From assembly GCA_014381415.1 (NCBI GenBank), contig JACNLQ010000041.1, positions 1 to 42,672 of the forward strand: DNA of 42,672 bases, in the 5' to 3' direction. Made by a program: the position numbers and the translations under genes. Numbering within the stretch: the stretch's first letter is position 1; every line of letters begins with the position of its first letter. Shown one piece after another: positions 1 through 42,672 of this stretch. Under the pieces are notes generated by a model. It was not told where the DNA came from, made no database searches, and was given only the letters and a program-made list of their open reading frames with translations. Source of the DNA: Fidelibacterota bacterium (GTDB lineage Bacteria > Fidelibacterota > Marinisomatia > SCGC-AAA003-L08 > D37C17).

Positions 1-125
1 ACACTTTTATGTCAACACTTTTGGTTTGTCGACAGAGGACAGAACTGCTGAAAATTTTACCCCTCGTAAGCCATTTATGGTTGTAGAGGGGCCTTGTGTC
101 GGTGGTTCAATTCCGCCCCGAGCCA
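1..125 (+). ncRNA. ssrA: Probable 3' end of tmRNA (ssrA), cut by window edge
   Basis: A T-arm is visible: stem GGTGG (101-105), loop TTCAATT (106-112), stem CCGCC (113-117). It is followed by a 7-nt acceptor strand CCGAGCC (118-124) and discriminator A125, then CC but not CCA. No matching 5' acceptor (GGCTCGG) or D-arm lies in bases 1-100, so this is not a whole tRNA. The TGTAGA-like stretch just before the T-arm and the strong terminator at 131-158 fit the tail of a tmRNA whose tag ORF lies upstream of the window. The alternative is a tRNA or tmRNA 3' fragment left as an integration (att) scar. The minus-strand frame here (GGIEPPT) is the usual false ORF read across such a T-arm. Confidence 0.45.
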
Positions 126-130
126 CCTGC

Positions 131-158
131 AAAACCCTCCTTAATCGGGGGGTTTTTT
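131..158 (+). terminator. Rho-independent terminator
   Basis: AACCCTCC (133-140) pairs with GGGGGGTT (147-154) around a 6-nt loop, followed by a T run to 158. It ends the structural RNA on its left. Confidence 0.75.
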
Positions 159-286
159 GGTTGTAGGCGTTATAGTTTATTAGAGGTGGACCCCAAAGGT
201 TGGTCGGGCCTGTATCCACTGGGTATCCCATTTTATAGCATACTTTCTGATATTAATTGATACCCTAATAAGATTTTCACCCCAAT

Positions 287-317
287 AAAAAACCCCACTA
301 AAAAGCAGGGTTTTTTT
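287..317. terminator. Bidirectional terminator after the tRNA cluster
   Basis: A-run plus CCC (287-295) pairs with GGG plus T-run (308-317), with a loop of about 12 nt. On the minus strand it lies just past tRNA-Leu, so it probably terminates the tRNA transcript. Confidence 0.6.
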
Positions 318-340
318 AATCTCTCCTTATAAAAGGGGAG

Positions 341-426
341 TACCGAGACCCGGGCTCGAACCGGGATGGACATATATGTCCGAGGGATTTTAAGTCCCTT
401 GTGTCTACCAATTTCACCATCTCGGC
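341..426 (-). tRNA. tRNA-Leu (UAA)
   Basis: Read on the minus strand, acceptor GCCGAGA (426-420) pairs with TCTCGGT (348-342), with discriminator A at 341. The anticodon stem is GGGAC and the loop carries TAA. A variable arm built on GGACATATATGTCC is typical of a class II tRNA. The T-loop is TTCGAGC. CCA is not encoded. It is the last of three clustered tRNAs, in the order Gly-Cys-Leu also seen in the E. coli glyW-cysT-leuZ operon. Confidence 0.95.
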
Positions 427-479
427 AAAAATTTATTGAGCATGTTATATAAAAAGGGGATCATAAAGACCCCCTGTTG

Positions 480-551
480 AGGCGTCGACCAGATTCGAAC
501 TGGTGCATGACGGTTTTGCAGACCGCTCCCTTACCGCTTGGGTACGACGCC
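480..551 (-). tRNA. tRNA-Cys (GCA)
   Basis: Acceptor GGCGTCG (551-545) pairs with CGACGCC (487-481), with discriminator U (480) as usual for bacterial tRNA-Cys. The anticodon loop carries GCA and the T-loop is TTCGAAT. No CCA is encoded. It is the middle gene of the Gly-Cys-Leu cluster. Confidence 0.95.
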
Positions 552-553
552 TG

Positions 554-610
554 AAAAAGCCTCCAAACCCGGGCATTGAGCTTGTCGAAATGTCGAAGGG
601 TGGAGGCTTT
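554..610 (-). repeat. Terminator-like inverted repeat with a REP-like insert in its loop
   Basis: AAAGCCTCC (556-564) and GGAGGCTTT (602-610) form perfect 9-bp arms. On the minus strand the second arm runs into TTTTT, the form of an intrinsic terminator. The loop is unusually long (about 37 nt) and contains a CCCTTCGACA..TTCGACAAGCTCAATG-like segment resembling dispersed REP-type elements. It lies between tRNA-Gly and tRNA-Cys. Confidence 0.5.
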
Positions 611-614
611 GCTG

Positions 615-687
615 AGCGAAAGATCGGATTTGAACCGACGACCCTAACGTTGGCAACGTTATGCTCTACCAGCTGAGCTACTTTCGC
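615..687 (-). tRNA. tRNA-Gly (GCC)
   Basis: Acceptor GCGAAAG (687-681) pairs with CTTTCGC (622-616), with discriminator U615. The anticodon loop TTGCCAA gives GCC. D-arm and T-arm (TTCAAAT) are intact and no CCA is encoded. It is first in the minus-strand tRNA cluster. Confidence 0.95.
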
Positions 688-751
688 ATAAAAAAACGGA
701 CGAATTCCGAGCACCTATTTTACCAGAATTTTCACCCTTTTTCCAAATTAT

Positions 752-1930
752 TTAGTGATCTGGAATTCCATCTCCATTATGATCATGCCCAATATGTTTC
801 TGATTCTTACCAGGTGGTGTTCCAGATGGAGGTTGCGGTCCAAATGAATTGTCTATTTTAGCTTTACCATCATCCACTATCCGTAAAACGTCTGGGCGGT
901 CCGTAACCGTTTTACCCAATTCATGTTTACTCATTTTTATTGAGTTGACACTGTTTTTCAAGGCAATTTTTGCAGATTGAATTTGAGATTCATAGGTTTC
1001 TATCTTTTTCAAACTTTGGGGGTCATCTTTATAAACATTTTGTAAATCTGTCACGAGATTACCCTGTCTCAATTTATTGAGTTTTTTCTCTGCCTGGGAA
1101 ACTTGATTTTCATACACAGCTATATCCGTGAAGCCTTGATTTGGATCTGCAATAGTAAGGTCAAACTGGTACAGGTATTTACCCCGGTCACCACAAGAAT
1201 ATGCAGGAATATCTCTTTTACCGCCATCTTGTGATCGTGTTTTAGATTTGCTTCGAATAACCAAATCAATAGGATAGCCAGAAGATTGTAATTTAGAAAT
1301 ATCAGCTTCTTCAGAATCAAACATGAGCACCAATACATCAGATTGGCTGTCAACCTCACCCACCAGATCATTCAGTGCTTCAATAGGATCCTGAATATAC
1401 ACATCAGAATGAATGAATTTAGATGCTAAACCAATAACACCAACAGACACACCCTCTACTTCTACAATTAGATAGGGGTCAAATAATCGATTGCCATTAA
1501 TGTCTTGAATGTTTGCGGATATAAATGGGAAGTTTGCTAGCATCTGCATTTCCTGGATAAATTCAAGACCTCCGGCAAAATCTTTTGAGCCGGGAGAGAA
1601 TGCATGGCAGCCAATTTCATTAAAAGCAGAAACTATAATTTCGGCAGTCATTTTGGCAATCTCAATTGGAGAACCAGGACCTAAAGTTTCCTTTTTAAAG
1701 AGAAGGTTTCCTGCATCTAAAATGAGTACATCAAATCCGTCCGATCTGAGATTGTCAATAATTGTAGCTTTCCGGGCAAGACCGCCCAGAGGTTTCTTTT
1801 TTCAGCCACAGGGGTCGGTTTCACCATGTACATTGGCAGTACCAACTATTCGTATCTGTTTGGAATCGGCAGTTTCTGCCAAACTGATCTGAAAAAGCAT
1901 CAGTAAAATCATCCAAAATAATTTCTTCAT
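752..1930 (-). CDS. UshA-like exported metallophosphoesterase-fold protein, probable selenoprotein (UGA = Sec43)
   Basis: The frame runs from ATG at 1930 to TAA at 752 (392 codons) with one in-frame TGA at 1804-1802. Residues 1-18 look like a signal peptide (MKKLFWMILLMLFQISLA). The motif around the TGA is TANVHGETDPCG-U-KKKPLGGLAR. In UshA-like proteins with a PCGC motif the second Cys sits exactly here, so TGA probably encodes selenocysteine. A hairpin with loop GGTCTT lies 12 nt past the TGA, as in bacterial SECIS elements. The start is set by a 4-nt ATGA overlap with the upstream rhodanese-MauE gene and an AAGGA ribosome site. Metal ligands of the calcineurin fold look weakened (NVH for DxH, DAGN for DAGD), so redox rather than phosphatase chemistry is possible. 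A coiled-coil-like middle and a tail HDHNGDGIPDH follow. A pseudogene is the alternative; an automated call would begin at the internal ATG at 1651. Confidence 0.8.
1772..1789 (-). promoter_or_regulatory. SECIS-like hairpin downstream of UGA
   Basis: On the minus strand CTGGGC (1789-1784) pairs with GCCCGG (1777-1772) around the loop GGTCTT (1783-1778). It starts 12 nt after the TGA. Bacterial SECIS elements such as that of E. coli fdhF have a short stem at this distance and an apical loop containing GGUC. The hairpin also encodes the conserved LGGLAR residues. Confidence 0.75.
1802..1804 (-). other. In-frame UGA, probable selenocysteine codon
   Basis: The TGA replaces the second Cys of a CGC motif at codon 43. 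The reading frame is open for 42 codons before it and 349 after it. The immediate context is CCCTGTGGC-TGA-AAAAAG. Confidence 0.78.
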
Positions 1931-3009
1931 TCGTGATCCTTATTTGATAATGTAATTTTGTTTTTCATTCTATAAATAAAAGCCATACCTAAAAGTAAAA
2001 TATCTTCTCCGATTCGTTTTATTAACTCCATTTTTAAATCTGTAACCCCAGCATCAGATTCGGTTTTAAAACAGCCACAATGTACATCAATTCCTCTAAT
2101 AACTGCTTGAGATAAAATAATGATAAAGAAGATGTAAAGACCAATTGTAAGGCTTGTACTACCCTCTAAAAATACCCCAAAAATCAGAAACACACCAAGT
2201 ATCAATTCCAGCCAGGGGAGAACGAGTCCTGCGATATTTTCCACAGTAGCTGGAGTTAAATGAAAATTATGAATATTTTCTGAGAATGAAACCGGATCCA
2301 GAATTTTATGGTAACTTGCAAAAATAAATACGAGTCCCAATATAATTCGGGGTAATACAGAAATATCTTTAACATTTAATCCAGTCAAGGGGAGTGAGAT
2401 AATTCCTTTAATTGATAGTAAGTGGATGGCAATGAAAATAGCTGAGAGCACTATTGTCCATGATATGATTTTGTCTATATCAAATTCAGTTTCTTTGGGA
2501 ACTGTTTTAACTATAGCTGAACTGTTGAGAGAAGAAGGCAGTTCTGCATCTCTCCACTGGGGCCAGCCGCCCTCAAAAATCAGCACTTTTTCAAAGGCCA
2601 GCTCATTAAAAAAATAATCGGCTAAATCCATACTGAGGGAACAATCCTCACCGCTGCAATAAATTACATGGGTAAATGTATCATCCATTTCATTGATAGC
2701 ATCTTCATAATCCTCATAATAATCAAATGGGATATTAACTGCATTTTCGATATGTCCAGAATTGTAATCCTCAGAGTCTCTAGCGTCAACAAAAACAGCC
2801 ATATTTTCATTAAAAAGGTGCTGGGCAAATTCTAAATTTATTGCCATTGGTGAGATCATATCTTCAGGTACAGAAAATGAGTTGATGGTCTCTAGAATTC
2901 GCTCTTTTTTAATAAGGGTGAATTCAGGATCATCCAGAATTGAAAAACGGATAAACCCCAGAACAATTGCCAGCGAAAAAATGAATATAATTTGTTTTTT
3001 ATGTGTCAC
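1927..3009 (-). CDS. Rhodanese-MauE/DoxX fusion membrane protein
   Basis: 360 aa. An N-terminal membrane anchor (about 5-23) is followed by a rhodanese domain (about 55-160) with DARDSEDYNSGHI and the active-site loop CSGEDCS (C118, second Cys C123). Four or more hydrophobic segments (about 183-345) then form a MauE/DoxX-like domain with a CGC pair (311-313) in the last loop. Rhodaneses move sulfane sulfur; MauE-type proteins act in membrane thiol-disulfide exchange. The gene overlaps the downstream Sec-containing protein by 4 nt (ATGA), so the two are translationally coupled and probably work together outside the cytoplasm: sulfur or reducing equivalents passed through Cys pairs to the CG-Sec site. 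The substrate is unknown. Confidence 0.8.
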   Translation of the reverse strand: MTHKKQIIFIFSLAIVLGFIRFSILDDPEFTLIKKERILETINSFSVPEDMISPMAINLEFAQHLFNENMAVFVDARDSEDYNSGHIENAVNIPFDYYEDYEDAINEMDDTFTHVIYCSGEDCSLSMDLADYFFNELAFEKVLIFEGGWPQWRDAELPSSLNSSAIVKTVPKETEFDIDKIISWTIVLSAIFIAIHLLSIKGIISLPLTGLNVKDISVLPRIILGLVFIFASYHKILDPVSFSENIHNFHLTPATVENIAGLVLPWLELILGVFLIFGVFLEGSTSLTIGLYIFFIIILSQAVIRGIDVHCGCFKTESDAGVTDLKMELIKRIGEDILLLGMAFIYRMKNKITLSNKDHE

Positions 3010-3168
3010 AGTTTATGAAATTTATAAGGATTATTCAGAACGGTCAAACTGTTTTCAAGATAAAAGGTTCCCCAAATTGTAATCTTTTCCTTGGAGAGAG
3101 TTAGATATAAAAAATAAATTTACGGCTGTCTTTATTGGTGAAATGTTATGGTTTTGTCAAAGAAAAAA

Positions 3169-3241
<73 letters not shown>

Positions 3242-3285
3242 CGGAAAAATAGCAACTTAAACTTTAATTATTTGGAGAAAATATA

Positions 3286-4845
3286 GTGTTTAATATGACT
3301 CAACTTAGAGAAAAGTCCCATGTTGTTTTATGGCTTTTACTCTTCTTTTTTATTTTAAGTATGGCAGTTGGTGGACTTGTAGGTGGAGCCAATATCATGG
3401 ATCTCGTTTTCAGCGGAAAGAATATTCGATTAAACGCCGGGAAAATAGATGGAAAGAACATAACCCATAGTCGGTTTTTACAACAACGAGAAAATCAACT
3501 TAATCGGATGCGGCGACAGGGGCAGGCAATTGATAATCGTGCCTACCAAAATGCGGGTGACTTTGCATGGAATGCAATTATAGAGCGTGAACTGAAAGAT
3601 AAAAAAATAAAACAATTGGGTTTAGAGGTATCTTTAGATGAAATTTATGATTTTCTTCTCATTACTCCTCCACCAGCATTCCAAACCGCATTAACCGATG
3701 CAGGGTTTTTCTTAAACGAGGATGGTAAATTTGATTCAGGCTCATATGTACAAGCAGTGGAAAATGGAAATCTTCCTGTTGAATTGAACCCCCTTCTTGT
3801 TAGTTGGGAAAATTATCTAAGAACCTGGTTGGCAGATAGAAAACTTCAGACCTTGTATAATAATTTAGGGTCAGTGAATGATGAGGATGTTAAAAGAGAT
3901 TTCATAAAGAAAAATGTGAACTGCACTCTAGATTATCTGTATTTCACATTAAGTGGAATCCCAGATTCAATTATTGAAGTTAATGATTCCCAAATTTCGG
4001 AAAAGTATAATGCGGACAAGGAAGATTCTTATTCGGTTAATGAACGGAGAACATTGGAATATGTAGTCTTTCAAATTCCAAAACCAGTGACCAGTGATGA
4101 TAGTTTAATGGTCTCTGCTGTTGAGGATAGTGTAATGCAGTTGACATTAGATTTTTCTGCAGACGCTGAAGATTATTCATTTGCAGAAGCTCTAGCTCGT
4201 CATGAAATAACTTCTGTTGACACCATTGATGTTCATGAAACTTTTGAGGCAAATTCAGGAATTCCATTCCAAATGGGTGTACTAAGACCGGCTATCCGTT
4301 TTGCATTTGACAGTTCAATAGGTTCACTTTCAGATCCCATTACAGCGAATAACGGTATTGCAGTTTTCCATTTATTGGGAGAGAAAGAAAGTGGTTATAA
4401 ACCATTGACCGATGTGAAAGAAAGCATTCGCCGATCATTGTTAAGAGAGAATAAAAAGGATTATGCTACCAATAAGTTAAAATCCATTTCTGGGTCAGAT
4501 AGCTGGGAAACATTAGCAAGTTCAGATTCATTACTTCAATTCAGTTCAGGAGAAACCTCTACGCTGGGTGGATCCTTTACCGGCATCGGAAAAAGCAATC
4601 AATTAACAGGGACTCTTCTTGCCATGGATGTGGGAGATACATCGGGTGTTTTGGAAACGTTCAATGCAGTACTACTCTTAAGAATGACTTCAAGAGATGA
4701 GTTTAATGATTCATTATATCAGGAAAATTATACATCCATTCGAGATCAATTATTAAATACTGAGCGAACTCGGGGCTTTACCAGTTGGCTTACCGAAGCC
4801 AAAAAAACAATAGATCAAGAAGATTATCGGAGTGAAGTGTATTAA
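3286..4845 (+). CDS. PpiD/SurA-like membrane-anchored periplasmic chaperone
   Basis: 519 aa. GTG start with GGAG 8 nt upstream; the ATG at 3295 is the alternative but is too far from the ribosome site. One transmembrane anchor (about 12-35) is followed by a SurA_N-type segment (about 45-125, GKIDGKNITHSRFLQQRE) typical of PpiD. The parvulin region (about 300-390) is recognisable only by its end (GIAVFHLLGEKESGYKPL); the usual GGDLG motif is not visible, so isomerase activity may be weak or lost. The family assists folding of exported and outer-membrane proteins at the inner membrane. It is a single gene closed by a strong terminator. Confidence 0.75.
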   Translation: MFNMTQLREKSHVVLWLLLFFFILSMAVGGLVGGANIMDLVFSGKNIRLNAGKIDGKNITHSRFLQQRENQLNRMRRQGQAIDNRAYQNAGDFAWNAIIERELKDKKIKQLGLEVSLDEIYDFLLITPPPAFQTALTDAGFFLNEDGKFDSGSYVQAVENGNLPVELNPLLVSWENYLRTWLADRKLQTLYNNLGSVNDEDVKRDFIKKNVNCTLDYLYFTLSGIPDSIIEVNDSQISEKYNADKEDSYSVNERRTLEYVVFQIPKPVTSDDSLMVSAVEDSVMQLTLDFSADAEDYSFAEALARHEITSVDTIDVHETFEANSGIPFQMGVLRPAIRFAFDSSIGSLSDPITANNGIAVFHLLGEKESGYKPLTDVKESIRRSLLRENKKDYATNKLKSISGSDSWETLASSDSLLQFSSGETSTLGGSFTGIGKSNQLTGTLLAMDVGDTSGVLETFNAVLLLRMTSRDEFNDSLYQENYTSIRDQLLNTERTRGFTSWLTEAKKTIDQEDYRSEVY

Positions 4846-4878
4846 TATAAAATTAACTTTTATACTTATAAATATTTT

Positions 4879-4906
4879 AAAGCCTCTGAATGCAGAGGCT
4901 TTTTTA
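4879..4906 (+). terminator. Rho-independent terminator of the PpiD-like gene
   Basis: AAAGCCTCTG pairs with the mirrored CAGAGGCTTT around a 4-nt loop, then a T run. Confidence 0.85.
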
Positions 4907-5060
4907 TTTACAATATGTATTTAGAAAAAAAGAATCTTTTTGGAGAAGAGTTCATATCATAATTTTGATTACAATAAAAATAGATTGTAAGACATGACAA
5001 AAGAGAAAATGTAATATTATAATTTATTTTTATGGATAATAGGAAAATTGATTGGTAAAT

Positions 5061-5089
5061 AAAAACGCCCCCTAAAAGGAGGCGCTTTT
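5061..5089 (-). terminator. Rho-independent terminator of groEL
   Basis: On the minus strand GCGCCTCC pairs with GGGGGCGT around TTTTA, followed by TTTTTA. It lies just past the groEL stop codon. Confidence 0.8.
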
Positions 5090-5113
5090 AACATTACGGT
5101 TAGAAGGATGTGA

Positions 5114-6769
<1,656 letters not shown>

Positions 6770-6777
6770 TTATTGTT

Positions 6778-7074
6778 TTATTTGAATTTAGCTAAAATAT
6801 CACTTTCACGCATAATGAGAACATCATTATCTTCAAGGTTGATTTCTGTACCGGAATATTTTCCGTATAATACAGTATCACCTGCTTTAAGCGTCATTTT
6901 AACAACTGTTCCATTTTCACTCACTTTACCAGGTCCGGCTGCAATTATCTTACCCATTTGGGGTTTTTCTTTTGCAGTATCTGGAAGAATAATACCTGAA
7001 GCAGTCATTTCATCTACTTCTTCGGGCATTACCACAACACGATCTGATAGTGGGTCAATATGTACTTTTTTCAT
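6778..7074 (-). CDS. groS: Co-chaperonin GroES (Hsp10)
   Basis: 98 aa, full length. It opens [19 protein letters not shown], has a mobile loop (about 22-36, [15 protein letters not shown]) that binds GroEL, and keeps the [11 protein letters not shown] segment. A strong AAGGAG site precedes the ATG. It is first in the groESL operon. No CIRCE element (TTAGCACTC-N9-GAGTGCTAA) is visible upstream; an extended -10 and a CRP-like palindrome lie there instead. Confidence 0.97.
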
Positions 7075-7139
7075 GTATTGATCTCCTTTATTAATAGTTC
7101 AATTTATTTAATTGTATTTGATTTAACTCCGCAAGGGGC

Positions 7140-7148
7140 ATTATAACA
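7140..7148 (-). promoter_or_regulatory. Extended -10 promoter for groESL
   Basis: On the minus strand TGTTATAAT matches an extended -10 (TGnTATAAT), about 70 nt before the groES ATG. There is no clear -35 box at 17 nt, as is common for extended -10 promoters. Confidence 0.4.
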
Positions 7149-7190
7149 AACTCCATGCCAAAATTTATAATCTGCCAATTAGTCACGTTT

Positions 7191-7208
7191 TTGTGATCGC
7201 GCTCACAA
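7191..7208. promoter_or_regulatory. CRP/FNR-type palindrome upstream of groESL
   Basis: TTGTGA-TCGCGC-TCACAA is a perfect 6+6+6 inverted repeat matching the CRP consensus TGTGA-N6-TCACA. Its centre is about 65 nt upstream of the transcription start implied by the extended -10, a class I activator position. It could also act as a hairpin after dut, but no T-run follows on either strand. Confidence 0.4.
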
Positions 7209-7233
7209 TTAGTGTCATAAAATGGCTGGAAAG

Positions 7234-7671
7234 TTATAAACCAGTACTGCCGAATCCGCCGGTGCCACGAGTTGTCATTTCCAATTCTTCCACCAATTCA
7301 AAATGGATGGGAGAACTATCTGTTGCAACCAGTTGAACCAAACGCTGTCCTTTTTCTGCAGTAAATGGTTCAGATTTTATATTATCACACATTGCCATAA
7401 TTTCTCCCCGATATCCACCGTCAATTAGTCCAATGGAATTTGCCATTCGCAGAGGTGTTTTAGAAATACTTGATCGGGGAAATAGATAATAGGCTTTCCC
7501 ATCTTCAGGTTCACAGGAAATCCCAAGTTTTATCGCTTTGGTTTCACCCGGCTCAAAATGGATATCTTCCAATACATAAAGGTCTAAACCAGCATCACCA
7601 TCATGAAAATGACCATGATTACGGTAAAAATCCCATGCAGTATCATTATGGGGTTTGATAAATAGTTTCAT
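7234..7671 (-). CDS. dut: dUTP diphosphatase
   Basis: 145 aa, the length of trimeric dUTPases. It hydrolyses dUTP to dUMP and pyrophosphate, keeping uracil out of DNA and feeding dTMP synthesis. All five motifs are visible: DAGLDL (about 27-32), PRSS (66-69), NSIGLIDGGYRGE with the catalytic Asp, GQRLVQL, and the C-terminal RGTGGFGSTG that closes over the nucleotide. A GGAGGA ribosome site sits before the ATG. It is a single gene upstream of, and co-oriented with, groESL. Confidence 0.95.
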   Translation of the reverse strand: MKLFIKPHNDTAWDFYRNHGHFHDGDAGLDLYVLEDIHFEPGETKAIKLGISCEPEDGKAYYLFPRSSISKTPLRMANSIGLIDGGYRGEIMAMCDNIKSEPFTAEKGQRLVQLVATDSSPIHFELVEELEMTTRGTGGFGSTGL

Positions 7672-7971
7672 TTTCCTCCTTTTTATTGATGAATTTTACG
7701 GGGTGGGAATATTAAGGCAGGATTGAGGAATTAATCTAATAAAAGGATAAAATGCTGATACCTCTATTTTTTAGTTTCTTAGTAACAGAGCTTGCCGATC
7801 GTAGTGCAGTATAGATTGGCCGCAATGATCCAGAGTGGTAATTATTTTAAATTTAAGAAGGAAGGCTTAAGATTATCACAATTCCTCATTCCCTATTATG
7901 AATTCAAAATATTAAAACCACCTATCCTTATTCTCTATTCCCTATTTGCTATTCGATATTGGATATTTACC
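7672..7971. other. Intergenic region, no gene seen
   Basis: AT-rich, with imperfect short repeats near 7889-7970 (variants of ATTCCCTATT / ATTCTCTATT / GCTATTCGATATT). No ribosome site, coding similarity or terminator was found. The short plus-strand frame here has no recognisable content. Confidence 0.5.
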
Positions 7972-9507
7972 TCACCCCATCCACCCGCTTCTATCCAGGC
8001 TGCGATATTGGATGGCTTCACTGAGGTGGACTGAAGATAAACTTTCAGATTGCTCCATGTCTGCTATGGTTCGGGATACTTTAAGAATGCGGTCATAGGC
8101 TCGGGCAGATAAGCCCAATTTGTCCATGGCAGTTTTGAGGAGTGATTCACCTCCCTTATCAATCTTACAATATTTTCTAATATCTGTTTTTTCCATACTG
8201 GCATTGGAATGAATTTGTTTCCCTCTAAATCTATTAGTTTGGATGGTTCTGGCTTTTTGTATTCGCGGCTGAATTGATTCTGATTTTTCACCATCTGCTT
8301 TATTGGTTAATTCTTCAAAGGGTACCGCCGGGACATCCACATGAATATCAATCCTATCAAGTAGCGGCCCTGAAATTCGTGAGAGGTATTTCTGAATCAT
8401 ACCATCATTACACGTACATTCATTGCGGGGGTCGGTGTAATATCCACAAGGACAGGGATTCATGGCAGCTACCAGCATAAAAGTGGCGGGATAGGTAAGG
8501 CTTAGTCTTGCCCTGGAAATAGTTACTTCACGATTTTCTAATGGTTGGCGAAGTACTTCTAACACATTTTTCTTAAATTCGGGTAATTCGTCTAAAAAGA
8601 GAACACCATTGTGCGATAAACTCACTTCCCCTGGTTTGGGGACAGTCCCCCCTCCAATTAAACCAACATCTGAAATAGTATGATGAGGCGGTCGAAATGG
8701 ACGAGTCGTTATGACACCTGTCTTTGAATTATTCAGTCCAGCTACTGAGTGTATTTTTGTTGTTTCTAAGGCTTCTTCCATGGTCATTCCCGGCAGGATA
8801 GTGGGCAGTCTTTTTGCCAACATGGTTTTACCACTACCCGGTGGACCTATAAGTAGAATATTATGGGAGCCCGCTGCGGCAACTTCCATCGCCCGTTTCA
8901 CATTTTCCTGACCTTTCACATCGGCAAAATCCACAGGATATTTATTGGTGGTTAAATTAAAACTATCCTGATTTTTCACAACCTGAATTTCTTTATCACC
9001 ATTAAGTATTTCTACCACCTCTTTTAAGGTGGAGACAGGAGCAATTTTCAACCCGGGTACAAAAGAGGCTTCTTTCTGGTTTTCAGGAGGAACGATTATA
9101 CCATTAATTCCTTGTTTTTTAGCATTGATACAGATTGGCAGAATCCCTTTTACAGGTCGGAGATCTCCATCAAGGCTGAGTTCGCCGATGAGTATAATTT
9201 TATCGAGAAAATGGGTATCAACATGGCGTAGTCCGCACAGAATTGCAACCGCAATGGGGAGGTCAAATGCGGCTCCTTCCTTACGGATATCTGCCGGAGC
9301 CAAATTGACAGTTATGCGTTTAGATGGAATTCGGAAACCGGAGTTTTTCATGGCTGCCAGTACCCGTTCTTTGCTTTCTTTTACTGCACCTTCAGCTAAA
9401 CCAACGGTGAAGAATTTTGCAGGTGTGGTGTTTTCTAAATGGGCTTCAACTTCAACCGTATAGGCATCAATTCCCAACACTGCACTGGATAGGACTTTTC
9501 CAAACAT
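7972..9507 (-). CDS. comM: ComM/YifB-family Mg-chelatase-like AAA+ ATPase
   Basis: 511 aa, full length. An N-terminal LonC-like domain (about 1-170, [29 protein letters not shown]) precedes the AAA+ module with Walker [12 protein letters not shown] (about 220) and Walker [13 protein letters not shown] Cys cluster ([15 protein letters not shown]) and a C-terminal Mg-chelatase helical domain follow. ComM is a hexameric helicase that promotes branch migration during natural transformation in Vibrio and Haemophilus. It is a lone gene here, so a link to competence in this organism is inference. Confidence 0.93.
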
Positions 9508-9595
9508 GGAACCTCTTTAATTAACTGCTTAAAAGTACAGAGTTCCAGCGATGTGATTAAAGAGATATTTTTATATTATGATGGTAATTGAATTA

Positions 9596-10120
9596 TTACT
9601 TCTTTTTCAGATGTTTTATAAATTGTTTGTCTTCATTTAATATATTTCTATCCTGTTCCCAATTTTGTGGATTTGACCGAATATAGTAAATGATGTTTTC
9701 GTATGATGTATCATTTTTGATGATATGATCCCAAAACCGTGGTTGCCATGCAAATTTGGAATTGTGTTGGTTACGGATGGTTCGTGTAACAGCAGATTTA
9801 TAAGAACCAATTATTGTAGACAATGAACCCTTTGCTAATGGGCCAAAATTGTTAATGTGTTCAGGTAGAGACACGGCATGCCGTGTCTCTACGTTTAATA
9901 TTTCAATAATTCCATGAATATGGTTAGGCATAACAATAAATTCATCCAAACGGACAAAGTTGAAATGTTTGTCTATTTCCAGCCATAAATCCTGTACAAT
10001 ATTTCCAATATTATATAACACCATCTTTCCGTCCTTCACCTTCCCAAACCACGGTATCATATCTTTGGTGCAAATGGTAACAAAATACAAACCGGGACTG
10101 GAATAATCCCAATATTTCAA
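9596..10120 (-). CDS. REP-associated tyrosine (Y1 HUH) transposase, RAYT
   Basis: 174 aa. It has the YFVTICT strand, the HUH motif MPNHIHG (H67, H69) and the helix YENIIYYIRSNPQNW with the candidate nucleophile Tyr near 146: the Y1_Tnp/RAYT family that handles REP hairpins as single-strand DNA. The only start in frame is TTG (10120), yet RAYT-like residues (NKYRVKSTRL) continue upstream for about 10 codons into the 3' end of the neighbouring membrane gene, with no ATG/GTG/TTG before a stop. The true start may be non-standard, or the native one lost. Residues 77-85 are encoded by a perfect 28-bp palindrome, probably a REP-like element inserted in frame. Confidence 0.88.
   Translation of the reverse strand: MKYWDYSSPGLYFVTICTKDMIPWFGKVKDGKMVLYNIGNIVQDLWLEIDKHFNFVRLDEFIVMPNHIHGIIEILNVETRHAVSLPEHINNFGPLAKGSLSTIIGSYKSAVTRTIRNQHNSKFAWQPRFWDHIIKNDTSYENIIYYIRSNPQNWEQDRNILNEDKQFIKHLKKK
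9865..9892. repeat. Perfect 28-bp palindrome inside the RAYT gene
   Basis: The 14-bp arm GTAGAGACACGGCA is followed without spacer by its exact reverse complement. GTAGAGAC..GTCTCTAC elements are common dispersed repeats in several phyla. It starts exactly on the codon for Val77, so it reads through as VETRHAVSL without breaking the frame. Confidence 0.85.
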
Positions 10121-10142
10121 ACGGGTGGATTTAACTCGGTAT

Positions 10143-10913
10143 TTATTTTGGAATTTCTTTGTGGGTATTTCTATAATTTATTATCAGGAACGGTAATAAA
10201 TAAAAAATGAATGATGCCAATCCAAATGCTTCACTGGCAAAAATATACCAAGGCCATTGCCCAAAATAATCCATAACCGAAGGAACTTTAGGCAGGTTTC
10301 GCATAAACATATAATTCACTTCAAAAGTGAAATCGAATACTAAATTGAAAAATGCTATCACTTGCAACCAGAAGAATGCTCGCCAAAGAGAAATCCAGGT
10401 AACCTTCCAGTTATAACGAAAAATGAGCACCAGAGCTCCCAGTACAATTCCTGTATGGGTGATAAAGTATTCCCAAAACAGGTAGTGAGGATATGCAGCA
10501 AAAAGCCGAGGTGTAATTATGCCTTGTACGGTTCCTGCTAAGGAAAAAAAATAAACCACTTCAAATACTGCATAAGCTGGGCGAAAAATGAGAAGAAATC
10601 CTAAAAGATAGGCATTAATTGTGCACAGTTCTAAAGGCATATATTCTGCCCAACCCCCACCTATAGTATTGAATTTATAAATGACCCATCCCAGTTCGTT
10701 TCCAATCAGCAAAATCCCCAATATTTTACAGAAGTAGCTTACCCAATTGGCATTTGGAATCAGCTTAATTCGATAGGGGAAATAAATAAATAAAAATACT
10801 GACACAACAACCGTAACCAGATGACTGGGCATAAAAAGAATAAATGGGTTTGCGTCTGCTGGAGTCAAATTATTGTTTAATATGGAGTGGATTACCCGTG
10901 TTAATCCAACCAT
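10143..10913 (-). CDS. TIGR02206/YwaF-like integral membrane protein
   Basis: 256 aa with about seven hydrophobic helices. The segments HLVTVVVSVFLFIYFPY, GNELGWVIYKF, LPLEL-like YMPLELCTINAYL and HYLFWEYFITHTGIVLGAL match the TIGR02206 family of uncharacterised membrane proteins (B. subtilis YwaF relatives), which keep a polar LP.ELC.I and a HTG motif in helices. Function is unknown. Its stop codon (10143) lies within the region from which the RAYT N-terminus appears to continue, so the two are packed tail to head. Confidence 0.65.
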   Translation of the reverse strand: MVGLTRVIHSILNNNLTPADANPFILFMPSHLVTVVVSVFLFIYFPYRIKLIPNANWVSYFCKILGILLIGNELGWVIYKFNTIGGGWAEYMPLELCTINAYLLGFLLIFRPAYAVFEVVYFFSLAGTVQGIITPRLFAAYPHYLFWEYFITHTGIVLGALVLIFRYNWKVTWISLWRAFFWLQVIAFFNLVFDFTFEVNYMFMRNLPKVPSVMDYFGQWPWYIFASEAFGLASFIFYLLPFLIINYRNTHKEIPK

Positions 10914-11332
10914 CTACATCATGCCTACATTTCATTACGGCAGACAAATTGTTGATGCAGTCGGCAATAATAAATATTTTGATTTTTAGTTCTGTAATTG
11001 ATGTAATGCTATTCATATGCATAACTGGGTATTATTCTAATAGAGTTTATGCCCCATCCAGCCTGTCATTCCGACAAGGGAGAAATCTCAATAGATCATT
11101 ATTACTACTATTACCAGATTGAGACCCTCCGCTTAAATTCTAATATGAAAACCATGAAAGGCTCAGCCTGCCAGCTCAAGCTGTTTTCAGATGGTAGGCG
11201 GGAGTGACAGTTTTTTAAGGTATCATTAGGTTAAAATTCGTGGATTTGATAAATGTAAACCAAATGCAATTTTCAGTTTTTAAGCATGAGGGTTTATGGG
11301 TGTAAATTAATGGGAATTAAAAGGAGTTTGAT
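10914..11332. other. Intergenic region with a degenerate inverted repeat
   Basis: No coding similarity was seen on either strand. The main feature is the inverted repeat at 11063-11210. The rest is AT-rich leader of the DUF423 gene. Confidence 0.5.
11063..11210. repeat. MITE-like imperfect inverted repeat
   Basis: The ends CTGTCATTCC (11063-11072) and GGAGTGACAG (11201-11210) are inverted with one mismatch. Inside, GGGAGAAATCTCAAT and AGATTGAGACCCTCC can also pair imperfectly. The GTCATTCCGA..GGGAGAAATCTC text resembles dispersed non-coding repeats found in many bacterial genomes. A T-run follows at 11211. Confidence 0.45.
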
Positions 11333-11689
11333 TTGAATTTTTTAATAATAGGTGCTATTTCAGGATGTCTGGTAGTAGTTCTGGGTGCGTTTGGAGCACA
11401 CGGACTTAAAGACATTTTAGATGAATATGGGAAGTCCATTTATAACAAGGCAGTGCTGTATCACATGTTTCACACCATAGCAATATTGGTATTGGGATTA
11501 ATTGAAAAATTTCAACCTGAAATTCAGCTTAACCTGGCAGGATGGGCATTTATATTAGGAATAATCCTCTTTTCTGGAAGTTTGTATATTTTGGCTGTAA
11601 CTGGAATAAAATCACTGGGAATGATAACTCCAATTGGGGGAGTATTTTTTATAATTGGGTGGGTGATGTTATTATTTATAGTTAAATAA
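11333..11689 (+). CDS. DUF423 family small membrane protein
   Basis: 118 aa with four hydrophobic helices. The N-terminal GAISGCLVVVLGAFGAHGLK, the YHMFHTIAIL segment and the late GSLYILAVTGIKSLGMITPIGG are hallmarks of the DUF423 (YgdD/YwdK-like) family. The function is not established. The TTG start at 11333 is chosen because AAGGAG lies at the right distance and the family begins at this point. Confidence 0.85.
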   Translation: MNFLIIGAISGCLVVVLGAFGAHGLKDILDEYGKSIYNKAVLYHMFHTIAILVLGLIEKFQPEIQLNLAGWAFILGIILFSGSLYILAVTGIKSLGMITPIGGVFFIIGWVMLLFIVK

Positions 11690-11838
11690 AATATTGTTTA
11701 ATTCACCTTAGTTGCCTGCTCAATATTCTTACTTGTAAAGGCTTGATTTTAAGTTATAATTTTATGTATCGGTTAAAAATTAATAACAGCCGTATTGTGC
11801 CGAATTCAAAATAGAAAAGGTATGGTCATTAAAATCAT

Positions 11839-11925
11839 GGAGAGGTGTCCGAGTGGCTTAAGGTGTACGCTTGGAAAGCGTATGTAGGTGAAAATCTACC
11901 GGGAGTTCGAATCTCCCCCTCTCCG
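11839..11925 (+). tRNA. tRNA-Ser (GGA)
   Basis: GGAGAGG (11839-11845) pairs with CCTCTCC (11918-11924), with discriminator G11925. The anticodon loop TTGGAAA gives GGA, and a long variable arm (GTAGGTGAAAATCTAC) marks a class II tRNA. CCA is encoded at 11926-11928, unlike the other four tRNA genes here. Confidence 0.96.
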
Positions 11926-11928
11926 CCA

Positions 11929-12393
11929 AGACAGGCTTGAACTTCTGTAAAATAAATGGCCACTGAATACCAGTGGCTATTTTTGTATCTATCGTTATTG
12001 CATCAGATAAATAGGAACATTTCATCAATACCAATTTACCAAACTCCTCGATTTTTGCAGCCAATCTAAAATACCCATTCAGAATTGTACCTGCTTCCAC
12101 ATAGGAACGTGAAAATCAATTTTCGCCATAGAAGCTATAGGGAAACAAATATTTTCCTCGTTATTTGTTTCAAGCTCAATAATTATAAGTAATACTTATA
12201 TTATGTTTTACTACATCTTATTTGATTGGTAATAAAAATAATGGGTAATTTTCTACTGTATTGAAAAACACCTTGAAATATAATTGAGTATTGATAAATA
12301 GGATAATATGATCTATATATATTAAAAAATATATGGTAACTATAAAACATCAAAATCAATTAATAATAACCTAATAAATAACAGGAGAATATT
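11929..12393. other. Intergenic leader upstream of the porin/arsenate-reductase operon
   Basis: It holds the tRNA-Ser terminator (11954-11985), then about 400 nt of very AT-rich sequence. I saw no convincing FNR (TTGAT-N4-ATCAA) or CRP palindrome and no ORF. The ribosome site for the next gene is CAGGAGAAT near 12382. A minus-strand frame at 11858-12100 is only a shadow of the tRNA. Confidence 0.5.
11954..11985 (+). terminator. Rho-independent terminator after tRNA-Ser
   Basis: AAATGGCCACTG pairs with CAGTGGCTATTTT around AATAC, then further T. Confidence 0.75.
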
Positions 12394-13344
12394 ATGAGAA
12401 AATTAATCACTGTGTTAACAGTATTTACAATGTTGACATTATCTTACGCTGGAGACGGAAAAGTAGGCGGATTGGTATTTTATGATTATAGCTATGATCT
12501 TGCTGAAGATGCCGGAAATATCAATTCTTTTGCTCTGCAACGGGTCTATTTCACATACAAACAGAAAATATCAGATGGAATCAGTTATAAGTTTCAGACA
12601 GATATTAATTACAAAAATAGTCCTAAGAATCTATATCTCAAGAATGCGAAAGTTGACTGGGAATCTCCCCTTGGAAAATTTACGATAGGCTTACAGGGGA
12701 TGAATGTTTTCAATGTAACTGAAAAAACATGGGGGTTCCGGTTTATTGAGAAATCGCCTATGGATTTACATAAATTCTCAAGTTCAGCAGATATGGGAAT
12801 TGGTTATAATGGGAAGTTTAATAATTTAAACTATAGCCTTATGATTACAAATGGAACAGGGTACAAAAATAATGAAGATGATGAACACAAAAAAATGTCG
12901 GTTCAACTGGTTTACGGTGAAAAAAAGTTAGTTAAAAAAGATGGATATAATGGAGGGGTTTCATTTACGATGGAACCCTATGAGGTTGATTCTGTTACCA
13001 CTGAAAATAAAACGGTCATTTCTCTGTTTGGTGGTTTTGCAGGCGGTAGTCTGAGAGTGGGAGGTGAATTTGATATGTTGACCGATGCTGCCACCGATAT
13101 AACTGAACAGATCATTGCATTTTATGCCAGTTATGCTGTAACTGATAAATTAGAAGGGTTGGTATATATTGATATGTTTGATCCTAATACCGATACTGAC
13201 AATGATGGAAAAACATACATCATTGCCGGTATGAACTTTTCTCCTGATGAAGGGTTGATTATCACTCCAAATATACGTATGACTACTCCGGAAGAGGGTG
13301 ATAAAACCACCATCTTAACGGTAAATTTCCAATTCAAGTTTTAA
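12394..13344 (+). CDS. Outer-membrane porin-like beta-barrel protein
   Basis: 316 aa. A signal peptide (MRKLITVLTVFTMLTLSYA) is followed by alternating amphipathic strands (FYDYSYDL, FALQRVYFTYKQKISDGISYKFQTDINY) and a terminal aromatic strand ending VNFQFKF, typical of an outer-membrane barrel. The N-terminal part resembles OprO/P-like porins. It is first in the gene string leading to the molybdopterin reductase, 46 nt before the membrane subunit, so it may admit the oxyanion substrate to the periplasm. That role is inference from position. Confidence 0.65.
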   Translation: MRKLITVLTVFTMLTLSYAGDGKVGGLVFYDYSYDLAEDAGNINSFALQRVYFTYKQKISDGISYKFQTDINYKNSPKNLYLKNAKVDWESPLGKFTIGLQGMNVFNVTEKTWGFRFIEKSPMDLHKFSSSADMGIGYNGKFNNLNYSLMITNGTGYKNNEDDEHKKMSVQLVYGEKKLVKKDGYNGGVSFTMEPYEVDSVTTENKTVISLFGGFAGGSLRVGGEFDMLTDAATDITEQIIAFYASYAVTDKLEGLVYIDMFDPNTDTDNDGKTYIIAGMNFSPDEGLIITPNIRMTTPEEGDKTTILTVNFQFKF

Positions 13345-13390
13345 TTTGTCAATTATTTTATAACCATAATAAAATTCGAAGGAGATTAAA

Positions 13391-14314
13391 ATGGAATATA
13401 CAAATATAGGAGCTTGGGATATACGCATCACTCTTGATTTATTTTTTGGTGGCATCGGAGTTGGAGCGTTTTTACTCTCAGTTCTCTTAAGTTTTTATAT
13501 TAGAGAAAGTCATCAATCTACAATAAAAATCGGGGCATATACTGCCCCGATTGCTGTTGGATTCGGATTGTTGCTTTTAGTTTCAAAATTAGGGGTGCCC
13601 AGTAAATTTATCACTACATTATGGAATGTGAATTTACAATCTGTGATGTCTATTGGAGTTTTTCTGCAAACTGGTTTTATGATTCTAACCATCTGGTATG
13701 CAATTTTGATAAGAAAGAAATTTCCAATAAACAACCAGTTTCGTCTGCTTCAAACCATTGGTACTTTTTTTGCTTTCAGTACAGGGTTATATCATGGTTT
13801 ATTCCTATCATCACTCGGTAGGGTGTTGTGGACAGAACTCACTCCGGGTATGTTTATAGCTTCCTCTATTGCAGGTGGAATTGCCTTTGTTTTACTCCTC
13901 GAAACATTGATTAATCTGTCTGTAAAGAATGAAGATGAAAATGTCGAAACTAAGGAGACAACACTTCCTTTAGGGTTGTATCGGTTTCAGGTGATGATTT
14001 TTATCATTCTCCTAGTTCAATTGGTTTCTGTGGTACTCTGGCAATTTTACACTGGAAGACTGGAGTTAGAGCAGTCATTGAGTTATGTTTACTTTATGAA
14101 TCAATTTGGCAGTATCTGGACATATTTTGTGCTGATTGGTGGGATTATTATTCCGATGATAATTACTCTCATTTCAATAATTAAGCATGAGGAAAAAATG
14201 GCTCCGATGCCCACCATGATCACCTGTTTTTTAATACTCATTGGCAGTTTTTTAATGAAACATTTATTGATAACCGGTGGACAAATTGCGCTGCCTGTTG
14301 GATTTACATTCTAA
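13391..14314 (+). CDS. NrfD/PsrC-type quinol-oxidising membrane subunit (probable ArrC)
   Basis: 307 aa, eight or nine hydrophobic helices. It begins TNIGAWDIRITLDLFFGGIG, the usual NrfD-family first helix, which anchors Mo/Fe-S reductases and exchanges electrons with the quinone pool without haem. AAGGAG precedes the ATG. The order membrane anchor, catalytic subunit, Fe-S subunit, TorD chaperone with 16, 12 and negative spacing indicates one operon. PsrC and TtrC are the alternative names; the ArrC reading depends on the neighbouring ArrA-like subunit. Confidence 0.82.
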   Translation: MEYTNIGAWDIRITLDLFFGGIGVGAFLLSVLLSFYIRESHQSTIKIGAYTAPIAVGFGLLLLVSKLGVPSKFITTLWNVNLQSVMSIGVFLQTGFMILTIWYAILIRKKFPINNQFRLLQTIGTFFAFSTGLYHGLFLSSLGRVLWTELTPGMFIASSIAGGIAFVLLLETLINLSVKNEDENVETKETTLPLGLYRFQVMIFIILLVQLVSVVLWQFYTGRLELEQSLSYVYFMNQFGSIWTYFVLIGGIIIPMIITLISIIKHEEKMAPMPTMITCFLILIGSFLMKHLLITGGQIALPVGFTF

Positions 14315-14330
14315 GTAGAGGGAGAAAAAA

Positions 14331-16889
14331 ATGGCAATCACAAGAAAAGAATTTATAAAATATTCAACACTATCAGGTATAGGCATCATTTGCATGGTCA
14401 ATGGCCTGCCACTGCTTGGTGCATTGAAAGAATCTGCGGATGGTACACCAAGTGTTGCAAAATGGATGTCTACTGTGTGTCAGGGTTGCACTACGTGGTG
14501 TCCGGTTCAGGCGAAAATTATAGATGGACGGGCAGTAAAAGTACGTGGCAGTGAGTTTGCAGAAGCCAACCATGGGAAATGCTGTGTCCGGTCACCCATG
14601 GGTATTCAACAGTTGTATGACCCGGACAGAGTCAAAGTACCGATGATGCGTACAAACCCTAAGAAGGGTCGCAATGAGGATCCGGAATTTGTACCTATCA
14701 CTTGGGATAAGGCATTTGATATTATCACCAATAAAATGATGGAACTTAGGAAAAACCACGAGACCCATAAATTCGTAGTATTCCGTGGCAGATATACCTA
14801 TATGCGGGATATTATCTATGATATAATGCCAAAAGTGTTTGGTTCGCCAAACGGTATTTCACACAGTGCAATTTGTGCGGAAGCGGAGAAATTTGGTGCA
14901 TTCTTTACTGAAGGTTATTGGGGTTATCGGGATTATGATCTTGAAAAAACCCGTTATGTTTTATGTTGGGGTGCAGATCCTCTCTCGTCAAACAGACAGG
15001 TTCCCCATGCAACCAGTATCTGGGGGAAAGTACGTAAACAAGCAAAAATTGCAGTAGTTGACCCTCGATTATCAGCAACCGCTGCAAAAGCGAATGAATG
15101 GCTACCGGTAATACCCGGGGAAGACGGTGCATTAGCAATTGCGATGGCACATACAATTCTTGTGGAAGGATTATGGTCTAAGACATTTGTGGGTGATTTT
15201 AATGGCGGTGAAAACCTCTTTAAAAAAGGGGAATTAGTTTCAGAGGATTCCTTTGTGGAAAATTATTCTCACGGATTAGTTAAATGGTGGAATCTTGAAC
15301 TCAAGGATAAAACACCGGAATGGGCTGAAAAGCGGTCGGGTATTCCTGCCGATCAAATCAGAAGAGTTGCCATTGGTTTTGCGGACGCAGCACCTCGTGT
15401 AATTTCCTGGGTATCTCCCGGGGCTTCTATGCAAGTCCGTGGAGGTTATACTGCACTTGCTGCACATGCATTAAATGGATTGGTAGGCTCAGTGGACAAT
15501 GAAGGTGGCACCGTTCGCGGAGCTAAGATTCCAGTAAACAAAGCTCCTTTATATAAAGAAAAATATAAGGGGTACCTGGATGAAATCGCCCAAAAAGGAA
15601 CCAAACAAAAGAAGATGGATCAAAGGGGATATCTCAAGTTTCCATCTCTGAAAAAAGGTAAACCTGGCAAAGGCGTTGTCACAAATAATGCAGCAGATGC
15701 CATACTCAGTGAGGACCCGTATGATATTAAAATGGCAATAGGGTATTGGAATAATTTCCCATTCTCCTGCAGTGGTGCGGAACGATGGGAAAAAGCTCTG
15801 ACTAAGCTGCCATTCTTTGCGCATATTACAACAAATGCTTCAGAAATGAGCCATTTTGCGGATATTGTACTACCAGCAGCTTTCAGCATGTTTGAAAAGT
15901 ACGGCTTTATCAAAAGCAAGCAGAATTTGATTGCTTATGCAGCAATGAATAAGCGGATTATCGAACCTATTTGGGATGTAAAAATGGATGAAACTGAAAT
16001 TCCTTGGGAAATTGCTAAACGGCTGAAGGCAAAGGGATTTTCCAATCTATTAGATTTCTTCCAAAAGGAATTCAAGGATCCTGAAACAGGTAAAATACCA
16101 AAAAATAGTATGGAGTTTTCCTTGTTTGCATTGAAGTACTACACGAATCCACTTTGGGATAAAACCCATAAAAACTACGGGAAGTATGGAGATGCACCGG
16201 ACGGATGGAATGATTTCTTTGAGAAAGGTGTATGGAATTCGAAAAAATATGCATATCGAAAAAACTGGGGTAATTTTGGGACGGTTACGAAAAAGTTTGA
16301 ATTCTATAGTGAAACCTTAAAGAAATCTCTGGGTCAACATGGTGCTAAACATGGTGTTTCTATCAATAATGTACTTAAAGAATGTGATTATATTGCCAAA
16401 GATGAAATGGCATTCATTCCGCATTATGAGCCGGCATTTCGAAGGGGTGATCCAGGGAAATATCCATTTATTTTCTTTGAACATCGCTCCCGCTTGAATC
16501 GGGAAGGCAGGTCAGCAAATCTAACTTGGTATCAAGCGCATAAGGATGCAGACCCCGGAGATGAAAACTGGGACGATGTAGCCAAAATAAATCCCATTGA
16601 TGCAAAGAAGTTAGGCGTTAAAAATGGCGATGAAATTAAGCTAATCTCTCCAGTTGGTGAGCTCCGATGCCATGTGAAACTCTGGGAAGGAGTCAGGTCA
16701 GGTACAGTCGCAAAATGCTTTGGTCAGGGTCACTGGGCGTATGGTCGAATAGCGGCTGAGAATTACAAAAACCGGATACCTCGCGGCGGAAATAATAACA
16801 TCATCCTGCCTGCAGAATATGACCGTTTAAGCGGAAGTACAGCGCGGCACGGGGGTGTTACAAGAGTCAGTATTGAAAAAATCGTTTAA
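14331..16889 (+). CDS. arrA: Molybdopterin oxidoreductase, probable respiratory arsenate reductase large subunit ArrA
   Basis: 852 aa, close to the known ArrA length. A Tat-like leader (TRKEFIKYS, an RK variant) is followed by a [4Fe-4S] site C50-x2-C53-x3-C57-x26-C84, with the ArrA-type CQGCTTWC text rather than the ArxA/PsrA form. As I recall the Shewanella ANA-3 ArrA structure, arsenate is held by R165, H189, S190, K198 and Y210 beside Mo-ligand C193. Here R154, H178, S179, K187, Y199 and C182 occur at a constant offset of 11. The C-terminal half keeps SRLNREGRSAN, the aspartate/cofactor cap SPVGELRC and CFGQGHWAYGR. Likely reaction: arsenate to arsenite in the periplasm, with electrons from quinol via the NrfD and Fe-S subunits. 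Polysulfide/thiosulfate reductase is the main alternative. Confidence 0.8.
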   Translation: MAITRKEFIKYSTLSGIGIICMVNGLPLLGALKESADGTPSVAKWMSTVCQGCTTWCPVQAKIIDGRAVKVRGSEFAEANHGKCCVRSPMGIQQLYDPDRVKVPMMRTNPKKGRNEDPEFVPITWDKAFDIITNKMMELRKNHETHKFVVFRGRYTYMRDIIYDIMPKVFGSPNGISHSAICAEAEKFGAFFTEGYWGYRDYDLEKTRYVLCWGADPLSSNRQVPHATSIWGKVRKQAKIAVVDPRLSATAAKANEWLPVIPGEDGALAIAMAHTILVEGLWSKTFVGDFNGGENLFKKGELVSEDSFVENYSHGLVKWWNLELKDKTPEWAEKRSGIPADQIRRVAIGFADAAPRVISWVSPGASMQVRGGYTALAAHALNGLVGSVDNEGGTVRGAKIPVNKAPLYKEKYKGYLDEIAQKGTKQKKMDQRGYLKFPSLKKGKPGKGVVTNNAADAILSEDPYDIKMAIGYWNNFPFSCSGAERWEKALTKLPFFAHITTNASEMSHFADIVLPAAFSMFEKYGFIKSKQNLIAYAAMNKRIIEPIWDVKMDETEIPWEIAKRLKAKGFSNLLDFFQKEFKDPETGKIPKNSMEFSLFALKYYTNPLWDKTHKNYGKYGDAPDGWNDFFEKGVWNSKKYAYRKNWGNFGTVTKKFEFYSETLKKSLGQHGAKHGVSINNVLKECDYIAKDEMAFIPHYEPAFRRGDPGKYPFIFFEHRSRLNREGRSANLTWYQAHKDADPGDENWDDVAKINPIDAKKLGVKNGDEIKLISPVGELRCHVKLWEGVRSGTVAKCFGQGHWAYGRIAAENYKNRIPRGGNNNIILPAEYDRLSGSTARHGGVTRVSIEKIV

Positions 16890-16901
16890 AGGAGAAATGA
16901 A

Positions 16902-17591
16902 ATGGCAAATTATGGAATGGTAATAAATTTAAACAATTGTGTTGGCTGTGCAGGTTGTGATATAGCCTGTAAAACTGAAAACAATTTAGACCATGATGTC
17001 CATTGGTCTTTTCATGTAACAGAAACTACAGGAGTTTTTCCAAATGTGGGGTATAAATATATTCCCAAATTATGCAATCATTGTGAAAATGCGTCCTGTG
17101 TTAAAGTATGTCCAACACAAGCCATGCACAAAGATGAAAATGGATTAACATTACATGATGCAGATTTATGTATCGGTTGTAGAAGCTGTGAATTGGCATG
17201 CCCCTATGATTGTATTACATATAATGAGGACGTTCAGCATCAGTTGAAAATGGATACAGAACCATTATTAAATGGTATCACCAGCAGCGGAAAAGAAATT
17301 GCTGAAAAGTTTGATGACGTACCATTTCCAAATTATAATCCGGACAGAGCAAAAACCTACGATGGTGTCCGAAGGAAAGGCATTGTTGAGAAATGCACTC
17401 TCTGTGATCACAGAATAGTGGATGGAAAAAATCCATGGTGTGTTGAATCTTGCCCCGCTGATGCACGGATATTTGGTGATTTTGACGATCCAAATAGTGA
17501 AGTATCGAAATTAGTGGCAGAAAACACATCATTTCAATTGCTGAAATCAAAGGGAACCAAACCGAAAGTTTATTACATTGATGAATTCTAA
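16902..17591 (+). CDS. arrB: Four-cluster ferredoxin subunit (probable ArrB)
   Basis: 229 aa, near the size of ArrB/PsrB/DmsB-type subunits. Sixteen cysteines form four [4Fe-4S] groups: C13/16/19/23, C58/61/66/70, C90/93/96/100 and C165/168/180/184. It passes electrons from the membrane anchor to the Mo subunit. There is no signal peptide, so it is probably exported as a complex with the Tat-bearing catalytic subunit. It starts 12 nt after arrA, with AAAGGAG before the ATG. Confidence 0.88.
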   Translation: MANYGMVINLNNCVGCAGCDIACKTENNLDHDVHWSFHVTETTGVFPNVGYKYIPKLCNHCENASCVKVCPTQAMHKDENGLTLHDADLCIGCRSCELACPYDCITYNEDVQHQLKMDTEPLLNGITSSGKEIAEKFDDVPFPNYNPDRAKTYDGVRRKGIVEKCTLCDHRIVDGKNPWCVESCPADARIFGDFDDPNSEVSKLVAENTSFQLLKSKGTKPKVYYIDEF

Positions 17592-18219
17592 ACTTCAATC
17601 GCATCAGGTAAGTAACAAAATTGTAGATAGAGCTAATATTTACAAATTGTTTGCTGATTGTTTCAAATATCCTCAAGATGTAATGCAAGAGACGTTACAA
17701 TTATTACACTCTACCCTTAATAATTATGATGATATTTTCGTAAACGGAGCAAAAAAGCTGGTAGATAGATTTAAGGTAACTTCATTACAAAAATTGCAAA
17801 TTGAGTATTCCAGACTTTTTGTTGGTCCCTTTCAATTGGGGGCTCCTCCCTACAGTTCAGTTTATCTTGATAAGCAGGGATTAGTAATGGGGGAGTCCAC
17901 TCAGCAGGCGATTGAATATTATGTCAATACTGGCTTGGATCCCGCACATGAAATTCATGAACCTCCGGACCATATTCGAATTGAACTTGAATTTATGTAT
18001 TATTTACTGTTTCAAAAAGTAATTGAGGAAAAAGACGACAGTTTGGATACATATTATTCATTTATGAATGAGCACTTACTCCTATGGGTTTTTGACTTTA
18101 CCAAAAGGATCAAAGACAATACAGAGAAAACATTTTTCATCGAATTAGCAGACTTATTGGATCTATTTCTTTTTAAAGAAAAGGAAATATTAATTCAAAC
18201 CAAATTGAATTCTTCGTGA
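17581..18219 (+). CDS. TorD-family Mo-enzyme maturation chaperone
   Basis: 212 aa from ATG 17581 (a TTG lies just before at 17578). It overlaps the end of the Fe-S gene by 11 nt, showing coupling. All-helical, with the TorD/DmsD-like core YSRLFVGPFQLGAPPYSSVYLD and the EPPDHIRIELEFMYYLL segment (HxxxE). Members bind the Tat leader of their partner Mo enzyme and hold it in the cytoplasm until the cofactor is inserted. The partner here is surely the adjacent ArrA-like subunit; it corresponds to ArrD in other arr operons. Confidence 0.88.
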   Translation: MNSKLQSHQVSNKIVDRANIYKLFADCFKYPQDVMQETLQLLHSTLNNYDDIFVNGAKKLVDRFKVTSLQKLQIEYSRLFVGPFQLGAPPYSSVYLDKQGLVMGESTQQAIEYYVNTGLDPAHEIHEPPDHIRIELEFMYYLLFQKVIEEKDDSLDTYYSFMNEHLLLWVFDFTKRIKDNTEKTFFIELADLLDLFLFKEKEILIQTKLNSS

Positions 18220-18533
18220 ATATGGAGAATTTAAAGATTATGGTAGAAACTGAAATAATAACCAAATATTTTATTGCAAACCAAAAATTAACAAATTTGG
18301 TAAATGAAAAAATCAATTTCCTTCATCGAATTGATCCTACAATAAAATCTGCTGAAATTGTGCTCACAAAAAATGACAACTCGGAATACATTGAATTAAC
18401 AATATATGCTGGCCACGGAATATATTTTACAAAATGTTCATCATGTCCATTTGAAAAAATTATAGACAATGCGATTGAAAATGTAATATCAGAAATACAA
18501 GGAATGGAAAGTATTAGTCGCATTACCTCATAA
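18216..18533 (+). CDS. Small protein with HPF/RaiA-like pattern
   Basis: 105 aa from GTG 18216 (ATG at 18222 is possible), overlapping the TorD gene by 4 nt, so it is part of the operon. The pattern LVNEKINFLHRIDP..SAEIVLTKN..EYIELTIYAGHGIYF..PFEKIIDNAIENVISEI follows the helix-strand-strand-helix layout and spacing of the N-terminal domain of hibernation-promoting factor. It lacks the C-terminal dimerisation domain of long HPF. It carries a CSSC pair (about 74-77) not usual in HPF, which could bind a metal or respond to redox state. Ribosome hibernation or a specialised regulator are both possible; function is inferred from pattern only. Confidence 0.55.
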   Translation: MNMENLKIMVETEIITKYFIANQKLTNLVNEKINFLHRIDPTIKSAEIVLTKNDNSEYIELTIYAGHGIYFTKCSSCPFEKIIDNAIENVISEIQGMESISRITS

Positions 18534-18640
18534 TTTATGCAAATAATTAAATGTTACATTTATTATGAGGCAATGTGGAGATAAAGTTAGAGATAAATTA
18601 CTTAGTTAATCATTCCAGTCTTTAGTTAACTTAATTAATT

Positions 18641-20797
18641 TTAAAACTTATACCCAGCAGAAAAGTGAAATACATTTTTCCAGTTTTCATTAGCATACAT
18701 ATTCTCAGGTCCACGACTCCAAATAAACTCTAATGGTCCAAGAGGAGATATGAGAGTAATTCCAATTCCCGGGCAGAGTATATTTTCAGCAGAAATTTGA
18801 GAATCCTCCGATTTTGCAGTAATTAACCAGCTGAGTATTGCATGTGCAAAAATATCCTTTTTATGTTTATAACGAAACTCAAATCGAGAGAAAAACAGTG
18901 TTTTCCCTTGTAATTGAAATTCATCAAGTCCGGCAAATGTCTGGCTTCCATCAGAGATGGTGGTCAGGTTTTTTGGAAGGTCATTTAATCCTTGATGATA
19001 ATATCCTGCCATTCGGAAGGTATTGCGTTTTCGTGTAACAATCATATCCGCTGACCCTTGATAAATGTGGTAATTAACCGATGAGCCCCATTCTGTACTG
19101 CTATTTTCATATTTACCTCGTACTACAATACCGTTATTAGGGAACAGTACATCGTCTAACAGGTCTAGTTGTGCTGAAAGGGATATGCCTGCAAAAACTT
19201 CTTTATCCCCATTTACATTTTCATGTAGAAAACTTTCCATTTTCCAAAAATATTCTAACTCGGTATTCCAATAATTCTTTAATAATAACCCCATACCTGC
19301 TGTAAATCCATCTGATCGTAAAGTATATCTCCCTGTATAATTCCCCTTGCTAAAATATTTATAATCATACTTAGCATTAGTTATTCTGAGAAAAGGGTAA
19401 GCAGGAAAACTCAGTTTTCGACTTGGATAATAAATAGAAAACACATTTTTCTTAATTCCTGCAAATTGAGTTTGATTTTCAATTCTTAACCCTGGAATCC
19501 AACTACTATTAAATTGAATATTTGCAACACCCACCAAATCATAATAATTATCCCACCTGAGGCCGAGCTGAAATTTTCGCATGGAGCTTTCATTCACTTG
19601 AATAATAATATTCACTGAGCCTGTATCCGTTGGATGAATTTCATAATAAAGGGTTTTAAAATACCCTAAACTATACAGTTGGGAAATGTTATCATCTAAA
19701 ATTGCTACATCCAACTTGTCTCCATCGCCAAGCCCTATATAATTATAAATAAATTGTTGAGGTAAAAATTTATTTCCTTTAATAATTATTTTACCTATGA
19801 AGGGATGTGGTTGTTGGATTTCTTTACTAATACCAAGTTTCCGGTCTTTGGTTATATTTTGCAGTTGGAGAAAAATTTCCCAATTGGATTGGACAGCCTT
19901 TTCACCCGATAAAAAAAGGGATTTAATTGTACTCTTTCGATAATCCGTAAAACTGATATTCTGAATATCAGGTTTTATATAAAAATCAGCTTTATCAATA
20001 CTTTGAGCTTTATTTTTATATCCGTGAACACTAATTGTCTGATCAATTATATCATAAATATTGGTGAGATTTACCTTTGACTGTGAAGTTGCCGCAACAT
20101 CAATAGCAAAAACAATATCTGCCCCCATTTCCTTTACAATATCCACGGGTAGATTATTTATGACGCCACCATCAACCAACAATCCATCACCCCATTCAAC
20201 AGGTACAAAAATGGTAGGGATAGATAATGATGCTCGTAGGGCATGGGAAAGGGATCCATTTTTAATGATTACTTCTTCTCCGGAAATAATATCAAACGCA
20301 TTACAACGAAAAGGGATTGGAAAATTATCAAAATCATAAGTTTTTTCATATTCTCTGGTCCATTTTCCCAACTCCAGCATAATTTTTTGACCATGTATAA
20401 GCCCTGTTTGTACTACCGGCTTTACACCCTTGAGTCCAAAGTTGAGTTGATATTTTCCCGTATCTTTTTTCCGGAAATAGGGGAGGAATTTTCGTTTAGG
20501 TTCGTCGTTCTGTACCTCGTACCAATCGGTTTCAAGTGCCATTTGTTCAATTTCAATCCCCGAATAACCAATGGCATACATAGCACCTACGATGGCACCA
20601 AAACTAGTACCTGCAATATAATCAATGGGAATATGGAGAGAGTCTAATGCTTTAAGTGTGGCAATATGGGCAAACCCTTTAGAACCACCCCCGGAAAGCA
20701 CCAAACCTATTTTAGGTGAGCTCTCTCCAAGAAGCTGTGTGGATAATGTAAATATTATAAATATTGAAACTAGTAATTTCTTACTTCGGAACATCAC
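18641..20797 (-). CDS. Patatin-like phospholipase with POTRA and BamA-like barrel (type Vd-like)
   Basis: 718 aa. A signal peptide (about 1-24) is followed by a patatin domain with oxyanion loop GGGSKGF, catalytic Ser in GTSFG (S65) and the Asp motif VDGG. A POTRA-like segment (about 330-400, HPFIGKIIIKGNKFLPQQ) and a C-terminal BamA/surface-antigen barrel ending HFSAGYKF follow. This is the architecture of PlpD-type type Vd secretion, which delivers a lipase to the surface, and of related FCB proteins in which the patatin stays periplasmic. Its stop codon is 107 nt from the HPF-like gene, convergent. It starts 11 nt after the TonB receptor gene, so the two form an operon. Confidence 0.85.
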   Translation of the reverse strand: MMFRSKKLLVSIFIIFTLSTQLLGESSPKIGLVLSGGGSKGFAHIATLKALDSLHIPIDYIAGTSFGAIVGAMYAIGYSGIEIEQMALETDWYEVQNDEPKRKFLPYFRKKDTGKYQLNFGLKGVKPVVQTGLIHGQKIMLELGKWTREYEKTYDFDNFPIPFRCNAFDIISGEEVIIKNGSLSHALRASLSIPTIFVPVEWGDGLLVDGGVINNLPVDIVKEMGADIVFAIDVAATSQSKVNLTNIYDIIDQTISVHGYKNKAQSIDKADFYIKPDIQNISFTDYRKSTIKSLFLSGEKAVQSNWEIFLQLQNITKDRKLGISKEIQQPHPFIGKIIIKGNKFLPQQFIYNYIGLGDGDKLDVAILDDNISQLYSLGYFKTLYYEIHPTDTGSVNIIIQVNESSMRKFQLGLRWDNYYDLVGVANIQFNSSWIPGLRIENQTQFAGIKKNVFSIYYPSRKLSFPAYPFLRITNAKYDYKYFSKGNYTGRYTLRSDGFTAGMGLLLKNYWNTELEYFWKMESFLHENVNGDKEVFAGISLSAQLDLLDDVLFPNNGIVVRGKYENSSTEWGSSVNYHIYQGSADMIVTRKRNTFRMAGYYHQGLNDLPKNLTTISDGSQTFAGLDEFQLQGKTLFFSRFEFRYKHKKDIFAHAILSWLITAKSEDSQISAENILCPGIGITLISPLGPLEFIWSRGPENMYANENWKNVFHFSAGYKF

Positions 20798-20808
20798 TTA
20801 ATTTTGAA

Positions 20809-23382
20809 TTAAAAACCCATATCCATACCACCGCCATCATTTTGTCCCATACCTCTACTTCCTTTGCTTTTTTCTTCCTGCATTTTACCAAAATGGTATT
20901 TGATGTTTATAGTGAAAGTTCTACCATGACGGCTGGTTGAAACGTCGGTTAATTCATTTGCAAAAATATATCCATTTTCAAAAGTATCTATAGTGTCCGG
21001 ATCACCATCTTCAGAAGGATAGAGCTGTTTCTCCCGTTTCATTTGAAAACCACCCGCATCAAATAAATTATTAATGCCTAGTGAAACAGAGAATCGGTCA
21101 TCCATAAAAGATTTTGATATACCCGTATTAGCCCACATGGTACCTTTAGCACCAAATAAGTCACCCCCTGGTACCGTCATTTTCATATAAAAGAACCCAA
21201 ATTCAAAATCGAAATATTTAATATATTTCTCTGGTAAATTGATACGATTATAAAGCCTAAAATGTTGGCTATTTCCATTAAGTTCATAATCACCAGTAGG
21301 GTCATCTAATTTACTCAAACTGTAACCACCACCTAATGTCTGTCCCATAATCATGGTAAAAAATTCAATACCAAAATTTTCACCTGATGCTGCATTCCTA
21401 AAAGTTAAAACATCCGCATTGTCATACCTATCATCATCATACCATTCTATGACATCTTCAAGTTGATGATAATACGCGTTTACGTATGCGAACCCCATGG
21501 GAATGGGAGATTTGAATGAGAGTTCATATTGAGTAGAATATTCCGGTTTCAAAAATGGATTCCCCATAAAAATAAAATTCTCAGAATATACATCCCGTGG
21601 GAAGGGTCTGATTTGTCTTGAACCTGGTCCATGACCGCCTTCACCTGGCCGGTTCACCCGCTTGCTCATGCCAAACTGTAGGCTTTGCTTTTCCGTAATA
21701 TTGTAGGCAAAATGCAAATTTGGATAATAGGTATGATAATCACTTACAAATACAGAATCATTCATCTCATATAAAATATCTGCATATATGATTGAGAAAT
21801 CTGCACTTTCCAAAATGGTAGAATTAAAGGAGATATTCTTATATACGTACTCATATCGAATGCTGGGTTTGATGCTGAATTTGTCATTGAGTTTATAATC
21901 CAATTCAAAAAATAATCCATGTAAATTTCGTTTGTAACCAAAAGTATTTTCTCCTGAAAAAATATCAAAATCTTTTGTGTGTTCAAAATTCATAATTTCA
22001 TTATTATCTGTGAATTTGCCATCATAACCAAATTCTAATTTTGAATTTTCATTTAGGGGATGTTTATAAGAGAAATCCAATTCTCTTTCTGAGATATCCT
22101 GCTCTAAAAATGTAGAATCCTGTTGCAATATTTTATAACCATTATCCTTTTTGAAATTACTGCTGGCTGAGAAAATTAATTCACGATCCGGATTATCAAA
22201 CGATTTATTAATTTCAAAAAATCCTTCCAAGTTATAATTATCATCCAAATCATTATCTTTGGTTATCCGACTTGATATGTCTGGCTTAGTATTATTTTGA
22301 ACATTAACACCGTTCCTTAGATGAACATTATAGTTCACTTCACCATTAACAATGAGCTGGTCAGTAATTGAATAGTCCGCACCAAATTTTACAGAATATC
22401 CAACCCGATCAGACTCATTGGTAAAATCATAATGAATAGATTCTATTATTTTGGGTAATACCTCGGTAGAATCGTATTCTGTATCCACCCGCCTATACCC
22501 ATTCATATTTCTTTGGCGGTTATTGAGACTGAGCGAAGAGTACAGGTTCCATTTTTCACCCTTGTAATTACCATAGGTAGTGAATCCATTCATCTCTCCA
22601 ACGCTGGCATAAGTATTATGCTTGCCGTTAATTTTGATGCTGCCATTCAACCCTTCGTACTTACCCTTTTTCAAGACAATATTGATGATGCCTGCCATTC
22701 CGTCCGGGTCATATTTTGCTGAAGGGGAGGTAATGACCTCTACTTTGTCGATAAGCGAAGCTGGGATATTATCCACATCATTTCCACCTTCGCCGGTCCG
22801 GTTGGGTCTGCCATTTACCAAAATCTTCACATTGGGATTTCCCCTCAAAGTGACTTCACCATCCTGATCAACCACCACCATAGGGACTTTATTAAGCACA
22901 TCCTCAGCGGTGCCGCTATCGGCAATAATATCATCGGAAGAGTTATAAATAAGTTTATCAGTTTCAAATTCGAAAATGGGTCTGTCATCAATAACTGTTA
23001 TAGCATTTATTTCCAATGCTGCCGAAGCAATACCGATCTGCCCCAAATCTTTTTTAGGATTTCCCCTATAGTTCAGTTTCACGTCCTCAATAGAAACAGT
23101 TTTGAAACCCATAAACTCAATTTTAACCAGATACTTCCCTGGCTGGATTTCTTTAATATGAAATTTGCCATCTGAACTGGTAACGCCACCCGTGATGAGT
23201 TCATTTTCCCTATTTATTAGTGAAATGGAGGCATATTCAATGGGGAGAGTAGTGGAAGAATCTACTATAGTTCCGTAAATTTCACATCCTCCGGCTCCGC
23301 CATATCCTCCACCGTGCCTCTGGGCAGATAAAATAGATAAAATACTCCACATAAAAATGGTAATATATTTACTTGATTTCAT
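20809..23382 (-). CDS. TonB-dependent receptor, OMP_b-brl_2 type
   Basis: 857 aa. A signal peptide (about 1-20) is followed by a carboxypeptidase-regulatory-like domain (about 33-110, YGTIVDSSTTLPIEYASISL), a plug (about 125-245, PMVVVDQDGEVTLRGNPNVK) and a large barrel. It belongs to the outer-membrane family common in Bacteroidota and relatives, and near its end it has a long Gly/Met-rich tail (GMGQNDGGGMDMGF). The N-terminus is Gly/His-rich (RHGGGYGGAGGC), which might bind a metal. The substrate cannot be read from sequence. It is co-transcribed with the patatin gene. Confidence 0.85.
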   Translation of the reverse strand: MKSSKYITIFMWSILSILSAQRHGGGYGGAGGCEIYGTIVDSSTTLPIEYASISLINRENELITGGVTSSDGKFHIKEIQPGKYLVKIEFMGFKTVSIEDVKLNYRGNPKKDLGQIGIASAALEINAITVIDDRPIFEFETDKLIYNSSDDIIADSGTAEDVLNKVPMVVVDQDGEVTLRGNPNVKILVNGRPNRTGEGGNDVDNIPASLIDKVEVITSPSAKYDPDGMAGIINIVLKKGKYEGLNGSIKINGKHNTYASVGEMNGFTTYGNYKGEKWNLYSSLSLNNRQRNMNGYRRVDTEYDSTEVLPKIIESIHYDFTNESDRVGYSVKFGADYSITDQLIVNGEVNYNVHLRNGVNVQNNTKPDISSRITKDNDLDDNYNLEGFFEINKSFDNPDRELIFSASSNFKKDNGYKILQQDSTFLEQDISERELDFSYKHPLNENSKLEFGYDGKFTDNNEIMNFEHTKDFDIFSGENTFGYKRNLHGLFFELDYKLNDKFSIKPSIRYEYVYKNISFNSTILESADFSIIYADILYEMNDSVFVSDYHTYYPNLHFAYNITEKQSLQFGMSKRVNRPGEGGHGPGSRQIRPFPRDVYSENFIFMGNPFLKPEYSTQYELSFKSPIPMGFAYVNAYYHQLEDVIEWYDDDRYDNADVLTFRNAASGENFGIEFFTMIMGQTLGGGYSLSKLDDPTGDYELNGNSQHFRLYNRINLPEKYIKYFDFEFGFFYMKMTVPGGDLFGAKGTMWANTGISKSFMDDRFSVSLGINNLFDAGGFQMKREKQLYPSEDGDPDTIDTFENGYIFANELTDVSTSRHGRTFTINIKYHFGKMQEEKSKGSRGMGQNDGGGMDMGF

Positions 23383-23477
23383 TTTGTTTTCTTTCTATTA
23401 ATGAGTTTGAATTTAAATTTCAGTTAGTTTATAGACCTTAAATTTAGGACTTTTTACTTTCCAGTCGGAGTGATGAT

Positions 23478-24620
23478 TTGATATTTTTAATAATATTTTC
23501 TGCCGTGTTGTTTGTGTTATATGCCTATGTGGGGCTACGATTTGTAATGCCATTAGATTTCATGCCCAACACGAAATATCTTTTGTATTTCATCCTCTTC
23601 ATTTTCTATTGTTTCCCCATTATTGGAATAATCCTCTACTTTAATAAAATTGAAAATAATCTTTCCACGGTCATTCATTGGCTGGGATATACCGGTTTGG
23701 GTTTTGTGAGTCTGTTGTTTTTTATTCAGGCTGGTACGGATATATTTTTATTCTTAAAATCCCAACTTGTTAAAAGTCATAACTTTGACCCTCACCGAAG
23801 GGCATTCTTGGGTTTGTCTGCCAAAGCAGTTGTGAGTGGATTGGCTGGACTGGGCTCAATTTGGGGGACCTATAATGCATTGAAGGAACCAGTAATCAAA
23901 ACAGTCAAAATAAAAATTGATGGATTGCCAGAAAGCTTAAAGAGCTTCCGCATGGTTCAGATAACTGATCTGCATGTAGGCAGTATGATTACTGGAAAAT
24001 TTGTAGAAAGAGTCACCAAAAAAATTCAAGAGCTGGATACAGACATACTCTTTTTTACTGGTGATGCTGCCGATGGTTCGGTGGAATCTTATGGTAAACA
24101 TTTAGATTCCCTTGAAGAATTAAAACCGAAATATGGCAAATATTTTGTTACGGGGAATCATGAATATTATTCCGATATGAATGGCTGGCTGCGGCTCATT
24201 GAAAATCTTGGTTTTAAGATTCTGGTAAATGAAAGCCAGAATGTAGTTGTAGATGACGCTACCATTATGATTACTGGAATTCCCGATCGTAGCGGTGGCA
24301 ATTTTTCGTCATTTCACAAAACCAATATGAAAAAGGCAGTGGGGGGAATGAATCCTAGTGATTTAAAAATTTTACTGGCGCATCAGCCGGGAGATGTAGA
24401 ACATGCTGTGAAATATGATTTTGACCTTCAGCTATCGGGACATACCCATGGGGGGCAGTATTTTCCATTCAGTTTTTTAGTACAAATGGCACACCCTTTT
24501 CTAAAGGGATTACACAAACGAGAAAATACCTGGATTTACATTAATCAAGGCACTGGCTATTGGGGTCCACCCCTCCGCATCGGCACCGAACCGGAAATAA
24601 CAGAGATTGTGTTAATATAA
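23478..24620 (+). CDS. Membrane-anchored metallophosphoesterase (YaeI/YkuE type)
   Basis: 380 aa. Three or four N-terminal hydrophobic helices (about 1-100) precede a short stretch HRRAFLGLSAKA that looks Tat-like. The calcineurin-type domain then has all motifs: TDLHVGS, GDAADG, GNHEYY, AHQPGD and GHTHGGQ. Family members include UDP-diacylglucosamine or lipid-linked phosphatases and B. subtilis YkuE. The active site faces outward if the topology guess is right. Single gene, divergent from the TonB receptor. Confidence 0.85.
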   Translation: MIFLIIFSAVLFVLYAYVGLRFVMPLDFMPNTKYLLYFILFIFYCFPIIGIILYFNKIENNLSTVIHWLGYTGLGFVSLLFFIQAGTDIFLFLKSQLVKSHNFDPHRRAFLGLSAKAVVSGLAGLGSIWGTYNALKEPVIKTVKIKIDGLPESLKSFRMVQITDLHVGSMITGKFVERVTKKIQELDTDILFFTGDAADGSVESYGKHLDSLEELKPKYGKYFVTGNHEYYSDMNGWLRLIENLGFKILVNESQNVVVDDATIMITGIPDRSGGNFSSFHKTNMKKAVGGMNPSDLKILLAHQPGDVEHAVKYDFDLQLSGHTHGGQYFPFSFLVQMAHPFLKGLHKRENTWIYINQGTGYWGPPLRIGTEPEITEIVLI

Positions 24621-24626
24621 AAAGTA

Positions 24627-24648
24627 AGTCAACCTTCCCAGGTTGACA
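24627..24648. terminator. Hairpin after the metallophosphoesterase gene
   Basis: GTCAACC and GGTTGAC pair around TTCCCA. The T-run is missing, so this is a weak candidate terminator or repeat remnant between two convergent genes. Confidence 0.3.
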
Positions 24649-24710
24649 GAGGAACAAGCTGTCTCTGCCTTTAATAGCCCCACCCATCCGATGGATTATT
24701 GCGAATCAAT

Positions 24711-25187
24711 TTATTCCACCAATTTAAAAGATTCTGCCTTAAATCGCCCATCAACAATTTCTCCTTTTACAGCGGCTTGTCTAATGGCTTCGCAGAACCC
24801 ATCATCTGCATGAGCGTCACCATGGTCATGAATAGATGTCCCATCTACAAAATAGGATTTACCATCAATACGAACAGCTAAATCGCAGCCCGCTTTTTCG
24901 GTAATTCCCAGTTGACATTGACCGCAGGCAGCTTCCACTACCCTGTCAATTGCAATTTTGTTTTGGTCAGGTAATTCTGGTATGACAGCCATTTTCACTT
25001 CTTGAATTTCTGGCATTTGTACATTTGGCATTACAGGCATTACTCCCTCCGCAGGTTCCTTGGGCTCCACCGGCTCTTTAGGTTCTGCAGTCTTTTCAGA
25101 TTCAGGCATTTCTTTATTTTGTACCGATTTGACCGCACAGCCAGTGAATACAATCATTATAGAAATTAAATACATACTAATTTTCAT
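24711..25187 (-). CDS. DUF6370-type lipoprotein
   Basis: 158 aa. Lipobox IVFTGC with Cys17 gives a lipid anchor. A Pro/Glu/Lys-rich linker (about 29-50, repeats of EPKEP) and a Met/Pro-rich stretch precede the conserved C-terminal domain (about 85-155): ACGQCQLG, CDLAVRIDGKSYFVDGT, HDHGDAHADDGFC and VVDGRF-like text, which I recognise as DUF6370. Two CxxC-type Cys plus two further Cys and several His suggest metal or redox function, but none is established. It is monocistronic. Confidence 0.7.
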   Translation of the reverse strand: MKISMYLISIMIVFTGCAVKSVQNKEMPESEKTAEPKEPVEPKEPAEGVMPVMPNVQMPEIQEVKMAVIPELPDQNKIAIDRVVEAACGQCQLGITEKAGCDLAVRIDGKSYFVDGTSIHDHGDAHADDGFCEAIRQAAVKGEIVDGRFKAESFKLVE

Positions 25188-25496
25188 CTCATACTCCTAA
25201 TTGGTTTTTTGGGTACTTTAATTTACGAAGGTGCAAAAGAATTTAGGCAGGATTTTATGCAGTCATTTAGCTAAGCAATACTTTTAAATTTAAATAAAAT
25301 TATCAACCGATGTAATACCTTAAATATTAAGCAATATATTATAATAACATAAATATACCAGTATATTATTAATTAAATCCTAAATATATATTGTATTATA
25401 TTATAAATAACTTATATTATTAAGTGTCAATATTTAGGCAAATAGGAAAAAAGTCTAATTTAAATAATCCATTAAATATAAAAAGGAGATACAAAA
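25188..25496. other. Very AT-rich intergenic leader
   Basis: About 300 nt between divergent genes, dense in TATAT/ATAAT tracts with several small self-complementary stretches (for example ATATACCAGTATATTATT). No ORF and no clear sigma-54 -24/-12 element were found, although the genes to the right are nitrogen genes. AAGGAGAT near 25485 is the ribosome site of the next gene. Confidence 0.5.
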
Positions 25497-26105
25497 ATGA
25501 GGATTTTTACAGTATTAGTTATTTATTCATTCCTAACCTTTTCAACCTTATTTGCTGAAGTAAGCATTGGTGCAGATGTAGTGAGTCGCTATGTATGGCG
25601 AGGCACTGACTTTGGAAATGCTGCAGCAGTACAGCCCTCAATTGAAACTACAGTTGGGACTCTTTCAATTGGTGCCTGGGGATCCTGGTCAATTAGCCCC
25701 GGACCTTCAGATGTTAGCGGAAATGAATGTGACCTTTATGCTTCAACTTTTGTGGGTCCTGTTGGAATTACAGTAACTGATTATTTCTTTCCTGCTTATG
25801 GTGGTGCAGATTCACTTTTAAACTTAGATAAACATACCATTGAGCTCAGTGGCATTGCCGATGTAGGACCTGTTTCAATTTTAGCAGCAGTCAATGTAAG
25901 TGGTGATAATGATAATTCAACCTACCTTGAACTTACCCATCGGGCTTTTTCACTAGGATTGGGTAACGGTGCATATAGCATAGATGGGGAGTTTGCACCG
26001 GTGAGTTTGGCTGTTACAACCGAAAGGGACAATTATACCGTTTCCTATATAATAAATCCAAATAAGGAAACATCATTCCTTGTATTTGGTATCAATTTTA
26101 AATAA
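25497..26105 (+). CDS. TorF-like outer-membrane porin
   Basis: 202 aa. A signal peptide (MRIFTVLVIYSFLTFSTLFA) is followed by SIGADVVSRYVWRGTDFGNAAAVQPSIE, the signature start of the TorF/Gcw_chp family of short barrel proteins. The terminal strand ends FGINFK. It lies 9 nt before the ammonium transporter, so it probably forms the outer-membrane entry partner of that operon. Substrate passage is inference. Confidence 0.7.
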   Translation: MRIFTVLVIYSFLTFSTLFAEVSIGADVVSRYVWRGTDFGNAAAVQPSIETTVGTLSIGAWGSWSISPGPSDVSGNECDLYASTFVGPVGITVTDYFFPAYGGADSLLNLDKHTIELSGIADVGPVSILAAVNVSGDNDNSTYLELTHRAFSLGLGNGAYSIDGEFAPVSLAVTTERDNYTVSYIINPNKETSFLVFGINFK

Positions 26106-26114
26106 GGAGGATAA

Positions 26115-27416
26115 ATGAAAAACAAATATTTAATTATTCCATTTGTACTTTTGTCGAGTACTTTCCTTCTTGCCGAAGGAAATGATTCGATTGAAGATGC
26201 AATTTTTACCATAAACAATACCTGGATGCTTGTGTCGGCTTTTCTTGTGTTTATAATGCATCTTGGGTTTGCAACACTTGAGTCTGGTCTTACTCGGGCA
26301 AAAAACACCGTAAATATCCTGTTTAAAAATTTTAGTATTATAGCTATCGGAATTTTGACCTATGCCTTATGTGGGTTTAACCTCATGTATCCTGGTGAGT
26401 TTAATGGATATTTTGGCTTTGCAGGGTTCGGAATTACGGCTCCTTCCGGTGCAGCTGGGCTTATAGAATATGCTGATGGCGCTTACACCTATTTTACTGA
26501 TTTTATATTCCAGGCTATGTTTGCCGCAACTGCTGCCACAATTGTTTCAGGTGCAGTTGCAGAAAGAATAAAGTTGAATAGTTTTCTCTTGTTTTCGATA
26601 ATATACGTTGCAATGATCTATCCAATTGTAGGGTCCTGGACCTGGGGTGGTGGCTGGTTAGCTGAAATGAATTTTCATGATTTTGCGGGATCTACATTAG
26701 TCCATGGTGTAGGAGGATGGGCAGCCCTTGTAGGAGCTTATACCTTAGGACCAAGGCTTGGGAAATATTCTAAGAATGGTAAAATAAATCCTATTCTTGG
26801 CCACAACTTACCTCTTGCTACAATCGGAGTATTTTTACTTTGGTTTGGGTGGTACGGATTTAATGGAGGGTCCGTTCTATCTGCAGACCCAGGGGCTGTT
26901 TCTTTTGTATTCGTTACCACAACTTTAGCCGCTGCAGGTGGAGTGATTGGGGCAATGATTGCTTCTACATTTATTTCAAAAAAACCGGATTTATCAATGA
27001 TACTTAATGGGTCTCTGGCTGGCTTAGTTGGAATAACTGCTGGTGCAGATTGTATTGATCCATTGGGATCTGTAATTGTTGGGTTTATAGCAGGAATTAT
27101 TGTGGTATTGTCTGTGGTACAGTTGGATAAGTTGAAAATAGATGATCCTGTAGGAGCAATTTCTGTGCACTTGGTGTGCGGTATCTGGGGAACTCTTGCA
27201 GTTGGCATTTTCGGTTCTGAATATCAAATCGGCGTTCAGGCAATTGGTGTATTGGCATATGGTATTTTTTGTTTTATAAGTGCCAATATCATATTTCAGT
27301 TAATTAAATCTGTTATGGGGCTTCGTGTTTCTGAAGAGGAAGAATTAATAGGACTTGACATCAGTGAACATAAAGAAGAAGCCTATGCAGGATTTCAAAT
27401 TTTTACCGTAGAATAG
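26115..27416 (+). CDS. amt: Ammonium transporter Amt
   Basis: 433 aa, about 11 transmembrane helices after a cleavable leader (about 1-21). Family landmarks are FATLESGLTRAKN, the pore His in STLVHGVGGWAALVGA and the second pore His in ISVHLVCGIWGTLAVG. Ammonium enters through a trimer of such channels. It is followed after 9 nt by the PII protein gene, the classic amt-glnK pair, in which PII plugs the channel when nitrogen is plentiful. Confidence 0.95.
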   Translation: MKNKYLIIPFVLLSSTFLLAEGNDSIEDAIFTINNTWMLVSAFLVFIMHLGFATLESGLTRAKNTVNILFKNFSIIAIGILTYALCGFNLMYPGEFNGYFGFAGFGITAPSGAAGLIEYADGAYTYFTDFIFQAMFAATAATIVSGAVAERIKLNSFLLFSIIYVAMIYPIVGSWTWGGGWLAEMNFHDFAGSTLVHGVGGWAALVGAYTLGPRLGKYSKNGKINPILGHNLPLATIGVFLLWFGWYGFNGGSVLSADPGAVSFVFVTTTLAAAGGVIGAMIASTFISKKPDLSMILNGSLAGLVGITAGADCIDPLGSVIVGFIAGIIVVLSVVQLDKLKIDDPVGAISVHLVCGIWGTLAVGIFGSEYQIGVQAIGVLAYGIFCFISANIIFQLIKSVMGLRVSEEEELIGLDISEHKEEAYAGFQIFTVE

Positions 27417-27425
27417 GAGACAATT

Positions 27426-27770
27426 ATGAAATTAATTATTGCAGTAATTCAACCGGAAGAACTTCCACAAGTGAAGGAAGAATTATTAAAAAGAAAAATT
27501 TACAAATTCACCGTAACCAATGCCAAAGGGCAGGGAGTGGAATATCCCCTGCAGGAGGTGTACAGGGGGGTGGCCCATGAAATTAAACTGCTGAATAAGG
27601 TGAGATTAGAAATAGCAGTTAATGATGAATTTGTTGATGCCGTAATTGAAGCCATAACTATTGTGGCAAAAAAAGATGGTGATAAAGGACGAGGAAAAAT
27701 TTTTATCCTTCCAATAGAAGAATGTATCCGCATACGAACTGGTGAAAAAGGGTCCGTAGCAATCGGGTAG
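27426..27770 (+). CDS. glnK: Nitrogen regulatory protein PII (GlnK type)
   Basis: 114 aa. The T-loop (about 37-55) carries EVYRG with the Tyr that is uridylylated in many bacteria. The nucleotide-binding segments VAKKDGDKGRGKIFILPIEECIRIRTGE are intact. The N-terminal KLIIAVIQPEELPQVKEELL is typical. It senses ATP/ADP and 2-oxoglutarate and gates Amt. AGGAG precedes the ATG. Confidence 0.95.
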   Translation: MKLIIAVIQPEELPQVKEELLKRKIYKFTVTNAKGQGVEYPLQEVYRGVAHEIKLLNKVRLEIAVNDEFVDAVIEAITIVAKKDGDKGRGKIFILPIEECIRIRTGEKGSVAIG

Positions 27771-27903
27771 CATTCTTTCTGTTGTTTTCTCCACGTACGC
27801 TTCTGCTAATGCTCACGCAGACCCGTATATATTATAAATACTGTTTGTACTTAGTATTAATATTTCTTATATACAAATATGAAATTATCAATAATTGGTT
27901 AAA

Positions 27904-30900
27904 ATGATACCACATAAAAACTCATCACAATCGAAAATAGATCAATTCCATGACGCATGTGGAATTGGATTTGTAGCGGAATCCACAGGAATTCCATCTC
28001 GCAGAGTTTTGGAGATGTCATTCAAAGCGCTTAATAATATGCAGCATCGCGGTGCTACAGGTGCGGATGAAGAAACAGGCGACGGTGTTGGGGTACTCGT
28101 TGATATTCCCCAAACATTTTTCATTCCAATTGTGGAAAAATTATTCAAATACAAATTAGATTCCAACCAAGTCTTGGGTATTGGAATGGTTTTTGTACCT
28201 CCAAAATTGCAGAAGTCCACAGAAAATGAAATTAAAATTGCTTCTGAAAAATTAAAAATTCAATATTTGGGAAAGCGGAAAGTACCGGTAACGGTAGCGG
28301 TTTTGGGGAAAACTGCTTTGAAATCCTGCCCACTCATTTATCAATACTTTTTCGCTCCCAAAAAAATTAAGAGTAAATCGGTTGAACCACGCTTGTTTCT
28401 GTTGCGGAAAATCATTGAAAATAAACTAAACCGCAAGCAGGAACACATCCATTTCTGTTCACTTTCTTCAAAAACAATAGTGTATAAGGGGCTCATGGTT
28501 GCCAGTCAATTGGATCGCTTCTATGACGATTTAAACCACCCCAATTTTAAAGTTCGAGTTTCCATATTTCATGAGCGTTTTTCCACCAACACCATTTCCA
28601 ATTGGCATATGGCGCAGCCTTTTCGCTTTCTGGCACATAACGGAGAAATCAATACCATCAAGGGCAATCGCTTATGGATGCAGGCTCGAGAGAAATCTCT
28701 AAAATCTTCTTTTTGGAAATCCAATTTAAAGAAATTACTGCCAATAGTTAGAATGGATGGATCTGACTCTTATAGTCTGGATAACATATTGGAGTTTCTC
28801 ACCCGCAGTGGGCGATCAGTTCTCCATGCCATAATGATGTTGATTCCTGATCCGTATCAGTATGACTCAAAGATGTCCCGATCCTTAAAAGATTTCTTCA
28901 TTTACCATGAAAATTTATTAGAACCCTGGGATGGTCCTGCAGCATTGGTATTTACTGATGGAGATTTTGTCTGTGCCAAATTAGATAGAAATGGACTGCG
29001 TCCACTCCGCTATACTATTGCAAAGGACGGTTTGGTGATCATGGCATCTGAAGCAGGAGTGATTGATATCCCACCCAAAGAACTGGCTCAGCATCGTCAC
29101 ATGTCAGCCGGAGAAATATTCAGCTTGTCCCTATCCGGAAAGGGAATACTGGAGAACAATGAAATTAAACGACAAGTATCAAAATCATTTGCCTATTCAG
29201 AATTTATTAAAAAGAATTTGGTGCGGATAAAACGACGCAAAGCAGAGGAAGAATTTCAGCCCTGGTCAAAATCTCCCATTCGATTTAATGAGCAGTTATC
29301 TATTGCATTTGGATTTGATAGGGAAGCCATTTACCGCGTTTTACTACCCATGGCACAAAGCGGGAGAGAGCCCATCGGGTCAATGGGTGATGACTCTCCC
29401 CCTGCAACAATGTCCGTCATAAATCGAAAACTTTACGATTATTTTAAACAGTCTTTTGCGCAGGTTACTAATCCTCCCATTGATCCCATTCGGGAAAAAT
29501 TGGTAACAAATCTCTGTAAATATTTAGGTTCTGAAGAAAACATGCTGGCAGATACCACCCAATTTAAAGGAATCATTCGTATTCCCAGCCCCGTATTATC
29601 GCCATTGGACGTAAAACTTCTTCGACAGCAGCACGGGCGTTTTAAACATAAATTGATTTCATGTCTATATAGGAAAGATGAATCTTTAGAAAAAAATTTG
29701 TCAGAGATAGCTTTAAATTGTGAAAAAGTAGTAAAAAATGGAGCTCGGATATTATTTTTGTCAGATGAGGGACTAAATGAAAGTAAATTTCCCATTCCCA
29801 TGTTATTGGTGGTATCAGCAGTACATCATCATTTGACTGAAAAAAAATATAGAAATAGGGTATCTATCATTCCCGTAACCGGAGATGCTGTTGATGATCA
29901 TCAAGTCGCTTGTCTCATAGGAATGGGTGCCAGTGCTGTTTATCCCTATCTTGCCTACGAAATTATTCACCATAATTATCAAAATGAAAATTGGGCAAAA
30001 TATATGTCTAATTACCGCTATGCCCTAGAAAAAGGGTTGTTAAAAATTATGGCAAAGATGGGAATTTCCACCTTCAGCAGTTATCATGGCAGTATGCTTT
30101 TTCATAGTTTGGGGTTATCCAAATCTTTCAGAAATTTATTTTTCCCCTATATTACAAACATCCCCGGAAATACCAATTGCAGAACGCTTCATAAATTGGT
30201 TAAGGCTAGAAATTCTCTCGCATTTAATATTGATAATTCCGTGCTTCCTGAATATGGAAGATATAAATTTAAAAAAAATGGAGAACTGCACTCCAATGCT
30301 CCCCTGGTTTTTAAAAAGGTGCAGAAATTGGCAGGAAATAAACATGTTGAGGAAATGAAATTAGAAACCCCTATAATGATTCGTGATTACTTTCAGATAA
30401 AAAAACGGGGGAATATCATTGCAGAACAAGTTGAAAAACCCCGAGAGATATTACGCAGATTTGGATTGGGAGCTATGTCTTTTGGTGCCATTTCTGAGCC
30501 GGCTCATAGAACATTAGCCAAAGGTGCCAATATGTCAGGTATCCGTAGTAATAGTGGAGAGGGCGGTGAGCATACGGATCGTTTCGCACATCAGAATCCA
30601 GATAAATCTGAAAATTGTTACATCAAGCAGGTGGCAAGCGGTCGTTTTGGAGTCACCCCTGATTATTTAACCGCCGCACGGGAAATCCAAATTAAAATTG
30701 CCCAAGGTGCCAAGCCTGGCGAAGGTGGTCAACTCCCTGGAAACAAGGTTACACTCTATATCGCCAATGCACGGGGAACTACTCCTGGTGTGCCCTTAAT
30801 TTCACCACCACCTCATCATGATATTTATAGTATTGAAGATTTGGCACAACTTATTTTTGATTTTAAACAGGTAAATCCCAAAGCAGCAGTATCGGTTAAA

Positions 30901-32370
30901 TTGGTAGCGCAACCTGGTATCGGCGTGATTGCCTGCGGTGTTGTAAAAGCCGGTGCCGATATTATATTGGTGGCTGGCGGAGAAGGAGGCACCGGTTCAA
31001 GTCCACTCAGTTCATTGAAACATACCGGTATGCCCTGGGAAATTGGTCTCAAAGAAGTTCATTCTGCCCTTATGGATGCCCAATTGAGGAACCGGGTTAT
31101 TTTAAGAGTTGATGGGGGAATAAAATTTGCAAACGATATTATTATAGCAGCACTGTTGGGAGCAGAAGAATATGATTTTGGTACCTCAGCACTCATAGCC
31201 ATTGGTTGTATTATGGCACGACAATGCCATAGCAATACTTGCCCGGTGGGAATTGCCACTCAAGATGATAACTTGGTTGGAAAATTTAAAGGAAAGCCTG
31301 AGGATGTATCTAACTATCTGAATAACATCGCCAAAGGGGTTGCAAATATTTTAGCTGAACATGGTTATCGTTCATTGAAAAATATTATGGGTAGAATAGA
31401 TTTATTGGAAATAAATCCTTCACAGGAAAAAACTTCAAAAAACAATATACTTTTCTTAAATCATTTTTTAAAAGATCAAACAGCAGATAATTTTCAGTTT
31501 CCTCCATCAGTGAAAGTGAAAATAGTAAAATCTCATACTGTACCTCAAGTTGATGAACGCATTATCCAGGATCATCGGCTGGAAATTATGACTCATGGTA
31601 GGGCAGTATTTCGTCTGCCAGTTACCAATACGGACAGAGCCATTGGTACTCGCCTTTCTGGTGAACTCTCCCAACTACATGGACAGGGAATGTTTAAAGG
31701 TAATTTACAATATCGAATGACGGGAGTTGCGGGGCAAAGTTTAGGTGCTTTTTTAGTACATGGTATAGAACTTCGGCTGAAGGGAATTGCCAACGATTAT
31801 GTAGGTAAAGGCATGAATGGGGGCATCATTACCATTCGTTTGGATAAGTCAGTACGGGAATCAAAAGCAAATATGACCATCATCGGTAATACTGCTTTGT
31901 ATGGTGCTACTGGCGGAAGGATACATATTGCCGGTAGGGCAGGGGAACGCTTTGCTGTAAGAAATAGCGGCGCTACTGCAGTGGTAGAAGGTATGGGAAA
32001 TCATGGCTGCGAATATATGACCCGGGGGACGATAATTGTTTTGGATAGTATTGGTCAAAATTTTGGTGCTGGTATGACTGGTGGAACCGCTTTCTTATAT
32101 TCTAAAACCAAAAGAAATTTGGATAATATTAATAAAGATTATGTAAAAACCGCTACGGTGAATGAAGACGATGAGCTCTTAATAATGCGATTGTTGCGTA
32201 GCCATCGCTTTCATACCGGGTCGCCCTTTGCTGAGGATGTTATCACCCATTGGAAAAAGGAAAAAATTCATTTTACTAAAATAGTTCCCAAAGCCATGGA
32301 AATAATTAATTTAGACAAAATCTATAATCTCCAGGCATCCTATCGAATGGGAGTATTGCTAAATGAATAG
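27904..32370 (+). CDS. gltB: Glutamate synthase large subunit (ferredoxin- or NADPH-dependent)
   Basis: 1488 aa from ATG 27904 (a TTG three codons upstream is also open). An 18-residue propeptide precedes the catalytic CGIGF Cys19 of the Ntn glutaminase domain. Central and FMN-binding synthase domains follow with RSNSGEGGEH, PGEGGQLPGNKV and GGEGGTGSSP. The [3Fe-4S] site is CIMARQCHSNTCPVG. A C-terminal GXGXG beta-helix domain closes it. It makes two glutamates from glutamine and 2-oxoglutarate. No small subunit GltD is adjacent: the next gene is a hydrolase. So it may be ferredoxin-dependent, or gltD lies elsewhere. It probably responds to nitrogen supply with amt-glnK, but sits 133 nt away with no visible shared signal. 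No strong ribosome site is seen. Confidence 0.95.
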   Translation: MIPHKNSSQSKIDQFHDACGIGFVAESTGIPSRRVLEMSFKALNNMQHRGATGADEETGDGVGVLVDIPQTFFIPIVEKLFKYKLDSNQVLGIGMVFVPPKLQKSTENEIKIASEKLKIQYLGKRKVPVTVAVLGKTALKSCPLIYQYFFAPKKIKSKSVEPRLFLLRKIIENKLNRKQEHIHFCSLSSKTIVYKGLMVASQLDRFYDDLNHPNFKVRVSIFHERFSTNTISNWHMAQPFRFLAHNGEINTIKGNRLWMQAREKSLKSSFWKSNLKKLLPIVRMDGSDSYSLDNILEFLTRSGRSVLHAIMMLIPDPYQYDSKMSRSLKDFFIYHENLLEPWDGPAALVFTDGDFVCAKLDRNGLRPLRYTIAKDGLVIMASEAGVIDIPPKELAQHRHMSAGEIFSLSLSGKGILENNEIKRQVSKSFAYSEFIKKNLVRIKRRKAEEEFQPWSKSPIRFNEQLSIAFGFDREAIYRVLLPMAQSGREPIGSMGDDSPPATMSVINRKLYDYFKQSFAQVTNPPIDPIREKLVTNLCKYLGSEENMLADTTQFKGIIRIPSPVLSPLDVKLLRQQHGRFKHKLISCLYRKDESLEKNLSEIALNCEKVVKNGARILFLSDEGLNESKFPIPMLLVVSAVHHHLTEKKYRNRVSIIPVTGDAVDDHQVACLIGMGASAVYPYLAYEIIHHNYQNENWAKYMSNYRYALEKGLLKIMAKMGISTFSSYHGSMLFHSLGLSKSFRNLFFPYITNIPGNTNCRTLHKLVKARNSLAFNIDNSVLPEYGRYKFKKNGELHSNAPLVFKKVQKLAGNKHVEEMKLETPIMIRDYFQIKKRGNIIAEQVEKPREILRRFGLGAMSFGAISEPAHRTLAKGANMSGIRSNSGEGGEHTDRFAHQNPDKSENCYIKQVASGRFGVTPDYLTAAREIQIKIAQGAKPGEGGQLPGNKVTLYIANARGTTPGVPLISPPPHHDIYSIEDLAQLIFDFKQVNPKAAVSVKLVAQPGIGVIACGVVKAGADIILVAGGEGGTGSSPLSSLKHTGMPWEIGLKEVHSALMDAQLRNRVILRVDGGIKFANDIIIAALLGAEEYDFGTSALIAIGCIMARQCHSNTCPVGIATQDDNLVGKFKGKPEDVSNYLNNIAKGVANILAEHGYRSLKNIMGRIDLLEINPSQEKTSKNNILFLNHFLKDQTADNFQFPPSVKVKIVKSHTVPQVDERIIQDHRLEIMTHGRAVFRLPVTNTDRAIGTRLSGELSQLHGQGMFKGNLQYRMTGVAGQSLGAFLVHGIELRLKGIANDYVGKGMNGGIITIRLDKSVRESKANMTIIGNTALYGATGGRIHIAGRAGERFAVRNSGATAVVEGMGNHGCEYMTRGTIIVLDSIGQNFGAGMTGGTAFLYSKTKRNLDNINKDYVKTATVNEDDELLIMRLLRSHRFHTGSPFAEDVITHWKKEKIHFTKIVPKAMEIINLDKIYNLQASYRMGVLLNE

Positions 32371-32582
32371 GAGATTTTCTGAATACTTAGGTTTTTGGGT
32401 ATAGAGCCTATATTCTTGGTATTGGTTTTTAAATAAAGCCCTTAATTAACACACCCTGCTTCGGCACATCTCAGCCCAGGCATTTCGCCAGCTTGCGAAC
32501 GCCACTGTCAGCTTAAGGCGGACAAGTCCAGAAAGAAATTTATTCCCTCTCATAAATTAAAATCATTGTAAATTTCTGCCAC
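32371..32582. other. Intergenic spacer with a GC-richer patch
   Basis: Bases about 32451-32527 are notably richer in G+C than the surroundings and contain CATTTCGCCAGCTTGCGAACGCC-like text with short inverted pieces. No ORF or known RNA is recognisable; it could be a repeat remnant. Confidence 0.35.
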
Positions 32583-33407
32583 ATGCTGCCTAAAACTCTC
32601 CTTTTTATATCAATCTTCTTGGCTTCCGTTTACTCAGCAGAAGAAAATGACCTCACTATTTTATCATGGAATATCAAAATGCTACCAGCACCTTACGGGT
32701 GGCTGCATAATCGAGGAGAGAGGGCAGAAAATATAATTCAATCCCTAAAAACTACAGAAAATTATGAGATCATCCTCTTTCAGGAAGCTTTTTCAGATAA
32801 AATTCGAAAAACAATGTATATGGGATTGCAGTCAATGTATCCCCACCAAATAATTCCTGATGATAACAAGTGCATCGGTAAATCAAATAGTGGATTGTGG
32901 GTTGTGAGTAAAATTCCTATCACACTCATTGATGAAATTGTATTTTCTACTAAGCAAAATTGGGATGCACTCTCAGCTAAAGGAGCCAAGCTGTACTCCG
33001 TATTTCAAGATGGTCAGGAATTTCATATTATCAATACCCATTTACAGGCTGATTATAAAACTAAATATCATGAAATCCGTACCCAGCAATATACGGAAAT
33101 ATATGAAAAACTTATTCTTCCAAATTTGGATCCTGAAATACCCCTCTTTCTTTGTGGAGATTTGAATATTTCTCAAGCGGAGTATTTGGAAAAAATGCTG
33201 GACAAATTAAAATCTGAAAATGGTTCCCTTTCTGGAGAGTTACTATTTTCTATAACAGGAAAAAATGCAGAATTATTGGACTATATTCTGGTAAAATCAA
33301 ATGATTTTAAATTTAAATCCATTGAGCGGAAAATTATAAAAATGTCACCTAATCCCACCTCCTTTTCTGACCATTATCCCATACATGGTGTATTTAAATG
33401 GGAATAA
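32583..33407 (+). CDS. Secreted endonuclease/exonuclease/phosphatase (EEP) family hydrolase, sphingomyelinase-like
   Basis: 274 aa. A signal peptide (MLPKTLLFISIFLASVYSA) is followed by the DNase I-like fold with motifs LSWNIKMLP, the metal ligand in FQEAF, IINTHLQ, GDLN and terminal SDHYPIHG. The order and the N-terminal WNI.MLP text look most like bacterial neutral sphingomyelinases/phospholipases C, but a nuclease or other phosphodiesterase is possible. It is exported, so the substrate is extracellular or periplasmic. It is followed at once by a bidirectional terminator. Confidence 0.8.
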   Translation: MLPKTLLFISIFLASVYSAEENDLTILSWNIKMLPAPYGWLHNRGERAENIIQSLKTTENYEIILFQEAFSDKIRKTMYMGLQSMYPHQIIPDDNKCIGKSNSGLWVVSKIPITLIDEIVFSTKQNWDALSAKGAKLYSVFQDGQEFHIINTHLQADYKTKYHEIRTQQYTEIYEKLILPNLDPEIPLFLCGDLNISQAEYLEKMLDKLKSENGSLSGELLFSITGKNAELLDYILVKSNDFKFKSIERKIIKMSPNPTSFSDHYPIHGVFKWE

Positions 33408-33435
33408 AAAAAGCCCAGCAATGCCGGGCTTTTTT
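33405..33435. terminator. Bidirectional rho-independent terminator
   Basis: AAAAAAGCCC and GGGCTTTTTT pair around an imperfect inner stem (AGC..GCC). It serves the convergent hydrolase (plus) and multicopper oxidase (minus) genes. Confidence 0.85.
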
Positions 33436-33452
33436 ACTTGATAATGCTAATT

Positions 33453-35618
33453 CTATTTCATTAACATAATTTTATGGGTTAAGGTATTAACATCGTTGGA
33501 TAATCGAACGAGGTACATTCCACTTGGATATTCAGATGCATCCCATGTAAAATTATAGCTCCCTGCTTCATGATGTGAACGAACCAATTCATCAATCTGC
33601 TGACCGGATACATTATAAACCCCTAATTGTACTTCTGCATCGGCATCTAATGAGTAAGAAATAGTAGTTTCTGGGTTAAATGGATTTGGATAATTACCAT
33701 TTAAGGTGAATTTATTAACCATGTTTACAGAAACTTCTTTTCCTGAAGATGATGCCACCATTACATCTGTTGGCGGAGAATCAAAAGTAAAGGATTCTGT
33801 ATCCAATTTACCGTTCATATTCCAAATAACAGTTTTTCCATTTTTAGTTAAATAAGTATCATCTCCATTTAATTCAGATATCAACATTCCTGTTAGTTGA
33901 ACTCCACCTATTGAGCCCAAAATATCAAGTTGATTCCCAATTATAGTTGCTTGGTTAGATAAAGAAGTACTTCTATTACTACCACCCAGTATAATATTTA
34001 CTACGGCAACAATATCAAGAACATTAATTCCACCATCGTTATTTATATCTGCAGATTCATCATATTCCCCTGCTAATACAATATTAACGGTTGCTATTAC
34101 ATCGAGAATATTTACAATATCATCGCCATTCACATCACCTGTTAATACTTCTTCTTCACCTTCCACAATGAATTGACCCATCAGGCCTTCATCTTCATGT
34201 TGAAGCATATGGCAATGATACATATAGGGAACTTGATCATCTGCATGGTCTTCAAACTTAGCAATAAATCGTACGGTTTCCATTTGGGATATCCAGACCA
34301 CATCCTTTCGTCCTCTTTCATTTTCAGGAGGAGAAACACCGTCACGGTCTAAAATATAGAATTGTACATCATGAATATGAAAGGGGTGTCCTACCATTGA
34401 CATATTAAATATTTCCCAAATTTCCGTATCGCCTAATTGGACATATTGATTAACTACACTCATATCAAATGATTGTCCACTAAACTCAAATGGTCCCGTA
34501 ATGCCATTTTGTTGCATATTGGGTGCCTGTATGGTCAATGATCTATTTACTGTAGCATCAGACTCATTTAAAGGAGTTACCTCTACCAAATCATTGGGTA
34601 TTGATGTCACAGGATTGCTGGTTTGGTCACCCACGTTTATGGTTAACATTGTGAAATCACTTCCATTTAATGGGTTTGAGTTATAGCCATCAGGTGAAAC
34701 GCCTTGCATTGTAGCCAATCCTGCAATACCATAAGCAGATTGGGGTAATGATGCACCATAGCTCATAAGTTCAATTGATTGCCCATTCATCCCAGTCAGG
34801 TCAACCAGTACTTCTGCTCGCTCTGCTGGAGCAAGTAATAATCGCGTCATGCTTACAGGTTCTGATAATAATCCACCATCTGAACCAATTTGGTAGAAAG
34901 TAGCATTATTTGAGAATCCCAAATTATATACACGCATGGATGACCCATTTAAAAGTCGAAGCCGAACCACCTGTGCTGGAAGTTCTACAAAGGCATCCAC
35001 AGTTGAATTTGCCATGGGTACACTATCCACATGCTCACCAATCACTATCTGATTTGAACTATCAAACTGCTTAGTTTGTAGGTTTAGAGGTATATCATCC
35101 ACACCATAAGTCCTAGGTAAATCTAATGCAGCCTCTTCATCATCTCTGATAATTAAAAATCCGGTAATCCCTTTGGTTACATGTTCATTGGTTTTTTCAT
35201 GTAAATGAGGATGATACCACATAGTACAGGCTTTATCCATTACTGTAAAATGCGGGTTCCATGTATCTCCTGGAGAAATAATGGAATGGGGACCACCATC
35301 ATTCTGTGGAGATATATGCATACCATGCCAATGAATAGTGGTTTCTTCATCCAAATTGTTGGTTACATTAATATTTACATATTCACCCTGTTCAAAAATC
35401 AGAGTTGGGGCCATATTTGGACCATTGGCACCCATAGTTTGGGTTACATCCCCCTCTAAAATTTGAGCAGTTCCATATTGCAAGTTTAAGTTAAACTCAT
35501 TCCCGCTAATTGTCTCTGGAATAAAGAGTGGGTTTTCAGCCATTAAAAAGCCTACCATGGCCATTGTTATGTACATTATTTGTTTCATTTTATTGTTCTC
35601 CATTTTATTGCTCTCCAT
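33453..35618 (-). CDS. Secreted multicopper oxidase with dockerin-like repeats and type IX sorting domain
   Basis: 721 aa from the first ATG; the signal peptide (MKQIMYITMAMVGFLMA) starts at Met11, ATG 35588, which also has GGAG 10 nt upstream and is the likelier start. Cupredoxin domains carry all four copper motifs: HWHGMH (96-101), WYHPHLH (134-140), HPFHIHD and YMYHCHMLQHEDEGLM, giving trinuclear and type 1 copper sites. Two dockerin type I-like repeats follow (GDVNGDDIVNILDVI and ADINNDGGINVLDIV, calcium-binding spacing), then a C-terminal domain NPFNPETTISYSL..YPSGMYLVRL as used for type IX secretion in FCB bacteria. The substrate may be a metal ion, phenol or other; unknown. It is last in a run of three exported redox/metal enzymes on the minus strand. 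Confidence 0.88.
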   Translation of the reverse strand: MESNKMENNKMKQIMYITMAMVGFLMAENPLFIPETISGNEFNLNLQYGTAQILEGDVTQTMGANGPNMAPTLIFEQGEYVNINVTNNLDEETTIHWHGMHISPQNDGGPHSIISPGDTWNPHFTVMDKACTMWYHPHLHEKTNEHVTKGITGFLIIRDDEEAALDLPRTYGVDDIPLNLQTKQFDSSNQIVIGEHVDSVPMANSTVDAFVELPAQVVRLRLLNGSSMRVYNLGFSNNATFYQIGSDGGLLSEPVSMTRLLLAPAERAEVLVDLTGMNGQSIELMSYGASLPQSAYGIAGLATMQGVSPDGYNSNPLNGSDFTMLTINVGDQTSNPVTSIPNDLVEVTPLNESDATVNRSLTIQAPNMQQNGITGPFEFSGQSFDMSVVNQYVQLGDTEIWEIFNMSMVGHPFHIHDVQFYILDRDGVSPPENERGRKDVVWISQMETVRFIAKFEDHADDQVPYMYHCHMLQHEDEGLMGQFIVEGEEEVLTGDVNGDDIVNILDVIATVNIVLAGEYDESADINNDGGINVLDIVAVVNIILGGSNRSTSLSNQATIIGNQLDILGSIGGVQLTGMLISELNGDDTYLTKNGKTVIWNMNGKLDTESFTFDSPPTDVMVASSSGKEVSVNMVNKFTLNGNYPNPFNPETTISYSLDADAEVQLGVYNVSGQQIDELVRSHHEAGSYNFTWDASEYPSGMYLVRLSNDVNTLTHKIMLMK
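35589..35618 (-). repeat. Tandem 15-bp duplication of ribosome site and start region
   Basis: ATGGAGAGCAATAAA (35618-35604) and ATGGAGAACAATAAA (35603-35589) differ at one base. Each contains GGAG and leads to an ATG, leaving three in-frame candidate starts for the multicopper oxidase. Confidence 0.8.
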
Positions 35619-35666
35619 TAATAATTAGATGCAATTATTTAGTAGAGGTTACAAAGTTTTTAATTT

Positions 35667-36371
35667 TTACAAAGGAACTGATAATTGCCATGTTTTATTT
35701 ATAAGTATATCATCTATATGCCCAGAAAGCTGTTCATCCTCAAATACAATATGCATATGGGTAAATGAGGAATGATGGGTAAAGACCGTTTGATGATTTT
35801 CGGAATAAAACCCTAAAATTTTACCCTTAAAATCTGAGTCAATTCTCTTCCATGAACTTGCCATATGCTCATCATGGCTTCCGCCAGGGTCAGGTGAGTC
35901 AATGATATGCCATTCAACTGATCCAAAACCTCCCTCAATCATAAAGGGAAATGGCTTATTGGTATTTATCCCCATTTTATCTGCGTATTGCTTAATTGCA
36001 GCATCAATAGTACCCATAGATACTGGCTCATCAAGACTTACCTTCTGCCATTTTTTAACTTCAGATGTAACCAATAACAAGGCTTTATCTTTACCCGTGA
36101 CTTCCGTTTGAGTAGTTGGTGTTCCTCCATTTATGGCAGTATTGATAATAACCTTATTATCTAAAATTAATACTTCCCCATTTAAACCCTCCATAGCACC
36201 CAATCCATAGGTATGCTTTTTCTGAAGTACATCAAGAAGAGAAACTACCCCCTCTCGATGTCCTTCATGCATAATTTTGAACAATGCACCATAGATATTA
36301 ATATTATAATCAAGGGCAGAATTTCCACAACCAATAAACAAAACTACCGCAATTATTAATATATTTTTCAC
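35667..36371 (-). CDS. Acetolactate decarboxylase-like zinc lipoprotein
   Basis: 234 aa. Lipobox LFIGC with Cys15 gives a lipid anchor. The rest matches the alpha-acetolactate decarboxylase fold: GLGAMEGLNGEVLILDN near 57-72 and the zinc triad H205-x-H207-x10-H218 in FTHMHIVFEDEQLSGHID, with the spacing (2 and 11) of the known enzyme. That enzyme turns 2-acetolactate into acetoin; it is normally cytoplasmic or secreted, so a lipid-anchored periplasmic form beside a copper oxidase and a haem peroxidase is unusual and its substrate may differ. It lies 8 nt after the peroxidase gene and 48 nt before the oxidase gene. Confidence 0.75.
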   Translation of the reverse strand: MKNILIIAVVLFIGCGNSALDYNINIYGALFKIMHEGHREGVVSLLDVLQKKHTYGLGAMEGLNGEVLILDNKVIINTAINGGTPTTQTEVTGKDKALLLVTSEVKKWQKVSLDEPVSMGTIDAAIKQYADKMGINTNKPFPFMIEGGFGSVEWHIIDSPDPGGSHDEHMASSWKRIDSDFKGKILGFYSENHQTVFTHHSSFTHMHIVFEDEQLSGHIDDILINKTWQLSVPL

Positions 36372-36379
36372 AGTAGTCT

Positions 36380-37894
36380 TTACTCCTCAAATGGATCAGA
36401 AAAAGCAGGATTATTAATAAAATCAGGATCAGAAAAAGTTTTAAGGAAATTAACCAAATCAATTTTCTCCTGATCTGTGAGGTTTAACCCTTCAGATGCA
36501 TGTTCCATTTCTTCATCCAGATTGGGTGAATCTATCTTAACTCCACTGTTATAATGTTCCACCACCTCTTCTAAGGTAGCAAAGCGACCATCATGCATAT
36601 AGGGTCCGGTAAACTCAATATTACGCAGGGTAGGTACTTTGAATTTACCATCATCATCTGGGTCTCCAGTTACTTCTCCCAACCCGAGGTCAGTAAGTTC
36701 AGAGTCCAAACCGTTATTTCTAAACTCATTATCCGTTAGGATTGGTCCAGAATGGCAATGGATACAATCTCCCCTTTCAGAGAAGTAAATATCAAACCCA
36801 TTTTCTTCTGAAGCAGTAAAGCCGGTGAAATCTCCATAAAAGTAGTCATCAAATTTGGAGTTAAACGATAATAGTGTTCGTTCAAATTGTGAAATTGCTT
36901 TTGAAATACGAACCGAATCAATGGTCTCAGTACCAAATACTTCTGCGAACATAGCAGGATAGTCTGGGTCTGCAGCGATTTTTGCTTCTACATTTGGCCA
37001 GGTTTCATTTAACTCTACAGGATTTATCACAGGACCAAAGGCTTGATCTTCCATAGTTGCAGCGCGGCCATCCCAGAAAAAGGATGTAAACCAGGCGGCA
37101 TTAATTATCTGCATGGCATTTCTTCCACCAAGTTCACCCGTGATACCTTCACTAAATTGCTCGGGATCTGTAAACCCACTGGATTGTAAATGACAACTGG
37201 CACAAGACATGGTATTATCTCCTGATAATCGTTTGTCATAAAATAACATTCTACCAAGTTCAACCCCTTCTACTGACATAGGATTATCTTCGGGTATAGG
37301 CATTTCTCCTAAATAATCAGTTACAAAAGAGGGAATGTCTAACACCAATTCATCACCACAGGGACCAAAACCAAGAATACAATTGGCAACACCAACAATA
37401 TCGAGGATATTTACATTTCCATCGGCATTAAAATCTGCTGCTTCCGGATTTGCAGGAGTGCTAAATTCAAGAATATAGTTTGCGATAGCAACTATATCTA
37501 AAATGTTTACCTCTCCATCTTCATTTACATCTCCATTTGGATATTCTTCTTCAGCTTCCCCTGCTTCAACTATAATAGTTCCCCAATTACTTGAATTTCC
37601 CGGATTGGTGCCACAATGAAATAGGTAAGTACCAACCTCTGTAAGAGAAAAAACTTCCGTTGGGTTACTGGAAGTGACAGTAACTGTAGGGAAAAAGATG
37701 GGTGAGTCCGTACTCCCATGCCCAGAAGTCATGGGATGGGGACCACCGCCACCATATTGAAATGTAATCTCCTGACCTGATTCTACTGTTATAGTAGCAG
37801 ATGGGCTTATTCCCTGATGAGATATATTCATATATGCATCTTGTGAGAATAATCCTGTTATCATAAATATTGTCATTAATACTGCTTTTTTCAT
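36380..37894 (-). CDS. Exported di-haem cytochrome c peroxidase (MauG family) with cupredoxin-like and dockerin-like domains
   Basis: 504 aa. A signal peptide (about 1-18) is followed by a plastocyanin-like domain (about 20-112) with candidate copper ligands H53 and C94, but the usual second His and Met after Cys are replaced (CGTNPGNSSNWG), so copper binding is doubtful. Two dockerin-like repeats (GDVNEDGEVNILDIV, ADFNADGNVNILDIV, about 121-175) come next. The catalytic part (about 190-495) has haem sites C231-A-S-C234-H235 and C377-I-H-C380-H381, FWDGRAATMEDQA and GPYMHDGRFATLEE with a likely axial Met. It reduces H2O2 or oxidises a partner in the periplasm. It is first gene of a three-gene exported operon. 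Confidence 0.88.
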   Translation of the reverse strand: MKKAVLMTIFMITGLFSQDAYMNISHQGISPSATITVESGQEITFQYGGGGPHPMTSGHGSTDSPIFFPTVTVTSSNPTEVFSLTEVGTYLFHCGTNPGNSSNWGTIIVEAGEAEEEYPNGDVNEDGEVNILDIVAIANYILEFSTPANPEAADFNADGNVNILDIVGVANCILGFGPCGDELVLDIPSFVTDYLGEMPIPEDNPMSVEGVELGRMLFYDKRLSGDNTMSCASCHLQSSGFTDPEQFSEGITGELGGRNAMQIINAAWFTSFFWDGRAATMEDQAFGPVINPVELNETWPNVEAKIAADPDYPAMFAEVFGTETIDSVRISKAISQFERTLLSFNSKFDDYFYGDFTGFTASEENGFDIYFSERGDCIHCHSGPILTDNEFRNNGLDSELTDLGLGEVTGDPDDDGKFKVPTLRNIEFTGPYMHDGRFATLEEVVEHYNSGVKIDSPNLDEEMEHASEGLNLTDQEKIDLVNFLKTFSDPDFINNPAFSDPFEE

Positions 37895-38031
37895 TTTATT
37901 TTCCTTTAGTTATTATTAATTGTTACCAAATAGTAAAACAGATTTTCATTTTCATAAAAATCTGCACATATGCAATTGAACCTATATAAGGGATTTTCTC
38001 TCCCAATAGGATTCAACTACAAAAAGGTTAT

Positions 38032-38397
38032 TTATATAAGTAAGAGGGGGTTCCCGGGTGGATCGGGTTTTTCAGGTTTTACACAATGAGCAAATGAATG
38101 GTAATTAGAGTAATCCATTATTTGATCAAATGGAGGGATATAGGCTACAAATTCTATTGTAGTAGTAAAACTTTCTTCATTTGTAGGAATTGTTCTGTTA
38201 ACAAATTTTTTGGGGCAATCCCCTTTTTTAGAATTTTTAGGGCAGGAAAATGGAGACCCACTCCCAGATGTATCTTGGGCAAATGGGCATTTCTTAACTG
38301 AAAAAGCTAAACTGCCAAATTTTTCAGATGCCTGAAAACTGGGTATATTGCTGTTCAGCCCTAGGCTGAAAATAGTTATGAAAATTATTAATTTCAT
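38032..38397 (-). CDS. Small exported Cys-rich protein, unknown function
   Basis: 121 aa from ATG 38397, chosen because it starts a clear signal peptide (MKLIIFITIFSLGLNSNIPSFQA); a longer frame opens 21 codons upstream. Mature part has KCPFAQDTSGSGSPFSCPKNSKKGDCPKK with three spaced Cys, a lone later Cys (FAHCVKP) and a Pro-rich tail (KPDPPGNP). I do not recognise the family. It lies at the end of the thiol-redox operon, 64 nt after the glutaredoxin gene, perhaps with its own promoter. Confidence 0.65.
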   Translation of the reverse strand: MKLIIFITIFSLGLNSNIPSFQASEKFGSLAFSVKKCPFAQDTSGSGSPFSCPKNSKKGDCPKKFVNRTIPTNEESFTTTIEFVAYIPPFDQIMDYSNYHSFAHCVKPEKPDPPGNPLLLI

Positions 38398-38461
38398 ATT
38401 CAAAGTTAACAAATATCTAAAGTTAGTATAAATTAATTTTTTGTAACATGTCGTAACCACT

Positions 38462-38800
38462 TTAATTTAATGAACTTTCTAAACTTTTTAGTTTTTGCTT
38501 CATGAGAATAAATTTATCAAAAACACAGCTGGTATAATCTGTAATGGGAGAGCTTAACTGTATGCTCAATTTATTTTTTATTTTATTAATAATGTCTTCA
38601 GATTCATAAATCCAGTCACCTTCTATATATAAACAGGGATATTGTAGTTTTCCACCCCCTGATTCTAATTCCTGATTATGTGGAGTTTGTAAATTATCAT
38701 CGCACTCTAATAGTTGTACAGAAGTTGAAGTATTCGTCTCATGTAAATAAGAGATTACTTTTAAAGAAAATGGGCAGTCCTTTTTATAATATAATTTCAT
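38462..38800 (-). CDS. Glutaredoxin-like protein
   Basis: 112 aa. It begins KLYYKKDCPFSLKVISYL, a monothiol CPFS form of the glutaredoxin active site, and later has the cis-Pro segment LQYPCLYIEGDWIYESEDII that binds glutathione-like thiols in the family (glutaredoxin/GST N-terminal fold). The remaining C-terminal 30 residues are helical. It lies 31 nt after the FmdB-type gene in the redox operon. Role: thiol reduction or metal-cluster transfer, inferred. Confidence 0.8.
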   Translation of the reverse strand: MKLYYKKDCPFSLKVISYLHETNTSTSVQLLECDDNLQTPHNQELESGGGKLQYPCLYIEGDWIYESEDIINKIKNKLSIQLSSPITDYTSCVFDKFILMKQKLKSLESSLN

Positions 38801-38831
38801 TTTAACCTCACGGGCTGACTAATTATTAAGC

Positions 38832-39005
38832 TCATGAAAATCCCGAAGAGGCTTTACAAGAGCTCGTACTTACGCTTGGGGAAGAAAATTTTCTATATAG
38901 CGACTTTTCACAATTCGGACAGCTTGCATGATCACGACTGGAAAATGATCTGAGCAGATTAATTTCTACATTACAATTTTTGCATTCGTATGAATAATAG
39001 GGCAT
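38832..39005 (-). CDS. FmdB-type CxxC zinc ribbon protein
   Basis: 57 aa, easily missed because of its size. It begins MPYYSYECKNCNVEINLLRS, then SCPNCEKSLYRKFSSPSV and a Ser/Cys-rich end (STSSCKASSGFS): the layout of the FmdB/CxxC_CxxC_SSSS family of small zinc ribbons. AAAGGA lies 8 nt before the ATG. The preceding 39006-39134 frame, if read through its UGA, stops directly at this ATG (TAGATG). Its function is unknown in most bacteria. Confidence 0.8.
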   Translation of the reverse strand: MPYYSYECKNCNVEINLLRSFSSRDHASCPNCEKSLYRKFSSPSVSTSSCKASSGFS

Positions 39006-39134
39006 CTAAACTTTTCCTTTATCCTCAGCCTGAGGAGTATATGGTGCTCAGGTTGAAATTCCAAATTTTTTGGATAAAAACCTCATAAGTACTACCCACA
39101 CAATATAGAAAATAATAAAGTATAAAATGTTCAT
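39006..39134 (-). CDS. Tiny membrane protein; UGA at codon 29 may be selenocysteine
   Basis: ATG 39134-39132 overlaps the stop of the DUF302 gene by one base (TAATG). The product is one transmembrane helix, MNILYFIIFYIVWVVLMRFL, then SKKFGIST, and meets TGA at 39050-39048 (28 aa). If that TGA is read as Sec, thirteen more residues (APYTPQAEDKGKV) follow and the frame ends at TAG directly before the FmdB ATG. A hairpin (TCCTCA/TGAGGA, loop GGC) starts 11 nt after the TGA, the spacing of fdhF-type SECIS elements. With a plain stop it would be a 28-aa peptide. There is no second Cys, which weakens the Sec reading. Confidence 0.5.
39022..39036 (-). promoter_or_regulatory. Candidate SECIS-like hairpin 2
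   Basis: On the minus strand TCCTCA (39036-39031) pairs with TGAGGA (39027-39022) around GGC (39030-39028), 11 nt after the TGA. The loop is shorter than usual and lacks the GGUC text of the stronger SECIS near 1780. Confidence 0.35.
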
Positions 39135-39520
39135 TACAAATTATCAATTGCATTTTTCAGCAACTCATTTACTTGTTTTGCAGGCTCTAGTAATTCCTCT
39201 TCATCTGCTAAAGATAACATCTTCTCAGCATTTATTGCTGATACCGTAGTGCTATTATCACCATTATCCCAAAGCACCACATTACAAGGAAGTAATAGTC
39301 CAATATTTAAATTGGTTGATAATGCCTCGTGGGCGATTTCAGGATTACAAGCTCCCAAAATTCTATATTCTTGAAAATTTTTATTAATTTTCTTTTTAAA
39401 TGTTTTCTTTACATCTATTTCAGTAATTATCCCGAATCCCTGTTCTTGAAGTGACTCCCTAATTTCTGCATCAACATCGTTGATATTTTTACTAATAATT
39501 CTTGTCAATCCTAATTCCAT
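39134..39520 (-). CDS. DUF302 family protein
   Basis: 128 aa, cytoplasmic by sequence (no leader). ESLQEQGFGIITEIDVKKTFKKK, RILGACNPEIAHEAL and LLLPCNVVLWDN are the conserved parts of DUF302, a fold of dodecin-like two-layer type often found beside rhodanese and thioredoxin genes. The two Cys (GACN, LPCN) are the family's typical ones. It overlaps the DUF6132 gene by 1 nt upstream and the tiny membrane protein by 1 nt downstream, so it is tightly coupled. Confidence 0.88.
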   Translation of the reverse strand: MELGLTRIISKNINDVDAEIRESLQEQGFGIITEIDVKKTFKKKINKNFQEYRILGACNPEIAHEALSTNLNIGLLLPCNVVLWDNGDNSTTVSAINAEKMLSLADEEELLEPAKQVNELLKNAIDNL

Positions 39521-39714
39521 TATTTAATTCCTTTTTTTGTCCAAAAATCTGGTAAATACCATATTAATCCGATAAAAGCTCCATAGGTAGTGCTGTTAAT
39601 TGGTTTGGATGTAATCATACATGTCCCTGCATTACATCCAACAAAATAATAAAAACCAAACCCACCTATAGCACCTATGATGATTGCAGTTAACAATTTA
39701 AAATATTTATTCAT
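39520..39714 (-). CDS. DUF6132 family small membrane protein
   Basis: 64 aa. Two hydrophobic helices (about 6-27 and 41-55) flank GCNAGTCMITSKPINSTTYG, a CxxGTC.ITS.P signature I associate with DUF6132. Two Cys sit at the outer end of helix 1. The start overlaps the rhodanese stop by 8 nt. It is probably a membrane partner for sulfur or thiol transfer in this operon; function not established. Confidence 0.7.
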   Translation of the reverse strand: MNKYFKLLTAIIIGAIGGFGFYYFVGCNAGTCMITSKPINSTTYGAFIGLIWYLPDFWTKKGIK

Positions 39715-40084
39715 TTGTTAATTTATTCCAAGCTTTCATGCCACCCTCTACATTAATGGCATTTATGCCCTCAGCCCTTAATTTTAATGTTGCTGTTGAA
39801 GAACGATTGCCACTCCTGCAAACAACATAAACGGGTTGATCTGCAATAGATTGTAAATCCATAATAGTTTGAGATATATTGGAAAGGGGTTTCAATTCTG
39901 AATTGGCAATATGTCCCAATGGTCCATCATATTCCCCTTTCGTTCGTACATCAATTATCAATAGAGAATTATCATTAATGAGGTTCTTTTTAAGGTCTTG
40001 GACTGTAATTGAACTTATTTCAACATTTGAAATTGAACATGAAATAGAAACTATCACCACTAAGAATAAAGCTAATCGATTCAT
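39707..40084 (-). CDS. Rhodanese-domain lipoprotein
   Basis: 125 aa. Lipobox VSISC with Cys16, so it is anchored and periplasmic. A single rhodanese domain has DVRTKGEYDGPLGHI and the active loop CRSGNRS (Cys89), then GGMKAWNK. It handles sulfane sulfur outside the cytoplasm. It overlaps the anti-sigma gene by 4 nt (ATGA). It is a second rhodanese, distinct in layout from the MauE-fused one at 1927-3009. Confidence 0.9.
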   Translation of the reverse strand: MNRLALFLVVIVSISCSISNVEISSITVQDLKKNLINDNSLLIIDVRTKGEYDGPLGHIANSELKPLSNISQTIMDLQSIADQPVYVVCRSGNRSSTATLKLRAEGINAINVEGGMKAWNKLTNE

Positions 40085-40317
40085 ATATTTAAATTTAAAG
40101 ATCTAAATAAATTATTATTAACATCTTCCGGTATATCCTCATCATTTTCACTCGCTTTATAAATATTAACTACTTTTTTTATGGAATCAAAATGGACCTT
40201 GCATTCAGGACATTCTTCTAAGCTCTTTTTAACTTCATCACAAAGTTCAGCGTCAATATCTTCACCAAATTGTTGGCAGATGCGTTGCAATTCTTCTAGA
40301 GTATGTATATGTTTCAT
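40081..40317 (-). CDS. Zinc-finger-like anti-sigma factor
   Basis: 78 aa, small and soluble. ICQQFGEDIDAELCDEVKKSLEECPECKVHFDSI-type spacing of Cys (C14, C26, C36, C39) follows the anti-sigma zinc-finger pattern, in which a CPEC pair closes the site; the usual His is replaced by Cys26. It overlaps the sigma gene by 1 nt (TAATG), the normal sigma/anti-sigma coupling. Cys-rich soluble forms of this type (RsrA-like) release their sigma factor upon thiol oxidation, which would fit the operon content. Confidence 0.75.
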   Translation of the reverse strand: MKHIHTLEELQRICQQFGEDIDAELCDEVKKSLEECPECKVHFDSIKKVVNIYKASENDEDIPEDVNNNLFRSLNLNI

Positions 40318-40898
40318 TATCTAGCCCTTTCGTTATAATAGGATTCTAAACATTCTTTTAAAAACATCCGTGCCCTCATTAATCTTACTTTTACATTTGC
40401 TTCACTTAAATTTAATATTTTTGCTGTTTCTTTCACTGAGTTTCCTTCAATATCTCTTAAAATGAAAATAATTCTTAATTTTGCATTTAATTTTTTTAAG
40501 GCTGAATTTAATTCTTTTTTCAGATCACTATTTTGTAAATCTTTTTCATCAAAATATGGCAATTCGATAGATTTTCTATTTGAATGCTCTGAATAGTCAA
40601 CCGAATCAAGGTCAATCTCAAACTGCTCAGGGACTTTCTTCCTTAGTTTTTCAAGTGCTGTATTGGTAGCTATTCTATATAACCATGAATATAAAGTAGA
40701 TCTACCTTCAAACTTGGAAATGTTATTTAGCATTTTTAGGAATGTTTCCTGCAATACGTCTTCAGCATCATGCTTATTCCTCATTAACCTTAGAGATAAT
40801 GAATATATATCGGGGGAATATGCGTTCACAATTTCAGAAAGTGATTTATTATCACCATTTTTTGCAAGGTCAATTGTGGATTCATCTATAATTTTCAC
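40317..40898 (-). CDS. ECF-family RNA polymerase sigma factor
   Basis: 193 aa. Region 2 is DAEDVLQETFLKML with the TLYSWLYRIATN segment. Region 4 carries the helix-turn-helix SVKETAKILNLSEANVKVRLMRARM. There is no region 1 or 3, as expected of ECF sigma factors. It lies 9 nt after thioredoxin and is coupled to its anti-sigma factor. It probably drives its own operon (thioredoxin to glutaredoxin), although I cannot identify the promoter with confidence. Confidence 0.95.
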   Translation of the reverse strand: MKIIDESTIDLAKNGDNKSLSEIVNAYSPDIYSLSLRLMRNKHDAEDVLQETFLKMLNNISKFEGRSTLYSWLYRIATNTALEKLRKKVPEQFEIDLDSVDYSEHSNRKSIELPYFDEKDLQNSDLKKELNSALKKLNAKLRIIFILRDIEGNSVKETAKILNLSEANVKVRLMRARMFLKECLESYYNERAR

Positions 40899-40907
40899 GC
40901 ATTAAAG

Positions 40908-41249
40908 TTAAACCAATGCATTAATTTTATCTATGATGTTATTTTTTGGTAGCAATCCAACGATTGTATCTTTTAATTCACCGTTCTTATAGAATAGCAA
41001 TGTAGGTATTCCTCGCACGCCCAATTCCTGAGATTTATTATTTTCATCTGAATTCAATTTGCAAATTTTAGCTGCCCCATTCATTTCATTTGATATTTCA
41101 TCAATAACTGGTCCTAATATTTTGCAAGGTCCACACCATGGTGCCCACACATCTACAAGTGCTACACCTTCAAAATTGCTGATTTCATCTTCCCAGGTAT
41201 TATCGGTGACATGTACTGTATTATTTTCATCTTTAAACAAACCAAACAT
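40908..41249 (-). CDS. trxA: Thioredoxin
   Basis: 113 aa, full length. The active site VWAPWCGPCKI (C39, C42), the cis-Pro turn GIPTLLFYKNGE and the LPKNNIID end are standard. It is first gene of the sigma-factor operon and without a leader, so it is cytoplasmic. It lies next to the redox-type anti-sigma factor, a plausible reductant for it. Confidence 0.95.
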   Translation of the reverse strand: MFGLFKDENNTVHVTDNTWEDEISNFEGVALVDVWAPWCGPCKILGPVIDEISNEMNGAAKICKLNSDENNKSQELGVRGIPTLLFYKNGELKDTIVGLLPKNNIIDKINALV

Positions 41250-41381
41250 AATTCATTTCCTTTAATTGTTTTTCTTATTTATTGGATGAGAAAACAATAA
41301 ATTGGTTACAAAATATTTTAAATCTCTACATTTATATTATTGATACTCCTTCTCATTACCATATAAATTTAGATAGTAAAT

Positions 41382-42257
41382 ATGTTAAAAAAATTGAACT
41401 TACAGAAAAATCCCTTCACGGGTATAACTGCATTTATAATAGTTTTATTTGTAATGCCTCTTGGACATACTTTAATGATATTAATCGAATATTTATTCAC
41501 AAACCAATATCAATTTTTTGCAGCATTCATTTTAGGGCTTTTGGGATTTTTTCTTCTAATATTAGCAATTAAAAAAAATAATGAAACTCCTGCTACCTGG
41601 CTTGGCTTTTTTGCAGGTATCTTTATTTGGACTGGCTGGGTTGAATTTTCATTTGTTTATTTTGCACATCATTTAGAGATTTCACCGTTAATTGAAAATG
41701 GAGAGGTTGTTACGAAGCCCGAATATTTAATTCTTCCATCTTCAATTGGATTAATGTTTGCAATTATCCCCTATTTTTTATTCCGTAGTGAAACACGCTG
41801 TCATTTATTTAATTGGTTTCAAAGATTATTTAAAATGGATATTTCACCTCCAGAGATTAGTCGCAAACGAAATTTTGGAATAATTACTTCTACCGAAACT
41901 ATTTTTGTACTTTGGTTTTTCTATACTTTGCTCATGCTGGTTTATGATAATAGAATTTTCGGGGAAAAACACATGGCAACTTATTTTGTATTTTATGGGT
42001 CACTCGTTTGGTCCTCATATTTATTTTATAAGTTAATCAATATTAAAAAAATTGCACCTGCAATTCGATATGCAATTCCTACCGTTATTATTTTTTGGAA
42101 TAGTATAGAAATTCTGGGCAGATGGGGATTTTTTGAAGAAATATGGGTTCATCCAACAACCTATGTGTGGGAAATGATTATTATTTTTATAACTTTTATT
42201 ATTTTCACAACTATGTCCATTATTAATCCAAAATTAACAAATTCAACTAAGGGGTAA
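41382..42257 (+). CDS. Multi-pass membrane protein, unknown function
   Basis: 291 aa, about eight hydrophobic helices. No family was recognised. Conserved-looking pieces include ATWLGFFAGIFIWTGWVEFSF and the LFRSETRCHLFNWFQR loop with an H, followed by GEKHMATYFVFYG and a late EILGRWGFFEEIW. It is divergent from the thioredoxin operon (132 nt between) and 1 nt before the M28 peptidase gene, so the two are co-transcribed. Confidence 0.7.
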   Translation: MLKKLNLQKNPFTGITAFIIVLFVMPLGHTLMILIEYLFTNQYQFFAAFILGLLGFFLLILAIKKNNETPATWLGFFAGIFIWTGWVEFSFVYFAHHLEISPLIENGEVVTKPEYLILPSSIGLMFAIIPYFLFRSETRCHLFNWFQRLFKMDISPPEISRKRNFGIITSTETIFVLWFFYTLLMLVYDNRIFGEKHMATYFVFYGSLVWSSYLFYKLINIKKIAPAIRYAIPTVIIFWNSIEILGRWGFFEEIWVHPTTYVWEMIIIFITFIIFTTMSIINPKLTNSTKG

Positions 42258-42258
42258 A

Positions 42259-42672
42259 ATGAAATTAATTCCGATTATCAGTTTAATATCATGTTTTATA
42301 TTTTTTCAAAACTGTGCACAGTCAACTACTACTTTTTCGCCCCAAGAATTAAAATCGCATGTTGTATATTTAGCATCTGATAAACTGGCAGGTCGATATC
42401 CGGGTACCCAAGGGGGGAAAGAAGCTGCTGAATACATAAGGGATGAATTTAAAAAAAATAATCTGACTTTATTGGGAGAAGAAGGTTTCCAATATTTTGA
42501 TGTTGTCACTGGTGTGAAATTAGGTGAAAGTAACTCATTTTTATTGGGAAGCAATTCTTATAAGGTAGGAAAAGATTTTACTCCATTATCTTTTAGTAAA
42601 AGTATGACTCATTCAGATTCTATTTTTGTTGCTGGATATGGATTTTCAATAAAAAATGATAGCTTAGAATGG
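42259..42672 (+). CDS. M28-family peptidase, N-terminal part (cut by window end)
   Basis: 138 codons visible, no stop. Lipobox FFQNC (Cys about 19) gives a lipid anchor. QELKSHVVYLASDKLAGRYPGT then GGKEAAEYIRDEF is the usual start of exported M28 Zn-aminopeptidases; the zinc ligands lie beyond the window. A PA-type insert begins near residue 105. Ribosome site GGGG-TAA is weak, so translation is probably coupled to the membrane gene just upstream. Confidence 0.8.
   Translation, partial: MKLIPIISLISCFIFFQNCAQSTTTFSPQELKSHVVYLASDKLAGRYPGTQGGKEAAEYIRDEFKKNNLTLLGEEGFQYFDVVTGVKLGESNSFLLGSNSYKVGKDFTPLSFSKSMTHSDSIFVAGYGFSIKNDSLEW

Follow-up and report, generated by a model that had tools for sequence, protein, structure and literature searches.

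A UshA-like protein of uncultured Marinimicrobia that is almost certainly a selenoprotein, and its rhodanese-MauE neighbour

The window analysed here, a stretch of 42,672 nucleotides, corresponds to contig C84 in a MAG of 1.9 Mb whose nearest named relatives, at 75-92% identity, are Candidatus Neomarinimicrobiota/Marinimicrobia MAGs. Its minus strand carries an UshA-like gene whose frame (1930-752) contains a single internal in-frame TGA, at codon 43 (1804-1802). Does this TGA specify selenocysteine (Sec) and, if so, what might an UshA-like protein do with it? A sequence-only reading of the locus had proposed a probable selenoprotein, noting that one TGA splits an otherwise intact 392-codon frame at CG-U before KKKPLGGLAR, and that the start overlaps the upstream stop as ATGA. 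These elements are all present as described: the context of the TGA is PCG-U-KKKPLGGLAR (ETDPCG-U-KKKPLGGLARKATI when read through), and the ATG (1930-1928) shares ATGA with the stop TGA of the upstream gene (1929-1927). The features of the gene are as follows.

752..1930, minus strand: gene of the putatively exported UshA-like selenoprotein, a frame of 392 codons followed by TAA, with UGA decoded as Sec (homologues have a single TGA at the corresponding position)
1802..1804, minus strand: UGA codon 43, Sec as the third residue of an invariant C-G-U (homologues; Cys in selA-less genomes)
1808..1810, minus strand: codon of Cys41, the putative partner of Sec43 (Cys41 does not vary among 29 aligned sequences)
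1874..1930, minus strand: N-terminal signal peptide, about residues 1-19, plain type, predicted by eye from MKKLFWMILLMLFQISLAE
1771..1790, minus strand: bSECIS hairpin within the P-L-G-G-L-A-R codons, 8 bp with loop GUCU or, equivalently, 6 bp with loop GGUCUU (folding, covariation, frozen synonymous codons)

In other lineages the N-terminus is of a different kind, 27 of 72 homologues displaying a lipobox-like motif.

Homologues were searched for in 245 genomes of the phylum, 203 of which gave a match at E <= 1e-10; some of these matches, a minority, are weak and may represent other UshA relatives. Among the matches listed, the same UGA is found in nearly all homologues, down to about 30% identity, and most of them have exactly one TGA, which in the loci read lies at the same C-G-U site. 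The spacing between the TGA and the GGL that follows is the same in 50/50 UGA homologues examined. Decay in other strains, which would have spoken against a selenoprotein, is not seen in the sister genomes, and the dN/dS ratio 3' of the UGA is 0.053-0.082 with respect to four congeners, the fifth being saturated in dS. Strong purifying selection acts 3' of the UGA.

The residue that takes the place of Sec in TGA-less homologues is a cysteine. C-G-C is found in family f13, the genomes of which are at most 1 Mb, in family f23 and in one f5 genome (G191), with close variants in G014 (CAC) and in one extra copy of G186 (CDC). It had been anticipated that homologues would have Cys in some genomes and UGA in others; both are seen, and Cys follows the absence of selA. 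Among the matches listed, selA is present in 114/125 UGA genomes (undetected in 11) and in 1/25 Cys genomes (undetected in 24), a difference with a Fisher p of 2e-18, these counts being drawn from the single best match of each listed genome, with no correction for relatedness. The 11 UGA genomes in which selA was undetected are all incomplete MAGs (55-91%). Midpoint rooting of a maximum-likelihood tree places the f13 Cys clade within UGA lineages, and the well-supported branches require a minimum of three changes between Sec and Cys.

Several individual loci deserve mention. G186 harbours three copies of the gene (L046, L079 and L080); UGA is present in two of them and Cys (PCDC) in the third. 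In the streamlined family f13 (L101-L103, at most 1 Mb), where selA was undetected, DCGC replaces PCGU. A distant relative, L074 (G200, family f26), has ESCPTCRR, that is C-x2-C, where the others have C-x-U/C.

Insertion of Sec relies on a dedicated machinery, and selA, selB, selD and tRNA-Sec had been named as the genes to look for. All four were found in the genome, and all score above their curated cut-offs: selA and selB adjoin each other, tRNA-Sec scores 66.7 bits and is called SeC with anticodon tca by ARAGORN, and selD carries an in-frame TGA of its own. SelD (L052, G000:C14:3138-4061) is thus probably a selenoprotein too.

The hairpin announced by the sequence-only reading, with a 6-bp stem and loop GGTCTT, does begin 12 nt 3' of the TGA (CTGGGC-GGTCTT-GCCCGG). 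When the 42 nt that follow the UGA, close to the 40 nt that had been suggested, are folded with RNAfold, the stem extends to 8 bp with loop GUCU, at -12.7 kcal/mol, and the apical loop lies 18-19 nt 3' of the UGA. Published bSECIS elements are defined by a loop of 3-9 nt, an upper stem of 4-16 bp, a G in the first two loop positions, a UGA-to-loop distance of 16-37 nt and an MFE at or below -7.5 kcal/mol (PMC13188914); with its 6-8 bp, 18-19 nt and -12.7 kcal/mol, the window hairpin falls within every one of these bounds. The 59 nt around it have a z of -2.9, 3/200 dinucleotide shuffles being as good, and a hairpin is found at the same place in nearly all of the 50 UGA homologues. Apart from the nearby tRNAs, an Rfam scan at the gene gave no convincing RNA family. 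Three tRNA genes (Leu, Cys and Gly) lie directly 3' of the selenoprotein gene (window 340-687, minus strand).

When hairpin energy was compared with that obtained by synonymous-codon randomisation, significance was reached in only 17/50 UGA genes taken singly, so the case for a SECIS rests on covariation and codon freezing. The loop codons GGC-GGT-CT occur in 48/50 UGA genes versus 1/22 Cys genes, and elsewhere in the same UGA genes GGC accounts for only 245/1322 Gly codons. Since Cys genes retain the peptide P-L-G-G-L-A-R without retaining the loop codons, selection on the SECIS is separable from protein constraint; the 48/50 versus 1/22 contrast shows the former at work inside a conserved coding motif. 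As to covariation, in 25 LAR-type sequences the paired columns 13/30 occur as CG, UA, AU and GC, and columns 15/28 as GC and UA, giving 14 two-sided changes versus 3.6 ± 1.5 after shuffling (0/500 shuffles as high). In 13 LSR/LPR-type sequences, the 3' arm has moved by one base and C18 still closes the GGUCU loop; the column pair 15/27 occurs as GC, CG and AU, with 5 two-sided cells (0/500 shuffles).

These data bear on two other readings of the UGA. An open frame through a TGA cannot by itself tell genome-wide reassignment, for instance to Trp, from local recoding; yet TGA serves as the stop of the directly upstream gene, homologues have Cys and never Trp at the UGA site, and tRNA-Sec, selA, selB and a SECIS hairpin are present, which leaves reassignment with next to no probability. 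The same goes for a genuine stop or a sequencing error in a decaying pseudogene re-started downstream, where a 299-codon ORF does begin at 1651: conservation of the UGA in nearly all listed homologues at such distances, the dN/dS values 3' of it, the compensatory changes in the hairpin and the exchange of UGA with Cys only all speak against it. Pseudogene, reassigned UGA and sequencing error were accordingly rejected on the conservation of the UGA, the upstream TGA stop and the Cys-only exchange. Taken as a whole, the comparative evidence makes it almost certain that the window gene encodes a selenoprotein, as the sequence-only reading had held to be probable; sel genes, Cys/UGA exchange, SECIS folding and undecayed sisters all went its way. 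The hairpin 12 nt after UGA-43 would recruit SelB and Sec-tRNA-Sec, and Sec would go in as the third residue of the C-G-U of the exported protein.

Is this a new kind of selenoprotein? The sequence-only reading knew with certainty of no described selenoprotein of this type, and in this it was mistaken. A group labelled 'COG0737, UshA-like, CxU', with 76 marine sequences, was among the twenty major selenoprotein families of the 2008 GOS ocean survey, which set it apart as being without a known Cys-based redox motif (PMC2398784), and recent reviews list NF041198 and a second UshA-like family. The best family of the window protein is NCBIfam NF041198 (UshA_like_PCGU, UshA-like (seleno)protein; E 6e-61), which is also matched by all 29 aligned relatives. 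The score, 206.6 bits (197.3 in a six-frame search), is below the curated cut-off of 275, and the match spans profile positions 4-380 of 519, positions 381-519 being unmatched. The window protein has the PCG-U/C then GGL.R segment of NF041198 and, in agreement with the broad COG0737 CxU definition, an UshA-homologous N-terminal domain with C-x-U. It shares PCG-U, this N-terminal domain, Sec/Cys exchange and a marine origin with the known group (PMC2398784) but its C-terminal part is missing or unrelated with respect to NF041198 (381-519). Judged from these matches, the window protein is a short, divergent relative of NF041198 and of the known CxU UshA-like kind. NF049981 (UshA_like_Sel_2), also an UshA-like (seleno)protein family, is matched weakly (E 1e-8), and its motif is CxxU (PMC13188914) instead of CxU.

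A profile search of solved structures returned YfkN, UshA, CD73-type 5'-nucleotidases and SoxB, for the N-terminal domain only. E. coli UshA 5'-nucleotidase and SoxB thus have a homologous N-terminal metallophosphoesterase domain, but the window protein differs from them by its eroded metal ligands, an added C-G-U loop and an unmatched C-terminal domain; the SoxB model scores 33.4 bits, far below its curated cut-off of 550. In the 29-sequence alignment, the D-x-H motif of UshA has become N-x-H or worse, with Asp in 1/29 and His in 12/29, the Asp being replaced mostly by Asn and otherwise by Ser. The Asp of the GD motif (position 75) is Asp in 14/29 and Asn in half, and the N-H of GNHE is absent nearly throughout, so that the UshA dimetal ligand set (D-x-H, GD, GNHE) is not intact in the aligned sequences and the partial loss of metal ligands noticed in the first reading is confirmed. 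Asp72 and Asp117 are largely conserved; given these and the half-Asp position 75, the protein may still bind some metal. By contrast with the ligands that are lost, C41, G42, C/U43, G49, G50 and R53 are invariant. An AlphaFold2 model built from a shallow six-sequence alignment is poor (mean pLDDT 37.8), so that C-G-U can be placed near the former metal site from the sequence alignment only.

A clue to function comes from the overlapping upstream gene.

1927..3009, minus strand: fusion of a rhodanese domain (residues 61-154) and a MauE/DoxX-type membrane domain (217-343) (domain profiles; conserved adjacency)
2641..2658, minus strand: rhodanese active loop C118-x4-C123 (YCSGEDC), kept in 36/38 neighbouring rhodaneses
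2071..2079, minus strand: C-G-C motif of the MauE domain, residues 311-313 (simple pattern search)

A CGC-F/Y motif was found by simple pattern search in 19/26 neighbouring MauE matches. In 88/90 class-level genomes, the UshA-like gene has a rhodanese/MauE gene, or its split halves, as a same-strand neighbour, upstream in 25 and downstream in 63, the count covering class genomes with both places listed, as taken from two tables, one place per genome. In the genus of the window the two domains are fused. The neighbour was undetected in families f5 (same order), f13 and f23 (Cys families) and in several outside the class; some families thus have the UshA-like gene without it, and the partnership is not obligatory. 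In the f13 loci, an M3 peptidase gene lies beside the DCGC gene, and a PepSY-TM-like gene replaces rhodanese-MauE in 2/3 loci read.

Two known systems resemble this pair. TsoB, a rhodanese/DsbD fusion-like selenoprotein (NF045694), combines a membrane domain with a rhodanese whose two chalcogen residues are four apart; its motif is UxxxxU (PMC13188914), of which the C-x4-C of the neighbour is the Cys counterpart. TsoB has a DsbD-like membrane part and Sec where the neighbour has MauE and Cys, and the neighbour matches the TsoB model weakly (40.4 bits versus a cut-off of 805). Mycobacterium tuberculosis has an oxidoreductase complex composed of a DoxX protein, SodA and a sulfurtransferase (PMC6930017). 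This DoxX-SseA-SodA complex likewise associates a DoxX-type membrane protein with a sulfurtransferase/thiol-oxidoreductase, with SodA where the window locus has the selenoprotein; the likeness is one of analogy only.

An attractive explanation for the whole, which I regard as rather more probable than improbable, is insertion of Sec together with an envelope thiol or sulfane-sulfur relay involving rhodanese-MauE. Its functional part, namely that the UshA-like protein is no longer a phosphoesterase, that C-G-U is its active site and that it works in a relay with rhodanese and MauE, is given even chances on the strength of the sequences. The C-G-U loop would occupy the place of the loop that follows the first metal-binding strand in UshA, and would serve as an active site in which Cys41 and Sec43 form a redox pair, either cycling between selenol/thiol and selenenylsulfide or carrying a persulfide. 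The two-cysteine rhodanese would take up or pass on sulfane sulfur or oxidising equivalents, and the MauE-type protein, with its C-G-C, would provide the connection with the redox pool of the membrane. The UshA-like protein itself, whether soluble or anchored by a lipid, would act as selenol reductant or carrier. Lineages in which the Sec machinery was lost would use Cys at the position of Sec. That selenium serves periplasmic redox chemistry, as first suggested, is reasonable and is helped by the gene neighbourhood; the chemistry itself I infer.

The protein might instead still be a hydrolase whose metal site, a modified form of that of UshA/SoxB, uses Sec and Cys as metal ligand or nucleophile, for instance in a SoxB-like cleavage of thiol-bound sulfonate. 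The clear UshA and SoxB homology in sequence profiles and the retention of Asp72, Asp117 and half of the GD Asp are in its favour, and a rhodanese neighbour is compatible with thiosulfate chemistry. It is nonetheless unlikely, for GNHE has lost its N-H and the first motif its Asp nearly throughout, and the first-motif His survives in only 12/29. Even less likely is a site for soft metals or metalloids (Hg, Cu, As, selenite) in an operon devoted to detoxification or metal trafficking: C-x-U/C motifs are able to bind soft metals, but no metal-resistance gene was recognised among the neighbours scanned, and Sec usually serves redox catalysis.

With regard to the envelope relay, I tentatively propose, at slightly less than even chances, that the Sec UshA-like protein, the C-x4-C rhodanese and the C-G-C MauE constitute a hitherto undescribed redox module of the envelope, in which a nucleotidase fold has been turned into a selenol or persulfide carrier, and which would be widespread in uncultured Marinimicrobia, Sec giving way to Cys in streamlined lineages without Sec machinery. 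In the literature searched, no link of MauE, rhodanese and selenoprotein was found, an earlier notice in other selenoprotein-family papers being possible; nor were ligand erosion with an invariant C-G-U or the SECIS/selA contrast, for which an earlier report is also possible. The constant rhodanese/MauE pairing gives a first hint of a redox role involving sulfur or thiols, and the neighbours, the eroded metal site with its invariant C-G-U and the Sec-to-Cys swap provide testable handles on function.

The remainder of the protein sits where UshA has its C-terminal domain.

910..1123, minus strand: mainly helical C-terminal part, probably a coiled coil, spanning about residues 270-340 (weak Pfam helical matches; low-confidence model)

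Pfam gave weak matches to helical families only on the window protein. The extreme C-terminus, HDHNGDGIPDH (window 755-790, minus strand), is rich in His and Asp, and relatives end in HHGHNH or similar; this is perhaps a metal-binding tail.
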